Assembly (NCBI GenBank): GCA_013388845.1
Contig: JACAEN010000032.1
Span: 1 to 64,000 of the forward strand
Direction of reading: 5' to 3'
DNA from: Chloroflexota bacterium
Lineage (GTDB): Bacteria; Chloroflexota; Dehalococcoidia; GIF9; AB-539-J10
DNA length: 64,000 bases
Program-made: the position numbers and the translations under genes
The notes under the pieces: generated by a model
What the model was told of the DNA's origin: nothing
The model's database searches: none
What the model saw: the letters and a program-made list of their open reading frames with translations, nothing else
Shown here: positions 1-64,000 of the stretch, piece by piece
Position numbering within the stretch: the stretch's first letter is position 1
Layout of the letters: every line of letters starts with the position of its first letter

Positions 1-51
1 ACCCTAAAGGGTCGCACTACGATTGTCTTTGCAATCTGGGCATTGAAGGGG

Positions 52-1038
52 TTAGCCGAGACTAAGGCTGGGCACGACATCGAGGTCATAACCGCTGGTG
101 TTCCCAGCCTGGAAATGATAATAGCCACAGGCAGCTACCATAGCGGCATTGTCGGTGCATAGGTGGGGAGGGGGGATAAGAACGGGGATAGGCGAGTTGG
201 CAAGGAAATGCTGAGTCAAGGCCTTATTAGCGGCTACTCCTCCACTCAGCAAGATTTGCTCAACCTTCAGTTGTTTGGCAGCCTCAATTGTCTTGGTGAC
301 TAAAACATCAACTACAGCCAACTGGAAGCTGGCGGCAGCATCAGCTACAGAGATGCCTCCCCTGTGAACGAGATGCCACAAAGCGGTTTTCAGACCACTG
401 AAGCTGAAATCATGGCTGTCCTTAAGCCAGGCTCGAGGCAGGGGTAAGCAAGGAGTTCCAGACGATGCTGCCCGTTCAATAGCTGGGCCTCCAGGATAGC
501 CTAGACCCAGGATTCTAGCGGCTTTGTCAAATGCTTCGCCGGCAGCATCATCGCGTGTCCGTCCTACCTTCTCAAATTGCCCATGTCCTTCCATTAAGAC
601 TAAGTCACTATGCCCACCGGAGACAATGAGACAGAGGCAGGGGAATCTCACCTCGCTCTTTTCGCCAGACGACGAGGAATCTAGCCAGTTGGCGTAGATA
701 TGCGCCTCGAGGTGGTTAACGCTAGTAAGAGGTAGATTTTTGGCCAAGGCAAGAGCCTTGGCGACATTCACGCCCACTAATAGCGAGCCAGCTAATCCCG
801 GACCGAAGGTCACAGCAATGCCGTTGATGTCCGGCCAGGAGATTCCAGCCATAGCCTGCTTGACGACCGGAATAATAGTCAGGATGTGCTGTCTGGAAGC
901 AACCTCGGGAACTATCCCGCCGTAGCGAGCGTGAATATCTATCTGGGAAGCGACAACATTGGAGATAATCTGGCAGCCATCTTCCACGACGGCAGCAGCA
1001 GTTTCATCACAAGAAGTTTCAATACCCAGGACTTTCAT
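52..1038 (-). CDS. tsaD: tRNA N6-adenosine threonylcarbamoyltransferase TsaD
   Basis: Transfers the threonylcarbamoyl group to A37 of ANN-decoding tRNAs, working with TsaB, TsaC and TsaE in the cytoplasm. The protein opens with the ASKHA-fold signature [17 protein letters not shown]. It carries the metal-binding [10 protein letters not shown] motif near residue 110, [10 protein letters not shown] near 140, and [12 protein letters not shown] near 265. At 328 residues it is close to the usual bacterial length. Straight after [10 protein letters not shown] there is an unusual serine-rich insertion ([11 protein letters not shown]) whose DNA resembles a fragment of the dispersed GATTCTTCG repeat also found at the rsmA tail. 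The gene starts at ATG 1038. It is separated from the divergent mobA by repeats. Confidence 0.96.
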
Positions 1039-1062
1039 GTCATGTTAACTTTACACCGACAC

Positions 1063-1123
1063 TCATAACTCCCCTAACCCTTCTTATCCCGATGAAATCG
1101 GGACAAGCCTTAAGAGGGGAAAT
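1063..1123. repeat. Nested palindromic intergenic repeat
   Basis: The stretch CATAACTCCCCT..., ending in CTTAAGAGGGGAAAT, matches a repeat at about 10134-10170 and in part one at 57030-57075. Here the centre is interrupted by a second palindrome, TCCCGATGAAATCGGGA (1087-1103), absent from the 10.1-kb copy. One element therefore appears to have inserted into the loop of another. Confidence 0.7.
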
Positions 1124-1253
1124 CTGGGAAAACTTACCTATTATGGCGGCGAAGCTCCGTCGTGCATTTATGTTAGTATTCTAATGGAGAAGGAGAATCC
1201 AGGCAAGCAATAACGGGTTGCTTAGCGCCGTCCAGTATGCTAACTTAGCTTTG

Positions 1254-1270
1254 TCCCGATGTAATCGGGA
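1254..1270. repeat. TCCCGAT-N3-ATCGGGA palindrome before mobA
   Basis: TCCCGATGTAATCGGGA is a 7-bp inverted repeat with a 3-nt loop. It ends 8 nt before the likely ATG of mobA and occupies the place where a Shine-Dalgarno sequence would sit. The same family recurs at 1087, 8940, 9791, 10031, 59130 and 60029. Confidence 0.75.
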
Positions 1271-1278
1271 TATTGGGC

Positions 1279-1884
1279 ATGACGTCTATTATTCTGGCTG
1301 GTGGCAAAAGCTCGAGGCTGGGTCGAAACAAGGCTCTCCAAACCATCGGGGGCAAGACCCTTATCCAGTGGATAGTTGACCGCCTGGCTATCCTCAGCAC
1401 AGAAATCATCATAGCCACGGCTCATGGCGAAGCGATTCCCTGCTCCTCGGCGGTGACGATAAGAACGGTAGCCGATGTTTACCCGGGAAAGGGTCCGCTG
1501 GGCGGCATTCACGCAGGTTTGATGGCCTCGTCCAGTTCGCGAGCTATCGTTGTTAGCTGTGATATACCGTTTCTGAGCGTGGGCTTGCTTAAATACATGA
1601 CTCAAATCTGCCCTGCATTCGATGTGGTAGTTCCCCGGATAAAAGATAAAATCGAGCCTCTGTGCGCGGTGTACTCCCAGAATTGCTTAGCCCACCTTCA
1701 GAAGTTGCTGGAGCAAGATAAACGACAGATTAGAAAACTCTTCAGCATGGTCAAGGTGAAATACGTTGAAGAGGACGAGATAAACAGATTTGACCCGGAG
1801 CACTTGAGCTTCTTCAACATAAATAGCCAAGCTGAACTGGAGAGAGCCAGAAAGCTGGCAGCCGAGAAGGGATGGAGCAGCTAG
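1279..1884 (+). CDS. mobA: Molybdenum cofactor guanylyltransferase MobA
   Basis: Adds GMP to molybdopterin to make the guanine dinucleotide cofactor used by DMSO-reductase-family enzymes such as formate dehydrogenase. The N-terminus has the nucleotidyltransferase loop IILAGGKSSRLGRNKAL, followed by GPLGGIHAGL and the metal-binding stretch VVSCDIPFLSVGLL. The length of about 201 residues is normal. A TTG at 1273 lies two codons upstream, but ATG 1279 (MTSIILAGG) fits the family better. No good ribosome site is visible because a palindromic repeat abuts the start. The gene converges on fdhA, whose product needs this cofactor, with a 27-nt gap between the stops. Confidence 0.93.
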   Translation: MTSIILAGGKSSRLGRNKALQTIGGKTLIQWIVDRLAILSTEIIIATAHGEAIPCSSAVTIRTVADVYPGKGPLGGIHAGLMASSSSRAIVVSCDIPFLSVGLLKYMTQICPAFDVVVPRIKDKIEPLCAVYSQNCLAHLQKLLEQDKRQIRKLFSMVKVKYVEEDEINRFDPEHLSFFNINSQAELERARKLAAEKGWSS

Positions 1885-1911
1885 CACCTCTTCTGAGACA
1901 GTCGCAACGCA

Positions 1912-4689
1912 TCACGGACGTAGCTTTTTCCTCTGCCGCAGGGCTTTCACGGCGGAGACTTTATACTCAGGAATCTTGGCTAACGGGTCAAGAGCATCAT
2001 TGGTGAGGATATTGGCTGGCGCCTCACGCCAGTGGAAGGGTATGAAGACAAGTCCGGGAGGCGACTTTTCAGTAATATGAACTGGCGCCTTCAGCCGACC
2101 TCTTTTCGAGGTAACTACTACCAAATCGCCTTCCACAAGCCCCAGCCTTGCGGCATCAGTGGGATGCATTTCTACGACACCACTGGGACGAAGCTCATTG
2201 AGCACATTAGCACGGCGACTCATGGTGCCAGTATGCCAGTGCTCCAGTATCCGCCCCGTGGTGAGAACCAGCGGGTACTTTTTGGATATCGATTCTGCCG
2301 GTGGGATGTAATCCACAGCATGGAACTTGCCCCGTCCCCGAGCAAAGCCCTCTCGATATAGAAACGGCGTTCCGGGATGTGAGATATGCGGACAAGGCCA
2401 TTGCAGACCGTCGCGGTCGAGGCGGTCGAAGCGGATGCCGCCATAAATAGGAGTCAGGGAGGCAATTTCTTCCATGATTTGACTGGTGTCCCGATAACCG
2501 AGGTGTTTTCCCATTCTTTCCGCTAGGGCGCAGATAATCTCCCAGTCGGGCCTGGCTTCCCCGGGTGGCAAGATAGCTTGCCTTACTCTTTGAACTCGCC
2601 TCTCAGTATTGGTGAATGTGCCATCCTTCTCGGCAAAGGCGGCTCCGGGCAAAACAATATCAGCCATCCAGGCAGTCTCGGAGAGAAAGATATCCTGGAC
2701 TATAAGGAACTCAATTTTCTCCAGTGCTTGCCAGAAATGCTCGAGATTAGGCTCGCTTAACACCGGGTTCTCGCCCATAACGTAGAGCCCTTTGATGTCT
2801 CCTTTTAGTATAGCATCAGCTAACTCGGTGACCATCAGCCCGGGACGGTCGCTCAATTGGCATCCCCAAGCAGTTTCGAATTTTGCTTTAACGGCAGCGT
2901 CGTTGACCCTTTGATAGCCGGGGTAGACATTGGGCAGCGCTCCCATATCACAAGAGCCCTGGACATTGTTTTGACCGCGCAGGGGACTGAACCCTGTGCC
3001 CTCCCTACCAATATTGCCAGTGAGGAGCAGTAAGTTGGCCACGCTCTTGACATTATCGGTGCCTGTGGTATGCTGGGTTATGCCCATTCCGTAAAGGACG
3101 CAGGCACTGTTTGCCTTCCCAAACAAGTGGGCTGCTGCCTCTATAGCTGCTTTGGAAACTCCGGTTATTGCCTCGACTAGTTCAGGAGTATATCTCTCCA
3201 CAACCTGGCACATCTCCTCAAAGCCTTCGGTGCGCTCCCGGATAAACTCCTTATCCTCAAGGCCATCTCTGATAATCACATGCATCAGCCCATTGATAAG
3301 GGCAACATCTGTTCCTGGCTTGTGGGAAAGTACGATAGTGGCATATTCACCCAGTTCGATAGAGCGAGGCTCAGCTACGATGAGCTTGGCACCATCAAAC
3401 CTGACCCTTCTCTTAATCAGCGAGCCAATAATGGGATGACATTCGGTGGTGTTAGAGCCGATGATGAAGAAAAGTTCCGTTTTCTCAAAATCAGAATAAG
3501 AATTGCTCATTGCCCCTTGACCAAAGGCAGCAATGCCCCCGACCACAGTCGAGGCATGGCATAATCGAGCACAATGGTCAATGTTGTTAGTGCCAATGAC
3601 AGCACGGACGAATTTCTGTATCACGTAGTTGTCTTCGTTGGTGCATTTAGCTGAACTCAAACCAGCGATGCTATCTGGTCCATAATTTTGCTTTAGCTCG
3701 AGGAGCCTTTTGGCTGCCAGTTCCAGAGCTTCGTCCCAGCTAGCTTCACGGAAGATTTCCTGCACCTTCCCGTCTTGACCTGCTTGCCGGGCAACTCCTG
3801 GTAACCGGATAAGGGGCGTTGTTAGTCTCTCAGGATGGCTGAGGAAATCGTATCCCCAGCGCCCCTTGACACAAAGGCTGCCCCGATTAGCTGGACCCTG
3901 GGGGTCACCGCGCACGGAAACAACCTTATTGTCACGAATACCCAGGTAAAGGGAGCAACCGACCCCACAATAGGGACAAATGGTTTTAACCTCTGTGACA
4001 GGCAGCTTTTCCCATTTAGGGACCAATGCTCCTGTAGGACACCGGGCAACGCATTCACCACAAGATTTGCAGACGGACTCGACAATCGGTTTATCACCAA
4101 AGGTGGCTATCCTGGCCGAGTTGCCTCTAAAGGCTATGTCAATAGCATCATGGCAAACTATTTCATGACAGGCTCGCACACATTTGGCGCACAGGATACA
4201 CTTGTTCAAGTCACGAATGAAGGCTGGATGGCTATCATCTACAGGGAGCACCTGAGTGCTTTTCCGCAGTCGGTCAACACGCTGCTGCTCTATCCCCAAA
4301 TACCGAGCAACCTTCAGTAGCTCGCAGTCCTGGTTTTGAGCACAAGCCAGACAATCGCCATGATGATTAGCGCTGATAAGTTCCATAGTGATTCGGCGTG
4401 ATTGATTCACCTTCGGCGTTTCAGTGCGAACTACCATACCTTCGGTTGCGGGGGTAGTGCAGGAGCTGACCAAGCCCCGCATCCCCTCTATTTCCACTAC
4501 ACAGAGGCGACAACCGCCATAGGGCTTAAGGTCAGCGTCGTAGCACAGCGTGGGAATATAGATGCCAGCATCCAGCGCCGCTTCCAGCACAGTGGCCCCC
4601 TTTTTAACTATGACCTGGCGACCGTTAACGGTCAGCTTGATGGTATCCATTTTCGTTTCCTTCATTTTGTTTGAAGCGGCTGTACTCAT
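1912..4689 (-). CDS. fdhA: NAD(P)-linked formate dehydrogenase, catalytic alpha subunit
   Basis: Molybdenum or tungsten enzyme interconverting CO2 and formate, the first step of the methyl branch. An N-terminal NuoG-like part holds a [2Fe-2S] domain (CRLCVVE near residue 60), a His-Cys cluster motif and two [4Fe-4S] motifs (CILCAKCVRAC and CKSCGECVARCP, about 165-215). The molybdopterin domain begins with CPYCGVGC near 238 and ends in the dinucleotide-binding fold (TTGRILEHWHTGTMSRR). The metal-ligand position reads HCARLCHAS, so this is the cysteine form, not selenocysteine. ATG 4689 overlaps the nuoF-like stop as ATGA. An internal ATG at 4650 (MDTIKLTVNG) has AAGGAA 6 nt upstream and may be the true start. 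It is the last gene of nuoE-nuoF-fdhA. Confidence 0.95.
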   Translation of the reverse strand: MSTAASNKMKETKMDTIKLTVNGRQVIVKKGATVLEAALDAGIYIPTLCYDADLKPYGGCRLCVVEIEGMRGLVSSCTTPATEGMVVRTETPKVNQSRRITMELISANHHGDCLACAQNQDCELLKVARYLGIEQQRVDRLRKSTQVLPVDDSHPAFIRDLNKCILCAKCVRACHEIVCHDAIDIAFRGNSARIATFGDKPIVESVCKSCGECVARCPTGALVPKWEKLPVTEVKTICPYCGVGCSLYLGIRDNKVVSVRGDPQGPANRGSLCVKGRWGYDFLSHPERLTTPLIRLPGVARQAGQDGKVQEIFREASWDEALELAAKRLLELKQNYGPDSIAGLSSAKCTNEDNYVIQKFVRAVIGTNNIDHCARLCHASTVVGGIAAFGQGAMSNSYSDFEKTELFFIIGSNTTECHPIIGSLIKRRVRFDGAKLIVAEPRSIELGEYATIVLSHKPGTDVALINGLMHVIIRDGLEDKEFIRERTEGFEEMCQVVERYTPELVEAITGVSKAAIEAAAHLFGKANSACVLYGMGITQHTTGTDNVKSVANLLLLTGNIGREGTGFSPLRGQNNVQGSCDMGALPNVYPGYQRVNDAAVKAKFETAWGCQLSDRPGLMVTELADAILKGDIKGLYVMGENPVLSEPNLEHFWQALEKIEFLIVQDIFLSETAWMADIVLPGAAFAEKDGTFTNTERRVQRVRQAILPPGEARPDWEIICALAERMGKHLGYRDTSQIMEEIASLTPIYGGIRFDRLDRDGLQWPCPHISHPGTPFLYREGFARGRGKFHAVDYIPPAESISKKYPLVLTTGRILEHWHTGTMSRRANVLNELRPSGVVEMHPTDAARLGLVEGDLVVVTSKRGRLKAPVHITEKSPPGLVFIPFHWREAPANILTNDALDPLAKIPEYKVSAVKALRQRKKLRP

Positions 4690-6617
4690 TGTTGACCACC
4701 ACGAGTTTTGCCGGCGGAGCTTATTGGCACAGGTTCTTCGGGAACTGCCGGCCTCTCCCCAGAAGTCTTTACTACCGCATTAAAGCGGGGTGGACAGATA
4801 TCCAAACAGGTGCCACATTTAGTGCACTTATCTTGGTCAATGACATGTATAACTCTCTTACCACCTTTAATAGCTCCGGCAGGACAAGAGCGGAGGCAAA
4901 TTATACAACCCTGGCATTTTTCAGGATCAATATAGTACGATATAAGTGCATTACAAACTAACGCCGGACATCGCTTTTCTTCTACATGTGCCTTATACTC
5001 ATCACGGAAGTAGCGGATACTAGTAAGCACTGGGTTAGGAGCTGTTTGCCCCAAACCGCACAAAGAACCGTCTTTGATTGATTCGGCCAATTCTTGAAGC
5101 AATTCAATATCCTCGGGCTTACCTCTTCCATTGACTATATCCTCAAGTATATCGAGCATCTGTTTAGTGCCCCAACGGCATGGTATGCACTTACCACAGG
5201 ACTCAAGCTGTGTGAAGGAAATGAAGAAGCGTGCCATGTCAACCATACAGGTGTCTTCATCCATCACTATCATGCCGCCGGAACCCATAATAGAGCCAGC
5301 TGAAGTCAGAGAATCATAGTCCACCGGGGTATCAAGAAAATCTGGCGGCAAACAACCTCCCGAGGGTCCTCCAGTTTGTACCCCCTTGAAGCGTTTTCCT
5401 TTTAAGATGCTACCACCAATTTCATAAATAATCTGGCGCATAGTAATGCCGAAGGGAACTTCGATGAGTCCAGTGCGCTCCACCTTGCCTACCAAGGAAA
5501 AGGTTTTTGTTCCTTTGCTTCCCTGTGTGCCATAGCTGGCATACCAACTAGCTCCTCGTTGCATTATAGCGGCGACATTTGCCCAGGTCTCTACGTTATT
5601 GATGTTAGTAGGCTTGCCCCATAATCCGGAGACAGCCGGGAAGGGAGGACGGGAACGAGGCATCCCTCTCTTGCCCTCGATAGAGGCCATCAGCGCTGTT
5701 TCTTCCCCGCAGACAAATGCTCCTGCTCCTTCCTTTATCTTAAGATGGAAACTGAAATTGGAGCCCAAAATATTGTCGCCGATGAGTTGATATTCCTTCA
5801 GTTGCTTTAAAGCAATCCTGAGCCGTTCCAGGGCGAGGGGATACTCTGCCCGGCAATAGATATAACCCTCCTTAGCTCCGATAGCGTAAGCACCGATAAG
5901 CATTCCTTCCAACACTGAATGAGGGTCGCCCTCAAGCAGAGAGCGGTTCATGAAAGCCCCGGGGTCGCCTTCATCAGCGTTGCAAATAATGTATTTTTCC
6001 TCGCCGGGCGATTTACGGCAAAACTCCCATTTCTGCCCGGTGGGGAAGCCAGCTCCTCCTCTACCCCTCAATCCGGATTTCTTGACCTCCTCAATAATCT
6101 CTTCTGGTTTCATTGCCAGCGCTTTAACTAAGCCACTGTAACCACCATTGGCAATGTAATGGTTGATGTTTGTGGGGTCAATAAAGCCACAGCGGCGTAG
6201 CACTATACGTAGCTGTGACTTGAGCACAGGTAGCCCAAAGAGATTGGGGATACCATCTACACCCCCGTCTCCAATAGTGCCCAGCGCTAGGTCAGGACGG
6301 GGATTATCTTTGACCAAATAGTCTTCAATCAGTTGCGCAACAATTTCAGGAGTAACATTTCCATAGCAGATACGCGGACGCCCGGGCTTAATTATATCCA
6401 CCAAGGGCTCGGCATAGCACAGCCCAATACAGCCTACCTGGATAACGATGGCATCAATGTTTTGCTCTCTAAGCTCCTTATCAATGGCAGCAAGCACTGC
6501 TTCAGCACCAGCGGCTCTGCCGCAAGTGGCGGTGCCTACTAAAATACGAGGCTTCCGGCTATCGTGCAAAGCCTGCCATTCAGCTATTGCTTGCTTCTGT
6601 ATATCAGCAAAGCTCAT
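4686..6617 (-). CDS. NuoF-like flavoprotein of the formate dehydrogenase complex
   Basis: The 51-kDa-type subunit that binds FMN and NAD(P)H and moves electrons between the nucleotide and the Fe-S chain of FdhA. Residues about 25-110 form a thioredoxin-like [2Fe-2S] domain (TCGRAAGAE, GCIGLC). The FMN/NADH Rossmann part follows, with GLRGRGGAGFPTGQKWEF, the SLBB segment, and the cluster motif ESCGKCIPCRWG near residue 470. Two [4Fe-4S] ferredoxin motifs end the protein (CQGCIICLRSCP, CTKCGTCLDICP). The 643-residue architecture matches HydB/HndC-type subunits of soluble hydrogenases and formate dehydrogenases, not complex I NuoF. It overlaps its neighbours by 4 nt on both sides, implying translational coupling. 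Confidence 0.93.
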   Translation of the reverse strand: MSFADIQKQAIAEWQALHDSRKPRILVGTATCGRAAGAEAVLAAIDKELREQNIDAIVIQVGCIGLCYAEPLVDIIKPGRPRICYGNVTPEIVAQLIEDYLVKDNPRPDLALGTIGDGGVDGIPNLFGLPVLKSQLRIVLRRCGFIDPTNINHYIANGGYSGLVKALAMKPEEIIEEVKKSGLRGRGGAGFPTGQKWEFCRKSPGEEKYIICNADEGDPGAFMNRSLLEGDPHSVLEGMLIGAYAIGAKEGYIYCRAEYPLALERLRIALKQLKEYQLIGDNILGSNFSFHLKIKEGAGAFVCGEETALMASIEGKRGMPRSRPPFPAVSGLWGKPTNINNVETWANVAAIMQRGASWYASYGTQGSKGTKTFSLVGKVERTGLIEVPFGITMRQIIYEIGGSILKGKRFKGVQTGGPSGGCLPPDFLDTPVDYDSLTSAGSIMGSGGMIVMDEDTCMVDMARFFISFTQLESCGKCIPCRWGTKQMLDILEDIVNGRGKPEDIELLQELAESIKDGSLCGLGQTAPNPVLTSIRYFRDEYKAHVEEKRCPALVCNALISYYIDPEKCQGCIICLRSCPAGAIKGGKRVIHVIDQDKCTKCGTCLDICPPRFNAVVKTSGERPAVPEEPVPISSAGKTRGGQQ

Positions 6618-7129
6618 CTCTCAGCCCCGACGTTGGCTAAAACCTCCTTTACCTTCGCTGGGGTCATCCTGCCATAAACGTTGTTGCCAATAACCATCAC
6701 GGGGGCAAGAGCACACGAGCCAAAACAGGCTATCGCTTCCAGTGCATATTCGAGATCTGAGGTGCTCTCCCCAGGCTTAATGCCCAATTGTTTCTCCACC
6801 TCGCCAAGAATGCCTGTTGCACCACGCACATGACAGGCAGTCCCACGACAAACTCTAATGATATTCCTGCCTGAGGGGACGAGCTTAAATTGGGCGTAGA
6901 ATGTGCCTACCCCAAAGATGGTGCTTTCTGGCAGCTTCAGGAATTTGGCTATTTTTTTCATGGCTGGTTCCGGCAGGTAGCCAAAAACCTGCTGAACCTG
7001 CTGAAGGATAGGAATAAGTTCCTCCTCGTTACCTTGATAGGAGGATAGAATTTCGTCCAGCCGCTGTTGCCTGGCCATCTCTTTCTCAAGTGGCGCCTGA
7101 GCGCCTTGCGCCACTGAAGAATTTGCCAT
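6614..7129 (-). CDS. NuoE-like [2Fe-2S] subunit of the formate dehydrogenase complex
   Basis: The 24-kDa thioredoxin-like subunit that partners NuoF-type flavoproteins. The four cluster ligands are visible in VCRGTACHVRG and ACFGSCALAPV. Family hallmarks such as VFGYLPEPAMKKIAKFL and GVGTFYAQFKLVP are present. At 171 residues it has a slightly extended N-terminus relative to classic HydA/HndA. It is the first gene of the nuoE-nuoF-fdhA set, preceded by 210 nt of non-coding DNA with a candidate promoter. Confidence 0.93.
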   Translation of the reverse strand: MANSSVAQGAQAPLEKEMARQQRLDEILSSYQGNEEELIPILQQVQQVFGYLPEPAMKKIAKFLKLPESTIFGVGTFYAQFKLVPSGRNIIRVCRGTACHVRGATGILGEVEKQLGIKPGESTSDLEYALEAIACFGSCALAPVMVIGNNVYGRMTPAKVKEVLANVGAER

Positions 7130-7158
7130 CTCGCACCCTACTATCTACCGGTTCTCTT

Positions 7159-7186
7159 GAGATAGTCTTGGAATGGATGTTTTCAA
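7159..7186 (-). promoter_or_regulatory. Candidate sigma70-type promoter for nuoE-nuoF-fdhA
   Basis: On the minus strand TTGAAA (7186-7181) and TATCTC (7164-7159) are separated by 16 nt and lie 30 nt upstream of the nuoE-like ATG. The -35 matches consensus at five of six positions, the -10 at four. The 210-nt gap (7130-7339) is the only sizeable break on this strand below the hydrogenase genes, which supports an independent promoter. Confidence 0.35.
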
Positions 7187-7339
7187 AATACCCGACTAAT
7201 CAATTTCCCGAGAGTAGCTCAAAGCTTGAACTATATCATAAAGGAGGAGGCGGATTCAAATATAACCTGTCGAGATTGTTAAGTAACTCCTTCTGCCCTT
7301 TGTTTTGCGTTATTTCGAGGGAGCACTTAGGTTACCAGC

Positions 7340-7990
7340 TTAATAAGTAGAGGGAATGTCCTTAACCAACTTCCAGACGATGGTCTCAGTAAGCACAGCT
7401 ATATCTTCAGTGGACAGATAATCAGAAATATTAGCATCGAACAATATATTCCCATTGGGGGCAAGCTCCTCATCACCCCTCCACAATACCAAGGTTATGG
7501 GCACACGGTCGAAAGCACTGATGGTCACCGCTATATCTCCGTAGTCTGCCTCACGGCATCCTAACTTAGCCGTCACCTTTCTCAACAGCTCGGGATTCTG
7601 GCCAAAGTTTTTTACTAAAGGGGTTATCGCCCTTTGGGAAAATGCCGGGAAATAGCTAATGCCTCCTGGTAGCTGTTTATAGGTAATCATTTTACCGGTA
7701 GCTGGCGTGCCCTTCGCCCCAGTGAAATAGTGAAGTATCAGGATTTTGTCCCTCAGGGAAGCTTCTGTACTGCCGTCTGCCAACAAAATTTTCACGTCAG
7801 GCAGCATGATGTGATACAACTGATTTAGATAATGAATAACTACCTTGTTGGGCTCCACATACTGCGCACCGCTTTTACGACATTGCTGTTCTATATCGAT
7901 TTTGGCTAGCTTCTCACAAGCAAGCTTATAAGAGACGTCAAAACCCCGCTCCCAAGGACTACCTGATAGAGAACTGCGCTCTTGCGTCAT
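7340..7990 (-). CDS. DUF3786 domain protein in the Wood-Ljungdahl operon
   Basis: A 216-residue soluble protein I assign to the DUF3786 family, which has no established function but is commonly found beside CODH/ACS and corrinoid genes in anaerobes. Visible features include an N-terminal helical part (SYKLACEKLAKIDIEQQC), HYFTGAKGTPATGKMITYKQ around residue 95, and a C-terminal FDANISDYLSTEDIAVL segment. There is no signal peptide and no clustered cysteines. Its start overlaps the metF stop as ATGA, so the two are probably translated together. A role in methyl-branch or corrinoid metabolism is inferred only from position. Confidence 0.75.
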   Translation of the reverse strand: MTQERSSLSGSPWERGFDVSYKLACEKLAKIDIEQQCRKSGAQYVEPNKVVIHYLNQLYHIMLPDVKILLADGSTEASLRDKILILHYFTGAKGTPATGKMITYKQLPGGISYFPAFSQRAITPLVKNFGQNPELLRKVTAKLGCREADYGDIAVTISAFDRVPITLVLWRGDEELAPNGNILFDANISDYLSTEDIAVLTETIVWKLVKDIPSTY

Positions 7991-8916
7991 GTGACCAACT
8001 TAGGGCGGGGCAAAAGACCGGCCGCCTCTACTATTTCAGGCACGACCTCCTCCCACTCGATAGCCGTAAGATGAATGCCAGCCACACCTTCAATTTCACG
8101 CACCTGCTTGATAATATCAACGCAGAGCTTGATGCCCTCCTTCGACACCTGCTCCTTAGGCACTCCCTGAAGTCGGGTAATAACGCTGTCAGGCACATCC
8201 ATTCCCGGAACTCTGGTCTTCATATATTTTGCGGCACCTACTGACTTTATAGGAGCAACACCGGCAAGTATCTTCACTTTCTCGTGTAATCCTCTGTCTC
8301 GTACCATCTTCATCCATTCGGCGAACTTATCCACGTTGTAGATAATCTGAGTTTGGATAAAATCTGCCCCCGCTGCCACTTTCTTAGCCAGACGTGGCAC
8401 CCTGAACTCAAAGGGGTCAGCAAAGGGATTTTCAGCAGCTCCAATGAACAGACGAGGCTCAATTGCCATCTCTTCGCCACACTGGAACTTTTTTTCGTCC
8501 CGCATGTCTTTCACCATCTTGACCAGTTGAATAGAATCAAGGTCATAAACACCCTTAGCGGCAGGATGATTGCCGAATTTCTGGTGGTCGCCTGTGAGAC
8601 ACAATATGTTGTTTATGCCCAGTGCTGCGATACCCAGAATATCCATTTGAAGGGCAATGCGATTGCGGTCACGGCAGGTCATCTGGACAATAGGGTCTAA
8701 CCCCTCCTCTTTACCGATAAGGCAAGCTGCCCAAGATGCCATGCGCACTACACCAGTCTGCCCATCGGTGACATTAAAAGCATCTACATGACCTTTGAGT
8801 ATCCTAGCCTTCCTTCGGATTACTTCAGGGTCAGCACTCTGTGGTGGCCCTAATTCACCCGTCACAGCGAAGATTTTGGATTCCAACACCCGTTCTAAGT
8901 TACTTTTCGTCTTCAT
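7987..8916 (-). CDS. metF: Methylenetetrahydrofolate reductase MetF
   Basis: FAD-dependent TIM-barrel enzyme reducing 5,10-methylene-THF to 5-methyl-THF, the last folate step of the methyl branch. Recognisable segments are FAVTGELGPP at the start, FNVTDGQTGVVRM, NILCLTGDHQKFGNHPAAKG, ADFIQTQIIYNVDKFAEWM and a C-terminal GVAGIHLTAIEWE. ATG 8916 (MKTKSNLERVLE) is chosen because GGAGG lies 4 nt upstream. An in-frame ATG at 8940 falls on a palindromic repeat. With metV immediately upstream this forms the MetFV-type reductase of acetogens. It overlaps the DUF3786 gene by 4 nt. Confidence 0.94.
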   Translation of the reverse strand: MKTKSNLERVLESKIFAVTGELGPPQSADPEVIRRKARILKGHVDAFNVTDGQTGVVRMASWAACLIGKEEGLDPIVQMTCRDRNRIALQMDILGIAALGINNILCLTGDHQKFGNHPAAKGVYDLDSIQLVKMVKDMRDEKKFQCGEEMAIEPRLFIGAAENPFADPFEFRVPRLAKKVAAGADFIQTQIIYNVDKFAEWMKMVRDRGLHEKVKILAGVAPIKSVGAAKYMKTRVPGMDVPDSVITRLQGVPKEQVSKEGIKLCVDIIKQVREIEGVAGIHLTAIEWEEVVPEIVEAAGLLPRPKLVT

Positions 8917-8939
8917 GACGCCTCCAATTGTTTGGCTCA

Positions 8940-8956
8940 TCCCGATAAAATCGGGT
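8940..8956. repeat. TCCCGAT-type palindrome between metV and metF
   Basis: TCCCGATAAAATCGGGT is a member of the 7-bp inverted repeat family, here between the metV stop and the metF start. In the transcript it would form a short hairpin inside the operon. Confidence 0.7.
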
Positions 8957-8959
8957 CAT

Positions 8960-9610
8960 TTAGGGAAACCTCTTAACTGGTGGCCCGGATACAAGGCTCA
9001 CACTCCAATTCTTGGGTGCCACAAGCCTCTCCAATTTATCAAGTTGTCCCAGTTTGGTCAGGCGATCGACAATCTGTTGCCAGACGCAAGGTATGTCCGG
9101 GTCAACTTCACATTTACCACCTTGTGAGCCACCACAGGGACCATTGAGCAAATGTTTAGAACATCGGGCAATAGGACACAGGCCACCAGTAAACTCCAGC
9201 ACACAATCACCACACTCGAGGCAGCGCTCCGATTCTTTCCACTCGGCATGAGCACCGCCTGCGGACAGAGTGTTGCAGCCAGGGTGCACAACTTTGTTTA
9301 CTAATTCCGCTACAGTCTGCACCCCAGCCCCATCGGTCAAAACCAGGATAGAATCGGCAGCAGCGAGTTCCTTCTTATAAGATCTGAGTTTCAACTGAGT
9401 CAACGCTCTATCACATAACATATCAACAACCAGAGACCCAGTGATAGTTTTGCCCTTCTCCTGCAAGGTGTTTTTCATTTCGGCTACTTGTTTTTCTCCG
9501 CCACTTCCCCAGCCCTCAGCACAGCCCTTACAGCCAATGAGAAAGATATTCTTATCTCCCTCAAGATAGCTTAGGATTTCTTCAATTGGTTTTTGTTCTG
9601 AAATCAACAT
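8960..9610 (-). CDS. metV: MetV-type zinc/Fe-S partner of methylene-THF reductase
   Basis: Accessory subunit of the acetogenic MetFV complex, thought to hold Fe-S clusters and link MetF to its electron donor. It is cysteine-rich: GCKGCAEGWG near residue 28, CLECGDCVLEFTGGLCPIA near 133, and CSKHLLNGPCGGSQGGKCEV followed by a further cysteine (DIPCVWQQI). The 216-residue length fits the MTHFR C-terminal-domain family. It lies directly upstream of metF and downstream of the hydrogenase protease, all on one strand. Confidence 0.9.
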   Translation of the reverse strand: MLISEQKPIEEILSYLEGDKNIFLIGCKGCAEGWGSGGEKQVAEMKNTLQEKGKTITGSLVVDMLCDRALTQLKLRSYKKELAAADSILVLTDGAGVQTVAELVNKVVHPGCNTLSAGGAHAEWKESERCLECGDCVLEFTGGLCPIARCSKHLLNGPCGGSQGGKCEVDPDIPCVWQQIVDRLTKLGQLDKLERLVAPKNWSVSLVSGPPVKRFP

Positions 9611-9635
9611 TTCATCTCTCCTTTACACCCTCACC

Positions 9636-10127
9636 TTATTCCTCTACCTCAGGGGAGAGGTTAGTTGAGGTGTTAAGCTCTGCCAAAACGGTCTCTATTA
9701 TCTGAGGCATTTTTTCTCGAAGCTCTGGCGATAACTCTAACCCCCAGTTAATCTCTTTGGGCTCGACTCCAATAATGACTGCCTCGTCTATCCCGATAGA
9801 ATCGGGATGCCAAAGTTTCATTAACATTAAGATATCTACTAAGTCCGTGTCGTGAAGGGATAGGGACGGCTTTGGCTCCCGATTTATATCCTCAAGGTGA
9901 AAACGGTAAATTTGTCCGGGCGTTCCCCCGCCTTTAACAGCATCCACTATGATCAATTTATCAACGTCCTCGGGTAGCTGCACTACATCGGGGCATGTAC
10001 CCGCATCTACTATTTTTACGTCAGGGAGAGTCCCGACAAGTCGGGATTCCAGAGCATGCACGACGTGACAACCAATTCCCTCGTCCTTTAGTAAGGCATT
10101 CCCTATCCCCAGGACAAATTTCCCCAT
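9636..10127 (-). CDS. [NiFe] hydrogenase maturation protease
   Basis: HycI/HyaD-family endopeptidase that removes the C-terminal tail of the hydrogenase large subunit after nickel insertion. Signature segments are LGIGNALLKDEGIGCHV at the N-terminus, VDAGTCPDV, KLIIVDAVKGGGTPG, and SLHDTDLVDILML with the conserved histidine near residue 100. The likely substrate is encoded 49 nt upstream. Two short palindromic repeats lie in frame inside this gene, encoding parts of LESRLVGTLPD and LWHPDSIGIDE. Both stretches look like loops added to the family core. Confidence 0.93.
   Translation of the reverse strand: MGKFVLGIGNALLKDEGIGCHVVHALESRLVGTLPDVKIVDAGTCPDVVQLPEDVDKLIIVDAVKGGGTPGQIYRFHLEDINREPKPSLSLHDTDLVDILMLMKLWHPDSIGIDEAVIIGVEPKEINWGLELSPELREKMPQIIETVLAELNTSTNLSPEVEE
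9791..9807. repeat. Palindrome inside the hydrogenase protease gene
   Basis: TCCCGATAGAATCGGGA lies within the coding sequence in frame, encoding HPDSIG on the minus strand. It belongs to the family found between genes at 1087, 1254 and 8940. Confidence 0.75.
10031..10046. repeat. Second palindrome inside the hydrogenase protease gene
   Basis: TCCCGACAAGTCGGGA, a variant of the same inverted repeat, is translated in frame as part of ESRLVGT. Confidence 0.65.
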
Positions 10128-10133
10128 TCTTTC

Positions 10134-10170
10134 ATAACTCCCCTTCCCCCTCTTATCTTAAGAGGGGGAA
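10134..10170. repeat. Palindromic intergenic repeat
   Basis: CATAACTCCCCTTCCCCC followed by TCTTATCTTAAGAGGGGGAA forms a hairpin between the hydrogenase large subunit and protease genes. It is the same element as at 1063-1123 but without the inner insertion. Confidence 0.65.
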
Positions 10171-10176
10171 TTTTTG

Positions 10177-11736
10177 CTAACAAACTCTAAATCCCCCCAG
10201 GTCATGCCCTTTGGGACTGAGCAAATGTATGGAACAGGCAAGACAGGGGTCAAAGGACCTCACAATACGCACTATCTCGAAGGGATTAGCCTCGTCCTTT
10301 ATCTTGGTTCCCGTCATAGCTTGCTCCAAGGGTCCAGGTTGGTTCTTATCATCCCGGGGAGAAATATTCCAGGTAGACGGGGTGATGACCTGGTAATTAG
10401 CAATTTTGCCTTCTCTTATTTCTATCCAGTGCCCCAGGGCACCCCTGGCTGCATCGACAAGTCCCATCCCAGTAGCTTCCTCTGGAAGTTCGTAGCTTAT
10501 GTAGGCTGGTTCACCAGGCTTGAGCTCCAGAACCCAGTCGGCCATAGCATCAGCTATGAGTTTGGTCTCTAAAGCTCGCGCAAGATTACGCCCCATGACA
10601 GAGAACATCTTGTCGGGCTTTAACTTTAGCTGAGACAAAGCGGAATCAACCAAGCTTTTGACTCTGGGATTGCCGCCAACATAGTTGACCATGATTCGAG
10701 CCAGCGGCCCAACCTCAAAAACCTTCCCACCATAGCGGGGAGATTTCAGCCAGGAATAAGCACCCCTCTTTTCTTCGTCAAGAACAACATCTCCCTGAGA
10801 GGGATGCCTGCCACTGATAGAATCAGCATACCAGGAATGCTTTACTTCCTCAGTAATCTTAGCTGGATCGAACTCGCTCAACTTGAGATCGGTAGAAGTG
10901 GTCCCGGGCTTAAAAAATCTTTTCCTCCTGGTGAGGTCAGCTTCCTTTCCATCCAGCTCATAGGAGCCGTAAGCCAATAAATTCCCACAGCCGCGCCCAA
11001 TTTCAAAATAATCTGAGTAAGCCCGGGCTACCGCCAGTACATCCGGGAGGTAGACATTATCAATAAACTCCTGAAGCTCCTTCAGCCTCCACAGGAACGA
11101 TGTCATATTGTCCACCGTGGGTACAGAGGCAACTCCACCGGGCATTATGCCCATGTTGTGAGGCATCTTGCCACCAAATATAGCAAGCATCTCCTGGCCT
11201 TTACGACGCATATCGAAGGCAGTGACATAATGGGCCACCGCTTGTTCGTTAACATCGTCAGGCAAGCGATAATCACCTTCATAGCGAGGCACAAAAGGCC
11301 CCAGTTCCCCACGGGCAATAAAGCCCTTTATGGAATTCAAGGCAGGATTATTCCCCTCATACTTTGCTAACCTAGCCACATCTACATAATCAAGAGCCAC
11401 TAAGTGATAAAAATGCAGGATATGGTCAGCGATATGGGCTGCCCCTAGAATTAGATTGCGAATAATTCTGCCGTTGTCAGGGATTTCGTCAGCGATGCCA
11501 AAGGCACTATCCAGGTTGAAGGCGGCGGCAATAGAATGGCTTGTCGGGCAAACTCCACAAATACGCTGAGCTATCCGCTGGGCATCCCGAGGATCCCTGC
11601 CCCTCATGATTAGCTCCAAGCCGCGGAACAGCATCCCGGAACTCTTAGCCTCCTTTACCTTGCCACCCTCGACTACTGCCTCAACCTTGAGATGTCCCTC
11701 GATACGGGTAACTGGATCGATTACAATCTTGCCCAT
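10177..11736 (-). CDS. [NiFe] hydrogenase large subunit
   Basis: Holds the NiFe(CN)2CO active site for H2 oxidation or evolution. The L1 motif RICGVCPTSHS is near residue 60 and the L2 motif DPCLACSIH near 500, followed by a 15-residue tail starting LLSPKGH that the adjacent protease should remove. Sequence style (DPVTRIEGHLK, FRGLELIMRGRDPRDAQRI) resembles group 1-type uptake enzymes more than MvhA-type. However, the partner small subunit lacks a Tat signal, so the enzyme should be cytoplasmic. It starts at the base after the small-subunit stop. The ligands are all cysteine, with no selenocysteine. Confidence 0.95.
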   Translation of the reverse strand: MGKIVIDPVTRIEGHLKVEAVVEGGKVKEAKSSGMLFRGLELIMRGRDPRDAQRIAQRICGVCPTSHSIAAAFNLDSAFGIADEIPDNGRIIRNLILGAAHIADHILHFYHLVALDYVDVARLAKYEGNNPALNSIKGFIARGELGPFVPRYEGDYRLPDDVNEQAVAHYVTAFDMRRKGQEMLAIFGGKMPHNMGIMPGGVASVPTVDNMTSFLWRLKELQEFIDNVYLPDVLAVARAYSDYFEIGRGCGNLLAYGSYELDGKEADLTRRKRFFKPGTTSTDLKLSEFDPAKITEEVKHSWYADSISGRHPSQGDVVLDEEKRGAYSWLKSPRYGGKVFEVGPLARIMVNYVGGNPRVKSLVDSALSQLKLKPDKMFSVMGRNLARALETKLIADAMADWVLELKPGEPAYISYELPEEATGMGLVDAARGALGHWIEIREGKIANYQVITPSTWNISPRDDKNQPGPLEQAMTGTKIKDEANPFEIVRIVRSFDPCLACSIHLLSPKGHDLGGFRVC

Positions 11737-12603
11737 TTATTTAACCTCCTCTGGCAAAGCAGCTTGGCTTACTTTCTCGTAAAGCGGGGAAATGTCAAAA
11801 AACCCGGGCTCCGTGCAGCCAATACATGTGGCACCACAACCTACACACCAATTTACTTTATTGTTCCACAACCGCACAGGACAATCGGCATGGGTTATGG
11901 GGCCCCGGCATCCTAATTCATAATTGCAGCCAGGGTCGCCAAACTTCTTAGCAAACTTATTTTCATCATAGTAGGCCCGCCTCTGACAGTTCTCGTGGAT
12001 TGTTTGCCCATAGAACGCCTTAGGACGTTTATGTTCATCCAAGTCCTCCGGTTTGGGCAGACCGGAAAGCAGGATACTAGCCACTGTGCGGACAAACCAA
12101 TCAGGATGTGGCGCACAACCGGGGATATTTATCAAGGGAGTATTGATGCCCTTAGCCTGAAGAACCTCACTGACGCTGCGACACTGAGTAGGGTTAGGAT
12201 TAGCTGCAGGAATTCCCCCAAAGGCAGCACAGCTACCCAAAGCAATGACCACCAGGGCATCCTTAGCCAGTGTTTCCAGCCAAGACTGCATAGTCATTGG
12301 CTTGCCATCCTGTTCGCCAAACACGCCATGGATGCCATCTTTAGCAGTAGGTATAGCCCCTTCCACAATCAAGATATAACCTCTTTTCTTCTTCCGCGAG
12401 GTATCCACCATAACTTCAATTACAGGCGCTCCCGCCCCCGCCATGACAGTAAGATGAAACCTGAGATTGATATGACTGCCTGGGAGCACCTCATCAACCA
12501 AGAGATTTTTGATAGAAGGATTTATGACATTGAGAAGAGAGACTGAGCAACCGGTACATCCAGCAGCCTGTAACCATATCGCCGGGTATTCTTTGGTATC
12601 CAT
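11737..12603 (-). CDS. [NiFe] hydrogenase small subunit, cytoplasmic form
   Basis: Carries the Fe-S relay to the NiFe site. The proximal cluster motif LQAAGCTGCSVSLLN begins near residue 10, with VVIALGSCAAFGGIPAANP near 120 and NIPGCAPHPDWF near 158. C-terminal motifs for the medial and distal clusters are ENCQRRAYYDENKFA, YELGCRGPITHADCPVRLW, and VNWCVGCGATCIGCTEPGF. There is no twin-arginine signal peptide, unlike periplasmic group 1 enzymes. It lies downstream of cooC with a 30-nt gap and directly abuts the large-subunit gene. Confidence 0.95.
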   Translation of the reverse strand: MDTKEYPAIWLQAAGCTGCSVSLLNVINPSIKNLLVDEVLPGSHINLRFHLTVMAGAGAPVIEVMVDTSRKKKRGYILIVEGAIPTAKDGIHGVFGEQDGKPMTMQSWLETLAKDALVVIALGSCAAFGGIPAANPNPTQCRSVSEVLQAKGINTPLINIPGCAPHPDWFVRTVASILLSGLPKPEDLDEHKRPKAFYGQTIHENCQRRAYYDENKFAKKFGDPGCNYELGCRGPITHADCPVRLWNNKVNWCVGCGATCIGCTEPGFFDISPLYEKVSQAALPEEVK

Positions 12604-12633
12604 AAGTTCTTACCTGCCTTTCGACTTTTTCAA

Positions 12634-13407
12634 TCATAGACGTAAGCTTTCAACTATCTCTTTGACCTTCGATCGAAGGGGCGATTCCTGAGGGAGTTCA
12701 GTGACGGGCTTCCCCTTCATCTCCAAACCTGCCATATTGGGGTCCTCCGGAATCAGAGCAATAACCTGAAGGCCCGATTCGTCGATCGCCTTCTTTATCT
12801 CCGGAGACAATTCACCTTTGACGCGATTGATTATCAGACCAACTTCACCTACTTTTGTTCTCAATTCTCCAATGAGTTCCTTCATTCGAGCTGCTGTAGT
12901 AACACCTTTCATGGTCGGGTCAGACATAATGAGCAAAACATCCACGTCTCTGGTTGTTTGGCGGCTGATGTGTTCCATGCCCGCTTCACAGTCCATGACA
13001 ACGTAATCATACTTATAATCTTTCACCAGTTTATCTAGAGAGGCACGCAAGAATTCGTTAGAGGCACAATAGCATCCCGGCCCTTCTGGACGCCCCATGG
13101 CTAGAAGGTCGAAGCCCTTGGACTCAGCCAGGGATTCCACTATCTTACCAAACAAATATTCTTGCTTGGGGATGGTGGGGCTTAAACGACCCTTGGAGAC
13201 ATCCTCAGTCATCTTTTCCCGTATTCTGCCCACAGTCCTATTTTCATCTAGAGGCAAACCCAGCGCCTGGTTGAGATTAGTGCTAGGATCAGCATCTACA
13301 GCCAGGACCAACCCCTTCTGAGAAAGAAGACTGATGAGCAGGGCAGCCACGGTAGTCTTGCCCGTGCCTCCTTTTCCTGCGATGGCAATCGTTATCGTTT
13401 TGGTCAT
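12634..13407 (-). CDS. CODH/ACS nickel-insertion ATPase CooC/AcsF
   Basis: MinD-like ATPase that matures nickel sites of carbon monoxide dehydrogenase or acetyl-CoA synthase. It has the deviant Walker A IAGKGGTGKTT at residue 8, a Walker B-like region DYVVMDCEAGMEH, and the CooC-typical GPGCYCASNEFLR, whose cysteine pair can bind metal at the dimer interface. The length of 257 residues is standard. It overlaps the upstream nuoF-like stop by 4 nt. Whether it serves CdhA, CdhC or both cannot be told from sequence. Confidence 0.93.
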   Translation of the reverse strand: MTKTITIAIAGKGGTGKTTVAALLISLLSQKGLVLAVDADPSTNLNQALGLPLDENRTVGRIREKMTEDVSKGRLSPTIPKQEYLFGKIVESLAESKGFDLLAMGRPEGPGCYCASNEFLRASLDKLVKDYKYDYVVMDCEAGMEHISRQTTRDVDVLLIMSDPTMKGVTTAARMKELIGELRTKVGEVGLIINRVKGELSPEIKKAIDESGLQVIALIPEDPNMAGLEMKGKPVTELPQESPLRSKVKEIVESLRL

Positions 13408-15308
13408 TTCTTTGCTCCCTTTTTCGATAAATTCGAGGAGGGCAGCAAGCTAACAGGCGATAGCTTAACTACGGCATTATACTCGGGCGGGCAGACTTGC
13501 AAGCATGTACCACACTTAGAGCATTTAGTCTGGTCAATAACCTTCACTTCTCCCTTCTCCCCCTTAACTGCCTCTGTGGGACAGGTCAAAACACAATGCT
13601 CACAGGCTCTGTCACACTTGTCGGGAAGGATATAATACACAGTGAGTTCGGGACATACTCCAGCGGGGCAGCGCTTCTCCAGAATATGAGCTTCGTATTC
13701 GTCTCGGAAATAGCGCAGGGTTGTGAGGACAGGATTAGGAGCTGTTTTCCCCAAGCCGCACAGCGACCCAGCCTTGACGTCTTCAGCTAACGCGAGGAGA
13801 AGGTCAAAATCTTTTACTCGGCCTCGGCCAGCCCTGATGTCCTCCAGAATATGTAGCATTTGCAAAGTCCCCAGGCGACACATGGTGCATTTGCCACAGG
13901 ATTCCTTAGTTGAGAAATCGAGAAAGAACCTGGCAGCATCGACCATGCAGTTATCCTCATCCATGACAATCATGCCCCCGGAACCCATCATCGAGCCAGC
14001 CTCACGAAGGGAATCGTAATCGATAGGGCTGTCGAGCAAAGTCTCGGGGAGACATCCTCCTGAGGGCCCCCCTATCTGTACCGCCTTAAACTGTTTATCT
14101 TTGGCAATGCCACCGCCAATGTCATAAATAAGCTCGCGAAGCGTTGTCCCCATAGGCACTTCAGTTAATCCCACATTAGCAACTTTGCCTGCCAGGGTAA
14201 ACACTGCTGTGCCCTTGCTTCCCTCAGTACCGATGGAGGCAAACCAATCTGCCCCTCGCTCAATTATCAAGGGAACATAAGCAAAAGTCTTCACATTGTT
14301 TAATAAAGTAGGCTTATTCCACAAGCCAGCTTCAGAAAGGCGCGGAGGTCGTGGCCTAGGCTCGCTCCTTTTACCTTCGATAGCCGCGACTAACGCCGTG
14401 GCTTCCCCGGAAACGAAAGCTCCAGCCCCGGCTGCTATCTCGATATGGAAACCAAAACCGCTACTTAGGATATTATCTCCCAAGAAACCTAACTCCTCGG
14501 CTTGCTTTAAGGCAATTTGCACGCGCTCAATAGCTAAAGGATATTCAGCACGGACATAGATATAACCTTGCTCAGCACCTACGACGTAACCAGCAATAAT
14601 CATGCCCTCGATAACTTGATGAGGGTCGCTTTCCAGAATCACGCGGTCCATAAAAGCACCAGGGTCGCCTTCATCAGCATTGCATATGATATATTTTGGT
14701 GTGCTTTTAGCCTTACAGCATAGCTCCCATTTCAGATGTGTAGGAAATCCCGCCCCACCCCGCCCCCGCAGGCCTGACTTCTCCAGCTCCCTAACTATTT
14801 TCTCAGGCGACATCCCTGATACTTTCTCTAGACTGCTATAGCCACCATTGGCGATATAGTGATTTATATCTTCCGGGTCGATGAAGCCACAGCGGCGTAA
14901 TATAAGACGAAGTTCATGCTCAAACCTGGGAAGCTCGGGTATATAGACTGCTTCCCCGCCGTTACCCTCAAGGGTGCCTAAGGCAAGCTCAAGGCAAGGG
15001 TCATCGCCGGCAACATAACCTTCCACGAGGCGGGGTACACTCTCCGGAGTTACATTAGGATACACAACACGAGGAGAACCAGCCTTGCATATAGTAACCA
15101 ATGGCTCAGCATGGCATAGCCCCATGCAGCCAACCTGGATAATCGGGACTTCCAGTCCTTGCCTCATTAGCTCCTTATTAAAGGCCTCAACTACATCCAA
15201 GGCGCCGGCTGCCCGACCACATGTAGCGGCACTAACAAGGACATAATTGTTTTTTTGCAGAGCCTCCCACTCAGCTCTCGCCCTGCTCTTAATTTCCTCA
15301 AAAGTCAT
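13404..15308 (-). CDS. Second NuoF-like flavoprotein, in the CODH/ACS operon
   Basis: A paralogue of the 4686-6617 protein with the same plan: an N-terminal thioredoxin-like [2Fe-2S] domain (TCGRAAGALDV, GCMGLCHAEP), an FMN/NAD(P)H part (GLRGRGGAGFPTHLKWEL), the cluster motif ESCGKCTMCRLG, and two C-terminal [4Fe-4S] motifs (CDRACEHCVLTCP, CSKCGTCLQVCP). In the first C-terminal motif the spacing CDRACEHCVLTC differs from a standard CxxCxxCxxxC. It sits between the nuoE-like gene and cooC, so it probably links pyridine nucleotides to CODH, ferredoxin or the nearby hydrogenase. No hydrogenase-type or FdhA-type catalytic subunit is fused or adjacent. Confidence 0.92.
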   Translation of the reverse strand: MTFEEIKSRARAEWEALQKNNYVLVSAATCGRAAGALDVVEAFNKELMRQGLEVPIIQVGCMGLCHAEPLVTICKAGSPRVVYPNVTPESVPRLVEGYVAGDDPCLELALGTLEGNGGEAVYIPELPRFEHELRLILRRCGFIDPEDINHYIANGGYSSLEKVSGMSPEKIVRELEKSGLRGRGGAGFPTHLKWELCCKAKSTPKYIICNADEGDPGAFMDRVILESDPHQVIEGMIIAGYVVGAEQGYIYVRAEYPLAIERVQIALKQAEELGFLGDNILSSGFGFHIEIAAGAGAFVSGEATALVAAIEGKRSEPRPRPPRLSEAGLWNKPTLLNNVKTFAYVPLIIERGADWFASIGTEGSKGTAVFTLAGKVANVGLTEVPMGTTLRELIYDIGGGIAKDKQFKAVQIGGPSGGCLPETLLDSPIDYDSLREAGSMMGSGGMIVMDEDNCMVDAARFFLDFSTKESCGKCTMCRLGTLQMLHILEDIRAGRGRVKDFDLLLALAEDVKAGSLCGLGKTAPNPVLTTLRYFRDEYEAHILEKRCPAGVCPELTVYYILPDKCDRACEHCVLTCPTEAVKGEKGEVKVIDQTKCSKCGTCLQVCPPEYNAVVKLSPVSLLPSSNLSKKGAKK

Positions 15309-15314
15309 CTTGTG

Positions 15315-15365
15315 TTATAAGAAATCCTAAATTCGAAGCACCAAATCCTAAACAAATTCAAATGT
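15315..15365. repeat. AT-rich dispersed repeat, copy 1
   Basis: The gap between the second nuoF-like and nuoE-like genes holds GAAATCCTAAATTCGAAGC and following AT-rich sequence. It is closely matched, in inverse orientation, at 17398-17440 beyond acsC. The two copies bracket nuoE2 and acsC. Confidence 0.6.
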
Positions 15366-15394
15366 CTAAACTCAAATACCAAGGGCCGTTTTTG

Positions 15395-15907
15395 TCATTT
15401 GGATTTTGATTTTTTGATATTGTTTAAGTTTTGAACTTCTTGCTTATACGGTATTAAAGCTTCTTCCACCTTAAAGGGCGTCATCTTAGGATAGATTCTA
15501 TCCCTTATTACCATTACGGGAGCCAGCATGCAGCACCCAATACAAGCGACCCTTTCCAAGCTAAAGCTACCATCCTTGGCAGTCTCGCCTACTTTGATGC
15601 CTAGCTCACGCTCCAGGGCCTCCAGAATAAGTCTACCCCCCGCTAGGTGACAGGCAGTCCCCATACAAACCATGGTGTGGTATTTTCCTAACGGAACAAA
15701 GCGAAACTGATTATAAAAGGTAGCAACCCCCCAGACCTCAATCTCTGGTATATCCAAGAACTCGGCAATTTCTCGCAGCGCTTTCCTGGGGAGATACCCT
15801 AGCTTTGTCTGGACTTCTTGCAATAGTGGAATTAAGTTTTTCTTCCGTTTTTTATAGTGACCTAAAATCTCAGCTACTACTTGGCTAGCTTGCTCTTCTG
15901 TAATCAT
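15395..15907 (-). CDS. Second NuoE-like [2Fe-2S] subunit, in the CODH/ACS operon
   Basis: Thioredoxin-like partner for the second NuoF-like protein. Cluster ligands appear in VCMGTACHLAGG and ACIGCCMLAPV. The segment GYLPRKALREIAEFLDIPE and GVATFYNQFRFVP match the family. At 170 residues it equals the first copy in length but diverges widely, so the two nuoEF pairs are not a recent duplication. The C-terminus ends in a lysine/asparagine-rich tail (NLNNIKKSKSK) that runs into the AT-rich repeat zone downstream, so it may be repeat-derived. Confidence 0.91.
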   Translation of the reverse strand: MITEEQASQVVAEILGHYKKRKKNLIPLLQEVQTKLGYLPRKALREIAEFLDIPEIEVWGVATFYNQFRFVPLGKYHTMVCMGTACHLAGGRLILEALERELGIKVGETAKDGSFSLERVACIGCCMLAPVMVIRDRIYPKMTPFKVEEALIPYKQEVQNLNNIKKSKSK

Positions 15908-15920
15908 TCTTTCGACAAAC

Positions 15921-17291
15921 TCAGGACAGACCCTTCAGTTCCTTAGCAACTCCGGGCAGGAAGGCTGCTATTCCAGTCGTTTCCCGGGGACCTACTATTA
16001 CCTCCCATTCACGATTCAAAGCTTCCTCAAGCTCGCCTTTGATCCTGGCTACTTTTCCCGGGATAATTAGCTTTCTATGCTTCACTCTATCTCCAATGCC
16101 ACATTTCTTAATAAATGCTCCTACGGAATCGCCGCTAAACTTGCCAGCAGCCCAGGCAGTGAGGACACCAAGTCCTTCCGCATCCTTGACACAAATGTAG
16201 GCAGGAATCTTGGTAGCCTCCACAGCCGATGACACAAGGAAGTAGGTCAAAGCCCAGTTGGAAGTGACCAGAACTGGCGAATGCTCATCAGGTTCTCCCA
16301 CTTCATAATACTTCTGCTGTACTGCCATAGGGAAGCGGGGATCGGTATAAATATTAAGTCGTTGAACCAGAAGGGGAAGCAGAGAATATTGGTCGAAATC
16401 AGAGAGGACAATAACGCCGGCCCATTTAGTGACAAATGTCGAGGCCACCATTATTTCCTTCAACCCACCTTTAGCCATGAAGCAAGGAAAGGCGATAGTG
16501 GGATAGCCCAGAGGCTTGAAACCTTGCTTTAGCGCTGCCCTACGTATAAAAGTCTGGTCTCTTATCGCCTCCATAAGATTTTTAGAACCGGGGTCTAAAA
16601 CCAGTCCCTCAATTCCTGCCTCTTTTAATCTGGTAGTCAGAGGAATAAGTTCTTCAACGCCTTCCCCACGAAGGCCAACAGGAGTAAGGTTCGCTTTGAT
16701 TTTTGGAATAGCCTTATCAATGTTTTCCTTCGTTATGGGGTAAAGAAGCGGACGTCTATCTGCGCATATATCTCGGGCCGCAAATAAGGCATCCATATCT
16801 TTTGAGATTAAGACCATGCCCAGGTCTGTTGACCCATAAACTTTTTTCACCAAAGCCAAAAATTTGTCCTTGCGCCCCGATTCAAAATAGAGTGCCAGAA
16901 GGTCTGCCTTTAGAGTTACGCCGACCCAGGGGAATTGCAATTCTTTTATTTTCTTTATCTTCTCCTCAATTTTGGCATTGTCATCCTTGTCTGAGATGAG
17001 GAGGGCGATGCCTGGCTTATGGACAAATGTTTTCTCATGCCGATATACTACTTCTTCGTTCCCGATTTTGACGGCGTTCTCCCTCGAGCCTATGGTAACA
17101 AGCTTTATCGGCGGTGCCAGAAGGTCCACCAGCTTGGCTTTTACCTCTTTAGAGAGGTAAGGGCATTTATCTACACTAGCTCCGCCTGACGCCAGCTTCA
17201 TGGCAAAGGCAAAACAAGTAGGAAAGCCACAGTCCTTGCATGGTTTCCTGCCGGGGAGCATCTTTACAATCTCAGAACCTGCAATTGGCAT
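15921..17291 (-). CDS. acsC: Corrinoid iron-sulfur protein large subunit (CODH/ACS gamma)
   Basis: Together with AcsD it binds the corrinoid that carries the methyl group to acetyl-CoA synthase. The N-terminal [4Fe-4S] motif is CKDCGFPTCFAFAMKLASGG with a fourth cysteine at DKCPYL, which is typical. A TIM-barrel domain and the C-terminal cobalamin-binding domain follow (LVTSNWALTYFLVSSAVEA, AYICVKDAEGLGVLTAW). The 456 residues match the usual length. It is followed by the nuoE-like gene with a 13-nt gap and preceded by cdhC across a 157-nt repeat-bearing spacer. Confidence 0.95.
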   Translation of the reverse strand: MPIAGSEIVKMLPGRKPCKDCGFPTCFAFAMKLASGGASVDKCPYLSKEVKAKLVDLLAPPIKLVTIGSRENAVKIGNEEVVYRHEKTFVHKPGIALLISDKDDNAKIEEKIKKIKELQFPWVGVTLKADLLALYFESGRKDKFLALVKKVYGSTDLGMVLISKDMDALFAARDICADRRPLLYPITKENIDKAIPKIKANLTPVGLRGEGVEELIPLTTRLKEAGIEGLVLDPGSKNLMEAIRDQTFIRRAALKQGFKPLGYPTIAFPCFMAKGGLKEIMVASTFVTKWAGVIVLSDFDQYSLLPLLVQRLNIYTDPRFPMAVQQKYYEVGEPDEHSPVLVTSNWALTYFLVSSAVEATKIPAYICVKDAEGLGVLTAWAAGKFSGDSVGAFIKKCGIGDRVKHRKLIIPGKVARIKGELEEALNREWEVIVGPRETTGIAAFLPGVAKELKGLS

Positions 17292-17307
17292 AGCAAACCC
17301 CCTTTTT

Positions 17308-17440
17308 CGTCAAACTCTAAATCCTAAGCTCCAAACTTTAAACAATCTCCAAATTTAGACTCCAAAGGCTCAAAACATTTTGAATTTTGGATTTCGGTCA
17401 TTTGAATTTGTTTCGGATTTGGTGCTTGGAATTTCTTATT
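17308..17440. repeat. AT-rich dispersed repeat, copy 2, between cdhC and acsC
   Basis: The 157-nt spacer is AT-rich. Its 17398-17440 portion is the near reverse complement of 15315-15365, while its 17308-17345 portion (CTCTAAATCCTAAGCTCC) is a shorter direct relative. The spacer can fold on itself and could partly attenuate transcription between cdhC and acsC. Confidence 0.55.
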
Positions 17441-17448
17441 TCCTCCTT

Positions 17449-18699
17449 TTATATTGGGAGCTTTACTTCACCCTTCAGCCAAGGATGTCCTACCTTTTCT
17501 AAAAATGCTAGAAGTTCATCCACGTTTTTAACGTCTTCTTCCGTGGCTATCTTATCGTAGAGTCCTTTCGCTTGCAGGACACCCTTGTATCTTTCCTTTA
17601 CCTCCTTAGGCATCCACACTATTCTGGCTAGACCACCGTCTGCTTGGATGAATTTGGGAGACCTTAGTTGCTCCAGCCCAGTTCCCAATCTTCCTTCTAT
17701 TTGTTTTCCTCCCGAAGTATCACCAGCCATATGGGAAAATGTTTCTCCAATTACAGTTTCGCCCTTGAATTCCCTGTTCACTACTCCGAAGGCATCCGCC
17801 TCAGGGATGTAAAAAACGATGGCTTGAAAGCAACCACAGGAGGTATGGGGATGCTCAAAAGCGCTGTACAGATAAACTCTATCATAGGTCCCCAAGGACT
17901 TCTCTTGCACTACTTTATTCAAGCCTTCGTATTCGCCCCTCACAGGATCCAAAAGCTTTCCTTTAGGAATAGCAAATATTGGCCCCTCAGGGTCAATCTT
18001 GGCAGCCGCCCGGCCATCAAACCAGTTGATGGCGCCGCAATTGGCAATCCTATTTGGCGCTATGATGGAGACATGGGTGGGGGCAAAACTCTGACACAAG
18101 GTGCAGCCATAGAAAGTATCCACATCTTCATCCTTAAGAGCTCGTGCTCGAGCATCCCTTGCCTCATAAATCTTCAAAGCCTTGGGAAGAAGTTCAGCTA
18201 CTTTCTTATCATCGGTAATGAGAGTCGTTTGAATCTTTTCGATAATGGGCAACTCAGAGGTGAAAAGAAAGTTATAGATTTCCCCCAATTCACGCAGGGA
18301 GGTGAAGCCTTTCTTATAGCAAGCTTTGCTCATCCTTAGCCAGATGTCTTGCCTTTGATTCATGTGATACCAACCTTCAATCATATTGGTGAACATATGA
18401 ATCCTTCTTTCGATGATTGGTTCGGCATCCTTGTCTAGCTGCGAGCCGGCGACATCAACTAGAACAGCCAAGGGATAGCTCCCACCCTTTCCTGTCGTTG
18501 CATCGTAAGGCGCTAACGCATTCAAATCGGGACCGATAATCTCCACTTTTTCATTTTCAATTTCCGCAGCGCTCTTCAATGTTGCCAACTCAAATTTGTG
18601 TGCTACCTTTGGTCCGCCAAACTCGACATATACATCCTCCTTCCTTATCACCTCCCCTTCGTATTGAGGTCCTATATCTACATGAAATTCGCCTGCCAT
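17449..18699 (-). CDS. cdhC: Acetyl-CoA synthase catalytic subunit, short CdhC form
   Basis: Assembles acetyl-CoA from CO, the methyl-corrinoid and CoA at the nickel A-cluster. At 416 residues it lacks the N-terminal CODH-binding domain of bacterial AcsB (about 730 residues) and so matches the archaeal beta subunit. A-cluster motifs are YGCTLCQSFAPTHV near residue 195, NCGAINWFDGRAA, and HTSCGCFQ near 290. The cysteine following THV in Moorella ACS (Cys518 there, a [4Fe-4S] ligand) is serine here: THVSIIAPNRIANC, codon TCC. That is either a real ligand change or a single-base error. The gene lies 3 nt downstream of cdhB. Confidence 0.94.
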   Translation of the reverse strand: MAGEFHVDIGPQYEGEVIRKEDVYVEFGGPKVAHKFELATLKSAAEIENEKVEIIGPDLNALAPYDATTGKGGSYPLAVLVDVAGSQLDKDAEPIIERRIHMFTNMIEGWYHMNQRQDIWLRMSKACYKKGFTSLRELGEIYNFLFTSELPIIEKIQTTLITDDKKVAELLPKALKIYEARDARARALKDEDVDTFYGCTLCQSFAPTHVSIIAPNRIANCGAINWFDGRAAAKIDPEGPIFAIPKGKLLDPVRGEYEGLNKVVQEKSLGTYDRVYLYSAFEHPHTSCGCFQAIVFYIPEADAFGVVNREFKGETVIGETFSHMAGDTSGGKQIEGRLGTGLEQLRSPKFIQADGGLARIVWMPKEVKERYKGVLQAKGLYDKIATEEDVKNVDELLAFLEKVGHPWLKGEVKLPI

Positions 18700-18702
18700 T
18701 TT

Positions 18703-19254
18703 CTATACTCCTTTCTTTAAGTTATCTATTAAGCTTTCTAAGAACGCTTTCCATTGTTCATCTTTTCTGAAATTGGGAAGAGAATAGTTTGCATGGGGAT
18801 AATAGAACTTACATAGCGTCATAGTTTTTAGATGGGGGGCAAAATGCTTGAGCACAGAGAGACCCTGCTCTCCGAGGTCGCTCCTTATGCCAAAGAAGAG
18901 CACCAAATCGTGGTTACCTTCTTTCTTGACTCCCCGCCAATTTGGATCCTTGAGGGCATTGATTATCTCCACAACGTCATAGAAGCTATCCGGTTTTACT
19001 CCCAGCTCCGCCATCTTCGCCCTAACGTGCGCTGTGGCGCACGTAGGAATATTAGCAGCCTTAGCAATCTCCAGAGCATATTCTATGAGTAGCTTCCCAT
19101 CAAGCGACCACTTCAGCAGAAGGGGTCCGAGTACGAGAAGCGGCCTCCTTGCTTTTTGTACCAAGCTCGCATATTCTTGGGCATCTTCTATCAGTCTTGC
19201 TGACTTTATCCCGGTTAAGACATTTACCCTATGATATGGTATCACCGCACTCAT
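18703..19254 (-). CDS. cdhB: CODH/ACS epsilon subunit CdhB
   Basis: Small subunit of the archaeal-type alpha2-epsilon2 carbon monoxide dehydrogenase, with a DHS-like Rossmann fold thought to help electron transfer from flavin carriers. Recognisable parts are RPLLVLGPLLL near residue 37, NIPTCATAHVRAKMAELG, and DLVLFFGIRSDLGEQGLSVL. The 183 residues fit the family (about 165-185). Bacterial CODH/ACS normally lacks this subunit, so its presence next to cdhA marks the complex as archaeal-like. Confidence 0.9.
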   Translation of the reverse strand: MSAVIPYHRVNVLTGIKSARLIEDAQEYASLVQKARRPLLVLGPLLLKWSLDGKLLIEYALEIAKAANIPTCATAHVRAKMAELGVKPDSFYDVVEIINALKDPNWRGVKKEGNHDLVLFFGIRSDLGEQGLSVLKHFAPHLKTMTLCKFYYPHANYSLPNFRKDEQWKAFLESLIDNLKKGV

Positions 19255-19266
19255 TTTATCCTCCTT

Positions 19267-21573
19267 TTAATGAATCACCGCATCCACAGGAACCTTGCTG
19301 GGATAAGTCCCAATAAGCGTGGGAAGACCCACAGGCTCCTTGGGTTTCCAGCCGATTTCTTGTAGATATGCCCTCACCTCTTTCTTATAGACAAGAGGAA
19401 TATCAGGATCCCTGCGCACGAAGAGGTAAATGTCCTCAGGAAGACCACCCCCCATGTACTTCTTGTGCAGGGAGATGTAGTGGTTTAATTTTATCGCCCT
19501 TCCCTGAGGGGTATCATTCTTCCTTATGCACAACTTGGGAATCATCACCATAGCTTTCTCTTTAGTTTCACAGACATAAGCCAAGTGCTCAGGAGAAGGT
19601 TCTCCAGTATCTACAATTTCCTTCTTCCGGGCATCCATGACTCTCCAATCGTCCTCTTCCTTTCTCGAGAGATACAACCTTCTATATTTGGAGGAATGAG
19701 GTCCGAGTATCACCGGGATGCCTAATCTGTTGCAGCCCGTAGCGATGGAAGCAGCCTTCTGTGAGTATGCCCCCCAGGCTACTCCCACTGCGCCTACACG
19801 ATTGAGAACATAGTCAGCCATTACCTCATAATTTCCCCTTAAAGGAAGAGCAGCAAAGATATTGGCTATCTTTATGGCTGCTCCAGTGATATGAGCATTG
19901 GCAACGCAGGAGCCAACGTTCACTACCCCTCCCATATCAAAAGCTGGGGGATATTTTTCATATACGGTCTTGCCATCGGCATCCTTCCACATCCCGGCAA
20001 CCATGGCACTGCATCCCGAAACAACCACGATGTACTTTCTCTTGGCAAATTCGTCCACCATCTCGGCAATGTCCCGAATGTCAGGAAAGTTCGAGCAGCC
20101 CACAATGGCAACTACTCCGGGGATTGTGCCCAGAGTTATGGGTGCCCCGACAGTCCTTATCTCCGTATCCATAATCGAACCACGCCCAGCTCTAACCTTC
20201 CAACTTTCTTTGCTCGCCGCTACCTGCATTATCTTGAAGATGGGAATCTTGCGAGGACATTCCGCCTCGCACTTTCCACAGCCAACACAGAGATTGAATT
20301 GCTCCCTTAGCAAGTCAAATTTGCCCTTGGCGACCTCGGCTATACCAGCGCCAATGTTGAAAAGGTTAGGGCATACCTGCTCACACATACCACAGACATT
20401 ACACTTGCTGGCCAGTTCCTTCGCTTCCCCCTCGCTCAGCCATTCCTTTCTCCTCTGAGGAGCAATTTCCATGGCAACCTTAGCCGCTACCTCGGCTGCC
20501 TTTCGTGGGTCAAGGATAGCAAAATGCTTCTTGTCCTCTACCATCTGTTTGACTATCTCTTCAGTATCCATCTCTGTGGCATCTTCAAGTCCATACATAG
20601 CCTTGTCCAGAGTAGCTATGAGTGCCGACCCGGCTTTAGATGCCTCTACAGGCATATCGGTTCTAATGCATTGCTCATCGGTCATTATGACATCGGCAAT
20701 GCCACTTCTGATGAAGAAAAGCTGCCGGGAAAAAGGACCAACAACTTTAGCTTTGGCAGAATACCTGCTTGTCTCCAGAGCAGTGCAACAGACGCCACAG
20801 ACTTCAACTTGGTCATAAAGATTATTTTCTCGGAGGTAATCAATGACTACGGTAGAAGTAGCTGGATTATGCCCCACAAACAGGATTACCGGTTTGCTTT
20901 TGTCCACTGCCGCCCACCCCAAATCTATCAGGGGTGTATCAGCAACTGAAGTGGGGTAATTAAATCCCACTATCTGAGCAATATCAGCCACTTCCATACC
21001 CACATGGTCCAGCATTCCCGCATGAAGAGCTTTCGATTCATAATCCAGGCAACTCCCCTCTTGTCCCATTGCAGTGGAATCCAAGAGATGGGTGATCTCC
21101 TTGAAGACATATTCTATGGCTATTACAAGGTCGCCCAAAGTCTCAGGCTTCAAGCCCACAACTGTCCTTATGTGCGGTGCTTCGATATTGATTGATCCGC
21201 CTAAATCTATCTTCTTATCCGGACCGTACCTTTCAATCAAGAACTCCAGGATGTGCCCAGCATGGGCAGTGTGGGCCGAGCACCCCATCAAGCAAGCCAG
21301 AAGTACAAACCTCGCTTGTTGAGTAGCTATATCAATACCGCAGGCGCCTCTCCTTGTCTCGGTGAGGTCACACTTACCGTAGGTGCAGAAGCAACACAAA
21401 TCACAGAATGGCGCGTAAAAAGGGGCATATGTTTTCAATAACCTCATGTCCCATTGTCTGAGGTCAGGGATTTCCGGCATCGGAGTGGGACCTACCGGCT
21501 CCCAGGGAATCTCCGCTCTTATCTTCTCATGAATTTCTTCTAATTTCCGTGTTATCTCTTTTTTTTCTGCCAT
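19267..21573 (-). CDS. cdhA: CODH/ACS alpha subunit CdhA (archaeal-type CO dehydrogenase)
   Basis: Nickel-iron CO dehydrogenase that reduces CO2 to CO for acetyl-CoA assembly. N-terminal cluster cysteines are in DLCCFCTYGKCDLTE and RRGACGID, and C-cluster-associated segments include LMGCSAHTAHAGH, LFVGHNPATSTVVIDYL, and EVCGVCCTALE. Two ferredoxin-type [4Fe-4S] motifs (CNVCGMCEQVCP and CVGCGKCEAECP, about residues 395-445) are typical of archaeal CdhA and absent from bacterial CooS/AcsA. C-terminal motifs NVGSCVANAHITGAA and ATGCNRLGIPVILGP complete it. At 768 residues it is full length. It lies between acsD (4-nt gap) and cdhB (12-nt gap). Confidence 0.95.
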   Translation of the reverse strand: MAEKKEITRKLEEIHEKIRAEIPWEPVGPTPMPEIPDLRQWDMRLLKTYAPFYAPFCDLCCFCTYGKCDLTETRRGACGIDIATQQARFVLLACLMGCSAHTAHAGHILEFLIERYGPDKKIDLGGSINIEAPHIRTVVGLKPETLGDLVIAIEYVFKEITHLLDSTAMGQEGSCLDYESKALHAGMLDHVGMEVADIAQIVGFNYPTSVADTPLIDLGWAAVDKSKPVILFVGHNPATSTVVIDYLRENNLYDQVEVCGVCCTALETSRYSAKAKVVGPFSRQLFFIRSGIADVIMTDEQCIRTDMPVEASKAGSALIATLDKAMYGLEDATEMDTEEIVKQMVEDKKHFAILDPRKAAEVAAKVAMEIAPQRRKEWLSEGEAKELASKCNVCGMCEQVCPNLFNIGAGIAEVAKGKFDLLREQFNLCVGCGKCEAECPRKIPIFKIMQVAASKESWKVRAGRGSIMDTEIRTVGAPITLGTIPGVVAIVGCSNFPDIRDIAEMVDEFAKRKYIVVVSGCSAMVAGMWKDADGKTVYEKYPPAFDMGGVVNVGSCVANAHITGAAIKIANIFAALPLRGNYEVMADYVLNRVGAVGVAWGAYSQKAASIATGCNRLGIPVILGPHSSKYRRLYLSRKEEDDWRVMDARKKEIVDTGEPSPEHLAYVCETKEKAMVMIPKLCIRKNDTPQGRAIKLNHYISLHKKYMGGGLPEDIYLFVRRDPDIPLVYKKEVRAYLQEIGWKPKEPVGLPTLIGTYPSKVPVDAVIH

Positions 21574-21577
21574 TTTC

Positions 21578-22483
21578 TCACCTTGCCTTTATCGTTTCCC
21601 TTACTAATTTCAAGGTCTCGGGATGTCTTAGGACGATAATATTTGCTCCAGCCAGTAAAAGCGACAGCGCCGTTATTCCTTCCCAGAGCAACCCTTGCTC
21701 TTTGTTTTCCTTGGCCTGTTTTGTCTTCCAGCACTCGCCACCAATATTAGCAATAATCGGCATCATGGTCATACTGTCTTTGGTCATAATTCCAATCTGT
21801 TTCACCCTCTCCATTAGAGAGAAACCATACTCCATACCGTAGCCCAATGCCGGGGATAAAGAGTCGATCACAATTCTATCGGGGGGAAAGAACTTACTCA
21901 GCTTGACATTTAGCTCCTTCAGCAAATTGATGTCTAATGGAGTCTGAGCAATAGCGGTATGCCCATGATCTAGAATTGCCTTGCCCACCGCTTCGTAATT
22001 CTCCTTAAGCGCTGGACCTATAAGGAGGTTCATTCCATCGCATAATTCAGCAACCTTGGAAAGAACCTCAACATCTTTCTTTTCGTCTCCAGAACCATAG
22101 ACAATCAAAGGCACATTTATAGCCTCGGCTACTTCTTTAGCCAGTGCCGCTGCTTTGTCGGCAGGAGCGTTTTTGACCGCCGGGTCGGTACTCATAAGGA
22201 AAAGCGACACAGCATCTACAGCAAAATCCTGACATTTCTTAGCCCATTTCACTGGGTCGGAAATTACATCCCAAAAGGGCTCAACTAGATGTTCTGGCCA
22301 ATCTTCGGGCTTCATATCCAGAACTTCCAGAGCAAACTTGGCCGGATTGGGATTTGAGCCTTGGTCAAAAACATGAAAGGGGAGGATATTCTCCCCCCCA
22401 ATCTTTAAGCTCTTCTTGCCCTTCCCAATAGTTACCTCTCTAACCACGCCAGTATACGCTTCAACTGGTGCTTTATATTCCAT
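21578..22483 (-). CDS. acsD: Corrinoid iron-sulfur protein small subunit (CODH/ACS delta)
   Basis: TIM-barrel partner of AcsC that helps hold the corrinoid during methyl transfer. Segments typical of the family are the N-terminal VREVTIGKGKKSLKIGGEN, PLIVYGSGDEKKDVEVL, LIGPALKENYEAVGKA, IVIDSLSPALGYGMEY, and the C-terminal LLLAGANIIVLRHPETL. The 301-residue length is standard. It follows acsE by 12 nt and precedes cdhA by 4 nt. Confidence 0.94.
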   Translation of the reverse strand: MEYKAPVEAYTGVVREVTIGKGKKSLKIGGENILPFHVFDQGSNPNPAKFALEVLDMKPEDWPEHLVEPFWDVISDPVKWAKKCQDFAVDAVSLFLMSTDPAVKNAPADKAAALAKEVAEAINVPLIVYGSGDEKKDVEVLSKVAELCDGMNLLIGPALKENYEAVGKAILDHGHTAIAQTPLDINLLKELNVKLSKFFPPDRIVIDSLSPALGYGMEYGFSLMERVKQIGIMTKDSMTMMPIIANIGGECWKTKQAKENKEQGLLWEGITALSLLLAGANIIVLRHPETLKLVRETIKAR

Positions 22484-22495
22484 CCTTTTCCCTCC

Positions 22496-23383
22496 TTAAC
22501 TTTCAAGCCAGGCATTGGAGTACAAGGTCGCTCCTATAAGAACCTTGGCCGTCTTAACGTACTCAATTTCCTTTTGAGATAAGGAGGAGAGGTTTACGTC
22601 TTCCCCATCCATGGTCTTGTAAATAAGCTCGACAATTTCCGGCATTTCTCCCCTAGCCAAGCTCATAAGCTCCTTATCCAAAGGGTCAGCAATGGCCGAA
22701 TAAAGCCTGTTCCTTTCGAGCATCACCAGATAAGTGCGGTTAAGAAGCGGCCTGAGATGGTCTGGCACGCCGCTAGATGTATTGGAAAGCCCTACCGTTG
22801 ACTTAACCCCGGGCAAAACATCCTCAAGTATCTTGATAAATTCTAGATTTAGCACAGTGAACCTCTGCCCCTCTCCAGCAGTGCTGATGGGCAGGAGTAT
22901 GGTGTCCACCCAGATGTCCTCGTTGGGAATCCCTAATTCATTAGCATAGGCCACCGTGTCCATAATACTTTCTACCTTGGACTCAACATCGGGAGGCATT
23001 CCTTTGTCCGTCATCACTGAAATCACTACATCGCAGTTATATTTCTTAGCCAAAGGCAGCATTTGCTCTTTCGAGAGGCTCTTTCCTGAGGCAGAGTTAA
23101 GTAGGGGCCTTCGCTTGCAAGCCTTTAGGCCTGCCTCCATAGCCACAGGATTCAGGGTATCTATAGACAAAGGTAAATCAGTGACTTCCTGAACTGTGTT
23201 GACCAACCATTCCATAGTCTCTTCAGTGTCTTTTTTCACGGGGCCAACATTTAAGTCAATATAGTCGGCTCCGGCTTCAGCTTGAGCTCTAGCTAAATCC
23301 TGGATTACCTTGGCATCTCTCTCTCTTATCGCTGTGGAAACTTCTTTGGCTATGACATGAATGTTCTCGCCGATAATGACCAT
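22496..23383 (-). CDS. acsE: 5-methyl-THF:corrinoid iron-sulfur protein methyltransferase AcsE
   Basis: Moves the methyl group from methyl-THF to the corrinoid of AcsCD. It is a pterin-binding (dihydropteroate synthase-like) TIM barrel: IIGENIHV at the N-terminus, AGADYIDLNVGP near residue 38, LPLSIDTLNPVAMEAG, RPLLNSASG, and GLSNTSSGVP. ATG 23383 is chosen because GGAGG sits 7 nt upstream. A further upstream in-frame start at 23422 adds 13 residues outside the family. It is the first gene of the long Wood-Ljungdahl transcription unit, 48 nt after a near-consensus promoter. Confidence 0.93.
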   Translation of the reverse strand: MVIIGENIHVIAKEVSTAIRERDAKVIQDLARAQAEAGADYIDLNVGPVKKDTEETMEWLVNTVQEVTDLPLSIDTLNPVAMEAGLKACKRRPLLNSASGKSLSKEQMLPLAKKYNCDVVISVMTDKGMPPDVESKVESIMDTVAYANELGIPNEDIWVDTILLPISTAGEGQRFTVLNLEFIKILEDVLPGVKSTVGLSNTSSGVPDHLRPLLNRTYLVMLERNRLYSAIADPLDKELMSLARGEMPEIVELIYKTMDGEDVNLSSLSQKEIEYVKTAKVLIGATLYSNAWLES

Positions 23384-23430
23384 ACGAGTACCTCCGACGT
23401 ATCGGTTCGGTATCCTGGACAAACCACAGC

Positions 23431-23459
23431 AATATAGCAGAGAAAAGGCTGTTTGTCAA
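23431..23459 (-). promoter_or_regulatory. Near-consensus promoter for the CODH/ACS operon
   Basis: On the minus strand TTGACA (23459-23454) and TATATT (23436-23431) are 17 nt apart, a full -35 match and a five-of-six -10 match at ideal spacing. Transcription from here would enter acsE and continue through at least cdhC, and possibly to metF. Confidence 0.65.
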
Positions 23460-23501
23460 AACCTTTTTTGGCTCTTGCAACAATCTTGGCGACCATATTC
23501 G

Positions 23502-23527
23502 CCCCCTCCCTTGATAAGGGAAGGGGG
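23502..23527. repeat. G/C-tract palindrome between divergent acsE and dnaJ-like genes
   Basis: CCCCCTCCCTT and AAGGGAAGGGGG flank a short loop, forming a strong hairpin. Similar CCCTCTCCC/GGGGAGAGG elements occur at about 9620, 44865, 45178 and 57117. Confidence 0.55.
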
Positions 23528-23556
23528 CAGGGGGAAAGGTTGCTAAACATCTCTAA

Positions 23557-23586
23557 TTAACACTAATTTCAGCGCTTTGTTATAAT
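23557..23586 (+). promoter_or_regulatory. Candidate promoter for the dnaJ-like gene
   Basis: TTAACA (23557-23562) and a perfect TATAAT (23581-23586) are 18 nt apart, about 80 nt before the dnaJ-like start, divergent from the acsE promoter. Confidence 0.5.
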
Positions 23587-23667
23587 TTTTGCGAATACTT
23601 AGAGTGGGCAGATAAAAGAATTCGGCAATTGCCTCAGAGTCCCAATTAGTCCCCATGGGAAGCTACA

Positions 23668-24336
23668 ATGGCTAAAGATTATTATAGTGTTTTGGGCGTA
23701 CCAAGGAACGCCTCCGACGAAGAGATTAAGAAAGCCTATCGCAAGTTGGCCATGCAATATCATCCCGACCGCAACCCCGGGAAGGAGAAATGGGCCAATG
23801 AGAAATTCAAAGAGATAAACGAGGCCTACGGAGTCCTTGGTGACCCTCAAAAAAGACGGCAATACGACCAATTTGGCACTGTCGGCGACATAGGCGACAT
23901 TTTCGGCAGCCCCTTCACCAGAACCACTTTTGAGGAAATGATGAGAGATTTTGGCGGGGCTGGTCTGAGATTTGACTTCCTCGATGACATATTCGGCGAT
24001 TTCTTCGAGAACGTGGGGGCTTCCTTCTCCTTTAGAAGCTTCAGTGGCGGACCTAGGAAGGTGAGGTTTAAAGTTTGGCCTGGGCAAGAAATAAATCTGG
24101 ATGAAATATTTAGCCAAGTCTGCAGACCTCAGCAGCAAGACGTCTGTTATGAGCTGGCAATTAGCCGGAGAGAAGCTTCGCAAGGGGTGAGGAAAATATT
24201 AAAGAGAAAGGGGAAAAGGCTGGAGGTAAAGATCCCTGCCGGGGTGAGAACGGGCAATATGGTGAGATTGAGGAATGCTCGCCTGATAAGCGATGGCTTG
24301 CCCGGCGACATCTTGATTAAAGTTATAGTTAAATAA
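23668..24336 (+). CDS. DnaJ/CbpA-like J-domain co-chaperone
   Basis: Stimulates DnaK ATPase. The J domain spans residues 1-70, with [21 protein letters not shown] and the catalytic HPD ([10 protein letters not shown]). A glycine/phenylalanine-rich linker follows, and a single C-terminal substrate-binding domain ending [20 protein letters not shown]. There is no cysteine-rich zinc domain. At 222 residues it is shorter than CbpA (about 300) because it keeps only one beta-barrel domain. No dnaK or grpE lies nearby, so it is probably a specialised co-chaperone. Confidence 0.9.
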
Positions 24337-24358
24337 GCCTGTGGCTTATACAGGGGCA

Positions 24359-24994
24359 ATGAAAAAGACGAGAGTAAACTTCCCTGCGGGCAGGCTTGTC
24401 CTCGAAGGAATATTGTCTATACCGGAAGGTGCGCCGCCTTTCCCGGCAGTAATAGTTTGCCATCCTCACCCCCTCTATGGGGGCAGTATGGATAACAACG
24501 TAGTCAATAGCCTTTGTGAGACACTTACACAGGCATCACTCGTTTCATTCAAGTTTAACTTCCGCGGGGTCGGCGGGAGCCAGGGGGAGTTCGGTCAAGG
24601 AATAGGTGAGCAGGAGGATGTGGAAGCCGCCATTTCCTTTGTAAGCACGGTAAAGGAAGTTGATTCTCAGAGAATCGGGCTTGCTGGTTATTCGGCTGGT
24701 GCTGCCTTTGCTCTTCCCGTCGTCTTTGACGACCCTCGAATTAAGGCTCTAGCGGCGGTCTCACCACCTTTGTCAATGTTCGACTTGGACTTCCTCAAAG
24801 GCTGCCTTAAACCAAAACTTTTTATCTCGGGAAGCAGGGACAATCTTATACCCATCGACCAGTTTCATAAATTTTGCCAGAATCTTCCCGAGCCCAAAGA
24901 GTGCGAAACTGTTGAAGGAGCAGATCACTTTTGGTGGGGATATGAATCTCGCCTGGCTGCTAAAGTGGTGGCCTTCTTCACCAAAGTATTATAG
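24359..24994 (+). CDS. Alpha/beta hydrolase, dienelactone-hydrolase-like
   Basis: A cytoplasmic serine hydrolase of unknown substrate. The oxyanion-side motif is VICHPHPLYGGSMDNNVV near residue 35. The nucleophile elbow is GLAGYSAGAAFAL (Ser near residue 113). The acid is probably Asp in SGSRDNLIP, and the histidine lies in EGADHFWWG. This HPHPLYGGSMDN type is usually annotated as hydrolase or CocE/NonD-like. ATG 24359 is preferred to the upstream GTG 24341. The gene lies 22 nt downstream of the dnaJ-like gene, so they may share a transcript, and it ends 2 nt from the convergent regulator. Confidence 0.85.
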   Translation: MKKTRVNFPAGRLVLEGILSIPEGAPPFPAVIVCHPHPLYGGSMDNNVVNSLCETLTQASLVSFKFNFRGVGGSQGEFGQGIGEQEDVEAAISFVSTVKEVDSQRIGLAGYSAGAAFALPVVFDDPRIKALAAVSPPLSMFDLDFLKGCLKPKLFISGSRDNLIPIDQFHKFCQNLPEPKECETVEGADHFWWGYESRLAAKVVAFFTKVL

Positions 24995-24996
24995 TT

Positions 24997-25329
24997 TCAC
25001 CCCGTCTTTTCACCCAAGGCAACCGGCTCCGTCTTCGGTGCCTGCCTGCGCCGTCTTCTCCAGCCCAGGACCTCCAGAAAGTCACCCACAGCTTTATCCT
25101 GAAGCATCTCATCGCGGAGAGACAAACTAGGATTGATTCGATACTTCAGGCGTCTGCCTTCTCTTACCTTGGTAACATAGCCGTCAGTTTCCAGGTCGGT
25201 GATTATTCTGTGTATCGCTCTCTCAGTAATGCCTATCGTCAAGGAGAGTTCCCTTACCGTAACGCGTGGTTGCTGAGCAATCTGGCAAAGCACCAGAGCA
25301 TGATTTGTAACAAACTTCCATCCCGGCAT
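24997..25329 (-). CDS. Winged-helix transcriptional regulator (MarR/ArsR-like)
   Basis: A 110-residue DNA-binding protein. The helix-turn-helix is VRELSLTIGITERAIHRIITDL (residues about 24-45; VTVREL starts it), followed by the wing DGYVTKVREGRRLKYRINP. A basic segment (RRRRRQAP) is near the C-terminus. There is no visible ligand or metal-binding domain. It is divergent from the kamA-ATP-grasp-GNAT cluster, and the 284-nt gap between them carries a strong promoter and two inverted repeats, so it is the obvious candidate regulator of that cluster. Confidence 0.8.
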   Translation of the reverse strand: MPGWKFVTNHALVLCQIAQQPRVTVRELSLTIGITERAIHRIITDLETDGYVTKVREGRRLKYRINPSLSLRDEMLQDKAVGDFLEVLGWRRRRRQAPKTEPVALGEKTG

Positions 25330-25411
25330 GGTTACACTTCCTTTTCAGAATCAGACCACATCGCTATCAAAAATTTTTTCAAAAAAATTTTCCAACAAAG
25401 GCTAAAACCTC

Positions 25412-25439
25412 TTGACAACCCCAACAGAGGATGTACAAT
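25412..25439 (+). promoter_or_regulatory. Strong promoter upstream of the kamA cluster
   Basis: TTGACA (25412-25417) and TACAAT (25434-25439) are 16 nt apart, a full -35 match and a five-of-six -10 match. The leader to the kamA start is about 170-190 nt. Confidence 0.6.
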
Positions 25440-25447
25440 TGAGTCAA

Positions 25448-25521
25448 GAAATATATTTCATGTAAATTATAACATGGAAAAGAGTTCAAGACAAGTGATT
25501 CTTGAATATTTTAGGTCACTT
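25448..25521. promoter_or_regulatory. Two inverted repeats, possible operators
   Basis: GAAATATATTTC (25448-25459) is a perfect 12-bp palindrome just past the -10 element, where a bound repressor would block transcription. AAGTGA (25493-25498) and TCACTT (25516-25521) form a second perfect inverted repeat with a 17-nt spacer. Both lie between the divergent regulator and kamA. That the regulator binds them is inference. Confidence 0.4.
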
Positions 25522-25613
25522 AAATGAAAGGAGACAAAACAAATAATGTAAAGACAAATACAATGAGCGAGAATCGGTAAAATCGAGTATCGACAATTTA
25601 TAACGTCTTTATA

Positions 25614-27026
25614 ATGGAGGAAAAACATAAAGTGAAAGCATCTTTGGTAAAACTCAAAAGTCAACCCGTGCCAGAATCGGAGAACCACTGCCTGGAAAGC
25701 TGTAGCAACAGCGACTCTGAAGAAGAACCTCCAAGTAAACGCAGCATCTCCGATGATCTAGAGGAGGAACCTCCAAGTAGACACAGCTTGTCTGAGGTCC
25801 TGGAGGAGAAGCCCTCTGGCAAAATCGCCACGACTAGGTACAGATTCTTTGGGGACGTCCCTGACAGCGTCTGGAATGACTGGAAGTGGCAGTTCCGAAA
25901 CAGAATTACCAGCGTCGAGCAACTGGCCAAATTCATCCCATTATCCGCTGAAGAAATCGCACAACTCAAGTTAGTGACCATGCGCTACCCCCTGTCGGTA
26001 ACTCCCTACTATCTGTCGCTGATCAACCCCGATGACCCTGATGACCCGATAAGAAAGCAGGCGATACCTTCCGCGCTGGAAATGACTATGGGGTCACTGG
26101 GTGTAGAAGACCCACTAGGAGAGAGAGAAGACACCGTTGTTCCTGGGCTGGTTCACCGCTACCCCGACCGGGTACTTATGGTGCTTACTGACATCTGCCC
26201 CATGTTCTGCCGACACTGCACCCGTAAGAGAGAATGGCGAAATGGCGGTTGGGTGCGAACCCCTGCTGAAGTTGAAGCCATGCTGGACTATATCAGCCAG
26301 CATAGAGCTATCCGGGACGTCATTATCTCCGGTGGCGATCCCCTGACACTTTCCACCCGCCACCTCGAGGATATCATCAGCCGAATAAGGAAGATAAAGC
26401 ACGTCGAAATCATCCGGATCGGCACGAGATTCCCGGTGGTGCTGCCCCAGCGCATAGACAATGAGTTGTGTAGTATGCTGTCTAAGTACGGGCCAATATG
26501 GCTTAATACACATTTCAACCATGTTCGAGAGATAACCCCGGAAGCTGCTGAGGCCTGTGACCATCTGCTGCGGAGTGGTGTTCCCGTAAACAACCAGTCC
26601 GTTCTGCTGCGCGGCGTCAATGACAGCGTTGAAGCCCAGACGGCACTGTGCCACGAACTTCTCAAAATAAAGGTGCGCCCTTACTATCTCTTTCAATGTG
26701 ACGAGGTTCAGGGCACTGAGCACCTGCGCACACCTGTGGAGGTTGGCGTACAGATAATTGAGGGGATGCGTGGGCACACATCAGGGCTGGCTGTTCCCAC
26801 CTTTGTGATAGACCTGCCGCAGGGCGGTGGCAAGGTCCCTCTTCAGCCGAATTACATCGTATCACAGACAGAAGGTGAGCTAGTGCTGCGGAATTATGAG
26901 GGACATATTTTCCATTATCGAAACCCGCCAAAAGTAACACGCCCTGAACCACCTGCCGAGGTGCTATGTCCAGCTGGTAGTGCAACGGCGAGCTCGCCTC
27001 AAGAAGCGGCTGCTAATTTGAGTTAG
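25614..27026 (+). CDS. kamA: Lysine 2,3-aminomutase-like radical SAM enzyme (KamA family)
   Basis: Probably converts L-alpha-lysine to L-beta-lysine using SAM, PLP and a [4Fe-4S] cluster. The radical SAM motif is CPMFCRHCTRKREW near residue 200, with SGGDPL near 240 and a C-terminal PTFVIDLPQGGGKVPLQPNY, where the PLP lysine of the family (in GGGK) is present. The first ~75 residues are extra and acidic, with a 14-residue repeat (EEEPPSKRSISDDL, EEEPPSRHSLSEVL, then EEKPSGK). ATG 25614 lacks a ribosome site, while GTG 25632 has GGAGG 11 nt upstream, so the start is uncertain. It leads the ATP-grasp/ATP-grasp/GNAT cluster. Confidence 0.92.
   Translation: MEEKHKVKASLVKLKSQPVPESENHCLESCSNSDSEEEPPSKRSISDDLEEEPPSRHSLSEVLEEKPSGKIATTRYRFFGDVPDSVWNDWKWQFRNRITSVEQLAKFIPLSAEEIAQLKLVTMRYPLSVTPYYLSLINPDDPDDPIRKQAIPSALEMTMGSLGVEDPLGEREDTVVPGLVHRYPDRVLMVLTDICPMFCRHCTRKREWRNGGWVRTPAEVEAMLDYISQHRAIRDVIISGGDPLTLSTRHLEDIISRIRKIKHVEIIRIGTRFPVVLPQRIDNELCSMLSKYGPIWLNTHFNHVREITPEAAEACDHLLRSGVPVNNQSVLLRGVNDSVEAQTALCHELLKIKVRPYYLFQCDEVQGTEHLRTPVEVGVQIIEGMRGHTSGLAVPTFVIDLPQGGGKVPLQPNYIVSQTEGELVLRNYEGHIFHYRNPPKVTRPEPPAEVLCPAGSATASSPQEAAANLS
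25719..25820 (+). repeat. 42-bp tandem coding repeat in the kamA 5' end
   Basis: Units begin at 25719, 25761 and 25803 (third partial) and encode acidic EEEPPS-type peptides. The second unit differs from the first mainly by substitutions, so the frame has been kept. Confidence 0.75.
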
Positions 27027-27038
27027 AAGGAGTTCCAG

Positions 27039-28043
27039 ATGCGGATAGGCTTGTCATACGACCTAAAAGAAACGGTAGCGACAGAGCGAGCTATTGGCGA
27101 TGACGCCTTCGAGGAATACGACTCTCCGGAAACTGTGGAGCTGATAGCCGCATCTCTTGAGGCTGAGGGACACACTGTAACCATGCTGGGCGGTGGCCGA
27201 GAGTTTTTGAGCAAGATTCTTCAGGAGAAAGTGGACTTCGTCTTTAACATCGCCGAAGGGCGAGGTATCTACCGCAGCCGGGAAGCCCAGGTGCCTTCTA
27301 TCCTCGAAATGCTGGATATACCCTATTCTGGCTCAGATCCCCAGTGTCTCGCCATATGTCTGGACAAACCTTTGACCAAAAAGCTGGTCGCCTCAGAAGG
27401 AGTGAGTACCCCGAAATGGCGTGTAATTGCTAATAGACAAGAGCTGCGTCAGATAGACAGTTGCGATTTCCCTTTCCCGGCTATCGTCAAGCCCGCCTAC
27501 GAAGGCTCAAGCAAGGGGATTCATCTCACGTCGGTGGTGGAAGACACACAGCAGGCGATGGAGGTAGTAGAGAGCTTACTGGAGCAATATCAGCAACCAG
27601 CAATGGTGGAGGAGATTATCCTGGGTGACGAGGTCACCGTGGGGATTGTCGGCAACTCCCCACCCTTGGTCCTGGGTATAATGCGCATACTTCCCAAACA
27701 AAGGAATGGCTATTTCTTCTATACCCTGGAGGTGAAACGCAATTACCTGGACTTGGTGGACTACGAGTGCCCGGCTGGTCTTGAAGAGAAGGCACTGCAA
27801 CAAATACAAATTTCCAGCCTCAAGGCCTTTAAGGCTCTGGGCTGCCGCGACTTTGCCCGGCTGGACTTCAGGATCAGCCCACAGGGGGTGCCATATTTTC
27901 TGGAAATGAATCCTCTGCCTGGACTGGGTACTCACAGCGACCTGGTCATTATGGCCCAAAAGACGGGATGGAGTCATAGACAGTTGATAAGCGCTGTGCT
28001 TAAGGCTGCGCTGGAGAGATATCCAAAATGCGTATGCGTGTAG
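27039..28043 (+). CDS. D-Ala-D-Ala-ligase-like ATP-grasp enzyme 1
   Basis: An ATP-dependent carboxylate-amine ligase of unassigned substrate. An N-terminal pre-ATP-grasp domain (MRIGLSYDLKE) is followed by the ATP-grasp fold: FPAIVKPAYEGSSKGI near residue 150, EEIILGDEVTVGIVG near 190, and the magnesium-binding YFLEMNPLPGLGTHSDLVIM near 290. The N-terminal substrate region differs from true Ddl, and no cell-wall genes are near. It begins 12 nt after the kamA stop and overlaps the next ATP-grasp gene by about 10-16 nt. An amide-forming step on beta-lysine or a similar amino acid is inferred from context. Confidence 0.88.
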   Translation: MRIGLSYDLKETVATERAIGDDAFEEYDSPETVELIAASLEAEGHTVTMLGGGREFLSKILQEKVDFVFNIAEGRGIYRSREAQVPSILEMLDIPYSGSDPQCLAICLDKPLTKKLVASEGVSTPKWRVIANRQELRQIDSCDFPFPAIVKPAYEGSSKGIHLTSVVEDTQQAMEVVESLLEQYQQPAMVEEIILGDEVTVGIVGNSPPLVLGIMRILPKQRNGYFFYTLEVKRNYLDLVDYECPAGLEEKALQQIQISSLKAFKALGCRDFARLDFRISPQGVPYFLEMNPLPGLGTHSDLVIMAQKTGWSHRQLISAVLKAALERYPKCVCV

Positions 28044-29107
28044 CCATTGTCTACAACGAACCACAGCAGTCATGGTATGACGCTGTCAACGAAGAAAAGG
28101 CGGTGCGCGCCGTGCTTGAGGCTGTGGATGCGGTGCAAAAGGCTTTGCTTGAGCTTGACTTTGACGTCACGCGAGTTCCTCTTACACTGCCACTGGAGCA
28201 AGCCGAAAGGGAGCTGAGAAACCTCGATACGGACTTAGTCTTCAACCTTTTCGAGGGCTTCTTTGACTACCCAGAGACTGAAGCGGTGGTACCGGAGATT
28301 CTATCGGATATGGGGATACCATATACTGGCTGTCCAGCATCGGCACTGAGGCTAGGCTTAGACAAGGCTAAAATGAAGATTACGCTTAGAGCTGCTGGAA
28401 TCGAGACGCCGGACTTCCAGTTGCTGAATCCCGAGACAGTACACACGTTCCGACTACGCTACCCCTGCATTGTCAAGCCCCGCTGCGAGGATGCCAGTCA
28501 TGGCCTGTCCGAGAAAAGCATGGTTACTGACTTTGCCTCTCTGGAGAGGCAAGTCAGGTTAATGAACAACCGCTACAACGGAGGTGCCTTAGTTGAGGAA
28601 TTTCTCGACGGGCGGGAGTTTAACGCCACAATTCTGGGCGACTCCGAACGTCGCGTTCTTCCTGTGTCGGAAATCGTTTATGCCCTGCCTGCTGGAATGC
28701 CCAGGATTCTCACCTATGCCGCCAAGTGGGAGCCCAATAGCCCCTACTTTGAAGGCACAAAGGTAGTTTGTCCAGCCCAGGTTGAGGCTGAAGAGCGAGA
28801 ACATATTGTCCAGATAGTGGCAACAGCTTTCCAAATTCTTGGTGGCCAAGGCTATGCCAGAGTGGACATGCGCATGGACCACGAGGGACAGGTAAACGTC
28901 ATTGAGGTGAATCCCAACCCCGATATCTCTCCGGGAACAGGCGCAGCACGTCAGGCCGAAGCCGCCGGCATGACTTATACTCAATTCATTGAAAAAATTG
29001 TACAACTCGCTCTTTACCGGAAAGACAATGAAAATCAATATTCGCCCTATGATTCCCGCGGACAAGCTCAGTATAACGAAGATACTGCACAATACGTCAG
29101 AGTTTAA
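28028..29107 (+). CDS. D-Ala-D-Ala-ligase-like ATP-grasp enzyme 2
   Basis: A second, diverged ATP-grasp ligase. Features include an N-terminal MRVAIVYNEPQQSW, DTDLVFNLFEGFFDYPETEA, YPCIVKPRCEDASHGLSEKS near residue 150, EEFLDGREFNATILGD near 195, and NVIEVNPNPDISPGTGAARQ near 300, which supplies the metal ligands. Starts at 28028 and 28034 are both possible (MRMRVAIV). The domain seems complete by residue ~333; the final 25 residues overlap the GNAT gene by 80 nt in another frame and look non-domain-like. Two non-identical ligases in series suggest successive condensations or a heteromeric ligase. Confidence 0.87.
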   Translation: MRMRVAIVYNEPQQSWYDAVNEEKAVRAVLEAVDAVQKALLELDFDVTRVPLTLPLEQAERELRNLDTDLVFNLFEGFFDYPETEAVVPEILSDMGIPYTGCPASALRLGLDKAKMKITLRAAGIETPDFQLLNPETVHTFRLRYPCIVKPRCEDASHGLSEKSMVTDFASLERQVRLMNNRYNGGALVEEFLDGREFNATILGDSERRVLPVSEIVYALPAGMPRILTYAAKWEPNSPYFEGTKVVCPAQVEAEEREHIVQIVATAFQILGGQGYARVDMRMDHEGQVNVIEVNPNPDISPGTGAARQAEAAGMTYTQFIEKIVQLALYRKDNENQYSPYDSRGQAQYNEDTAQYVRV

Positions 29108-29510
29108 GCCCGCCGAAGTGGTCGTAGCCGAAGAACTAATCGATAGTTACCTTGAGAACCCAGCCGGCTCCGGCTATCACATCCTTGTTGCTGAGGTTGA
29201 CTCCGCTGTAGCCGGTTATATCTGCTACGGGCCTACTCCGCTGACCGAAGGCACATGGGATATCTACTGGGTGGTTGTCGCGCCAGAAAAGCAAGACCAG
29301 GGGATAGGCAGCGCTCTCATGAAATCCGCGGAAAGGGAAATTCTGAAGGCTAAGGGCAGGCTGGCCATTATTGAGACATCATCCACGCCAGCCTACGAGA
29401 AAACCAGGCGTTTCCACATTAGTCATGGCTACGAGATGGTAGCCTGCATTCCGGACTTTTATGCACCCAGGGATGACAAGCTAATCCTGCGAAAGCGGCT
29501 GGCGAAATAA
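29028..29510 (+). CDS. GNAT family N-acetyltransferase
   Basis: A 160-residue acetyl-CoA-dependent acyltransferase. The core acetyl-CoA-binding motif reads VVVAPEKQDQGIGSALMKSAER near residues 85-105 (its QxxGIG loop is intact), with AGYICYGPTPLTEGTWDIYW before it and a C-terminal YEKTRRFHISHGYE. ATG 29028 (MKINIRPM) is chosen because the upstream extension is unlike the family. Next to kamA it recalls AblB, the beta-lysine N6-acetyltransferase of the compatible-solute pathway. However, AblB is longer and the intervening ATP-grasp genes are not part of that pathway. Confidence 0.87.
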   Translation: MKINIRPMIPADKLSITKILHNTSEFKPAEVVVAEELIDSYLENPAGSGYHILVAEVDSAVAGYICYGPTPLTEGTWDIYWVVVAPEKQDQGIGSALMKSAEREILKAKGRLAIIETSSTPAYEKTRRFHISHGYEMVACIPDFYAPRDDKLILRKRLAK

Positions 29511-29545
29511 AGGGATGGTTGAGCCCTAGAGCCCCTCCCATCCCT
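29511..29545 (+). terminator. Hairpin after the GNAT gene
   Basis: AGGGATGG (29511-29518) and CCATCCCT (29538-29545) form a perfect 8-bp stem directly after the GNAT stop. There is no T-run, so it may be a processing or stabilising hairpin, but it marks the end of the cluster. Confidence 0.4.
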
Positions 29546-29650
29546 TCAACCAAGAGATGAGCGAGCTAAGCAACTTTGTACCCAGAATGACCCTTCTATT
29601 CGATATGGCTGCACTTGAGCTAAAACGGAAAAACTAATAAGGAGGTGAAA

Positions 29651-29857
29651 ATGCCTATTGTTCACGTAGATTGCTGGGAGGGCATTGGAGAGGAAAAAGT
29701 TAAAAAGATGATACGGGGGATAACAAAAGCTATTGCAGATGTGGGCATCCCAGCGCATGCTGTCGAAATAGTCGTTTATGAAATCCCCAAAACGCACTGG
29801 GGCATTGGTGGTGAGCCAGCTTCAGAAAAACTCAAAGACGTATCACCACCCAAGTAG
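29651..29857 (+). CDS. 4-oxalocrotonate tautomerase family protein
   Basis: A 68-residue protein starting MPIVHVDCWEG, so that after methionine removal Pro1 is the catalytic base, as in 4-OT tautomerases. GGAGGTGAAA immediately precedes ATG 29651, which excludes the two-codon-longer start at 29645. The family arginine region (MIRGITKAIADVG) is present. The substrate is unknown. It stands alone between the kamA cluster and a membrane-protein gene. Confidence 0.85.
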   Translation: MPIVHVDCWEGIGEEKVKKMIRGITKAIADVGIPAHAVEIVVYEIPKTHWGIGGEPASEKLKDVSPPK

Positions 29858-29942
29858 CAGCTAACCTTTGTGTCCTCCCTTAACCAGGCGTTGTTCCATT
29901 GTCCCTATCCCCATTTTGTGCAACAATAGCCTGAGTCGTCCC

Positions 29943-30587
29943 ATGATTGACTGGATAAATGGAGCACTTGCGACACTGGCTGCCGCTATAAGCGCCGCTA
30001 ATCCCGTGGGACTGGCCGCCATATTTGGCTTAACTGTCTCCGCCGACATTGGTATTCCCTTCCCGTTTGCACTTGACACTATCCTGTTTTTCACTACCTA
30101 CAAAATGGGGGCCTTCTCATTCCCCGTACTTCTTATCATTCTGATGCTGTGGGGTGGCAGAATGGTGGGAACAGGCCTTGTTTACTGGGTAAGCCGACTG
30201 CTGGGCCTCAGATTCGTAGATTGGGTCGGTAGACGTTCCAAATTCTTACGGCGTAATCTGGAGCAATTTGAAAATAGGCTAGGTAGATGGCCTGTACCGG
30301 TGATAGTTGGTGCCAGATTGACGCCGGGCTTCATGCAGGTATCATCGGTGGCTGCTGGCACAATGCGCATTCGTTACTATCAACTGGTGCTGGCTATCGT
30401 ACTCTCTTCGATTGTCTACGATGGAACATTAATTATCCTGGGGACTTTGGCCAGGCTGGGGTTAAAGGATGTGGGACCTGAGTATTCCTTCTGGATTGTC
30501 TTGGGCTTTGTGGCTATAATGGCTGTGATATTTGTCACCGTTCACCTGATAAGGCGCAGGTTCAAATTGAGAAATGAGCACAATTAA
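29943..30587 (+). CDS. DedA/VTT-family membrane protein
   Basis: Integral membrane protein of about 214 residues with several hydrophobic segments (LAAIFGLTVSADIGIPFPF, FPVLLIILMLWGGRMVGTGL, WIVLGFVAIMAVIFVTVHLI). The VTT-domain hallmarks are a proline-rich re-entrant region near residue 30 and GARLTPGFMQVSSVAAGTMR near 125. The family includes undecaprenyl-phosphate and phospholipid translocases; the substrate here is unknown. ATG 29943 (MIDWINGAL) is preferred to an upstream ATG that adds a non-family leader. It overlaps the following molybdoenzyme gene by 14 nt. Confidence 0.82.
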   Translation: MIDWINGALATLAAAISAANPVGLAAIFGLTVSADIGIPFPFALDTILFFTTYKMGAFSFPVLLIILMLWGGRMVGTGLVYWVSRLLGLRFVDWVGRRSKFLRRNLEQFENRLGRWPVPVIVGARLTPGFMQVSSVAAGTMRIRYYQLVLAIVLSSIVYDGTLIILGTLARLGLKDVGPEYSFWIVLGFVAIMAVIFVTVHLIRRRFKLRNEHN

Positions 30588-32799
30588 AAGCGGCGGAGAA
30601 ATTAAAAAGGCAGGTTGCGCCTTCTGTGGCGCCAATTGCGGTGTCCTAGTTCACCTTAAAGACGGCAAAATAACCAATATAGAAGGCAACAAAGGACATG
30701 GGTTAACCTTGGGTCATGTCTGTGAGAGGGTCGGTTACGCCCCGAGGTGGCTCTATCATCCCGACCAATTGATGCACCCGCTGAAGCGAGCGGGAGAACG
30801 CGGTGCGGGTCAGTGGCAGAGAATCACTTGGGAGCAGGCTTTCGACGAAATCGCCAGTAAACTGGCTGATATAAAAGAAAGGTTCGGGCCGGAAAGTCTG
30901 GTCGTTACCGAAGGCACGTATAGAAGCGGGTCTTTCTGGATGCGTTCACGGTTTCTCAATCTTTTCGGCAACCCGCAGAACGTAGCTCATCCCGGAGTTA
31001 TTTGCCTCCTGAATTGCTACGCTATAGACATGGCACTTATTGGAGGCTGCTGCAGCCAGGCACCAAATATTTCCCACAGTAACTGCGTGGTTTTCTGGGG
31101 ACAAAATCCCGCCAGTTCATCTCCGCGAACCATGGCTGCTATCAAGAAGGGGCGACGTGGTAGCAGACGCCGCCTCATCGTTATCGATCCTAGGCGTACT
31201 AAAACAGCCGAACTTGCCGATATCTGGCTCCAGCTAAGGCCGGGCACCGACGCTGCTCTGGCTCTAGGCTGGTTGAACGTTATTATCAACGAAGAACTCT
31301 ACGATAAGGACTTTGTCTCAAGGTGGACCCATGGCTTCGAACGACTGGCACAACGTGCTCAAGAATACAGCCCCAAGAAGGTTGCGGGAATCACCGGCCT
31401 GACTGAAGAGCAAATCGTTTCTTCCGCCAGGCTGTATGCCACTTCTAAGCCCGCCTGTATAGTGCGGGGCGTTGCTGCCGACCAGATAGGCCGCAATGCC
31501 GGCAGAGTAGAACAGGCCCGGGTTATCTTGCGTGCTATCACCGGCAACCTCGATGTCAGAGGCGGCGACCTTATTCCCAGCATCGGGCCGGAAATAGACG
31601 GCAAACGCTTCCGTCGGGAAGTGACCCTGGAGCTAATCGACAGGTTGCCCACTGAGCAACGCCCGAAACAAATCGGCGCCGACCGCTTCCGGCTTATGTC
31701 CTGGCAGAGCTACGAATTAACCTCGTCGCCCTATGAGAAGGCCTATGGCATACCCGAACCTGTGCTACACCGGGTAGCTGCCTCACCGCCATTGACCTGG
31801 CGCGCTATTCTCACCGGCCAACCCTATCCAGTAAAAGCCATGATTACCTGGGATAGCAATCCCTTGCTCTGGGCCGGAAATACCAAAATCGTGTACGAAG
31901 CCTTGAAGAGTAAAAACTTAGAATTGCATGTCGTCTGCGATTTCTGGCTGACACCCACCGCGGAGCTTGCCGACTACGTATTGCCGGTTTCCAGCTGGCT
32001 GGAGAGACCACTTTGTTCGACTTTCGAAGACCTGAATGATGTGGTTTTCGGCGGAGGTCGAGCTATTCCGCCTCTGGGAGAGCGGAAAGACGATTATACA
32101 ATCTGGCGCGAGCTCGGCATCAGGCTCGGGCAAGAGAGCGATTGGCCCTGGAAAACCTTTGAAGAAGCCATTGCATACCAGCTTGAACCCCTGGGGATAA
32201 CTTATGAAGAATTCGTCAAAGCCGGATTTGTCAGGGGCGTCCGGAAATATAAAAAATATGAAGAGAAGGGATTCCCTACCGCCACCGGCAAGGTCGAATT
32301 ATACTCCACGGTATTGGAAAAACTGGGCTATGACCCCTTGCCTTTCTATGAAGAGCCACCCGAAAGCCCGGTGAGCACACCGGAAGTAGCCAAAGAGTAT
32401 CCCTTGATTTTAAATACTGGTGGTCGGTTTATGCCTATGTACCACTCCGAGCACAGGCAATGGGGCATTGGCATGAGAGAGAAACACCCTGACCCGCTGA
32501 CGGATATTCATCCCGATACCGCCCGCAAACTAGGCATCAAGGAAGGCGATTGGATATATATTAAAACAAGGCGAGGCAGAATCAAGCAAAGGGCGCATCT
32601 CAACCCTGGCATACTCCCCAACGTGGTGAATTGCGAAGCCAGTTGGTGGTTCCCGGAGATGCCGGGGGCGGAACCTTCCCTCCACGGACTCTGGGAATCT
32701 AATGCCAATATCCTCACGCTTGATGACCCTGATTGTTGTGACCCGCTGACCGGCGGGTGGTGCAACCGGGCACTGCTCTGCCGGGTCTATAAAGTCTAA
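30574..32799 (+). CDS. Molybdopterin oxidoreductase, DMSO-reductase family
   Basis: A 741-residue bis-MGD enzyme with an N-terminal [4Fe-4S] motif CAFCGANCGVLVHL and a fourth cysteine at GHVCERVG. The molybdopterin core follows (WLQLRPGTDAALALGWLNV, DFWLTPTAELADYVLPVSSW), ending in the dinucleotide-binding domain (LGIKEGDWIYIKTRRGRIKQ). There is no Tat signal, so it is cytoplasmic. It is a distant paralogue of the 42596-44713 enzyme, sharing the KYEEKGFPTATGKVELYST region. No Fe-S or membrane partner is adjacent. The subgroup resembles acetylene-hydratase/thiosulfate-reductase-like proteins; the substrate cannot be read from sequence. Confidence 0.9.
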   Translation: MSTIKSGGEIKKAGCAFCGANCGVLVHLKDGKITNIEGNKGHGLTLGHVCERVGYAPRWLYHPDQLMHPLKRAGERGAGQWQRITWEQAFDEIASKLADIKERFGPESLVVTEGTYRSGSFWMRSRFLNLFGNPQNVAHPGVICLLNCYAIDMALIGGCCSQAPNISHSNCVVFWGQNPASSSPRTMAAIKKGRRGSRRRLIVIDPRRTKTAELADIWLQLRPGTDAALALGWLNVIINEELYDKDFVSRWTHGFERLAQRAQEYSPKKVAGITGLTEEQIVSSARLYATSKPACIVRGVAADQIGRNAGRVEQARVILRAITGNLDVRGGDLIPSIGPEIDGKRFRREVTLELIDRLPTEQRPKQIGADRFRLMSWQSYELTSSPYEKAYGIPEPVLHRVAASPPLTWRAILTGQPYPVKAMITWDSNPLLWAGNTKIVYEALKSKNLELHVVCDFWLTPTAELADYVLPVSSWLERPLCSTFEDLNDVVFGGGRAIPPLGERKDDYTIWRELGIRLGQESDWPWKTFEEAIAYQLEPLGITYEEFVKAGFVRGVRKYKKYEEKGFPTATGKVELYSTVLEKLGYDPLPFYEEPPESPVSTPEVAKEYPLILNTGGRFMPMYHSEHRQWGIGMREKHPDPLTDIHPDTARKLGIKEGDWIYIKTRRGRIKQRAHLNPGILPNVVNCEASWWFPEMPGAEPSLHGLWESNANILTLDDPDCCDPLTGGWCNRALLCRVYKV

Positions 32800-32813
32800 C
32801 CCGATTGTGCCTT

Positions 32814-32852
32814 GCCGTGTGACCCAGTCTTTGGTCAACGGCGCCGGCTTTT
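32814..32852 (+). terminator. Possible terminator after the molybdoenzyme gene
   Basis: GCCGTGTGACC (32814-32824) pairs with GGTCAACGGC (32833-32842) with one bulge, followed within 6 nt by CTTTT. The U-run is short. Confidence 0.35.
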
Positions 32853-32919
32853 CCGAAGTCCTGATTACAAGCTACATACTGAAAAGACAGCGATATCCTG
32901 CGACAGTATGCTACACACG

Positions 32920-32948
32920 TTGACAATTACACAATGCGCAGTTAGACT
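32920..32948 (+). promoter_or_regulatory. Candidate promoter for the ABM-domain gene
   Basis: TTGACA (32920-32925) and TAGACT (32943-32948) are 17 nt apart, about 90 nt upstream of the start. The -35 is perfect and the -10 moderate. Confidence 0.45.
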
Positions 32949-33037
32949 GAAGTTAACGCATATTAAGTAACATTCGACGAGATAGTCTGGAGACAAAAGG
33001 GAAGGAAAGTGCCGGCAATAAGTGGAAGGAGGCGGCA

Positions 33038-33334
33038 ATGATAAAAGGCATCATAGGATTCAAGACATCAAGTTATAAGGACTTAGAGCCTGTATTGATG
33101 CAGCTTCGGTCGCATGCCATGCAATATCCAGGCTACATTGGCGCTGAGAATCTCGTCAGCGAGGAGAATTTTTCGATCGTCGTAATGATAAGCACATGGG
33201 AGACGATTGAAAATTGGAGGACATGGGTGGAGTCAAGGGTGACGCGAGATTTGCTTCGACAAGCCAGAGCCGTCGTGATGGGAGCGGCCAGAATAACAGC
33301 ATACAGGACAATGCCCACAGTAGAGTGGCGCTAA
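33038..33334 (+). CDS. Antibiotic biosynthesis monooxygenase (ABM) domain protein
   Basis: A 98-residue dimeric alpha/beta-barrel protein. Features are the first strand IKGIIGFKTSSYKDLEPV, the family-typical MQYPGYIGAENLVSE, and SIVVMISTWETIENWRTWV. GGAGGCGGCA lies directly before ATG 33038. ABM proteins include heme-degrading enzymes and quinone monooxygenases, but many have no known activity, and no cofactor residue is evident here. Confidence 0.82.
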   Translation: MIKGIIGFKTSSYKDLEPVLMQLRSHAMQYPGYIGAENLVSEENFSIVVMISTWETIENWRTWVESRVTRDLLRQARAVVMGAARITAYRTMPTVEWR

Positions 33335-33506
33335 TAATGCGCCAGTCTTTGGCAGGAACAGCTCATTCCCATTTTCCAGTTATTTCCAGCATCGGAAATT
33401 CCAGGGACACCGCCCTTCACAAAATGAAGGATTAGGCTTGCTACAACATCCAGTCTTATATCCCCAGAATATAGTTCAGGGCTCTACTCAGCGGTAATAT
33501 CGCTGG

Positions 33507-34352
33507 CTATGACGGGCAGGTGACATTCATTCGATCGCTGTCCCAGCAATGCCAGTCGTTATCCTCGAAGTGTTTGAAATCCTGGATACGCCCTTCTCCA
33601 GTGCTGCTGCTATACTCAATATATGTGTGATTGTTCTCGACCTTGTTGTAAATATCACAGATGTAATCGTAGGGAATACCTTGGGTATACTGGAAATCAA
33701 TATAGCCGCCGTTCTCCGGACCACCGGGGACTATATTCGTGTATTTGATAGCGTATGTACCAGCGGAGATGTTGCGAGACCAGTCGATTCGCAGCAAATC
33801 AATTGGGTCAGCCGGACTCAGCTTGAGAATCCAGAAGCCTTCCGTTGCCGGCAGGCTGTGTTCGCCATAATACCACAGAAAGTCCTCATACTCACCTTCC
33901 TTCGATATTCTCATCTCCCAGTGGACTCCCTCCGTGATAAACTGTCCGTGCAGTTCAGCGCTGTACACAGCGCTGCCGAGTACCACTGAATACGACCAGA
34001 TCCATGAGCCGTCGGGCTGCTCAACCGGAGTGTGGTGGAAGGATTCGCGAAATGCTGCTACTGGCACCGCCAGTCCGACTACGACAACTGCATACCAGAA
34101 GCCAGCAACATAGGCTGCATAGTTCCAGTTGGACTGATTCCCCGTTAGTGGTGAATATAGAAGGGATTGTTCACTGACGGAGACGAAACTGCTAGTAGCA
34201 TTGGCTGTGAGGGTTTCAAAGGGAATGAGAAAAGTCTCTATCGGCGGAATGGTCGGCGCTCCCGACGTGTTGCCACAGCCGGCAACGGTCAAAAGCACAA
34301 TAGCCAGAACGAGCAATAAGTGCGTTAGAGTTCTACCTATGAGTGTTTTCAT
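33507..34352 (-). CDS. Predicted lipoprotein of unknown function
   Basis: A 281-residue exported protein. The N-terminus has basic residues, a hydrophobic core (LLLVLAIVLLTVAGC) and a lipobox LTVAGC, predicting lipid attachment at Cys26. The mature part is rich in aromatic residues and probably beta-structured. It contains QPDGSWIWSYSVVLGSA and GEYEDFLWYYGEHSLPATEG, with four cysteines in the C-terminal 60 residues that could form disulfides. I do not recognise the family. AAGGAGG lies 6 nt upstream of ATG 34352. No operon partner is visible. Confidence 0.8.
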   Translation of the reverse strand: MKTLIGRTLTHLLLVLAIVLLTVAGCGNTSGAPTIPPIETFLIPFETLTANATSSFVSVSEQSLLYSPLTGNQSNWNYAAYVAGFWYAVVVVGLAVPVAAFRESFHHTPVEQPDGSWIWSYSVVLGSAVYSAELHGQFITEGVHWEMRISKEGEYEDFLWYYGEHSLPATEGFWILKLSPADPIDLLRIDWSRNISAGTYAIKYTNIVPGGPENGGYIDFQYTQGIPYDYICDIYNKVENNHTYIEYSSSTGEGRIQDFKHFEDNDWHCWDSDRMNVTCPS

Positions 34353-34566
34353 CGGTGTCCTCCTTAGCGCAAACTAACTCTCTAACATGTATGCTGTAAT
34401 ACACTAACATCTGAGCGACTGTTAGTCAACGCCCTGTGCTGGCTGACCGCCTTTGGTAATCTGGCTCAGAAAACCCCGAATTCCAGGGCACCAGCGCCGA
34501 AACAACAGCCCTCCGGAGTAATGAAAATATCCTGTGTGTCTCGGGCAGAAATGAACAAAAAAGAGT

Positions 34567-34884
34567 CTAATATCTTCTCTGTCTTCCACCACTAGACCAG
34601 CCGCCTCTTCTATCACCGTAAGACCTACCACCTCCGCTCTCAGAACGAGGGCGAGCCGCATTAACATTAAGCGTCTGGTCCTTCAGTGCTTTCCCGTTGA
34701 GGCCAGTAATTGCAGCTCGACCTTGAGACACTGATGCCATTTCCACAAATCCGAATCCCCTGGAGCGCCCGCTGTACTTGTCTTTTATGATGTTTACAGA
34801 CGTCACTTCTCCAAAAGTCTCAAATTCCTGACGTAATTCCTGTTCAGTTAGCTCATAAGGTAAGTTGCCGACATAAATCTTCAT
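34567..34884 (-). CDS. RRM-domain RNA-binding protein
   Basis: A 105-residue single RNA-recognition-motif protein of the cyanobacterial/Chloroflexi Rbp type. RNP2 is IYVGNL (residues 3-8) and RNP1 is RGFGFVEM near residue 43. A glycine/arginine-rich tail (GGGRSYGDRRGGW) follows. Such proteins are often cold-induced RNA chaperones. A strong AAGGAGGAGC ribosome site precedes ATG 34884. It sits next to zinc-ribbon genes with hairpin leaders. Confidence 0.93.
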   Translation of the reverse strand: MKIYVGNLPYELTEQELRQEFETFGEVTSVNIIKDKYSGRSRGFGFVEMASVSQGRAAITGLNGKALKDQTLNVNAARPRSESGGGRSYGDRRGGWSSGGRQRRY

Positions 34885-34985
34885 ACTCGTGCTCCTCCTT
34901 TTTTATCTCGTAATCTTTGTTACATTCTATAAACATACACGGACCAGGTATCCCCGGCCCATGTACGTCCACGGTCAAACCGGAA

Positions 34986-35297
34986 TTACCTACTCAGTCT
35001 GACTTTACTGTAGCAATCTCTACAATAGACTGGCCTGCCATTGACAGGCTCGAAGGGGACTTGGGTGTCTTTGCCACACTCGGCGCATATAGCAGGAAAC
35101 AGTTGGCGGGGGAGACCGTAGCTGCGGCCACCATTTCCATTTCCATTCCGCTCTGTCTTCCTGGCCTGTCGGCATGAGGGGCAACGCTTGGGCTCATTAG
35201 TATAGCCCTTGGATTGAAAGAACTCTTGTTCCTCAGCGGTGAAGCTGAAGTCGGTCCCACAATCAGCACACTGGATGGTTTTGTCTTGAAAACTCAT
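34986..35297 (-). CDS. Small double zinc-ribbon protein, copy A
   Basis: A 103-residue protein with two predicted zinc sites. The first is CADCGTDFSFTAEEQEFF with CPSCRQ about 27 residues later; the second is CAECGKDTQVPFEP with CRDCYSKVRLSR. This matches the CxxC-x17-CxxC small-protein group, of unknown function, probably nucleic-acid or protein binding. A linker rich in Gly/Asn (NGNGNGGRSYG) joins them. The start codon lies in a perfect 12-bp hairpin (see 35295-35348). It is a paralogue of the 37407-37712 protein, with most changes in the linker. Confidence 0.88.
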   Translation of the reverse strand: MSFQDKTIQCADCGTDFSFTAEEQEFFQSKGYTNEPKRCPSCRQARKTERNGNGNGGRSYGLPRQLFPAICAECGKDTQVPFEPVNGRPVYCRDCYSKVRLSR

Positions 35298-35348
35298 TGG
35301 ATGACCTCCTTTCCTTTAAATTTTAGTTAGAGCCTCGGTCATCCAATG
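35295..35348 (-). promoter_or_regulatory. Start-codon-sequestering leader hairpin, copy A
   Basis: In the transcript CATTGGATGACC (35348-35337) is perfectly complementary to GGTCATCCAATG (35306-35295), which contains the AUG and the last two bases of the GGAGG ribosome site. The loop is 30 nt. Translation should be blocked while the stem is formed, as in RNA thermometers or other translational switches. Confidence 0.65.
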
Positions 35349-35490
35349 CTTGATATGAATCTGAGAGAATCCTAAGAAGCTTGTAATAACCTAAACTTAA
35401 ACTATTGCTTAGATGGTACACCAAAACAAATCATTTTGCAAATAGGCTGTCAGAATTGTCAAATCCGGCGCACCCGAAGAGAGGTCATCG

Positions 35491-37077
35491 TCAGCTTCTG
35501 ACTTCCCTCCTGCGACGCATAACAACGAAGGCTATACCCCCGCCAACGACGAGCCCAACAACCAGGCCGATTATGAGGTACTGCCAGAGGCCCATTCCAG
35601 GCCTTGCCCCTTCATCGCTAGGCTCCTCGACCCTCGAAATGGTGATCGTCCCGCTCTCGGGAGACTCGGCAAGGAACAGTCCGTGAGTCCCGCTGAGGAA
35701 CAGGTCTTCAACCGAAGACAGGATATTCCCCTTGGGGCCAGTTGCCTGCAAAGGGCCTTCTATAAGAGTTCTCGGCAGGACAAGACCAAAGCCGGTAGTA
35801 GGCTGCTCAGATTCAAACAGAATTTTTTCATCCTCGAAGCGGAAGTTCAGCAAACTGGCATTCTGAGACACGGAAAAAGCCAGTATTTCCTCGCCTTGCA
35901 GCGTGACCTGGTAAATCGTGGCATCATCGGGGAATACTGCCTGCACATCCAGATATGCGAGAGCGTGGTAACCGCTAGTGGACATCGCTGTCACCGTTGC
36001 ATTCATGGTGTACTGCGGGAGAGCTCCGATGGTGGGTCTGACAAGAACTTGGAAAGTGCTATTTCCAGATGCCGGCACAGAGACACTTGTGGCAGCAAGA
36101 TGTACATCCCAGCCAGGCGGTATTCCTTCTACGCTGAGATTGACTTTAGTATCCGCATTAAGGTTATTTTTTAACGTAAATTCAAATCGCTCCGTTTCGT
36201 CAAGGGTTACTTCTGCGTTGTTCTCTAGCAGCAACTCGAGAGGCGGCACCACAGTGAACGGTATGCCAACGGGGATTAATTGCCCATCGATGGTGAGCAA
36301 TTCCACCATTAGTTCATGGTCACCAAGGGCCAGGTTCTTCAGGTCTAGAGTGGTGCCATCAGCAATGCTTATGCCATCAAGGTACAACTTGTGGGTGATA
36401 GTTCCGGGAGGTGCCCCTGGTATAATATTGTCAATAAAGCTGAAGTCCAGAGCTAGCCGTTCATCTTGAACGAAAACCTGCTTTGTCAGGGGGTCTCCGC
36501 CGCCAGGGGGGTCAACCCACATTGAGGTCTCTGAACCAGCCACTCTTTCCCAGCGCGTTTCAGTTATCTCGGTCCGTGAGCCCGGCACTTCCCTCTGCCA
36601 GGTCTCGTCTTGGAGAACCCAGTCCACTTCAATGCCGCCAAAATAGACAGCAACCCATATCTTGCGCCACGGTTGTTCCAACCAGGTTACCTTGGTCTCT
36701 TTCCACTCACGCTCTGTCCAGGTGGTCACTTTCTTCACGCAGACTTCACCCTTTGCGGAGATCTCCAATTCCTCTATTCTTATGTCGACTTCTTTTACGC
36801 AGATCTTTGGACCCGCTGATGTCTGAGTTCTGGTGTTACCGGTGTAGCCTGCTTGCTTAACATACTCCCTTGATTTTGCGGCACCATCAGGCACCTCACC
36901 CTTGTTTCTGACGCTAATGATAGGACCCGGACTAGCCAAGACACTTTGCCCGACGAAGTTGTGGGGAAGCACTAGGGCTAGTAACGAAAATACAATTGAC
37001 AAGAAAAGTAGGGACGCGATTACCCCCTTTACACGAATCCGCTTCGGACACCCTAGTTTTTTCTCAATGTAGTTCAT
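35491..37077 (-). CDS. Membrane-anchored surface protein with NEW3-like domain
   Basis: A 528-residue protein with an N-terminal hydrophobic signal/anchor (about residues 18-50, SLLFLSIVFSLLALVLP) and a C-terminal transmembrane helix (YLIIGLVVGLVVGGGIAFVV) followed by RRRREVRS, so most of the chain lies outside the membrane. Residues about 290-370 resemble the NEW3/COG1470 beta-sandwich (LKNNLNADTKVNLSVEGIPP, PASGNSTFQVLVRP). The region around 110-190 is rich in tryptophan and charged residues (CVKKVTTWTEREWKETKVTW). The function is unknown, possibly cell-surface binding. It has a perfect-consensus promoter. Confidence 0.8.
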   Translation of the reverse strand: MNYIEKKLGCPKRIRVKGVIASLLFLSIVFSLLALVLPHNFVGQSVLASPGPIISVRNKGEVPDGAAKSREYVKQAGYTGNTRTQTSAGPKICVKEVDIRIEELEISAKGEVCVKKVTTWTEREWKETKVTWLEQPWRKIWVAVYFGGIEVDWVLQDETWQREVPGSRTEITETRWERVAGSETSMWVDPPGGGDPLTKQVFVQDERLALDFSFIDNIIPGAPPGTITHKLYLDGISIADGTTLDLKNLALGDHELMVELLTIDGQLIPVGIPFTVVPPLELLLENNAEVTLDETERFEFTLKNNLNADTKVNLSVEGIPPGWDVHLAATSVSVPASGNSTFQVLVRPTIGALPQYTMNATVTAMSTSGYHALAYLDVQAVFPDDATIYQVTLQGEEILAFSVSQNASLLNFRFEDEKILFESEQPTTGFGLVLPRTLIEGPLQATGPKGNILSSVEDLFLSGTHGLFLAESPESGTITISRVEEPSDEGARPGMGLWQYLIIGLVVGLVVGGGIAFVVMRRRREVRS

Positions 37078-37161
37078 CTGGGGCCTCCTGGCGCACCGGT
37101 GCCTCCCTCACGCGGCCCTCCCGAGCCACCAATTCGAGTACGCCGGTCCTAAAATGCAGTA

Positions 37162-37190
37162 ATTATACTGCCCTGGCGTTTCACTGTCAA
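37162..37190 (-). promoter_or_regulatory. Perfect-consensus promoter for the NEW3-domain gene
   Basis: On the minus strand TTGACA (37190-37185) and TATAAT (37167-37162) are exactly 17 nt apart, matching sigma70 consensus at all 12 positions. The leader to ATG 37077 is about 75-80 nt and GC-rich. Confidence 0.7.
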
Positions 37191-37256
37191 TCTACATATT
37201 TGGTCGTCCCTCAGAATCCCTAACATCTTCCTCTCTTTGACCTCGGTGACAGTGTA

Positions 37257-37290
37257 CACCGAATTCCCAATTCCAGGGACGCCATACCAA
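37257..37290. repeat. Remnant resembling a REP/IS200-like element end
   Basis: The sequence CCAATTCCAGGGACGCCATA resembles ends of repeats associated with IS200/Y1-type transposases. Shorter relatives occur at about 33396 (AATTCCAGGGACACCGCC) and 34478 (GAATTCCAGGGCACCAG). No transposase is present. Confidence 0.4.
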
Positions 37291-37406
37291 TTAGGTCTAC
37301 TACGAATCAGGCATTATCTCCCAGAATGCCTTGAAACGTCACCACTTTCTACAACATACACGGGCCAGGTATCCCCAGCCCATGTATGTCCACGGTCAAA
37401 CCGGAA

Positions 37407-37712
37407 TTATCTACTCAGTCTGACTTTTTTGTAGCACTCGCTACAATAGACCGGCCGGCCATTGGTAGGCTCAAAAGGCACTTCGGTCTCTTTGCCGCAC
37501 TCAGCACATATAGCAGGAAACATTCGGCGGGGCAGCCCATAGTTGTGGCCACCATTTCCATTCCGCCCTGTCTTCCCTGCCTGTCGGCATGAGGGGCAGC
37601 GCTTGGGCTCGTTAGTATAGCCCCTGGATTGAAAGAACTCTTGTTCCTCAGCGGTGAAACTGAAGTCAGTCCCACAATCAGCACACTGGACGATTTTGTC
37701 TTGAAAACTCAT
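37407..37712 (-). CDS. Small double zinc-ribbon protein, copy B
   Basis: A 101-residue paralogue of the 34986-35297 protein, with the same two zinc sites (CADCGTDFSFTAEEQEFF and CPSCRQ; CAECGKETEVPFEP and CSECYKKVRLSR). The linker is two residues shorter. Replacements are mostly conservative and all eight cysteines are kept, which indicates selection after duplication. Its leader keeps the start-codon hairpin, with one arm base changed so that an A-U pair becomes G-U. Confidence 0.88.
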   Translation of the reverse strand: MSFQDKIVQCADCGTDFSFTAEEQEFFQSRGYTNEPKRCPSCRQAGKTGRNGNGGHNYGLPRRMFPAICAECGKETEVPFEPTNGRPVYCSECYKKVRLSR

Positions 37713-37763
37713 TGGATGACCTCCTTTCCTTTAAATTTTAGTTAGAGCCTCGGTCACCCAATG
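37710..37763 (-). promoter_or_regulatory. Start-codon-sequestering leader hairpin, copy B
   Basis: CATTGGGTGACC (37763-37752) pairs with GGTCATCCAATG (37721-37710) through eleven Watson-Crick pairs and one G-U. The single difference from copy A preserves pairing. Confidence 0.62.
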
Positions 37764-37827
37764 CTTGCTATGAATCTGAGAGAATCCTAAGAAGCTTGAA
37801 ATAACCTAAACTTAAACTACTAACCAC

Positions 37828-37855
37828 ATCATATACCTATTGTTGAAATTGTCAA
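37828..37855 (-). promoter_or_regulatory. Promoter for zinc-ribbon copy B
   Basis: On the minus strand TTGACA (37855-37850) and TATGAT (37833-37828) are 16 nt apart, giving a leader of about 110 nt that includes the hairpin. Copy A retains TTGACAATT at the same distance but a poorer -10. Confidence 0.5.
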
Positions 37856-37940
37856 GCCCCATCGTGGCTCCATTCGTGTTTTGCGTCCGCCTCAAGCGCT
37901 AAGTAATAAATCCGACTCCGCCTTTGCTAATCTGGCTGAG

Positions 37941-38055
37941 AAGGCGCCGAAGGGCGAAGAGCTAAGATTCAGAGCATTCTCAAAATGGCTTAGCAATTGC
38001 CCTACCACCCCACAGGGTTCGAGGAAGTTAAGCAAACAATTTGGCTTAATGTACA
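37941..38055 (+). repeat. 115-bp repeat with a conserved reading frame, copy 1
   Basis: It matches 41958-42070 at roughly 85 percent by eye. In the plus frame it reads ELRFRAFSKWLSNCPTTP then GSRKLSKQFGL. The second copy reads ELRFNAFLKWLSNCPTTP then DSRKLSEQFG followed by a stop. Most differences leave the peptide similar, so both may be 3' ends of a lost protein-coding or mobile element. Confidence 0.6.
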
Positions 38056-38157
38056 ATGAAGAAAGGGATTGAATCCCCAAAATCTTCCTCAAAAGCCTGA
38101 CTGAATCTGCTATAATATCAATGTAATATTCATAGAGCCAGAAATAAGGGTGAAGAT

Positions 38158-38916
38158 ATGGAGAATACTAGTGTGCTAAATTACGTAGATGAGTGGGAAC
38201 AAAAAGTAGGTAAAAAACTGCGCGCAGATTTTACAGAAGAATTGGATATATTTGAGCGGGCGCTAGACAACCTTGCGACTTGTATAAATCAAAATTATCT
38301 CGGCCAGCCAGACTTGGTAAAAAAGATTGTTGTTGAAGACTATAAATCATTGGATTCAAAAACGCTAGGCTTCTTTGGTTCTTGGATTCTTCTTGGTGAG
38401 GCTTTAGTGAGGCTTCAAGCAGCACGTCGGCTTTTCTTATCCGGATATCTGAGCAGAGCTCTTGCGTCTACGCGTGATGCACTAGAATCAGCTATGACAG
38501 CGGATATTTGCAAAAATGATGGCTTACAGGTCAAGAAGTGGATTAAGGGTAAGCAGATAAAACTGACTGACAAATACAAATATCATCCCGTACTTAACTG
38601 GACGATATGGAAAACTGCTCAGGAAATTATGAACCCGCTAGGGACACATTCATATATGCAAGCCCCATATTTATCATCATTGCCACAACAGGCTATCCTA
38701 TTCCCTAATGATGCTGAAATTCAATCGATGTATAAGCACGATGGCCAATTCGTGTTGCAACGGATGCTGGTTCGTTGCTTACAAATGCTGTTATATATAA
38801 AGCACGTTTATCCTAAAGCAAAGTCACAGGTGAAAGAATTAGACGACACTGTGGCTAAGCTCACCGGTTTACTCGAAAGGGGACTCCAAATACCATTGGA
38901 TGAACTACTGAATTGA
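38158..38916 (+). CDS. Hypothetical helical protein
   Basis: A 252-residue soluble, largely alpha-helical protein I do not recognise. Notable stretches are LDIFERALDNLATCINQNY near residue 32, LGEALVRLQAARRLFLSGYL near 85 and SRALASTRDALESAMTADIC near 105. The pattern resembles helical bundle proteins encoded in accessory or defence islands, but no catalytic motif is clear. ATG 38158 lacks a strong ribosome site. The gene is more AT-rich than the flanking catabolic genes and is followed by other AT-rich unknowns. Confidence 0.7.
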   Translation: MENTSVLNYVDEWEQKVGKKLRADFTEELDIFERALDNLATCINQNYLGQPDLVKKIVVEDYKSLDSKTLGFFGSWILLGEALVRLQAARRLFLSGYLSRALASTRDALESAMTADICKNDGLQVKKWIKGKQIKLTDKYKYHPVLNWTIWKTAQEIMNPLGTHSYMQAPYLSSLPQQAILFPNDAEIQSMYKHDGQFVLQRMLVRCLQMLLYIKHVYPKAKSQVKELDDTVAKLTGLLERGLQIPLDELLN

Positions 38917-38954
38917 CTCTGGAAAAATGAGTTTCGGTTGGTCTATTAAACTTA

Positions 38955-39083
38955 ATGGAGTTAGATGATCTTATGGCAGACAAGAAAGCGCCTAAGAAGA
39001 CAAGAAGAAAGCGAGTTACTTTTTATATTCGCCCTAAAGGAAGTAAGAGAAGGAAGAAAGTCTCATTTCTGGCCCGACGATAA
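38955..39083 (+). CDS. Small, very basic protein
   Basis: A 42-residue reading frame, MELDDLMADKKAPKKTRRKR followed by a lysine/arginine-rich second half ending VSFLARR. An internal ATG at 38973 would give 36 residues. It lies between two unknown genes, and its stop is 7 nt before the likely ATG of the next gene, giving operon-like spacing. The composition suggests nucleic-acid binding. A competing reading frame (38965 onward) covers the same DNA, so this is a judgement from protein-like composition and spacing. Confidence 0.45.
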   Translation: MELDDLMADKKAPKKTRRKRVTFYIRPKGSKRRKKVSFLARR

Positions 39084-39090
39084 TATTATT

Positions 39091-39624
39091 ATGGCTACGG
39101 ACCATCATAGAAAAATCGAGAACTGCTTGGTAACATTGGGTGCTGAATGGAAAAGCCAAAGGAGAATCAGGAAAGTTTATCGCGGAAGTGAGCACCCGCT
39201 ATCAATAGTTGACCCTAGATCAAAACGGGTGGTGAATTATCAACCAGATGTGTATTTTATACTAAGGAACAATAGGAAGCTGATCTTTGAAATCTTAGAT
39301 AGTGAAGCAGAGAAACAGGACATCATAATTGCAGATGTCATTCGCTCATTCCTCGTTGAAAATGTAGATGGATTGTTTTTTATTCATCCTGGGCCTGAAA
39401 CTGTTGAAACCAGAATTTTTGAAGCTTTAATAACAATCTATAAAGGACTAGTCCGCAAGGGAGTAGACGAGTCTGAACTCCCTAATCGGAAGAAAACCGG
39501 TCCTTTGTTGGTGCCGACAAGTGAAGTAAATATCGCACAGGAGTTAAAGAACAAACTGACTCAATACGCTGATGAAGGTAAATGGTTTAAATCGTTACAG
39601 CCACTGAAATCGAAAGCTGTTTGA
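39091..39624 (+). CDS. Hypothetical protein, possible PD-(D/E)xK-like fold
   Basis: A 177-residue protein when started at ATG 39091 (MATDHHRKIENCLV). The longer frame from 38965 would overlay the small basic gene and looks less protein-like. The stretch YQPDVYFIL, then KLIFEILDSEAEKQDI resembles a PD...E core, but the ExK lysine is absent, so a nuclease call is weak. VDGLFFIHPGPETVETRIFE is a further landmark. It is convergent with the next gene, 3 nt between stops. Confidence 0.6.
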   Translation: MATDHHRKIENCLVTLGAEWKSQRRIRKVYRGSEHPLSIVDPRSKRVVNYQPDVYFILRNNRKLIFEILDSEAEKQDIIIADVIRSFLVENVDGLFFIHPGPETVETRIFEALITIYKGLVRKGVDESELPNRKKTGPLLVPTSEVNIAQELKNKLTQYADEGKWFKSLQPLKSKAV

Positions 39625-39627
39625 ACA

Positions 39628-40407
39628 TCAATCCCAAGCATACTTACCAACATTAGGGAAATTAACAGTAAAGAAGCTACCATCGCGGGTTGCTTCATTG
39701 AGAACTGTAGTTATCATCATCTCAAGCGATTCTGGCATCCAAAATTCCGAAGCAGCTACAGCAAGAATATCCAGACCTATTTCCATTTCTTTCGTGCCTT
39801 TCTTCACTTTTAATACAGGAATATTTGGGAATCGATCGTCATTAGAAATCTTGTCTGGTAGCGAAGCAATTTTTGTCTCCCATCCACGTTTCTCTAACCA
39901 TCGAGCGAGTCCGCTTATATTAAGCCAACTGAGAATAAAGAATTCACCTGTCGTGAGGGCAAATCGTAATTCTCTAGAGACCGGAAAAATCGTATACGGA
40001 GCAAGCATACGACTAAAGTGAACAGTGGGAATTATATTGCTCATAACCGGCAACGGCAAATCATTTCTATGTTTGAAGACCGACATGCAGCGATTGAGTA
40101 TATACTCGCGAATTCTGGAGGCCTCTTGTTCTGGTATGTTAATGATTTTCTCTGTATGAAATGCACAAAATGATATATATTCTCCAAAAACGCGCGATGA
40201 TGCGAATTCACGCTTTGCTTCGTCTAGTACCCGTTCCAAGCTCTTTATATATGTAAGCAACGGCGATTTACACATTATCTTAGTGATGGTGGCATTAGCG
40301 AATTGGGAGTGAGTACCTGTTTCAAGGCCCTGTTGAACCAGGGCTAGTTGCTTCCCTTGGCGTATAGTGCGTGGCGTCTGTAATTTACCGGCTTTGACTT
40401 CAATCAA
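39628..40407 (-). CDS. PD-(D/E)xK nuclease-like protein, 5' end missing or non-standard
   Basis: A 259-residue frame begins at TTG 40407 (IEVKAGKLQTPR), but the frame is open back to 40572, and this part reads protein-like (LRFGDITVYDKSRDTFEL) straight into IEVKAGK. GD...D...EVK is the PD-(D/E)xK nuclease core, so the annotated start would cut the active site. No ATG, GTG or TTG exists upstream before the stop at 40573-40575. The gene may have lost its 5' end, may be frameshifted, or may start at a rare codon. The rest contains KSLERVLDEAKREFASSRVF and FFILSWLNISGLARWLEKRG. It could be a decayed defence gene. Confidence 0.6.
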   Translation of the reverse strand: MIEVKAGKLQTPRTIRQGKQLALVQQGLETGTHSQFANATITKIMCKSPLLTYIKSLERVLDEAKREFASSRVFGEYISFCAFHTEKIINIPEQEASRIREYILNRCMSVFKHRNDLPLPVMSNIIPTVHFSRMLAPYTIFPVSRELRFALTTGEFFILSWLNISGLARWLEKRGWETKIASLPDKISNDDRFPNIPVLKVKKGTKEMEIGLDILAVAASEFWMPESLEMMITTVLNEATRDGSFFTVNFPNVGKYAWD

Positions 40408-40572
40408 TTCGAATGTATCTCTAGACTTGTCATAGACCGTGATGTCGCCAAACCTAAGAAAATTAGTTAGTGAAGTAAGGACTGTTAGTTGCCACCGTAA
40501 ATAGATGAATACTCTCTGGGATGCTCGTAGGTATTCGCTCGTACAATTTAACCTCGTATTAATTTCTATGAC

Positions 40573-41101
40573 TTAGCGGAGGTGATACTTGATTTTACGT
40601 CAATATAATATAAGTTAACAAGCTGACGAACTGTGCAGTTTTTCAGTTGCCTTTAAGCGCTAAGGGATAAATTCAATTTTGCTCGGGCTTAAGCTCTTTT
40701 CCCTTCTTTAATACCCAAAAAGTCCGAGTTGTATTTCTCAATCGGGCCAGCATCGGCAAAGCTGAAGTGGCGATTTTAGCCTATTATGACGTGCTTTATC
40801 GCCTACTGCAGCACACTAGTCGCTTAATTAGTAACAACGTGACGAACTGTGTAGTTTAGAACTACCCAACAATCAGGTATGTAATAGAGTTCCAGTCCAG
40901 CAAAGTTGGGGGTACTAGACGATAGACAAAACTTTATGCTATTGTTGAGCCTTAACGTATAGTCCAACTAAAATGGCCGCGCTCGTTTGTCCAGATTACA
41001 TAACTTATCCGCAATCAAGAGTGACCCAAGCCCCTAGCATCTTGACGCTGCTAATTTCATGGTGTAGTCCGCAAAAGACACGGCTCGACGGAGGATAAAG
41101 A
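40573..41101. other. About 530 nt without an intact gene
   Basis: It contains a decayed radC 3' fragment (about 40620-40790) and a repeated motif TGACGAACTGTG near 40623 and 40839. The leader of the methyltransferase gene ends it (GGAGGATAAAGA before ATG 41102). Confidence 0.6.
40620..40790 (-). pseudogene. Decayed fragment of a radC-like 3' end
   Basis: This stretch matches 56221-56400, the end of radC and its downstream flank. Shared landmarks are CTAAGGGATAA, AGTCCGAGTTGTA, CAGCATCGGCAAAGCTGAAG and GCCTATTATGA. Only the last ~35 codons are represented, so it is a non-functional remnant of a radC paralogue or a partial duplication. Confidence 0.75.
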
Positions 41102-41872
41102 ATGAAGACAAAGAAAAGAGAGGACCAACCGACTTCGCCAGTTGAATCCCGACCTGCGAACACAGCTAGCAGAACCTTTGCCCAAGACCTGTTCGATGGG
41201 GTTGCCCCCTCGTACGACACTTGGGCGCAAGTGCTGACTTTCTTTCAGTACCTTCGCTGGCGCGCGTCCTTGGTCTCGCGAATGGCTCTTCGGCCGGGAA
41301 ACCTTGTGCTTGACGTATGTACCGGTACAGCCGGTGTCGCCCTGGAGATTGCCCACAACCATAATGCCCAAATCGTGGGGATTGATATTACGCGCTCGAT
41401 GCTGGAAGCTGGTCTCTGCGCCGTCGAGAAGCAAAGCCTGGACGGCAGAGTCCAACTTATCCAGGGCTGCGCTGAGCATTTACCCTTCCCTGATGAGACC
41501 TTCGATGCGGTTGTCTTCACCTACCTGTTGCGTTATGTCCAAGACCCTAATGCAACAATACGGGAGCTGTCTCGCGTACTGAAACCAGGCGGGCAATTGC
41601 TCTCGCTTGAGTTCGGCATTCCAAAAGCCCTCTGGATGAGAGCTCTATGGGAAATCTACAATAGGGTCGTCATGCCCGTAATGACCATCCCCGTTTCACG
41701 AGGTTGGCATCGTGTTGGCTGTTTCTTGGGTCCGAGTATCCGGGGCTTCTGTCAGCGGTATCCCGTTGACCGCCTCGCCGCGATATGGCGTGAAAACGGT
41801 ATTACGCTGGCAGAAATGAGAGGCCTGCTGCACGGTGTAGCCATTGTCATGTGGGGAACGAAAGAGAAATAG
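41102..41872 (+). CDS. Class I SAM-dependent methyltransferase, UbiE/MenG-like
   Basis: A 256-residue methyltransferase. It has the UbiE-type FDGVAPSYDTWAQVLTFF near residue 37, motif I VLDVCTGTAGVALEIA near 70, GCAEHLPFPDETFDAVVFTY near 120 and LSRVLKPGGQLLSLEFG near 160. These hallmarks match demethylmenaquinone/ubiquinone C-methyltransferases, but other small-molecule substrates are possible. It has a good GGAGG site and stands alone, downstream of a remnant-rich gap. Confidence 0.88.
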   Translation: MKTKKREDQPTSPVESRPANTASRTFAQDLFDGVAPSYDTWAQVLTFFQYLRWRASLVSRMALRPGNLVLDVCTGTAGVALEIAHNHNAQIVGIDITRSMLEAGLCAVEKQSLDGRVQLIQGCAEHLPFPDETFDAVVFTYLLRYVQDPNATIRELSRVLKPGGQLLSLEFGIPKALWMRALWEIYNRVVMPVMTIPVSRGWHRVGCFLGPSIRGFCQRYPVDRLAAIWRENGITLAEMRGLLHGVAIVMWGTKEK

Positions 41873-41957
41873 AGACCGCTAGCCAGCCGAATTACCTTAT
41901 GGTGGACTTTTTCTGCTCAAATACGACCTCCACAGCATAGACACTTGGCTGTCTGCC

Positions 41958-42070
41958 AGAAGACGCCGAACGGCAAAGAACTAAGATTCAATGCATTCCT
42001 GAAATGGCTTAGCAATTGCCCGACCACCCCAGGGGACTCGAGGAAGTTAAGCGAACAATTTGGCTAAATG
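41958..42070 (+). repeat. 115-bp repeat, copy 2
   Basis: Second copy of 37941-38055, with a stop codon (GGC TAA) where copy 1 has GGC TTA. Confidence 0.6.
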
Positions 42071-42089
42071 TATAACGACACCCATCACC

Positions 42090-42599
42090 CTATATGGTGA
42101 TGCCCTTATACCAGACCAATAGTTTCTGCTTGCCTATTCTCTCGGTGACTTCGTTTATGTCGCCAAAGTAGATACAGTAACCAGGACAGGCATTAACACA
42201 AGCCGGTTTAAGTCCCCGCTCAATCCGGTCCACGCAAAGGTCGCACTTTTGAGCCACTTTCTTCTCTTCATTAAACTGCATTACCCCGAGTGGACAGGCC
42301 TCAATACACTCCTTACAGCCGGTGCAAAGTTCCTCACTTATCAGCACGATTCCATCCTCTCGTTTGCTAATAGCGTCTACTGGGCAGGCATCCATGCATC
42401 GTGGCTGACTACAGTGCATGCAGTGAGTAACTGCATACCTCATCTGGGATTTGCCTTCAATTTCACGAGGACCATCGGGGTAGACCCGAATCCATCTTGG
42501 GCCAACGGGCAGATTGTGCTCCTGCTTGCAGGCGACCTCGCAGGTATTGCAGCCGAAACAATCTCTGGTATTGACAATAAGAGCATATTCCTTGGTCAT
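42090..42599 (-). CDS. DmsB-type four-cluster ferredoxin subunit
   Basis: Electron-transfer partner of the molybdoenzyme encoded next to it. The 169-residue protein has four [4Fe-4S] motifs: CFGCNTCEVACKQEH, CMHCSQPRCMDACPVD, CTGCKECIEACPLGV, and CDLCVDRIERGLKPACVNACP split across the last region. It begins within the last 4 nt of the catalytic gene, so they are coupled. No NrfD/DmsC membrane subunit or Tat signal is visible, so the complex is probably soluble. Confidence 0.93.
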   Translation of the reverse strand: MTKEYALIVNTRDCFGCNTCEVACKQEHNLPVGPRWIRVYPDGPREIEGKSQMRYAVTHCMHCSQPRCMDACPVDAISKREDGIVLISEELCTGCKECIEACPLGVMQFNEEKKVAQKCDLCVDRIERGLKPACVNACPGYCIYFGDINEVTERIGKQKLLVWYKGITI

Positions 42600-44713
42600 T
42601 CGGGTTCCTCCTCAGCCAGATATATCTTGCAGAGCAGGACTCTCAGGTTGGTTGAGCCCATAGCCACATCATAGCCGGCAGGGTCATTGTCGGTGAGGAT
42701 ATTTATGTTCGATTTGTCCCAGCCGTGGTCAGGTGTTTTTACCTCAGGAAACCACCAACCGTGTTGAGCAGCGACTACCCTTGGGTCAATTCCGGTGGTT
42801 AGCTTAGCCCGTTGTTTAATCCTTCCCCGGGGACTTTCGATGAATACCCAGTCACCATCTTTTATGCCGTGCTTTTCAGCCGTCTGGGGATGAATTTCCA
42901 CTATGGGGTCCGGATGTATTTCACGCAGCCAGGGAATCATGCGGTGCTCAGAGTGAAAGAAAACGGGGCACCTGGCTCCCGTAGTCAGTATATAGGGATA
43001 TTCCTTAGCCATTTCGGGTTTACTTACGGGGCTCTCAGGAATTTCGCGGTATCGGGGAAGAGGGTCGTAGCCCCACTCCTCAAACATAGTTGAGTAAAGC
43101 TCTACCTTCTTTGTAGGGGTAGAAAAGCCTTTCTTCTCATATTTTCGATATTCCGTCTCACCCCTGATATAGGGCATTTCCTTAGCCTTTTCCCAAGTAA
43201 GGCCGGTTGGCTCCAGGATATAATCCCAAGCGTCTTCTACCTTGTCAAACCAGTTCTTTTGCCCCAGTCTTTTACCCAGCTCATTAAATATCTTTTGGTC
43301 CTGCCAGCACTCCCCAATCTGCACAATCTTTTTTCTGGGGAATAGGTACCCGTGCCGCAGGAAATAGCCGCCGAGATAGTTCACTTCGAGCCAGGTAGCT
43401 GCAGGTAGTACCACGTCGGCTAGTTCAGCGGTTGGGGTCAGAAAGAAATCAGCCACGACTAGGAAGTCAACTTGCTTGAGCGCTTTGTAGACCTCTCTGG
43501 CGTTAGCCCGGGTTATCACCGGGTTAGAGCCGTGAAGCTGCACAGCTTTTACAGGATAGGGCTTACCGGTCAAGATAGCATCCCACACCATCTTGGGCGT
43601 AACCAAGGCGACTCTCTGCGCTAGCTTGTAGGTATTGCCGCCGAGTTGTTTCTCTCTTTGCTCTGCGGACAATTCCCGATGCATTGCGAACTGACTCAGT
43701 GTTCGCAGTGGAGGTGGTGTAAAAAATACGTTGCCACCGGGAGCGTCTAGATTGCCCGTTATCGCCATAAGGTCGGTAAGGATGCGATTGTTGTCAGTGC
43801 AGTTTATCGTCTGCTCAATAGCTACGCCCCACTGAATGCAGGCGGGCTTGGTTTTGGCATAGAGTCGTGCAGCATCTTTTATTTTCGCGGCCGGTACCCA
43901 AGTAATCTTCTCTACCTTATCCAGCGGATATTCTTGCACCCGCTCAACGAACTTGTCCCACCCGTGGGTATATTTTTCAACAAATTCCTTATCGTAAAGT
44001 CCTTCGCCAATTATCACATTAGCTATGCCCAGGGCAAGTGCCGTATCTGTCCCCGGTCTGAGCTGCAACCAGATGTCAGCTCGCCCTGCCAAATAGGTTA
44101 GTCTCGGGTCGATAACAATTAGCCTGGCTCCCTCAGCCAGCACTCTGGAAAGGTTTTCAGCTTTATATTCGTCAGCGTGAGTCCAGACCACATTGTTACC
44201 CCAGACCATGACACACTTAGGGTGGCCATCATAGTCGCACACAGGCAGGGCGCCACAGGTTATCAAAGTGGCTCCTAACCTCGAGACATAGCACATATGG
44301 CCAGCAGTGATTACATTTGGTGTCCCCAGAAGGTTGGCAAAACGATACAGAGTTTCGGCATAGTCCCGGCCGGTGCCCTGTCCTATCACTATGGCTTCAG
44401 GACCATACTTCCGTATAATCTCTTTATATTTATTGACAATAGTATCCAGAGCTTCGTCCCAAGATATACGTTGCCACTTACCCTCGCCCTTCTTACCAGA
44501 ACGCTTGATTGGGTATTTGACACGGTCAGGGTGATAAACGAGTTGCAGGTAAGCTAGCCCCTTGCTGCACATGGTGCCGCGGTTGCTGGGAACCTCCGGG
44601 TCTCCTTCAAGCTTGATAATGCGTCCATCTTTAACATGGACTAACACTCCGCAACCGCCGTGACATCCCCGGCAATTGCTTCTGATTACCTGCTCACCGC
44701 TCAATTCCACCAC
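42596..44713 (-). CDS. Molybdopterin oxidoreductase catalytic subunit
   Basis: A 705-residue DMSO-reductase-family protein. [4Fe-4S] ligands are in CRGCHGGCGVLVHVKDG and GTMCSKGLAYL. The core includes LQLRPGTDTALALGIANVII, VVADFFLTPTAELADVVLPA and a C-terminal HGIKDGDWVFIESPRGRIKQ. It is related to the 30574-32799 enzyme but has an adjacent ferredoxin partner. There is no signal peptide. Downstream of a CoA ligase and a small coiled-coil gene on the same strand, it may act on an aromatic or related substrate, but the substrate is not evident. Confidence 0.92.
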   Translation of the reverse strand: MVELSGEQVIRSNCRGCHGGCGVLVHVKDGRIIKLEGDPEVPSNRGTMCSKGLAYLQLVYHPDRVKYPIKRSGKKGEGKWQRISWDEALDTIVNKYKEIIRKYGPEAIVIGQGTGRDYAETLYRFANLLGTPNVITAGHMCYVSRLGATLITCGALPVCDYDGHPKCVMVWGNNVVWTHADEYKAENLSRVLAEGARLIVIDPRLTYLAGRADIWLQLRPGTDTALALGIANVIIGEGLYDKEFVEKYTHGWDKFVERVQEYPLDKVEKITWVPAAKIKDAARLYAKTKPACIQWGVAIEQTINCTDNNRILTDLMAITGNLDAPGGNVFFTPPPLRTLSQFAMHRELSAEQREKQLGGNTYKLAQRVALVTPKMVWDAILTGKPYPVKAVQLHGSNPVITRANAREVYKALKQVDFLVVADFFLTPTAELADVVLPAATWLEVNYLGGYFLRHGYLFPRKKIVQIGECWQDQKIFNELGKRLGQKNWFDKVEDAWDYILEPTGLTWEKAKEMPYIRGETEYRKYEKKGFSTPTKKVELYSTMFEEWGYDPLPRYREIPESPVSKPEMAKEYPYILTTGARCPVFFHSEHRMIPWLREIHPDPIVEIHPQTAEKHGIKDGDWVFIESPRGRIKQRAKLTTGIDPRVVAAQHGWWFPEVKTPDHGWDKSNINILTDNDPAGYDVAMGSTNLRVLLCKIYLAEEEPE

Positions 44714-44932
44714 GCTGCCCTTTCCCTTCCTTGTTAGAATTCAAACTCCTGCGTAATTTTTGTCTTCTATAATAACACTTTTCCTATAGTAAGGAGAACA
44801 GGATGAGTGTTGCCTGTCAATGGCATGCTTTTAGATTTTAATAAACCCTATCCCCTTTCTTCTCCTCCCCTCGACAAGGGGAAGGTTTTACCCCTTGCAA
44901 AGTACCTGAAATGGCTAAATGTATGGCGTTGG

Positions 44933-45124
44933 TTAAAGCACATCTAACAAATCGGAGATATTTATTTCCAGCATCTTGATACTAGCCAGAATTCGGTCAA
45001 TGTTCTTATCCACTGCCTGAATACCACCTGACATAGCCTTCAACTCATTTACCTCTTGCTTAATGACTGAGATTTTCCGTGCCATTTTCTTTATATTGAT
45101 AATATCGATATTGTTGCTCGTCAT
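44933..45124 (-). CDS. Small coiled-coil protein
   Basis: A 63-residue protein with heptad-like hydrophobic spacing over nearly its whole length (IINIKKMARKISVIKQEV, IQAVDKNIDRILASIKMLEI). AAGGAG lies about 10 nt upstream of ATG 45124. It sits between the CoA ligase and molybdoenzyme genes on the same strand, so it is probably co-transcribed. I do not recognise a family; an assembly or adaptor role would be a guess. Confidence 0.6.
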   Translation of the reverse strand: MTSNNIDIINIKKMARKISVIKQEVNELKAMSGGIQAVDKNIDRILASIKMLEINISDLLDVL

Positions 45125-45253
45125 TGCTTTATTGCTCCTTACTTCATAGATTGATTGATTTGTTAACGACTTCTACCCTCTCCCAAAAGAAGAAGGGGCA
45201 GAGGGTGAGATTAACCAATGTTCTCTTTGGATTTCTCTTATTGTCAGCTTGTC

Positions 45254-46588
45254 CTACTTACGTAAGTCCTTAAACCTCTTAGCTTTGGTCTCGTATCTGG
45301 GCAGGGACCTGTATGGGCAAAACTCTAGGTCATACCTCAGGTTGGTCTTTATCCTGAGTTCTCGAATTAGCTTCTCCCGCACGGCATCAATTTCTGCCTC
45401 GCATCCGGGCAGAAGCTCAACCCTCAAGGCAATGTTGTCTATATCTCCCCTCTTGGTCACCACAACTTCGTACTCATCACAAAGCTGCGGTATAGCCCTG
45501 ACTACTTCTTCAATTGCATTTGGTGCTAGGAGTACACCTTTGACCTTCTTGATATCGTCAGCTCGGCCTAAGACACCGCCACGAAGAAGACGGAAGGTAC
45601 GCCCACACTCACACTTTTCTATGGAATTCCACTCAATTATATCCTTGGAATCAAATCTAATGCAGGGGTGAGCCAGCCGGTCAAAGGTGGTTACCACCAT
45701 ACTACCTCTTTGTCCCGGCTCGGTTATGGGGGCACCAGTGTCAACATCCTCTATCTCGACCAAGTGGAAGGCTTCATTAACATGCAGCCCGCATTGTGCT
45801 TCACACTCATAGCCCCAGTGACCTATCTCGGTAGCGCCAGCGTGGTCATACACCTTGGCTCCCCAGGCTTCCTCCATACGCTTTCTCGTTGCCGGGATAC
45901 TGGCGCCAGGCTCACCGGCAGCGGTTATCTTCCTGATATTAAGGTCTTTGGCTGGGTTTATACCCAGCTTATTTCGCGCGGTATCAGCCATGCCCAGAAT
46001 GTAGGTGGGCGTCGCCGTCAGGGCGGTACACCTCAGCTCACGCATCTTTAGTATCCTGGCTTCAGTATCTAACACCCCACCGGGCACAACTTCACAACCT
46101 ATCTTCTCACAACCGTAGTGCGCTGCCCAGAAGGCTATATGTATACTGTAGCCGAAGGGAATAAATACTCTGTCATGTTCTCGAAAGCCATGTGCGTAGA
46201 GTATATATGCCCAAGATTCAGCCGACCAGTCCCAGTCCTGCCAGGTTTCAGGATGGTAGACCGGTTGCCCGGTGGTGCCGCTGGTCTGCCGATATTCAGT
46301 CACTTTTTCCAACGGTACAGCGAGTATAGAACCGTAGGGATAGGGTTCCTTTCCTTGAATAGCCCTCATCATGGATTTTTCTACCTTGGGGACTTTCCGT
46401 ATATCGTCAAGCGTTCTAATGTCACCGGGTTCTATACCAGCATCATGATAAAGCTCATGGTAGAACGGGGAATTATCGTAAGCCCACTTGAAAATCCTCT
46501 GAAATTTTATTAGCTGAAGTTTTCGGAGCTTCTCTGGAGGTAATGTCTCTAGAATTGGGTTCCAGTACTTACTAGTATTCGTCATCAT
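45254..46588 (-). CDS. PaaK-like phenylacetate-CoA ligase family enzyme
   Basis: An AMP-forming acyl-CoA ligase that activates an aryl or related carboxylic acid. The phosphate-binding loop is YRQTSGTTGQPVYHPE near residue 95, with YDHAGATEIGHWGYECEAQC near 240 and LLRGGVLGRADDIKKVKGVL near 345, followed by the C-terminal lysine domain. The length of 444 residues equals PaaK. Substrate specificity cannot be read directly. It heads a minus-strand set with the small coiled-coil and molybdoenzyme genes. Confidence 0.9.
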   Translation of the reverse strand: MMTNTSKYWNPILETLPPEKLRKLQLIKFQRIFKWAYDNSPFYHELYHDAGIEPGDIRTLDDIRKVPKVEKSMMRAIQGKEPYPYGSILAVPLEKVTEYRQTSGTTGQPVYHPETWQDWDWSAESWAYILYAHGFREHDRVFIPFGYSIHIAFWAAHYGCEKIGCEVVPGGVLDTEARILKMRELRCTALTATPTYILGMADTARNKLGINPAKDLNIRKITAAGEPGASIPATRKRMEEAWGAKVYDHAGATEIGHWGYECEAQCGLHVNEAFHLVEIEDVDTGAPITEPGQRGSMVVTTFDRLAHPCIRFDSKDIIEWNSIEKCECGRTFRLLRGGVLGRADDIKKVKGVLLAPNAIEEVVRAIPQLCDEYEVVVTKRGDIDNIALRVELLPGCEAEIDAVREKLIRELRIKTNLRYDLEFCPYRSLPRYETKAKRFKDLRK

Positions 46589-46909
46589 CCCGCATCATAC
46601 TATTCCATAGTAACACAAAGTGCCATCCTTGAAAACGCTGATTTTAGTAAGAGGGGCTAACGCCCTTCTTAAACGCCCCCTTTAGTTTAATCTTCAAGGT
46701 GAGGAGATTTGAAAAACCGGAAGCGATAATCTGCCAAAAAGCCTATGAAGGCGTCTCTGGTTCAGCTAATTCTACAATAGGTCGCTTCCTGATTTTGACC
46801 AACTAATTTTGCCAACTATGCCTCAAGTGTTATAATCCCAGTACAATCATGGTAAGGCTGATTAATGTCTCCTTACCTCTTCTGGAATGTTAGAGCGGAG
46901 GAGTGAACT
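46589..46909. other. 321-nt divergent intergenic region
   Basis: It lies between the divergent CoA ligase and aldehyde dehydrogenase genes. It holds a promoter for the dehydrogenase (46809-46836) and a partial inverted repeat, GAAGCGAT near 46719 with GTCGCTTC near 46781. I see no other feature. Confidence 0.5.
46809..46836 (+). promoter_or_regulatory. Candidate promoter for the aldehyde dehydrogenase
   Basis: TTGCCA (46809-46814) and TATAAT (46831-46836) are 16 nt apart, about 74 nt before the GTG start. Confidence 0.5.
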
Positions 46910-48367
46910 GTGCCTAAAGCATATCAGATGTATATAAACGGACAATGGGTTGATGCTGTTGATGGCAAAACTTTTAATAATTACAACCCCTATAACGGTG
47001 AGGTTTACGCCAAGATACCTTCCGGCAAAAGGAGAGATGCCAGAAAAGCATGTGACGCTGCCGCGGCTGCCTTCCCCAATTGGTCACACACGCCACCGGT
47101 GGAAAGACAGAGATACTTTCTGAGAGCCGCCGATATCCTTGAGAGGAGGCAGCAAGAGATTCTTCACATTGTTACCCAGGAGACCGGTGCTACTTTTGGC
47201 TGGGGTATGTTCCAGACCGGCTTTATTCCCGGTCTGCTCCGGGAAGCTGCTGCTCAGGTGCACGCTATTAGCGGCGAGATTATACCAGCTGATCTTCCGG
47301 GAGCTTTCTTTATGGCGATACGCCAGCCCGTAGGTGTGGTGGCAGCGATTGCGCCCTGGAATGCTCCGCTGATTCTCTCCTTGAGGGCAGTAGCCTTGCC
47401 GATGGCTTGCGGCAATACCACAGTGTTAAAGCCTTCAGCAGAAGCTCCTGTCAGCGGGGGTATTATTCTTGCCGAGGTCTTTGAGGAAGCTGGCTTCCCC
47501 AAGGGGGTATTTAATGTGGTAACCAACGGGCCTGGCTTTAGTGGGGAGGTGGGTGATGAACTCATTGAGCATCCCAAAGTGCGGCGACTCAGCTTTACGG
47601 GTTCAAGCGAGGTAGGCAGGCAGGTTGCCGAGAAAGCGGCACGGCATCTCAAGAAAGTGATTCTAGAGTTGGGTGGCAATGATCCACTGATAGTTTTGAA
47701 AGATGCTGACATTGATTATGCGGTCAATGCGGCTACATTCGGCCGCTTCAATCACCAGGGTCAGATATGTATGTCCTCTAAAAGAATTATCGTGGAAAAA
47801 CCAGTAGCTACGCAATTTACTAAGAAGTTTGTCGAGAAAGTCCAGAGACTAAAAGTAGGAGACCCTCAAGATCCGGATACCATTATCGGACCGCTTATCA
47901 ATCAGGAACAGGTTGATAAGCTTCACAAACAGGTACAGGAAGCAATTACAAATGGCGCTAAGCTTGTCTGTGGCGGCAAATATGACGGGCGTTGCTACTA
48001 CCCAACTGTGCTGACTAATGTTACTCCAGATATGAATATTGCCCGTGAGGAGACCTTCGGACCAGTGGCACCGATAATAATTGTTGAAGATGCCGATGAA
48101 GCAGTCCGCGTGGCTAATGATAGCCGCTTCGGACTTTCGGCCGGTGTCATTACAAACGATTTTCAGAAGGGACTGGAAATAGCTGAGAGGCTGGAATCAG
48201 GTATGGTGCATATTAACGACTCCTCCGTTCACGACGAGCCTCAGGTCCCGTTTGGGGGGATGAAGGAAAGTGGCTACGGGCGGCATGGCGGACGGGCCGC
48301 TATCGAAGAGTTTACCGAACTCCGCTGGATAAGCATACAAAGGACTCCCAGACAGTATCCTTTCTAA
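46910..48367 (+). CDS. NAD(P)-dependent aldehyde dehydrogenase
   Basis: A 485-residue ALDH-superfamily enzyme oxidising an aldehyde to the acid. Key features are PWNAPLILSLRAVALPMACG near residue 150 (catalytic Asn), LSFTGSSEVGRQVAEKA near 230, the general base in VILELGGNDP near 252, and the nucleophilic Cys in FNHQGQICMSSKRII near 287. It starts at GTG 46910, preceded by GGAGGAG. Its last 20 codons and following 30 nt are duplicated at 55678-55767. With the neighbouring CoA ligase it could process aromatic aldehydes and acids. Confidence 0.93.
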   Translation: MPKAYQMYINGQWVDAVDGKTFNNYNPYNGEVYAKIPSGKRRDARKACDAAAAAFPNWSHTPPVERQRYFLRAADILERRQQEILHIVTQETGATFGWGMFQTGFIPGLLREAAAQVHAISGEIIPADLPGAFFMAIRQPVGVVAAIAPWNAPLILSLRAVALPMACGNTTVLKPSAEAPVSGGIILAEVFEEAGFPKGVFNVVTNGPGFSGEVGDELIEHPKVRRLSFTGSSEVGRQVAEKAARHLKKVILELGGNDPLIVLKDADIDYAVNAATFGRFNHQGQICMSSKRIIVEKPVATQFTKKFVEKVQRLKVGDPQDPDTIIGPLINQEQVDKLHKQVQEAITNGAKLVCGGKYDGRCYYPTVLTNVTPDMNIAREETFGPVAPIIIVEDADEAVRVANDSRFGLSAGVITNDFQKGLEIAERLESGMVHINDSSVHDEPQVPFGGMKESGYGRHGGRAAIEEFTELRWISIQRTPRQYPF

Positions 48368-48398
48368 AGATACCGAAATATAAGAGGAGGTAAGTAAT
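48309..48398 (+). repeat. Aldehyde dehydrogenase 3' end, duplicated at 55.7 kb
   Basis: About 90 bp covering the ALDH C-terminus, stop, and ribosome site of the next gene recur at 55678-55767 with only a few differences. Confidence 0.85.
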
Positions 48399-48399
48399 C

Positions 48400-49083
48400 A
48401 TGGAAGTGGTCATACCGGCTAAGCCGGAACGAATCAAGCTGGATATAAATAGGACTGCCGTAATCGTGGTCGATATGCAAAATACCTTCTGCAAAAAGGG
48501 TGGGATTTTCGACTATCTAGGAGCACTTGATGAAACTAAGGTGAAGCACGTCATCGACAGGGATAAGAAGGTAATCGAGGCGTGCCGACGTAAAGGGATA
48601 AAGGTCGTTTATCTCAGAATGGGCTATAGACCCGACCTTTCCGACGCCGGAGGAATCGAATCACCTAACTACTGGAAAGAAAAAGGATTAGTACTCATGC
48701 GTGAGAACCCGGAATTGAAAGGACGATTTCTCATTAACGGCACCTGGGACTGGGAGATAATCGACGAGCTTAAGCCGCAACAGGGAGATACCGTCATTAA
48801 TAAAAGCCGATATAGCGGTTTTGTTAACACCGGTCTCGATGAAATCCTGAAGACCCAAAATATCAAGTACCTGATTTTTCTCGGTCTCGTGACCAATGTT
48901 TGTGTCGAGTCAACGTTAAGAGATGCCTATTTCCACGAGTACTTTCCCGTGCTGGTAAGCGACGGCTGCGGCAATTTCGGCCCCGAATTCACCCAGCAGG
49001 CAACGATATGGAATGTCACTGAGGTTTTCGGATGGGTAACCACATCCCGCGACTTCATTCAAGCTCTAAATCCCCCAAGATAA
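48400..49083 (+). CDS. Isochorismatase-family cysteine hydrolase
   Basis: A 227-residue amidase/hydrolase with the full family triad: Asp in VIVVDMQNTFC near residue 26, Lys in VINKSRYSGF near 134, and Cys in LGLVTNVCVESTLRDA near 167. This form resembles RutB-type amidohydrolases and nicotinamidase-like enzymes; the substrate is not known. AGAGGAGG precedes ATG 48400, and the 32-nt gap after ALDH suggests one transcript. Confidence 0.9.
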   Translation: MEVVIPAKPERIKLDINRTAVIVVDMQNTFCKKGGIFDYLGALDETKVKHVIDRDKKVIEACRRKGIKVVYLRMGYRPDLSDAGGIESPNYWKEKGLVLMRENPELKGRFLINGTWDWEIIDELKPQQGDTVINKSRYSGFVNTGLDEILKTQNIKYLIFLGLVTNVCVESTLRDAYFHEYFPVLVSDGCGNFGPEFTQQATIWNVTEVFGWVTTSRDFIQALNPPR

Positions 49084-49291
49084 TAAAAATATCTAGAACA
49101 AAGTACGAGACTGTATTATTTAACTTGAGAAATTAAACTACAGACAATCCACTGCTTTAGCGTATAAGTAGTGTTAAACGCAGAAGCACCTATTGTTTCA
49201 ACTAGGCTTGACAAACCAAAACACTGGGTGTATATAACCTATCTTACTGGCTAGCCTCCTTTGCTTTGTGTTACACAAGCAAATGCATGCC

Positions 49292-50974
49292 TTACCTGTC
49301 AAGAATGTATGCAACACCCCTATCCCCGTCTACCCTTACCCTTTGGCCCGTCTTGATTTTGGTGGTACCCTCTACGCAGCCAGCCACACAGGGAATACCA
49401 TATTCACGAGCCATTATGACCGGATGGGATAATGCCCCACCGCCATCGCTAATAAGTCCGCTAATGATGTTGAAAGAAACCGTCCAAGGAGCTGAAGTTC
49501 CGGGAGCTACCAGGATTTCACCGGGTTCTAACTCAGATAAATTGTCCACACTGGTAATTACCCTGGCTTTTCCCTCTGCCAATCCCGGAGCAGACGCGGC
49601 ACCGTAAAGATCCGCTTTTAGCTCTTCTCTAACAATAGGGATCTGAGTGGATACGGCCAGGGTTGGGTCGCTTTTCAGTACTGACTGCGCCTGGCTGATA
49701 TCTCCGTAATAAGGCTTGGGCTCTATGGTCAGGTTTCTTTCCCATTCTTTTTTTCTTCGCTCTACATAGGGACGCAGGTTAATCCTTCCCATGGGGATAG
49801 CTGCTTTTCTTATTTCATTGGGATGAAGAAAATGGATGTCTTCCGGCGCATCAATGCAGCCTGCTTCAGCAAAACGCCTGCCAAATTCTGTAATAATCCA
49901 CCTCCCCAGGGCGCCGATATAGAAGTCGCAGTAATAGGTATGGTCTTCACTCCAGTAACCAGACTTTTGAGCTGCTTGCATCGATATCTCGAAAGCTTCC
50001 TTCTGCCCTTCAGGTATTTTTGCCAGTACTTCCTCTGTTGTCCTTTTCCTCTCCTCAATAACCCGTCTTATCCTGGCATCAAACGGAAATACTTCTTCTG
50101 CCATCAGCATTTTGATGTTCCCGATAGCTAAAGAGAGTTTCTCGACCCAAGCAGGTGTATCGTATGCATGCATACGCTCACATCTCCAGCCATGCTCTAA
50201 TAGAAATTCTTTATATTCTTTCAGCCATTGGGACCCCGCAGCGCTTTTTCCCAAATTTTTTATTACCTCTTCATTGTCTTCTGTATCGAAGGCTTTCCGC
50301 AGGCCGAGCTCCACGGCTCTCCTGCCAAGGGTCCACAATCCCCTGACTACGGCTATAGCTTGGCTCTCAAATCCAGCCATTATCTTGTTGAAATTGGGAT
50401 CGACAGCTGCTTCAACTCCGAAAATATCCTGCCACATCTGCTGGAAAAGTCCACTGATGTAATAAGAGGCCATCAACATGATAAAATGAACCTCGCCTTC
50501 TTTTCGATTGATAATATACGCAAAATCCAGAAAAAACGTGAGAAGGTCTATATTGCTGAGTTTCCTGATGTCCTCCCACTCTTTTAAACCCCTTGATTCT
50601 TTCGCTTCTTTGTACATGCTCATTAGTTCCTGCTTAAAAGAACTCCACACTCCATCAAAATCCTCAATAAAGGGTTTTATTCTTTCCCTGAACAGGGGTT
50701 CCCGTGCTTGCCGCTCTTCTTCCGTGGTCTTAATTGCCGTAATGTAAGGATATCCATTTATAAATCTCGAATCCCAACCATGGGAAGTAGGTAGGCAGGC
50801 AGTCTCCGCCCCATACCTTATACCATGATAGTACCAATACCATCCCAGCCCTATATACAGAGGTTTCATGGGAGGCTTCCCATGAATGACATCGCATAAA
50901 AGCACTCCATATTGCTTTGGATCGTTCTCTTCGTCAAATTCGTAAAAACTTAAGTCATATGCCGATGATAACAC
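49292..50974 (-). CDS. PEP-utilising swivel-domain protein, phenylphosphate-synthase-alpha-like
   Basis: A 560-residue protein with a C-terminal PEP-utiliser phosphohistidine domain (LYGAASAPGLAEGKARVI near 465; GGALSHPVIMAREYGIPCV near 520, His being the phosphorylated residue). The N-terminal ~440 residues are helical and unlike the PEP-binding barrel of PEP synthase. The ATP-grasp half is a separate protein encoded upstream (51155-52174). This split, with ~600- and ~340-residue partners, matches the phenylphosphate synthase arrangement that activates phenol anaerobically. Related two-part systems of unknown substrate also exist, so the call is tentative. Confidence 0.75.
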   Translation of the reverse strand: MLSSAYDLSFYEFDEENDPKQYGVLLCDVIHGKPPMKPLYIGLGWYWYYHGIRYGAETACLPTSHGWDSRFINGYPYITAIKTTEEERQAREPLFRERIKPFIEDFDGVWSSFKQELMSMYKEAKESRGLKEWEDIRKLSNIDLLTFFLDFAYIINRKEGEVHFIMLMASYYISGLFQQMWQDIFGVEAAVDPNFNKIMAGFESQAIAVVRGLWTLGRRAVELGLRKAFDTEDNEEVIKNLGKSAAGSQWLKEYKEFLLEHGWRCERMHAYDTPAWVEKLSLAIGNIKMLMAEEVFPFDARIRRVIEERKRTTEEVLAKIPEGQKEAFEISMQAAQKSGYWSEDHTYYCDFYIGALGRWIITEFGRRFAEAGCIDAPEDIHFLHPNEIRKAAIPMGRINLRPYVERRKKEWERNLTIEPKPYYGDISQAQSVLKSDPTLAVSTQIPIVREELKADLYGAASAPGLAEGKARVITSVDNLSELEPGEILVAPGTSAPWTVSFNIISGLISDGGGALSHPVIMAREYGIPCVAGCVEGTTKIKTGQRVRVDGDRGVAYILDR

Positions 50975-51154
50975 TTTTACCCTCCTAGTCCCTTTAATCT
51001 AATAATGAATAGCTCTAATAATTCTTGGCTTTTTGAGGACAATATTGCCTCTATGGTACATTTATTTGGGCTCACCTACCTTTGCCTTCTATCATAAATC
51101 GGGTTAAATTCTTAAATCGGCTCTAAAATTTAAACCTAGAAAATATACAGTTGC

Positions 51155-52174
51155 TTAGAACTGCCTCAACATGTAATCCACTACTTGATCAACAGGGCTT
51201 TTTCGCGAAGATATGACTACCGGACGGGATTGCAGCAAAATTATACACTGTGGAAAAGGAAGATTCTCATCTACAGCCCATTCGACGTCCTGAGGCGCAC
51301 TGAAATGTTTCTCTAAAATTTTGCCCAGTTTACCGATCTCTTTTATTTCCTCATCGGACAAACAAAAAGTAGAGCACTTATCAGTCGGAGTCTCTTCCTC
51401 AGTAACTCCTGTTTCACTGAAACAAACATGCCTAGTCTTTTGACCAAGGGTCTTTTTAACAACCTCCAGGCTTTCCTTATCTAAAACATAGCTGTCCGGT
51501 ATAACTTCTCCGCCCACAACACTCTCTCCCAATCCCCAATTTGCTTCGATGATCATCTTGGAAGTATCCCCCGTATTGGGATCAGCAGTAAACAACACAC
51601 CGGCAGTACGTGCGTTCACCATCTTCACAACAGCAACCCCGATGGGATCACTTTCCAGAGAAAGTCCTTTTTGAGTCCTGAAGGATAAAGAACGAGGGTT
51701 AAAAGTACTTGACCATACTTTCTTGACCTTCTCCAGCAGCTCCGACTTTCCTTTAACATTAAGGTATGTTTCATATTGTCCGGGATGGCTTACCGGCCCC
51801 GCAGACCTTGTAGAAACAGGAACTTCTGTGACTTCGCATTTTTCGCATAAATCATTGTAACAGGAGATAATCTCCCCTCTCAACTTCTCGGGCAGAGCTT
51901 TGCCCTCTACAATTCGGCGTATCTCACGGCTCGCCTCATCAAATTGATCTATAGTCTTTAAGCCATCTTTAAATTGTACAAGGTAATCCTTTATCTCCTG
52001 GAGAGCACCAGTTTCATTCATAAAATACTCATATGCCTCCACGGAAATAGCAAACCCGGGAGGACACGGCAACCGTATCCTGGCGATCTCCCCAAGGTTT
52101 GCACATTTCTTACCTACAAGAGGACTGAACTCCTGACCTAACTCCTCTAACCAATAGATATATCTCTCTGGCAT
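51155..52174 (-). CDS. PEP-synthase-like ATP-binding protein, phenylphosphate-synthase-beta-like
   Basis: A 339-residue stand-alone PPDK/PEP-synthase N-terminal domain that binds ATP and would phosphorylate the swivel histidine of its partner. Segments are LVGKKCANLGEIARIRLPCP near residue 18, VSTRSAGPVSHPGQYETYLN near 122, ADPNTGDTSKMIIEANWGLG near 200, and QDVEWAVDENLPFPQCIILL with QSRPV near 300. It lies 180 nt upstream of the swivel gene on the same strand. Confidence 0.8.
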   Translation of the reverse strand: MPERYIYWLEELGQEFSPLVGKKCANLGEIARIRLPCPPGFAISVEAYEYFMNETGALQEIKDYLVQFKDGLKTIDQFDEASREIRRIVEGKALPEKLRGEIISCYNDLCEKCEVTEVPVSTRSAGPVSHPGQYETYLNVKGKSELLEKVKKVWSSTFNPRSLSFRTQKGLSLESDPIGVAVVKMVNARTAGVLFTADPNTGDTSKMIIEANWGLGESVVGGEVIPDSYVLDKESLEVVKKTLGQKTRHVCFSETGVTEEETPTDKCSTFCLSDEEIKEIGKLGKILEKHFSAPQDVEWAVDENLPFPQCIILLQSRPVVISSRKSPVDQVVDYMLRQF

Positions 52175-52268
52175 AATCTCTCACATTCCAACAAAATTAA
52201 CAAAGTTAAACCACTAACCATAACCGAAAAATTTTGTGTTTCCTTTAAGGGGCAATGTTTCATTAAAA

Positions 52269-53642
52269 TCACGGGTATGTGGTCTTCATCGGGCCAGCGG
52301 CCAGCATTTCGTCAACCTCTCTGTCTGACATGGAGTAGCGCAGGAGGAACTCCCCGTCGGAGACTTCAGAACCGATACCCATTTGCTGGCGAATCTCCGC
52401 TACCGTGGGCTGGGCAAGCTCCTTACCTATAAATTCCTTGCTTCGGGGCAGGCTGGTTATCTTGTCCAGCACGCTGGGGTCTATCGGGGTATTGGGCCTA
52501 CCAAACCAACCTGCCACATATTGAAGGACGCCATCGGGAACCTGCTTGTAGCGCTCGCCGGACATGATATTCATGGTGGCCTGGGTGCCGACAAACTGGG
52601 AAAGGGGGGTGACCATAATGGGATAACCCAGTTCCTGGCGCACTCTCAGCACCTCCTCCAGCACCTCTTCCAGGCGGTGCTCCATTTTCACTTCGGCTAA
52701 CTGGCGTTTCAGGGTGGACAGCATCCCCCCGGGCACCTGATGCTTGTAGTAATAGACGTCATGCTCCACCGGTACCCCTGGTGGGCGGTGTTCCCTTTTG
52801 GCAATCATCTGGAAGTGAGCTGACATGGCTTGCAGCGCCTCTTCGTCTACCTTCACTGCGTAACCAAGGTGACGAGCGTTGTGCAGGATGTTCAGCGCTG
52901 AAGGTAGTGAGGAGCCGTAGGCTAGAGGCGGGACAGCCACGTGGAAGGTCTTGACGCCGAGCTTCATCGCCTCTAGGTAGCAGAGGGGGGCAAGTCCGGT
53001 GCTGCAATGGGAGTGAATCTCAAGGGGGAGGCCATTGATATTCTGTTGAATCACTGGCACCAGAGTCCGCACCCGGTCGATAGTAAGCAGCCCTCCCTGG
53101 TCTTTGAGGTATATGAGGTCAACGTCGGGAGAGCTGGCTACTTCCCTTGCTTTCTGGGCGTAGAACTCGTCGGTGTGCACCGGGCTGATGGAGTAGGACA
53201 GGGCTATCATGACCTCATCGATGCCACATTCCTTGGCCATGCGTGCCGTACGAAAGAGGTGGTTTATATCGTGGGCAGCGTCTACTATCCAGACGCGTCT
53301 TATGCCGCAGGCTTTTACCGTCTTCAGCACCAGCGCCTGGATAGAGTCTGGCATCCGCTTAAAGCCGATGAAGCGCCTGCCGGTGGTGCCGAAGCTCAGG
53401 ATAGTGTTGGGCATGGCTTCGGCGCAAAGCCTTATCCTTTCCCAGGGATCTTCCTTGTGCCAACGTACCGACACCCCCATGTTTATGCTACTGGTAAAAT
53501 CGATGGCCCTAAAGCCGACTTTGTCCATTACTGGAGCAATGGAGAGTATCATGCCTGTCCGGATGCCAGTTGCATCCCACAGGCTCTGGTTGCCATCTCG
53601 TGTGGTTACGTCAACGAAATCTATCTCGTTATTACTATACAT
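52269..53642 (-). CDS. Carboxyltransferase/HMGL-like TIM-barrel protein (pyruvate carboxylase subunit B-like)
   Basis: A 457-residue protein of the conserved carboxylase/DRE-TIM family. Motifs are VDVTTRDGNQSLWDA at the N-terminus, the carbamylatable lysine in LIYLKDQGGLL near 175, and metal ligands in LEIHSHCSTGLAPLCY near 207. The oxaloacetate-decarboxylase-like domain (HQVPGGMLSTLKRQL) follows. There is no biotinyl domain and no biotin carboxylase nearby, so it may act as part of a dispersed biotin-dependent decarboxylase/carboxylase or on another substrate. Confidence 0.85.
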   Translation of the reverse strand: MYSNNEIDFVDVTTRDGNQSLWDATGIRTGMILSIAPVMDKVGFRAIDFTSSINMGVSVRWHKEDPWERIRLCAEAMPNTILSFGTTGRRFIGFKRMPDSIQALVLKTVKACGIRRVWIVDAAHDINHLFRTARMAKECGIDEVMIALSYSISPVHTDEFYAQKAREVASSPDVDLIYLKDQGGLLTIDRVRTLVPVIQQNINGLPLEIHSHCSTGLAPLCYLEAMKLGVKTFHVAVPPLAYGSSLPSALNILHNARHLGYAVKVDEEALQAMSAHFQMIAKREHRPPGVPVEHDVYYYKHQVPGGMLSTLKRQLAEVKMEHRLEEVLEEVLRVRQELGYPIMVTPLSQFVGTQATMNIMSGERYKQVPDGVLQYVAGWFGRPNTPIDPSVLDKITSLPRSKEFIGKELAQPTVAEIRQQMGIGSEVSDGEFLLRYSMSDREVDEMLAAGPMKTTYP

Positions 53643-53694
53643 GGCTAACCTCCCTCGAGGTAAACTGCTTAGCCGGAAGGGATACCTAGTCCTT

Positions 53695-54927
53695 CTAGCC
53701 AGTGTCCTTTAGCTTCATTACTTCCTCAAATGCAGCAACTACTTCCTGAGCAAAAGCTGGTTCGTCAATATTTGCGTCCACCTCTCTTATCTCAATCTCC
53801 GGCTTCAACTTCTCCTTAAGCCCATCAACAAAGGACTGAATGCCTTGGGGGGAGTAAAACTCGCCGCCTTCTTTTTCTATAGAGAGCCACCCTCGCTTTG
53901 GGATGAGAAACTTAGTCGGGCCTATCGCCCTGTTAAGCTTCTCAGCATAAACTGAGGCGACATTTCTTAATTCCTCCCTATTCAAGAACATCGTCACCCG
54001 TTGCGAATCTATGAAATAATGTTTGCGTACCTTGAGTTCAGGGGCCAATTCTTCGGCGGTAAGTCCGGTTCGAGAAATTGTGTCCACCCCCGCTGGGGCC
54101 ACCACCTGTGGGAGGCCCTTCTCTCCGGCTACTTCTAACCGCCTGGACCAGGAGATCCGCGAGCCACTGAACTTCTCATTAGTTATGCTGGACGGCACCA
54201 AGTCAATAACGCCGCTGAAGAAGCCTTCCTCAATGAGCTTCTCCATGGCTACTTCTGGCATTCCAGTAGCGTGGAAGCCGATGAACTCATATTTTTTCCC
54301 TAACAACTCTCTAATATAACGGGCGCAGTTATCTATATATCCATAGGTAGTCATGGCTATCCTCGGCTTTCCTTTCTCAGGGTAAGGAGGAGGAATTTCA
54401 GCTTCCACCATGGCACAGATAGCTGCGGCTGCTCTGCTCAGTTGGGCTTTGAGCAAGCTGTTAAGGCCTCTAATGTCAACTAGGGAATGCATCAAGGTTA
54501 TCCCCGTAGGGCCGAAAAGGCGGTTAACACCGGGCGTGGAGGCAGCACTGGAAACGATGAGCTTGGGAATTTGGTAGGGCATTTCTCTCATGATGCTGGA
54601 GGCCATCACTAAAGTAGTCATGCCACCAATAGCAACCATGCCCGATACCTCCCCTGCCCGACATAAAGCGTCCAGTTTAGCTATTGCCCCCTTAATCATT
54701 AACTCGGTTGCTCTCTTTCTTCCTTGGGCATCCCGTAGCTCCTCTATCTTTGCGCCGGCGGCTTTGGCCACCTCGTCAGCAGTAATGTCTGCCGCTAGCC
54801 TCGGCTCCCCTCTAAAGCCAATATCAATGATGAGAGGTTGCTGTCTCCACCGCAGGATAAGTTCCTTTAGGTAGCTGACCTCCTGGTCTCTATTATCCAA
54901 GGTAGCAATGATGATTATCTTTTTCAT
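53695..54927 (-). CDS. Tm-1-like ATP-binding domain protein (UPF0261)
   Basis: A 410-residue protein of the Tm-1-like family, which in plants inhibits viral replicase and in bacteria has no firmly assigned role. Typical parts are IATLDNRDQEVSYLKELIL at the N-terminus, IDIGFRGEPRLAADI, VAIGGMTTLVMASSIMREMP near residue 105, GPTGITLMHSLVDIRGLN near 145, and VIDLVPSSITNEKFSGSRIS near 240. ATG 54927 (MKKIIII) is preferred to an ATG four codons upstream. It lies 52 nt upstream of the carboxyltransferase-like gene on the same strand and may share its transcript. Confidence 0.85.
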   Translation of the reverse strand: MKKIIIIATLDNRDQEVSYLKELILRWRQQPLIIDIGFRGEPRLAADITADEVAKAAGAKIEELRDAQGRKRATELMIKGAIAKLDALCRAGEVSGMVAIGGMTTLVMASSIMREMPYQIPKLIVSSAASTPGVNRLFGPTGITLMHSLVDIRGLNSLLKAQLSRAAAAICAMVEAEIPPPYPEKGKPRIAMTTYGYIDNCARYIRELLGKKYEFIGFHATGMPEVAMEKLIEEGFFSGVIDLVPSSITNEKFSGSRISWSRRLEVAGEKGLPQVVAPAGVDTISRTGLTAEELAPELKVRKHYFIDSQRVTMFLNREELRNVASVYAEKLNRAIGPTKFLIPKRGWLSIEKEGGEFYSPQGIQSFVDGLKEKLKPEIEIREVDANIDEPAFAQEVVAAFEEVMKLKDTG

Positions 54928-54995
54928 AACTATCTCCAAGGCGATACCTTCATGACATATCTATGCTACGTATATTCGTCCCAACTGAGAAGTTG

Positions 54996-55205
54996 CTATG
55001 GTATTGAGTCTTGATCGGGCGTAAGACCCTCAATACGGTGTGGCAAGAGGTTAGCTTTCACGTCTGGCCTCAGTTGTTCCAGCAGTGTTTGAAGCGCCGC
55101 ATAATGAGTGCCCTCAGCAGCTACGCCCGTCGCTAACCTCTCTTCGATAGTACGGATATACTCGCTAAACGCTTTCAACCTAGGATTCATTTCTAGCCAC
55201 GCCAA
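54996..55205 (-). pseudogene. Remnant of a type IIG restriction/methylase N-terminus
   Basis: A 69-residue frame containing EYIRTIEERLATGVAAEGTH and YAALQTLLEQL resembles the helical N-terminus of Eco57I-like restriction-methylation enzymes, where NEPKRIE-type sequence follows. Here the frame continues as LPHRIEGLTPDQDSIP and stops. No methylase motifs follow, so the gene is truncated. It could instead be a small independent helical protein. Confidence 0.5.
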
Positions 55206-55552
55206 ATCCGCTTCACTCCGTGATATGAACCATAGCTCACTAGCATTATACTACGCGCTTTCATGACATGTCACGAACCACCAGGGGAAACGTCTTGCCT
55301 AGACGAACCGTATTACCCCCTTGAACAGAATAGCACTCTGTGTGATGTGCCCAATTAGCGTTGAACAATTCTGACAAATGTTACCTCGTTATCATCATGG
55401 TGGGCCTTGGGGGCAGTTCCCGGACTTTTCTTCGAGAAGAAGGGACTGATACCGGCGGTACAGCAGATGCTTGTTTCCTATAAAGGTATTTGAGCCACTG
55501 CGTCCGCTGGTCGTGCGTATTGAACAAAGTTTAAAGCAAGTATAGAATACAG
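55206..55552. other. 347-nt gene-free stretch
   Basis: I see no intact gene, RNA or strong promoter. Short coding-like fragments (for example 55400-55490) do not connect into a recognisable protein and may be further remnants. Confidence 0.4.
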
Positions 55553-55561
55553 GTGAGGAAA

Positions 55562-55738
55562 ATGACTAACACAAAGCTCAAGAAAGAAAAACTGGTCAAA
55601 TTCTTGATAAAGGAAGGCCCCCGTCTTCTTCCGTGGATTGGCCCACTTGCAGGCGATGTCTGGAAAGATGCAGTTGAGGAGTTTACCGAACTCCGCTGGA
55701 TAAGCATACAAAGGACTCCCAGGCAGTATCCTTTCTAA
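55562..55738 (+). pseudogene. Chimeric ORF ending in an aldehyde dehydrogenase tail
   Basis: A 58-residue frame starts MTNTKLKKEKLVKFLIKEG. After LAGDVWKDAV it becomes identical to the last 20 residues of the 46910-48367 aldehyde dehydrogenase (EEFTELRWISIQRTPRQYPF). The tail plus the following ribosome site were evidently left behind from an ALDH paralogue after deletion, or copied from 48.3 kb. A GGTGAGG precedes ATG 55562, so it may still be translated. Confidence 0.6.
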
Positions 55739-55767
55739 AGATACAAAAATATAAAAGGAGGTAACAA
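55678..55767 (+). repeat. Duplicate of the aldehyde dehydrogenase 3' end
   Basis: Direct copy of 48309-48398, including the stop and the AAGGAGGTAA ribosome site that now serves the HapK-like gene. Confidence 0.85.
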
Positions 55768-55769
55768 AA

Positions 55770-56132
55770 ATGGCCAAGGAGATTATCCTTTACAACCTGA
55801 GGCACGACGTCAAAGAGAAGGACTATGTAAAGTGGTGTGAAGACTACAAAGGGCCCTTGTTGATCGGGCTGCCCGGATCCAAAAGCTTTACACTCCTGAA
55901 GGTCACGGGAGGAGCACAAGGGAACGGCCAGAAGGGCAGCCCGCCAAGTCCGACAAAGCCTCCGTTCAACTATATTGGCATTTTGGATGCAACCAGCCTC
56001 GAGGAATGGGGAAAGTCCAGGGAAAGTAAAGCCTTTAAGGAATTCTTTTCCCAATGGTTATCCAAATGGGCGGCTGATTTTTATGTACTTGGGACTACTG
56101 AACTTTATCATGGGGAAAAGCGATTAAGGTAG
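55770..56132 (+). CDS. HapK/REDY-like dimeric alpha/beta-barrel protein
   Basis: A 120-residue protein I place in the REDY-like/HapK group from its opening (MAKEIILYNLRHDVKEKDY), YVKWCEDYKGPLLIGLPGSK, PPFNYIGILDATSLEEW and a C-terminal AADFYVLGTTELY. Named after a prodigiosin-type biosynthesis gene, the group is widespread and mostly uncharacterised. Its ribosome site sits on the duplicated aldehyde dehydrogenase tail. It probably belonged to an ALDH-linked catabolic operon. Confidence 0.72.
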   Translation: MAKEIILYNLRHDVKEKDYVKWCEDYKGPLLIGLPGSKSFTLLKVTGGAQGNGQKGSPPSPTKPPFNYIGILDATSLEEWGKSRESKAFKEFFSQWLSKWAADFYVLGTTELYHGEKRLR

Positions 56133-56288
56133 CTTTTCTAATTTTCCTACCCTATCTATAATGTTTGCCCAGAGCCGCGTGACCCGGATCCATCGGGCAT
56201 TCTGTAGGTTTTTGGTTGCATAAGACGACGCATCGTGCAGTTTTCTAGCTGTCTTAAGCACTAAGGGATAAGTCAATTTCGCTCAGGC

Positions 56289-57014
56289 TTAAGCTCTTTT
56301 TCCCTCTTTGAGGCTTAAGAAGTCCGAGTTATAGTCCTCAATTAGCCCGGCATCGGCAAAGCTGAAGTATCTATTTTCGCCTATTATGATGTGGTCCAAG
56401 ACCTTAATCTGCATGATGTTACCGGCGAAGACCAAATCCTGGGTTATTCGCTTATCATTATCGCTGGGTTGAGGATTGCCGGCCGGGTGGTTATGGACGA
56501 AGATTAAGGCGGCAGCGTTATGCTTAACGGCGCTCTGGATAATCTCACGAGGATAAATAGCACTGGCATTCAGTGTCCCTTCAAAAAGGTCCTCAATCTC
56601 GATAACTCGATTTTGGGAATCCAGGAACATGACTTTGAAGACTTCTTTTTTCAGGTCTCGCATAGAATGGTAGAGGTAATCGAAGACCTCCCGGGAAGAC
56701 CGGCAGTAGGGTTTATCAAGGACCTGTTCCTTGAGAAACTCTCTGGCTAGCTCTTGCATGAATTTGATGACAAAGACGTTGTGGGCGGTAATCCCTTTGA
56801 TTTTCCGCAATTCCTCGGGAGGAGCTTCCAGAACGCCTCTCAGGGTCTTGAACCGCTTGATGGCTTCTTTGGCTTGCGGTTTACAGTCCTTGCGAGGCGT
56901 GCCCAGCGTCAGCAGCAGTTCCACAATTTCGTAGTCCAGGAATGCTGCTAGCACTGATTGATTGAACCTTTCCCGCAGCCTTTTCCTGTGTCCTTCCGGG
57001 CTTCTAGCTTCCAT
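56289..57014 (-). CDS. radC: RadC-family JAB/MPN-domain protein
   Basis: A 241-residue RadC protein with an N-terminal helix-hairpin-helix part (RKIKGITAHNVFVIKFMQEL) and the JAMM metallo-motif FVHNHPAGNPQPSDNDKRIT near residue 175. Although named for DNA repair, its role is unsettled. The final ~35 codons and the downstream flank are partly repeated at 40620-40790. It is monocistronic, ending in a long repeat-bearing gap. Confidence 0.93.
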   Translation of the reverse strand: MEARSPEGHRKRLRERFNQSVLAAFLDYEIVELLLTLGTPRKDCKPQAKEAIKRFKTLRGVLEAPPEELRKIKGITAHNVFVIKFMQELAREFLKEQVLDKPYCRSSREVFDYLYHSMRDLKKEVFKVMFLDSQNRVIEIEDLFEGTLNASAIYPREIIQSAVKHNAAALIFVHNHPAGNPQPSDNDKRITQDLVFAGNIMQIKVLDHIIIGENRYFSFADAGLIEDYNSDFLSLKEGKRA

Positions 57015-57029
57015 GCTTAGAGGCTCTCT

Positions 57030-57143
57030 TTCATAACTCCGCTGTCCCCTCTTACCTTAAGAGAGGATTTGGGGGATTTCCTCCTCACTCCTTCGACTTC
57101 GCTCAGGACAAGTGTAACCCTCTCCCACCAGGGGAGAGAATTA
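57030..57143. repeat. Cluster of dispersed repeats upstream of cca
   Basis: Contains CCCTCTTACCTTAAGAGAGG (relative of the 1063 and 10134 repeats), TCCTTCGACTTCGCTCAGGA (57089-57108) and CCCTCTCCC with GGGGAGAG (57117-57133). A TATAAT-like segment lies near the cca start (57198-57203). Confidence 0.6.
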
Positions 57144-57215
57144 TAATATTTTCACTATGGTTATGGGAATTAGGTTATACGACGGCAAGGGAAGTGCTGA
57201 TATAATACTGATGAA

Positions 57216-58529
57216 ATGAATCTAGCTCGACGAATAGAGCGATACCTGCCCCAGCCACTTCTTGAGCTAGTCAAGGATATCAGCGGACAGGCAGCCAAGC
57301 GGGGGGAAAGAGTATATCTCGTGGGCGGTGTAGTGCGGGATCTGCTCTTAGGAGATCCTTCGCTTCGCTCAGGACTTCGTTTCGACCTTGATTTGGTAGT
57401 CGAGGGTGATGCGGTGAAACTGGCTCAGCAAGTGGCGGAAACCAGTCAGGCCAAGTTGCTGGCTCATCATCGCTTCGGCACCGCTAAGCTTAGATATGAG
57501 AATTTCACCCTGGATCTGGCGACAGCGCGAAAGGAGACCTATGCCAGACCGGGAGCGTTGCCTACGGTCGCCCCGGGCACCCTCAAGGACGACCTCTTCC
57601 GTAGAGATTTTTCTATCAATGCTATGGCTATATCCCTGGCGGCAAGTGATTATGGGGAGTTAATCGACCCTCATCATGGTAAAAGCGACCTGAAGCACGG
57701 TCTTATTCGAATTTTGCATCCCAAAAGCTTCACCGACGATGCCACCAGAATTTTGCGAGCTGTCCGTTATGAACAACGGCTGGGTTTTGAGCTCGAAACG
57801 CAGACTGCTCAGCTATTGAAACGGGATACTCCTATGCTGGATACCATAAGCGGCGACCGCATCAGGCACGAGCTAGAGCTAATCCTTCGAGAAGGACAGC
57901 CAGAACTTGTTATCAAGCGCCTTGCCGAGCTAGGAGTGCTGCCCAGAATAAGCCCGTTCCTCAAAGGCGATGGCTGGATAACAGAGAAATTTGGCAGAGT
58001 GCGCCGCCTGAAGAAGCCCAACCAGTTGCCCTCGCTTTATTTCTGCCTTCTTATTTATTCATTTAGTGAAAGGGGACTTGAGCAATTTATCGCGCGTCTC
58101 AACACGCCGGCAAAACTATCCCAAGCCATGCGTGACACACTCCACCTCAAGACCAGATTGCCCCTCCTGGATAAGCCTTCTCTGAAACCCAGTGAGATCT
58201 ATTATCTGCTGCGAGAATATGAGCCCGTAGCGGTGCAGACGAATGCCCTGGCTTCAGATTCTTCAGTTATACAACACCACCTCCAGCTATTTCTCACAAA
58301 GCTACGCTATGTAAAGACTTCCCTGGACGGGGAAGAGCTAAAAAAACTGGGCATCCCAGCGGGACCCGAGATGGGAAAAGTTCTGCAAACATTGCATAAG
58401 GCAAAATTAGATGGCGAGGTTAGCACCAAAGCCGACGAAAGGAGATTAGCCCTCTCTTTCCGACCGGATTACAAAGGTAGAGGCGGAAGAAGGCCCCAGA
58501 GCCACTCCAAAAACGCCCCACCGAGGTAG
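57216..58529 (+). CDS. cca: CCA-adding tRNA nucleotidyltransferase/poly(A) polymerase family
   Basis: Builds or repairs the 3' CCA of tRNAs (or acts as a related class II polymerase). The head domain has LVGGVVRDLLLG near residue 35 and the catalytic aspartates in FDLDLVVEGDA. RRDFSINAMAISL near 130 and TRILRAVRYEQRLGFELE near 172 follow. The C-terminal half is helical. Between LLLG and FDLDLVV lies DPSLRSGLR, encoded by a TCCTTCGCTTCGCTCAGGA repeat inserted in frame where the family normally has a few residues. The 3' end overlaps the convergent VTT gene by 61 nt. Confidence 0.9.
   Translation: MNLARRIERYLPQPLLELVKDISGQAAKRGERVYLVGGVVRDLLLGDPSLRSGLRFDLDLVVEGDAVKLAQQVAETSQAKLLAHHRFGTAKLRYENFTLDLATARKETYARPGALPTVAPGTLKDDLFRRDFSINAMAISLAASDYGELIDPHHGKSDLKHGLIRILHPKSFTDDATRILRAVRYEQRLGFELETQTAQLLKRDTPMLDTISGDRIRHELELILREGQPELVIKRLAELGVLPRISPFLKGDGWITEKFGRVRRLKKPNQLPSLYFCLLIYSFSERGLEQFIARLNTPAKLSQAMRDTLHLKTRLPLLDKPSLKPSEIYYLLREYEPVAVQTNALASDSSVIQHHLQLFLTKLRYVKTSLDGEELKKLGIPAGPEMGKVLQTLHKAKLDGEVSTKADERRLALSFRPDYKGRGGRRPQSHSKNAPPR
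57354..57378 (+). repeat. Dispersed repeat inserted in frame in cca
   Basis: TCCTTCGCTTCGCTCAGGA (57357-57375) is a version of the intergenic element at 57089-57108. It sits between the glycine-rich loop and the catalytic aspartates. Confidence 0.65.
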
Positions 58530-59089
58530 CAACCCAAAAGATACTTGGGAAATTTCCCGCCCCAGCAAGGCAGTAAGAATTTCCACAGCGGTATCTTAGA
58601 GATTCCAGCTAGGAGTCCGGCTATGTCGAATGGCAATATGGGTTGAAGAGAGATGATGAGAATACCCCAAGGACCATATCGCTGCATCCAGCCTACGAAC
58701 CTCTTATATCCCGGCGCGTTCTCAACGTTTACAATTCTCTTTCCCAAATAGCCGGCATAATAACCACTCAATTCCCCCAGGGTGCCAGCGACGCTGGCTA
58801 CGAGCGCCACAAGAACAAAACCCCACGGTGATACCTCCGTCATCATCTTCGCCACTGTTATCATTATGGAAACATGGAAATATACTGGAATCAGGATGGC
58901 TGCGTTAGCTACCATGGTGATCCCGAAGACAGCTAAATAAGCTAGAGGGCCCAATTTTTGTATGGGGATATTGAAATGAGCCATTAAGTATTCGAGGAGG
59001 TAGGCAAGGCCGCCACTGAGACCAATAAGGATAGCAACATAGAACACCATCCTAAGCCATCTCTTTTGCTTCAGCCTTTCCATTATCAT
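58469..59089 (-). CDS. VTT/DedA-type membrane protein
   Basis: A 206-residue membrane protein with hydrophobic helices near residues 14-34 (VFYVAILIGLSGGLAYLLE), 48-80 and 90-110, and a family-like ISLQPILPFDIAGLLAGISK region near 150 with the proline-rich re-entrant element. It probably moves lipids or lipid carriers across the membrane; the substrate is unknown. Its 3' end overlaps the convergent cca gene. Confidence 0.75.
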   Translation of the reverse strand: MIMERLKQKRWLRMVFYVAILIGLSGGLAYLLEYLMAHFNIPIQKLGPLAYLAVFGITMVANAAILIPVYFHVSIMITVAKMMTEVSPWGFVLVALVASVAGTLGELSGYYAGYLGKRIVNVENAPGYKRFVGWMQRYGPWGILIISLQPILPFDIAGLLAGISKIPLWKFLLPCWGGKFPKYLLGCYLGGAFLEWLWGLLPPLPL

Positions 59090-59129
59090 TAAATCACCTA
59101 CCCTGAGAGTTTAGAGACCCGCAGCTACG

Positions 59130-59146
59130 CCCCGATTCTATCGGGG
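59130..59146. repeat. Palindrome supplying the ispE stop codon
   Basis: CCCCGATTCTATCGGGG overlaps the ispE 3' end. On the minus strand the reading frame enters the palindrome as CCC CGA TAG, so the stop lies inside the repeat. Confidence 0.6.
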
Positions 59147-59986
59147 TGGAAAAGTAGATGCCAGGTAGCACTCCAGCTTTTGCTTTTTCAGACGTGAGAA
59201 CAATTCACCGGCTTGTTCCGCCCCTGGGAAAAAAGTAAATAGACATGGCCCGGAGCCAGCCAGATAAACTCCTGGAGCCCCAGCTTCCTCCAAAATCTTG
59301 CGATATTTGTCCAGTCCGGGGAAAAAATCAAAGGCTATCTTTTCAAAGACATTGAACATAAGGGCAGGGGCAATAGTCTTCCCGCGCATCAGAGATAACA
59401 AAACTGCTTTAACGAACTGGCCTTCCGTGAAATCAGCAACAATCAATCTATCATACATCTTTTTTGTTTTGCCGGGGATTTTGGGCAATGGCGGCACCAG
59501 CAACACAAACCAGGTTGCAGGCAACTGTGGTAGCGGGCTTACCTTTTCTCCTCTATCCTCCACCAGAGCCGTGCCTTTATGAATAAAGAAAGGGACATCC
59601 GACCCCAGCTTAGAGGCTAAACGAACCAGCTCGAAAAGCGGCAACCCCAATCTCCAAAGCTCATTTAGAGCTAAAAGAGCGGCAGCGGCGTCGCTACTAC
59701 CACCCCCCAATCCCACACCCCAAGGTATATGCTTACGAAGTTCGATGCGTGCCCCCAGACGACATTTTGTGTTTTCTTTAAGCAGGGTAGCTGCTTCTGT
59801 TACCAAGTTATCATGCTTCAAGCTGGGCTCATCGCACTCAAAGTATATTTCTTCGTCTAGCTGAAAATTGAGAACATCGCACAAGTCTATGGACTGGATA
59901 ATGCTGGAAATCAGGTGATAATCATTGTCTTTGCCCAGTACCTCAAGGACGAGGTTTATTTTAGCCGGGGCATATACAGTTAACAT
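59138..59986 (-). CDS. ispE: 4-diphosphocytidyl-2-C-methyl-D-erythritol kinase IspE
   Basis: GHMP kinase of the MEP isoprenoid pathway. The N-terminal YAPAKINLVLEVLGK carries the conserved lysine, IPWGVGLGGGSSDAAAALLA near residue 90 is the phosphate-binding loop, and GVYLAGSGPCLFTFF near 245 is motif 3. The 282-residue length is normal. The last residues (TFPPR) and stop derive from a palindromic repeat. It lies 13 nt downstream of rsmA on the same strand. The MEP pathway supports a bacterial origin. Confidence 0.95.
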   Translation of the reverse strand: MLTVYAPAKINLVLEVLGKDNDYHLISSIIQSIDLCDVLNFQLDEEIYFECDEPSLKHDNLVTEAATLLKENTKCRLGARIELRKHIPWGVGLGGGSSDAAAALLALNELWRLGLPLFELVRLASKLGSDVPFFIHKGTALVEDRGEKVSPLPQLPATWFVLLVPPLPKIPGKTKKMYDRLIVADFTEGQFVKAVLLSLMRGKTIAPALMFNVFEKIAFDFFPGLDKYRKILEEAGAPGVYLAGSGPCLFTFFPGAEQAGELFSRLKKQKLECYLASTFPPR

Positions 59987-59999
59987 GGTAATTCTTTAA

Positions 60000-60983
60000 C
60001 TACTCACCTCCAATGTCATTCTGAGGAGTCCCGATACGTCGGGACGACGAAGAATCTCGAGATCCTCCGCGGAGCCTGCCCTGAGCGGGGCTAGATTCTT
60101 CGCTTCGCTCAGAATGACAAGAAGTGAAGGGCTCAGGATGGCACGTATAGGGAGCAAAGACTTTCCAGAGTTCCCTCCACTCCTCCAAGCTTAGAGTTTC
60201 CGCCCGCCGTTTGCCATCTATTCCTGCCTTCTCCAACAACAAAGCAACCTGGTTGGGCGGCATCTCTAAAGAATGCGCCAAGGAATTGCGAAGCTGTTTG
60301 CGAGGAGCGCTGAAACCATGCATAACTATATTAAAAAAACCGACGACATCGGATATCTCGATAGGCGGCTGGGAGTAAACATCCAACTGTAAGATAACCG
60401 AATCTACCTTGGGCGGGGGATAAAAACTTGTCGCTGGAACGTAGGCTATAATAGTAGGCTTACCATAAAACTGAGCCTTAACGCTGAGCAACCTCATCTT
60501 ACCAGGGACGGCAGCGATGGTTTCACCCACTTCCTTCTGTACCATTATTACCATTTCTGAAGGTCGGGGCTGTGCTTCGAGAAAATGGCCCAATACTGGT
60601 GAGGTAATGTAATAAGGAAGATTAGCGATGACTTTATAACCCCGGGCAAGTTCGGAGGCGGGTAAATTATTTTCTAGAAGCTGCCGAGGGGTAACCTTAA
60701 GTATATCAGCATGGATAATTCTGACATCAGGAAAAGCAGCCAGTCGTTTTTTCAGCAGAGCCACTAATTTGGAATCAAGCTCAACGGCAATGACCCTGGC
60801 TCCTCGTTTAGCTAACCCTTCGGTTAATATGCCCAGGCCGGGACCTATCTCAACTACGACGTCTCCGGGGCTAAGTTGGGCAGCAGATAAAATACGCTCT
60901 AATACAGCTTCATCTATAAGGAAATGCTGCCCCAGGCGTTTTTTCGGCTTGAAGCCAAATTGGCGGAGGGTTTGCTGGTACAA
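60000..60983 (-). CDS. rsmA: 16S rRNA dimethyladenosine transferase RsmA (KsgA)
   Basis: Dimethylates two adjacent adenosines near the 3' end of 16S rRNA. Family motifs: PKKRLGQHFLIDEAVLERIL near the start, VVEIGPGLGILTEGLAKRG, VIANLPYYITSPVLGHFLEA near 115 (the NLPY catalytic motif), and APRKQLRNSLAHSLE. TTG 60983 (YQQTLRQFGFKPKKRLGQ) is chosen because an upstream frame to 61094 would run into the SRP RNA and is not family-like. After FAPY the protein gains about 45 residues (CHSERSEESS..., RIGTPQNDIGGE) encoded by a dispersed palindromic repeat. Confidence 0.93.
   Translation of the reverse strand: MYQQTLRQFGFKPKKRLGQHFLIDEAVLERILSAAQLSPGDVVVEIGPGLGILTEGLAKRGARVIAVELDSKLVALLKKRLAAFPDVRIIHADILKVTPRQLLENNLPASELARGYKVIANLPYYITSPVLGHFLEAQPRPSEMVIMVQKEVGETIAAVPGKMRLLSVKAQFYGKPTIIAYVPATSFYPPPKVDSVILQLDVYSQPPIEISDVVGFFNIVMHGFSAPRKQLRNSLAHSLEMPPNQVALLLEKAGIDGKRRAETLSLEEWRELWKVFAPYTCHPEPFTSCHSERSEESSPAQGRLRGGSRDSSSSRRIGTPQNDIGGE
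60014..60119. repeat. 106-bp palindromic repeat translated as the rsmA tail
   Basis: TGTCATTCTGAG (60014-60025) and CTCAGAATGACA (60108-60119) are perfect 12-bp inverted ends. Inside are GATTCTTCGCTTCGCTC-type sequence and a TCCCGATACGTCGGGA palindrome (60029-60044), so two element types are nested. The HSERSEES-type peptide is a known sign of such repeats being read through. Confidence 0.8.
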
Positions 60984-61066
60984 AAGCGTCAGACCTGTCC
61001 AAATAATTGGTGGAGGCCCTTCCCTACCTTCCTTATTGCCACGTTCATAGCTTTCAAAATTTCTAT

Positions 61067-61341
61067 GAGCCGTGCACCCACTCTCGATTTCCAAACCGAT
61101 AAGTTGTCCTTGCCAGCTAGCTCCAGCCAGGCACCTCTATGTCACACTGGAAATACTACTTACCGCTGCTTCCTTCCGGACCTGACGGGGTTCATAGCCT
61201 CCAGTTGCATAGAACCCGACTATCAACACCGCTCAGCAAAAACAAAGTCTCACCAGCCGTAAACCTCAAGCAGGAATTCAGCCCCGCTATAGCGGTTTTC
61301 GGGTACAGGGCACCGCTAGTTCCCCGCCTAGCACGGCTCGT
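61067..61341 (-). ncRNA. ffs: Signal recognition particle RNA, long bacterial form
   Basis: Scaffold of the SRP that binds Ffh and targets nascent membrane proteins. The helix-8 core GTCAGGTCCGGAAGGAAGCA is on the minus strand at about 61168-61187. The 5' part has GTGCTAGGCGGGGAACTAGC and GGTGCCCTGTACCCG, the Alu-domain sequence of Bacillus-type scRNA. The 5' GAGCCGTGC pairs with the 3' GCACGGCTC, closing the molecule at about 275 nt. Ends are set by this pairing and may be a few nt off. Confidence 0.92.
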
Positions 61342-61476
61342 TCATGATGTTACCAATAAGTGTTCACTACGTCAACATCAGAATAGAGCCAGATTGGACT
61401 GGAAGAGATTGATTGATAGTCTGAGTTGACTAACTATCGGATAAGCCAGTAACATAAATGGCTCTGGGAGGTAGAT

Positions 61477-62004
61477 ATGATTAGAAGCGTTAATGGCAAG
61501 ACGCCCAAGATAGCTGATTCAGCCTTTATCAGCGAAGCAGCTTATATTGTTGGTGATGTAGAAATTGGCGAAAACTCCAGCGTGTGGCCGGGAGCGGTAA
61601 TCAGGGGAGATATCGGCAAGATAAAAATTGGCAAGAATAGCGTTGTTGAGGATAACTGCGTTATTCATTCAGGGTCACCAAACCTGCCTCCCATGGCGGA
61701 GGTTACCATCGGGGACAATGTCATTATCGGTCACGGCGCCGTTTCTAATGGCCGTAGAATCGGAAACAATGTTGTGATAGGTATGAATGCTACCATCCTT
61801 CACGATGTTGAGATTGGCGACAATTCCCTAATTGCCGCTGGTTCTGTAGTTACAGAAAAGACGAAAATTCCCGACAATTCATTTGTTACTGGTGTGCCCG
61901 GAAAAATCAGGAGGAAAATCACTGCCGAGCAACTATGGTGGTCACAGAATAGCCCAGCAATCTATCGCCAACTAGCTCAGCGATATAAGCGCGAAGGACT
62001 TTAG
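61477..62004 (+). CDS. Gamma-carbonic-anhydrase-like hexapeptide-repeat protein
   Basis: A 175-residue left-handed beta-helix protein (YrdA/PaaY/CaiE-like). Hexapeptide repeats run through DVEIGENSSVWPGAVIRGDI, NSVVEDNCVIHSG, DNVIIGHGAVSNGRRIGNNV and VIGMNATILHDVEIGDNSLI. Metal-binding histidines are expected at VIHSG and IIGHG; in the third site HDVEIGDN follows MNATIL. True carbonic anhydrase activity is possible but not certain. GGAGG lies 5 nt upstream of ATG 61477. Confidence 0.88.
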   Translation: MIRSVNGKTPKIADSAFISEAAYIVGDVEIGENSSVWPGAVIRGDIGKIKIGKNSVVEDNCVIHSGSPNLPPMAEVTIGDNVIIGHGAVSNGRRIGNNVVIGMNATILHDVEIGDNSLIAAGSVVTEKTKIPDNSFVTGVPGKIRRKITAEQLWWSQNSPAIYRQLAQRYKREGL

Positions 62005-62089
62005 AGCGCCAGCCGTAAATCGTGGTTTTGGCCGGTTGTGACTACAAAATCGTGCCCGGAATTTTTTCTTAAGGGGGGTTATCGGAGGC

Positions 62090-62116
62090 TTGACAATTTC
62101 CGGCGAATAGTATAAA
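62090..62116 (+). promoter_or_regulatory. Candidate promoter for the Mrp antiporter operon
   Basis: TTGACA (62090-62095) and TATAAA (62111-62116) are 15 nt apart, about 105 nt before the first antiporter gene. The spacing is short but both boxes are good. Confidence 0.45.
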
Positions 62117-62221
62117 TTTACGTGGTTTTGTAAAGATTCTGAGAAAACTAAGCCATTAGAGCAAGGTAGCAGCTTTGAAATGAGACCACTCTCCAGAGAG
62201 AAGCTGCGTATGCGATAAAGT

Positions 62222-62734
62222 ATGAGGTTCCTGATTACAGCGGTGGTCGCTTATGCGGCTTATCTTATTCTCACTATCGGCAGCGGCACCGTTGCTTTAT
62301 GGAGCAAAGAAGAGCTTATCGTCGGGGCAATATTCGCTGTGATAGCCGGTGCCCTGCTCAGGAATCGGTTCATCGGCAAAGACCTGCGCATGCTGAACCC
62401 GAGGCGGTGGTTTACATTCCTTGTTTACCTGTTCCCCTTTTTCTTGGCCATGGCTAAAGCCAACATTGACGTAGCCTACCGCGTCATCACCGGGCGGATT
62501 AATCCCGCTATCGTGAAGATAAACCCCAACCTGAAGAACGATATGTCAGTCACCATGCTGGCCACCTCCATCACCCTGACGCCGGGAACATTGAGCGTGG
62601 ACGTTGAACCAAAAACCAACGAACTCTATGTGCACTGGATAAATGTTGACCCTGAGATCCTTAAGGATATGCCGAGAGACTACCATCCGATATGCGGCAG
62701 TTTTCCTGACTGGGCAAGGAGGATCACAGGATGA
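62222..62734 (+). CDS. mnhE: Mrp/Mnh Na+/H+ antiporter subunit E
   Basis: A 170-residue membrane protein with N-terminal helices (FLITAVVAYAAYLILTIGSG, IVGAIFAVIAGALLRNRFIG) and the subunit-E signature VTMLATSITLTPGTLSVDVE near residue 110. First gene of a chain matching the E-F-G-(D)-(E)-B order of Mrp modules within Mbh/Mbx-type complexes. The start has no clear ribosome site. Confidence 0.9.
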   Translation: MRFLITAVVAYAAYLILTIGSGTVALWSKEELIVGAIFAVIAGALLRNRFIGKDLRMLNPRRWFTFLVYLFPFFLAMAKANIDVAYRVITGRINPAIVKINPNLKNDMSVTMLATSITLTPGTLSVDVEPKTNELYVHWINVDPEILKDMPRDYHPICGSFPDWARRITG

Positions 62735-62988
62735 TCAACTGGCTTCCGACGCTCATCGCCGTAGCGGTGTGTATTATCATCATCATGGTACGCGTCTTTA
62801 TAGGGCCAGGGGCGCCGACAAGGCTGGTGGCTTTTGACACCGCCAATACTCTGGTGGTAGCCGGTCTGGTCGTTGCGGCCATAATGTTCAATCACGCGAT
62901 TTTTGTGGATGTGGCCATCGTGTATGCTTTGCTCTCGTTCGCCATGACGCTGTATGTGGCCAAATACATTCAGGGGGACAAATTTTAG
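62731..62988 (+). CDS. mnhF: Mrp/Mnh Na+/H+ antiporter subunit F
   Basis: An 85-residue protein with three membrane helices (LIAVAVCIIIIMVRVFIGPG, ANTLVVAGLVVAAIMFNHAI, VAIVYALLSFAMTLYVAKYI). The PTRLVAFDTANTL segment is typical of MrpF. It overlaps subunit E by 4 nt and subunit G by 1 nt. Confidence 0.9.
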   Translation: MINWLPTLIAVAVCIIIIMVRVFIGPGAPTRLVAFDTANTLVVAGLVVAAIMFNHAIFVDVAIVYALLSFAMTLYVAKYIQGDKF

Positions 62989-63353
62989 TGGAGACGCTGA
63001 ACACAGTCAGCTATGTATTCATAGGAATTGGCCTTTTCTTCAATTTTGTGGGAGCCATCGGCCTCCACCGCTTTCCCGATGTGTACACCAGATTGCATGC
63101 CGCAACCAAATGCACCACCTTTGGCTCCATCTTCCTCATCCTGGCGGTAATTGTGCAGTCCGCGGGAATTTGGGCAAGGGAAGGCACTATTTCGCAATCT
63201 GTAATATGCATACACTCTGTGGTAGCGTTGGTGGCGCTGCTAGTTACCAATGCCACCGGCGCTCACGCCATGGCCCGGGCGGCACATCGCAGCGGAGAAA
63301 AGCCCGCCCGAGCAGTAGTGGATGACCTAGCAAATAGAAAGGAAAGAGAGTGA
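62988..63353 (+). CDS. mnhG: Mrp/Mnh Na+/H+ antiporter subunit G
   Basis: A 121-residue protein starting at GTG 62988. It has the MrpG hallmark AIGLHRFPDVYTRLHAATKC near residue 24 and further helices (LIILAVIVQSAG-like region and VVALVALLVTNATGAHAMAR). The C-terminal tail is charged and cytoplasmic. It overlaps neighbours by 1 and 4 nt. Confidence 0.9.
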   Translation: METLNTVSYVFIGIGLFFNFVGAIGLHRFPDVYTRLHAATKCTTFGSIFLILAVIVQSAGIWAREGTISQSVICIHSVVALVALLVTNATGAHAMARAAHRSGEKPARAVVDDLANRKERE

Positions 63354-63595
63354 TTGAGGCTGGAGTTCTACATATAATAATACCGCTGGCACTGGTTGTC
63401 TGTGCCATACTGGTGGCTGTATTTCGGGACCTTCTGTATTCAGTCGTATCGCTGGCTGTGCTGAGTCTGTTGTTAGCCTTCGAGTATTATCTTCTCAAGG
63501 CTCCTGACGTAGCCATTGCTGAAGCAGGAATTGGAGCAGCTGTGACCGCAGCCATTTTTATCATCACTCTCAGAGCGACCAAGCGCATGGAGTGA
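63350..63595 (+). CDS. DUF4040/MbhD-like membrane subunit
   Basis: An 81-residue protein with three helices and the conserved LLKAPDVAIAEAGIGAAVTA motif, which matches the C-terminal part of MrpA and the separate MbhD subunit of membrane-bound hydrogenase-type complexes. That MrpA is split here, as in Mbh-like operons, argues against a classical single-polypeptide MrpA. Confidence 0.87.
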   Translation: MIEAGVLHIIIPLALVVCAILVAVFRDLLYSVVSLAVLSLLLAFEYYLLKAPDVAIAEAGIGAAVTAAIFIITLRATKRME

Positions 63596-63598
63596 ATT

Positions 63599-63880
63599 AT
63601 GAGAAAGATTGCAGGTCTGATTTCATGGCTTGTTCTGGTAGCCTTTCTGGTAAGCGGGATGCTGCTCCTCCACCCCTTTGGCTACCCAACTCCATCTGAT
63701 ATGGACGATTATATAATCGAGAACGCCCAAGAAGAAACCGGGAGCAACAGCGTGGTAGCGTCGGTGGTCTTTGACTACCGCGGGTTTGATACGCTGGGGG
63801 AGGCTACGATACTGTTCACGGCGGTGACAGGGGTGTTGCTTCTGTTACGAACTCGTAAACGCAAGGAGGAGAGCTCCTGA
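63599..63880 (+). CDS. MbhE-like membrane subunit
   Basis: A 93-residue protein with an N-terminal helix (LISWLVLVAFLVSGMLLLHP), an extracytoplasmic loop with NSVVASVVFDYRGFDTLGEA and a second helix (TILFTAVTGVLLLLR) followed by a basic tail. The FDYRGFDTLGEATILF motif is the counterpart of the MrpA-C/MbhE domain. It ends TGATG, overlapping the next start. Confidence 0.87.
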   Translation: MRKIAGLISWLVLVAFLVSGMLLLHPFGYPTPSDMDDYIIENAQEETGSNSVVASVVFDYRGFDTLGEATILFTAVTGVLLLLRTRKRKEESS

Positions 63881-64000
63881 TGCTGTCCAAGATTGTGCGC
63901 ACCGTAGCCAATCAGCTTATTCTGTTTATCCTCACCTTCGGCCTGTATATCATTGCCCATGGACATCTTACCCCGGGTGGAGGCTTTCAGGGTGGTGCTG
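63880..64000 (+). CDS. mnhB: Mrp/Mnh antiporter subunit B, cut by the window end
   Basis: Only the first 40 codons are present, reading MLSKIVRTVANQLILFILT and then HGHLTPGGGFQGGA, the hallmark of MrpB/MbhF. The gene overlaps the upstream stop by one base. Later subunits (C, D) are expected to follow outside the window. Confidence 0.85.
   Translation, partial: MLSKIVRTVANQLILFILTFGLYIIAHGHLTPGGGFQGGA

Follow-up and report, generated by a model that had tools for sequence, protein, structure and literature searches.

Minimal palindromic hairpins dispersed in a Dehalococcoidia genome, in frame within predicted genes and apparently gained by replacement of target bases

Rickettsia palindromic elements (RPEs) measure about 100-150 bp; their first report described 19 reading frames that contain one in frame, and RNase P RNA and tmRNA carry them too (PMC2229807). 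RPE-4, -6 and -7 have a common ATGAC motif and hotspot-like sites (PMC3767692). The preliminary description of the DNA analysed here took these elements as its precedent. In-gene palindromes are not peculiar to Rickettsia, however: intragenic REPs have already been catalogued in free-living bacteria as well as in Rickettsia, many of them in replication and repair genes, including those for DnaE and DnaE2 (PMC3733652). In the CGTC superfamily of REPs, the tag is often TGTC, the stem begins with AT and no transposase is known (PMC3733652). Bacterial MITEs (RUP, ERIC, Correia and others) are also small dispersed palindromes, some of which form in-frame gene fusions (PMC2229807), and palindromes with the core TCCCCTTTAGGGA are found in the plastid DNA of Volvox (PMC2670323).

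The hairpins that we report here work like RPEs or intragenic REPs, their size placing them outside the former and their lack of a tag outside the CGTC REPs. Like RPEs and the palindromic elements of Wolbachia, they are found both between genes and in frame in conserved genes, dnaE among them, and they have hairpin-free orthologues and insertion hotspots. Unlike RPEs, which measure about 105-146 bp and contribute tens of residues, they are 16-18 bp long and add a net one to six residues; they also differ in host (Chloroflexota, not Rickettsiales), in their replacement junctions and, as far as published descriptions allow the comparison, apparently in sequence. A 41-nt composite palindrome compared with plasmid records gave four weak matches (E ~6), none of them rickettsial. 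As for presence in structured RNA, a further possible likeness to RPEs, a tRNA-Ser(CGA) gene of G318, from another family of the class (L299, 672-762, minus strand), has TCCCGATATAATCGGGA at 701-717, the position of the variable arm, where a native look-alike could account for it.

With the intragenic GTAG and CGTC REPs of Opitutus, Thauera, Xanthomonas and others, the hairpins share the occurrence of short palindromes in genes, often those of replication and repair, and the nesting of palindromes. The larger TGTCATTGCGAG and TGTCATTCTGAG palindromes of this genome resemble, by description, the CGTC REPs with their frequent TGTC tag and AT-initial stem. Unlike the CGTC REPs, which have an unpaired tag at one end of an 8-9 bp stem, the bare hairpins are, with one exception by motif, tagless, with arms of 6-8 bp and loops of 2-4 nt, and Chloroflexota lie outside the five phyla given for CGTC repeats (PMC3733652). 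A resident Y1 transposase, which in GTAG REP/RAYT systems has REPs on its flanks, was sought through PF01797, which has no match in the host genome (93.9% complete). The Volvox palindromes are likewise nested, and their loops, 3-5 nt long, occur in both orientations (TAAA/TTTA; PMC2670323), but they are organellar and largely intergenic or intronic, whereas the hairpins described here sit in a bacterial chromosome. MITEs exceed the hairpins in length, have inverted repeats at their termini and in many cases duplicate the target, whereas here target bases are lost. In the open-licence literature, we found no published description of the element, including searches with the motif strings CTTCGCTTCGCTCAG and GTCATTGCGAG; these palindromes are far smaller than RPEs and REPs and belong to a phylum for which that literature yielded no such reports.

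The host is a Dehalococcoidia genome of 1.38 Mb, and the window is the whole stretch of 64,000 nucleotides that was analysed (contig C50 of the host genome, G000); copies outside it were examined as stretches around pattern matches. Five palindrome matches with up to two mismatches are present in the window, against 0.20 in shuffled window sequence. The genome-wide search outlined in the preliminary description returned 33 copies of TCCCGAT-N2-6-ATCGGGA and eight of TCCCGAC-N2-6-GTCGGGA, 41 exact copies in total, against none of the reversed patterns that served as controls, and with up to one mismatch CTTCGCTTCGCTCAG was listed at 24 places and its reverse at none. Among 40 sorted exact copies, the loop has 2 nt in 19, 3 nt in 20 and 4 nt in one, and sorting by motif places 17 within a larger palindrome and leaves 23 bare. 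The window contains representatives of a scattered family of very small palindromes, YCCCGAY-N2-4-RTCGGGR, of 16-18 bp. TCCCGAY hairpins also sit at the tips of larger intergenic palindromes, whose types are TGTCATTGCGAG...CGAAGCAATC, TGTCATTCTGAG...CGAAGAATC, CCTCTTA...TAAGAGG and GGGAG...AAGGTGAGGG. The larger composites start with TGTCATT, and it is these palindromes, not the bare hairpins, that contain the ATGAC motif of RPE-4, -6 and -7; by motif, a CGTC/TGTC-type tag is found within 2 nt of one of the 23 bare hairpins.

The gene for a HycI-type hydrogenase maturation protease of 163 aa (9636-10127, minus strand; PF01750, 9.4e-22) indeed carries palindromes in frame at 9791 and 10031, as had been claimed. 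At the first site, the hairpin ATCCCGATAGAATCGGGAT (9790..9808), with the palindrome TCCCGATAGAATCGGGA at 9791-9807, is read as aa 107-113, HPDSIGI, for a net gain of 12 nt; relative to empty orthologues, CAT[AAC]ATA has been replaced. This site is empty in all nine nearest orthologues but that of G016, which has CCCGATAAAATCGGG. The second hairpin, TCCCGACAAGTCGGGA (10031..10046), whose arms are the C/G variant, is read in frame as aa 28-33, SRLVGT, for a net gain of 9 nt, and the site is empty in 9/9 of the nearest orthologues. The closest named relatives of the protease come from MAGs of Chloroflexota or Dehalococcoidia. In a structural model of the protein (mean pLDDT 76.8), the hairpin at aa 107-113 falls between helix 96-106 and strand 113-121, and that at aa 28-33 at the end of helix 14-30 and in the following loop; both are thus predicted to lie within or at the edge of helix-strand loops. 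Of the idea that such palindromes are tolerated in surface loops, the placement at loops holds for the protease, whose model is the source of the structural placement, a DapF model with a pLDDT of 33 having been discarded; at the sites outside the protease, local sequence variability suggests a tolerant loop.

Thirteen of the 41 copies are internal, in frame and bordered on both sides by sequence that can be aligned to congeneric orthologues. They are found in the genes for the protease (twice), in rpoC, dnaE, mutL, dapF (twice), thiE, trpF and tilS, and in those for a PAC2 protein, a flavoprotein and a radical-SAM protein. The hosts confirmed with Pfam are PAC2, TrpF (PRAI), DNA polymerase III alpha, a CooC/ParA-like ATPase, TilS, a FAD/geranylgeranyl-reductase-like protein (GGR), DUF1015, the radical-SAM protein, RNA polymerase beta', MutL, DapF and ThiE. 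Two more copies are C-terminal, in a metallo-beta-lactamase-fold protein and in the CooC-like ATPase, the latter standing outside the orthologue comparison. In the open reading frames listed across every copy, the hairpins are read in all three phases, as SRxxRD/SRxVGT, xPDxIGx and xPxxSG, with SRFNRD in RpoC and SRQVGI in DnaE; their codons are predicted from the genes to be read in frame in the host proteins.

Empty alleles were seen for PAC2, TrpF, DnaE, GGR, DUF1015 (two sites), radical SAM, RpoC, MutL, DapF (two sites) and ThiE; for TilS, some species have a short form where several others have a composite that is long and variable. In an independent set from other species of the genus, the filled alleles are those of RplC (ribosomal protein L3) in G008, G016 and G005, RibA in G006, and DnaE2 in G009 and G004, along with Mfd, and empty alleles are likewise present. 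The orthologous in-gene copies of ThiE and RplC are decayed or missing. Hairpin-free alleles thus exist at both protease sites, in cca and at all other internal sites compared. Orthologues with the same residues had been named beforehand as what would speak against insertion; the nearest orthologues are without the hairpin residues at almost every site, and this objection therefore falls. What stands of the preliminary description is an RPE-like family read in frame, now with empty orthologues, and loop placement as assessed in the protease; its tsaD case and the notion of insertion, which turns out to be replacement, do not.

The cca gene (57216..58529, plus strand; poly-A polymerase head domain, PF01743) carries the reported in-frame element, noted earlier at 57357 and found as ATCCTTCGCTTCGCTCAGGACT at 57355..57376, where it is read as aa 47-54, DPSLRSGL, for a net gain of 18 nt over relatives. 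It belongs to a palindrome family other than the TCCCGAY hairpins; the insert is common to G013, G009 and G004 and diverged in G018, and most congeners are without it. The serine-rich stretch of tsaD had been attributed to a similar sequence, but no TCCCGA or CTTCGCTTCGCTCAG element is present at 660-700. That stretch is a loop that exceeds its counterpart in 6nak, a solved bacterial TsaD, by six residues, and tsaD, with a loop longer than in solved TsaD structures and no element, was left out as a case of palindrome insertion.

The same elements are found between genes, as noted before, and also at gene edges. The intergenic TCCCGATGAAATCGGGA (1087..1103) forms the tip of a larger CCTCTTA...TAAGAGG palindrome, and TCCCGATGTAATCGGGA (1254..1270) is bare and intergenic, with only one, spurious, ORF overlapping it. 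With one mismatch, TCCCGATAAAATCGGGT (8940..8956) lies in the spacer before the minus-strand gene 7987-8940 and touches its called start codon, and CCCCGATTCTATCGGGG (59130..59146) covers the 3' end of the minus-strand gene 59138-59986. For the latter, an IspE-like gene, this hairpin, which reads CCCCGATAGAATCGGGG on the minus strand, provides the final codons along with the TAG stop. The C-terminal tail of rsmA/ksgA (60003..60143, minus strand; about aa 318-364) comprises palindromes of the TGTCATTCTGAG and TCCCGAT types, at 60028-60045 and 60094-60112, and congeneric orthologues mostly stop near aa 317. This tail has about 47 residues (CHPEPFTSCHSERSEESS...), and peptides like it are found elsewhere in these genomes.

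None of the 16 resolved events is a clean insertion: target bases are lost, and there is no target duplication. As read from the aligned alleles, a small number of target bases is replaced, most often 2-4 nt between a complementary pair, for a net gain of 12 nt. In the 12 events with this gain, 2, 3 or 4 nt were exchanged for a hairpin with a loop of equal length, as in MutL (AAT[ATT]ATT to AAT[CCCGATGGAATCGGG]ATT), GGR (TGT[GCCC]ACT to TGT[CCCGACTTGCGTCGGG]ACT) and RplC (GAT[GAT]ATT to GAT[CCCGATGAAATCGGG]ACT). Other net gains are those of RibA (+9), the protease site at aa 28-33 (+9), DnaE (+6) and PAC2 (+3). The new arms spell CCCGAY/RTCGGG in every event, and this word is missing from the empty alleles. 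The possibility that the hairpin keeps the original loop bases, which would account exactly for the gain of 12 nt, was rejected, since in almost every event the loop does not match the bases of the empty site. Intergenic palindromes exhibit the same exchange, with a CTTCG tip in one copy and TCCCGATNNATCGGGA in another. Candidate targets for such an exchange are GCAAAGC and AATATTATT.

The flanks of the replaced stretch are complementary in 10/12 empty sites, against 19% on sliding along the same sequences (binomial ~3e-6), a comparison that is partly biased, as the search pattern behind most sites required T...A flanks in the filled allele. Among 15 cores without T...A flanks, nine have C...G, and at three of the ten complementary empty sites C...G was turned into T...A; search bias is therefore not the whole explanation. 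The loops themselves can be inverted: in three cases, orthologous copies from different species have loops that are exact reverse complements of one another (DapF, TGC/GCA; radical SAM, GT/AC; RplC, GAA/TTC), where a rough count, made after the pattern had been noticed, gives about 0.25 expected in 13 comparisons. Flipping of the loop in hairpins, or entry of the palindrome in either orientation, would produce such pairs.

When twelve shared sites were placed on a tree built from 15 concatenated gene segments, every one of them required two to four changes, the direction of change being taken from relatives. As this tree has short deep branches that are in part poorly resolved, recombination between species could explain these changes as well as repeated gain could. 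At least one exact TCCCGAT copy is present in 85 of the 294 genomes surveyed in the class, most being without any, and the highest counts are 254 (G103) and 182 (G116). Among the copies listed, loops in G009 are mostly GCA/TGC, and those in G103 often AGA/TCT or AGC/GCT, a usage that points to lineage-specific proliferation. The copies sampled from G103 and G116 are mostly intergenic, many within composite palindromes. The large in-gene share of copies may thus be peculiar to the host's genus.

We consider it probable, at roughly 70%, that these are dispersed minimal hairpins whose in-frame survival reflects selection, whose spread is of an exchange type, and which are near-neutral selfish or mutational DNA. 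A short hairpin would rarely carry a stop codon. Events with a net length that is a multiple of three and a tolerant loop would survive selection, the others being purged, and no host function would be required. Less surely, spread might proceed by single-stranded or replicative exchange, with a donor stem-loop replacing a small target loop under the guidance of one or a few matching flank bases, by a template-switching or gene-conversion-like process rather than cut-and-paste transposition. In its most specific and tentative form, this account would have the hairpins spread without a transposase, a donor stem-loop taking the place of the 2-4 nt loop in a tiny hairpin already present at the target, with the two 6-nt arms providing the 12 nt; at DnaE, PAC2 and the protease site at aa 28-33, more target bases were lost than simple loop exchange predicts.

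Movement in trans of REP-like elements by a RAYT or another IS200-type (Y1) transposase acting on the hairpin ends, as GTAG REPs are thought to be mobilised (PMC3733652), appears unlikely. PF01797 is weakly associated with the elements, being found in 11/18 element-rich and 5/20 element-free genomes, but it is missing from the host and G009, both rich in copies, and from several other element-rich genomes; moreover, the bare copies have no GTAG or CGTC tag (one of 23 by motif) and the junctions are replacements. The complementary flank pairs of 10/12 empty sites, which make these sites tiny near-palindromes, would also suit a local origin, in which, without any donor copy, template switching within the strand extends a near-palindrome at its site. 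This we regard as improbable, as many different arms would then be expected, whereas the arms are always CCCGAY/RTCGGG and not found in the empty alleles, the reversed pattern was never found and loop usage is lineage-specific. Still more doubtful is a dyad selected as a protein-binding or regulatory signal, such as a chromosome-organising site, a terminator or a methylation site. The arms are well conserved, copies are many and some adjoin gene ends (59130, 8940), but the spacer varies from 2 to 4 nt, split about equally between 2 and 3, the in-gene copies of ThiE and RplC decay or are missing, distribution is patchy among sister species, and copies are read through in all three phases. Similar DnaE residues in two diverged congeners (G002, G012) could be taken as a sign of ancestral protein sequence in which the palindrome is a coincidence; at almost every site, however, the residues are missing from the closest orthologues, and the same DNA word stands in all three phases and between genes, which refutes this explanation for practical purposes.

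Some 17 sites with filled and empty congeneric alleles fix the outcome of a single event, namely which bases are removed, which are added and that the loop of an orthologous copy can be reverse-complemented, and they turn 'insertion' into testable junction rules for the smallest bacterial palindromic repeats. Dispersed repeats can be the source of short changes to loops in RpoC, DnaE, MutL and ribosomal protein L3, which matters for interpreting protein indels of uncultivated bacteria. The hairpin findings demonstrate no benefit to the host. If loop exchange is true, it would keep supplying essential proteins with short changes to their loops that stay in frame, because the hairpins are open in most frames and their net length is a multiple of three.

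A few single sites add to this picture. At the rpoC site, G005 (L193) and G006 (L135) have the half-matching hairpins CTTCGATTCAATCAGGA and CTTCGGCTCAGTGGGGA, which could be decayed copies or intermediates, and the ancestral rpoC site resembles the cca element GATCCTTCGCTTCG. The two hairpins of dapF (L056, 1501 and 1658) are 157 nt apart and have the same loop, TGC, and local copying could explain them. One loop in the N-terminal region of Mfd is empty in the host genome, G005, G006 and G010, and harbours in-frame composite palindromes, of families that differ by species, in G013, G016, G017, G002, G009 and G004 (L306, L307, L309, L314, L332 and L348).

Follow-up and report, generated by a model that had tools for sequence, protein, structure and literature searches.

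The cdhC Gene and the Surrounding Gene Block

The window (the whole stretch of DNA analysed, 64,000 nt) carries one ACS gene only, cdhC, a clean ORF of 416 residues on the minus strand that lies where the first-pass annotation had placed it (17449–18699). Its product scored 562.9 bits against the NCBIfam model TIGR00316, by a wide margin above the cut-off of 355.95, and matched the Pfam families PF03598 and PF19436. It is of the archaeal type, without the bacterial N-terminal domain. The AlphaFold2 model of the protein is metal-free and has a mean pLDDT of 93.9. In Foldseek, the model revealed the ACS fold, with TM 0.90 and rmsd 2.1 to truncated ACS 3git_A and TM 0.89 to C. autoethanogenum 6ytt_A. 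The best E-value was that of 9c0s_E, yet this chain superposed only loosely (TM 0.58, rmsd 8.4), probably due to domain movement. By descent, score, and fold, the protein is CdhC, and its cubane ligand set is non-canonical.

Genes for CdhA, CdhB, CdhD, and CdhE were found alongside cdhC (Table 1). The MetV label is based on a PF12225 match and on position, and the MinD/ParA-type ATPase is presumably CooC-like, according to its position in the gene block. A NiFe hydrogenase is coded inside the CODH/ACS gene block (10177–12603); the best NCBIfam match of its small subunit is the NiFeSe small subunit, with 311.6 bits, which is below the cut-off of 470. FTHFS is coded elsewhere in the same genome.

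Table 1. Genes and residues of the CODH/ACS gene block in the window (+ strand numbering)
Feature	Position	Strand	Basis
MetF-like, MetV-like, hydrogenase maturation protease, NiFe hydrogenase large and small subunits	7987..12603	minus	NCBIfam/Pfam
MinD/ParA-type ATPase	12634..13407	minus	profile search; no CooC model matched
NuoF-like and NuoE-like electron-transfer subunits	13404..15907	minus	TIGR01959 464 bits (below 558.65); NF005722 153.3 bits (above 141)
cdhE/acsC, corrinoid protein gamma	15921..17291	minus	NF003195 546.3 bits, cut-off 306
cdhC, ACS beta subunit, archaeal-type, 416 aa	17449..18699	minus	TIGR00316, PF03598, PF19436, AlphaFold2
Cys288-Gly289-Cys290, dinickel-binding CGC	17830..17838	minus	invariant in 85 rows; coordinate from ORF
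Cys221, A-cluster, NCG	18037..18039	minus	invariant in 85 rows; coordinate from ORF
Ser211 codon TCC, [4Fe-4S] ligand cysteine column	18067..18069	minus	computed from ORF
Cys202, A-cluster, second C of CTLC	18094..18096	minus	invariant in 85 rows; coordinate from ORF
Cys199, A-cluster, first C of CTLC	18103..18105	minus	invariant in 85 rows; coordinate from ORF
Trp110, strictly co-occurring with Ser211	18370..18372	minus	29/29 Ser, 0/64 Cys rows; coordinate from ORF
cdhB, CODH/ACS epsilon	18703..19254	minus	TIGR00315 127.2 bits, cut-off 101.2
cdhA, CO dehydrogenase alpha	19267..21573	minus	TIGR00314 1077.9 bits, cut-off 781.3
cdhD/acsD, corrinoid protein delta	21578..22483	minus	NF003376 348 bits, cut-off 280
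MeTr-like, methyltetrahydrofolate:corrinoid methyltransferase	22496..23422	minus	NF005719 232.6 bits, below cut-off 259

Serine at Position 211

The A-cluster cysteines of Moorella ACS are C506, C509, C518, C528, C595, and C597. The A-cluster motif of the window CdhC is YGCTLCQSFAPTHVSIIAPNRIANCGAI, with TSCGCFQ later (that is, CTLCQSFAPTHVSIIAPNRIANCG, and CGC further along). Its Ser211 takes the place of a cysteine that ligates the [4Fe-4S] part, which we take to be Moorella Cys518, and in HMMER alignment to solved chains it was aligned with Cys201 of M. thermophila CdhC (9c0s) and with Cys517 of C. hydrogenoformans ACS (8cmw and 7zkj). This alignment bears out the first-pass reading of a serine in an A-cluster cysteine column; the codon is TCC as was read, and its position, given as near 18066, was one base off from 18067–18069. 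The further claim that the other A-cluster cysteines are intact also held, as the remaining five and the glycine of CGC are invariant in the 85 rows of alignment A1. The dinickel motif and the bridging cysteine are present (Cys202, Cys288, Gly289, and Cys290), where Cys202 is presumably the residue bridging to the proximal Ni. Three of the four cubane cysteines are present and the fourth is Ser211.

Distribution of the Ser and Cys Forms

The scan of genome contigs gave 88 relatives, of which the best 80 were kept and made 81 loci together with the window's own. Column 211, covered in all of these except L077, holds Ser in 33 and Cys in 47 of the 80 loci, which are not all independent genomes, as several contigs seem to be present in both collections (e.g., as L006 and L116). 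The column check suggested in the first-pass annotation thus found the serine to be common to relatives. A set of 93 rows was compiled, in which the partial or broken loci L036, L069, L071, L073, and L077 and the locus L081 (the window again) are omitted and the rows from L082 onward are a chosen subset. It has 29 Ser and 64 Cys rows and no residue other than these two at column 211. Alignment A1 is this set without L052, L054, L067, L075, L019, L111, L138, and L079; L019 and L111 were omitted for a stop within the match, and L138 and L079 for unknown residues.

Among the best 80 of the 88 relatives, identity to the window is 71% or more for every Ser row except one and below 69% for every Cys row except one. 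The exceptions are L016, with Cys at 81% identity, and L073, with Ser at 66% in its first piece. The Ser-form cdhC of L073 (6905–8118) appears as two overlapping matches and is probably split over two frames, by an assembly error or as a pseudogene. The second close Cys relative is L193, which is 80% identical to the window.

The Ser-only DNA pattern matched in four of 400 genomes of the phylum, all from the window's genus. The pattern allowing a TC or TG codon matched in 137 of 393 genomes of the class, with TC in 18 and TG in 119; the latter were counted as Cys from codon positions 1 and 2 only, and their ACS identity was confirmed for a part. G400, one of the 18, was dropped from the Ser form, as its locus L134 is without an ACS match at E 1e-20. 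The 17 Ser-form genomes of the class are 12 of the genus, four others of the family, and G444 from another family. In the genus, Ser was found in 12 of 13 genomes, including the window's own, and G550 is without a match. The other 16 genomes of the family have Ser in G632, G652, G726, and G738, Cys in G114 and G130, and no match in ten. In the order of G746 (L016), 41 of 46 genomes matched, all 41 with TG, including G777 (L193).

The Ser form is also present in the G742 family, in four of 17 genomes (L002, L008, L013, and L015), with TG only in the other 13. L008, L013, and L015 are labelled Syntrophaceae. In these four loci the serine is preceded by Cys (HCS), and the Ser form, with one ACS match apiece, is the only ACS found. 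The Ser form has apparently been transferred between phyla here.

No second ACS gene was found in the 20 Ser-form draft genomes searched (the window's own and 19 others), and a second copy making the Ser form dispensable was rejected for these drafts. The 19 others gave one ACS match in 16 genomes and two fragments, matching different parts of the query, in three. Each of the 14 Ser loci that were examined has the gene order MeTr-CdhD-CdhA-CdhB-CdhC-CdhE-NuoE-NuoF, as do the two Cys sisters, L016 and L193; some remoter Cys loci deviate from it, such as L040 and L130, which are without a CdhB match.

Other Chloroflexi MAGs carry a second, divergent CODH/ACS set, found at L189 (67–12756; G758:C186). 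It comprises two CdhC-like genes, which score slightly over the TIGR00316 cut-off, and two CdhA-like genes, which fall short of that of TIGR00314; the two kinds alternate, and the set adjoins methylmalonyl-CoA-mutase-type large and small subunits, a CdhB-like protein, and an SDR. ACS-like copies occur likewise in L187 and L188 (G757) and in L190 (G756). The six A-cluster cysteines are kept in the divergent set (CTICKSLAPNH-V/A-C, YCG, and NCGC). At a guess, the acyl group handled by this set may be one different from acetyl.

Phylogeny, Selection, and Mosaic History

The tree was computed under LG+G4 from 89 rows (the 93-row set minus L052, L054, L067, and L075), with column 211 excluded. In the best tree, the Ser rows form one side of a branch and the trait needs one change. 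The clade of the 29 Ser rows with the Cys rows L016 and L193 has support 100/100. The branch parting the Ser rows from these two is weak (61/26), and the single change was kept in 64% of 200 bootstrap trees. The topology suggests one origin of Ser, and with such values on the branch L016 and L193 may instead have reverted to Cys. A separate one-clade test for the Ser group gave nothing beyond the best tree, which already has this clade.

Ser211 is coded by TCC in 17, TCT in 10, and TCG in two of the 29 rows. Within the Ser clade, codon 211 changed at least six times at its third position, while positions 1 and 2 stayed constant, and the codons of the ligand cysteines (199, 202, 221, 288, and 290) had five to nine third-position changes and likewise constant positions 1 and 2. 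By this common pattern, Ser211 is kept as strictly as the ligand cysteines, though it is one base away from Cys. The mean column in the clade has 2.3 changes at positions 1 and 2 together, and 174 of 406 columns are also without any, so that the strictness at 211 is not exceptional. The dN/dS ratio was 0.02–0.11 in 12 of 15 hand-chosen pairs (14 Ser-Ser and the Cys pair L016/L193), and dS was saturated in the other three. Judged by these substitution patterns, the Ser211 substitution is under purifying selection. Such conservation would also be expected if Ser does no more than hydrogen-bond or if the protein has another job.

Aligned to L004, the window DNA is mostly 82–90% identical across the operon, 89–96% in cdhA-cdhB (about 21.3 to 18.8 kb), and in cdhC 76–78% in five of six bins and 87% in one, the fall lying at about 18.8 kb, close to where cdhB and cdhC meet. 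CdhA and CdhB proteins are 96% identical to those of L004 and L012, and CdhC is 84% (L004) and 81% (L012) identical. L012 gave a picture like that of L004 in the DNA comparison, and L005, L006, and L010 are without the cdhA-cdhB peak; all five loci have Ser. The uneven identity indicates segments with different histories and suggests recombination within the operon (17449–21573) relative to L004 and L012.

Candidate Residue for Coupling with Ser211

To look for coupling with the serine, we screened for columns in which 27 or more of the 29 Ser rows share one residue and both Cys sisters have another. Twelve such columns were obtained, and only W110 and S211 itself are absent from all Cys rows. 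In the AlphaFold2 model, W110 and S211 each start a strand. W110 is a candidate for a coupled second-shell change, and it may also be a mere lineage marker, as W110 and Ser211 arose on one branch and represent one event, not a repeated correlation.

Probable Ligation of the Cubane and Rival Explanations

The window CdhC is very probably a functional ACS. The operon is kept, methyl-branch genes are present, and no other ACS was found in the drafts, from which we infer a working carbonyl branch. It is rather probable that this working CdhC/ACS has its cubane ligated directly by Ser211. The cubane would be held by Cys199, Cys202, Cys221, and, as the fourth ligand, the oxygen of Ser211, which would replace a thiolate on one cubane iron; the dinickel site (Cys202 and Cys288-Gly289-Cys290) would be unchanged. 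In this proposal we infer enzyme activity, [4Fe-4S] assembly, and binding of the serine oxygen to iron alike. From the behaviour of Cys-to-Ser cubane variants in general, one would expect the potential of the cubane to be shifted, probably to more negative values, and its coupling with the proximal nickel to be changed. A wider proposal, to which we give about even chances, is that in Dehalococcoidia a natural, selectively maintained A-cluster with serine-oxygen ligation, coupled with W110, tunes the potential of the cubane and its exchange with the proximal nickel, and that the gene set moved between phyla.

Two options were offered in the first-pass annotation, a wrong base or a different ligation of the cluster. 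TCC and TGC differ by one base, but 32 more loci, taken from other assemblies, also have Ser, with the codons TCC, TCT, and TCG, as have nearly all genomes of the window's genus, its own included. The wrong base is thereby refuted and the probability of a sequencing or assembly error in the window is negligible; the serine has been preserved by evolution, and the substitution is practically certain to be genuine. The other option is supported, and the cluster is probably ligated differently. Instead of Ser211, the fourth ligand could come from another residue of CdhC, such as Cys210, Cys127, or His283, or from another subunit, for example, CdhE or CdhA. Cys127 is present in 21 of the 29 Ser rows and in none of the 64 Cys rows, Cys210 in six Ser rows, and His283 in all 29 Ser rows. 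However, Cys210 is also found in 15 and His283 in seven of the Cys rows, so that His283 is not strictly coupled, though it is Ser-specific against the two sisters. Moreover, the only cysteines in the aligned region of the Ser-form L009 are the five of the A-cluster; it is without Cys127, Cys210, or any extra Cys there, and both cysteines were rejected as a general replacement. From these comparisons within CdhC, a ligand from elsewhere is very improbable.

A site-differentiated cubane with three cysteines was also considered, in which Ser211 would be unbound, the fourth iron would carry water or hydroxide or be lost ([3Fe-4S]), and the enzyme would still work. A small Ser could leave space for water, and according to PMC11138216 aconitase-type and dihydroxyacid dehydratase enzymes have clusters with three Cys and a ligand other than cysteine. 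If the side chain were irrelevant, however, Ala, Gly, or Thr would be expected at 211, where the 93 rows have only Ser and Cys, and the lack of position 1 and 2 changes at codon 211 in the Ser clade also speaks against an unbound Ser211, which is regarded as not very likely. The protein could further be without the standard acetyl-CoA synthesis or cleavage, with its function lost or with another acyl or electron role; in favour of this, the Ser rows lack a cysteine ligand kept by the 64 others in the 93-row set. Against it are the invariant dinickel residues of the 85 rows, the low dN/dS wherever computable, the operon retained in 14 Ser loci, the single ACS of the 20 Ser-form genomes searched, and the methyl-branch genes of the window's own genome, and such a loss is improbable. 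Direct ligation by Ser211 is the reading preferred here.

Significance and Comparison with Known Systems

To our knowledge, no earlier natural ligand variant of the ACS A-cluster is known. A search by title and abstract start, with most subscription journals outside its coverage, found no report of serine in the ACS A-cluster, and the passages of PMC11321310 on ACS alcove residues make no mention of a serine ligand. According to a model-chemistry paper (PMC11295191), there is debate on how the A-cluster works, and what its [Fe4S4] part does is poorly understood; the Ser form is for this reason a natural probe. One terminal cubane ligand is changed and both nickel sites are kept, and the Ser form and the about 80% identical Cys form of L016 and L193 are a ready comparison, which could ask whether the cubane potential matters for activation and methyl transfer. 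The Ser form also cautions against using the six-cysteine signature to decide whether an ACS gene in a genome is functional.

Lipoyl synthase is a protein unrelated to CdhC with a like ligand set, as its auxiliary [4Fe-4S] cluster has three Cys and one Ser as ligands, and PMC11138216 gives the proposal that the serine helps to destabilise the cluster for sulfur transfer. Unlike that auxiliary cluster, the CdhC cubane is not known to be consumed. The CdhC of M. thermophila (9c0s/9c0t) is from the same family, has the same motif spacing, and is the best match both in PDB sequences and in Foldseek E-value, but has Cys201 in place of Ser211 and a chain of 472 aa that reaches beyond the matched part. 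Bacterial ACS/AcsB (Moorella 1oao, C. hydrogenoformans 1ru3/7zkj, C. autoethanogenum 6ytt, and 3git) aligned over nearly the whole window CdhC; full-length bacterial chains have about 315 extra N-terminal residues, and the C. hydrogenoformans enzyme has Cys in the Ser211 column. The nearest comparison is the CdhC of the Cys-form sisters, L016 and L193 (G777), which is about 80% identical to that of the window and coded in an operon of like order, but differs from it at positions 211 (Cys), 110 (Ile or Phe), and 233 (Ser).
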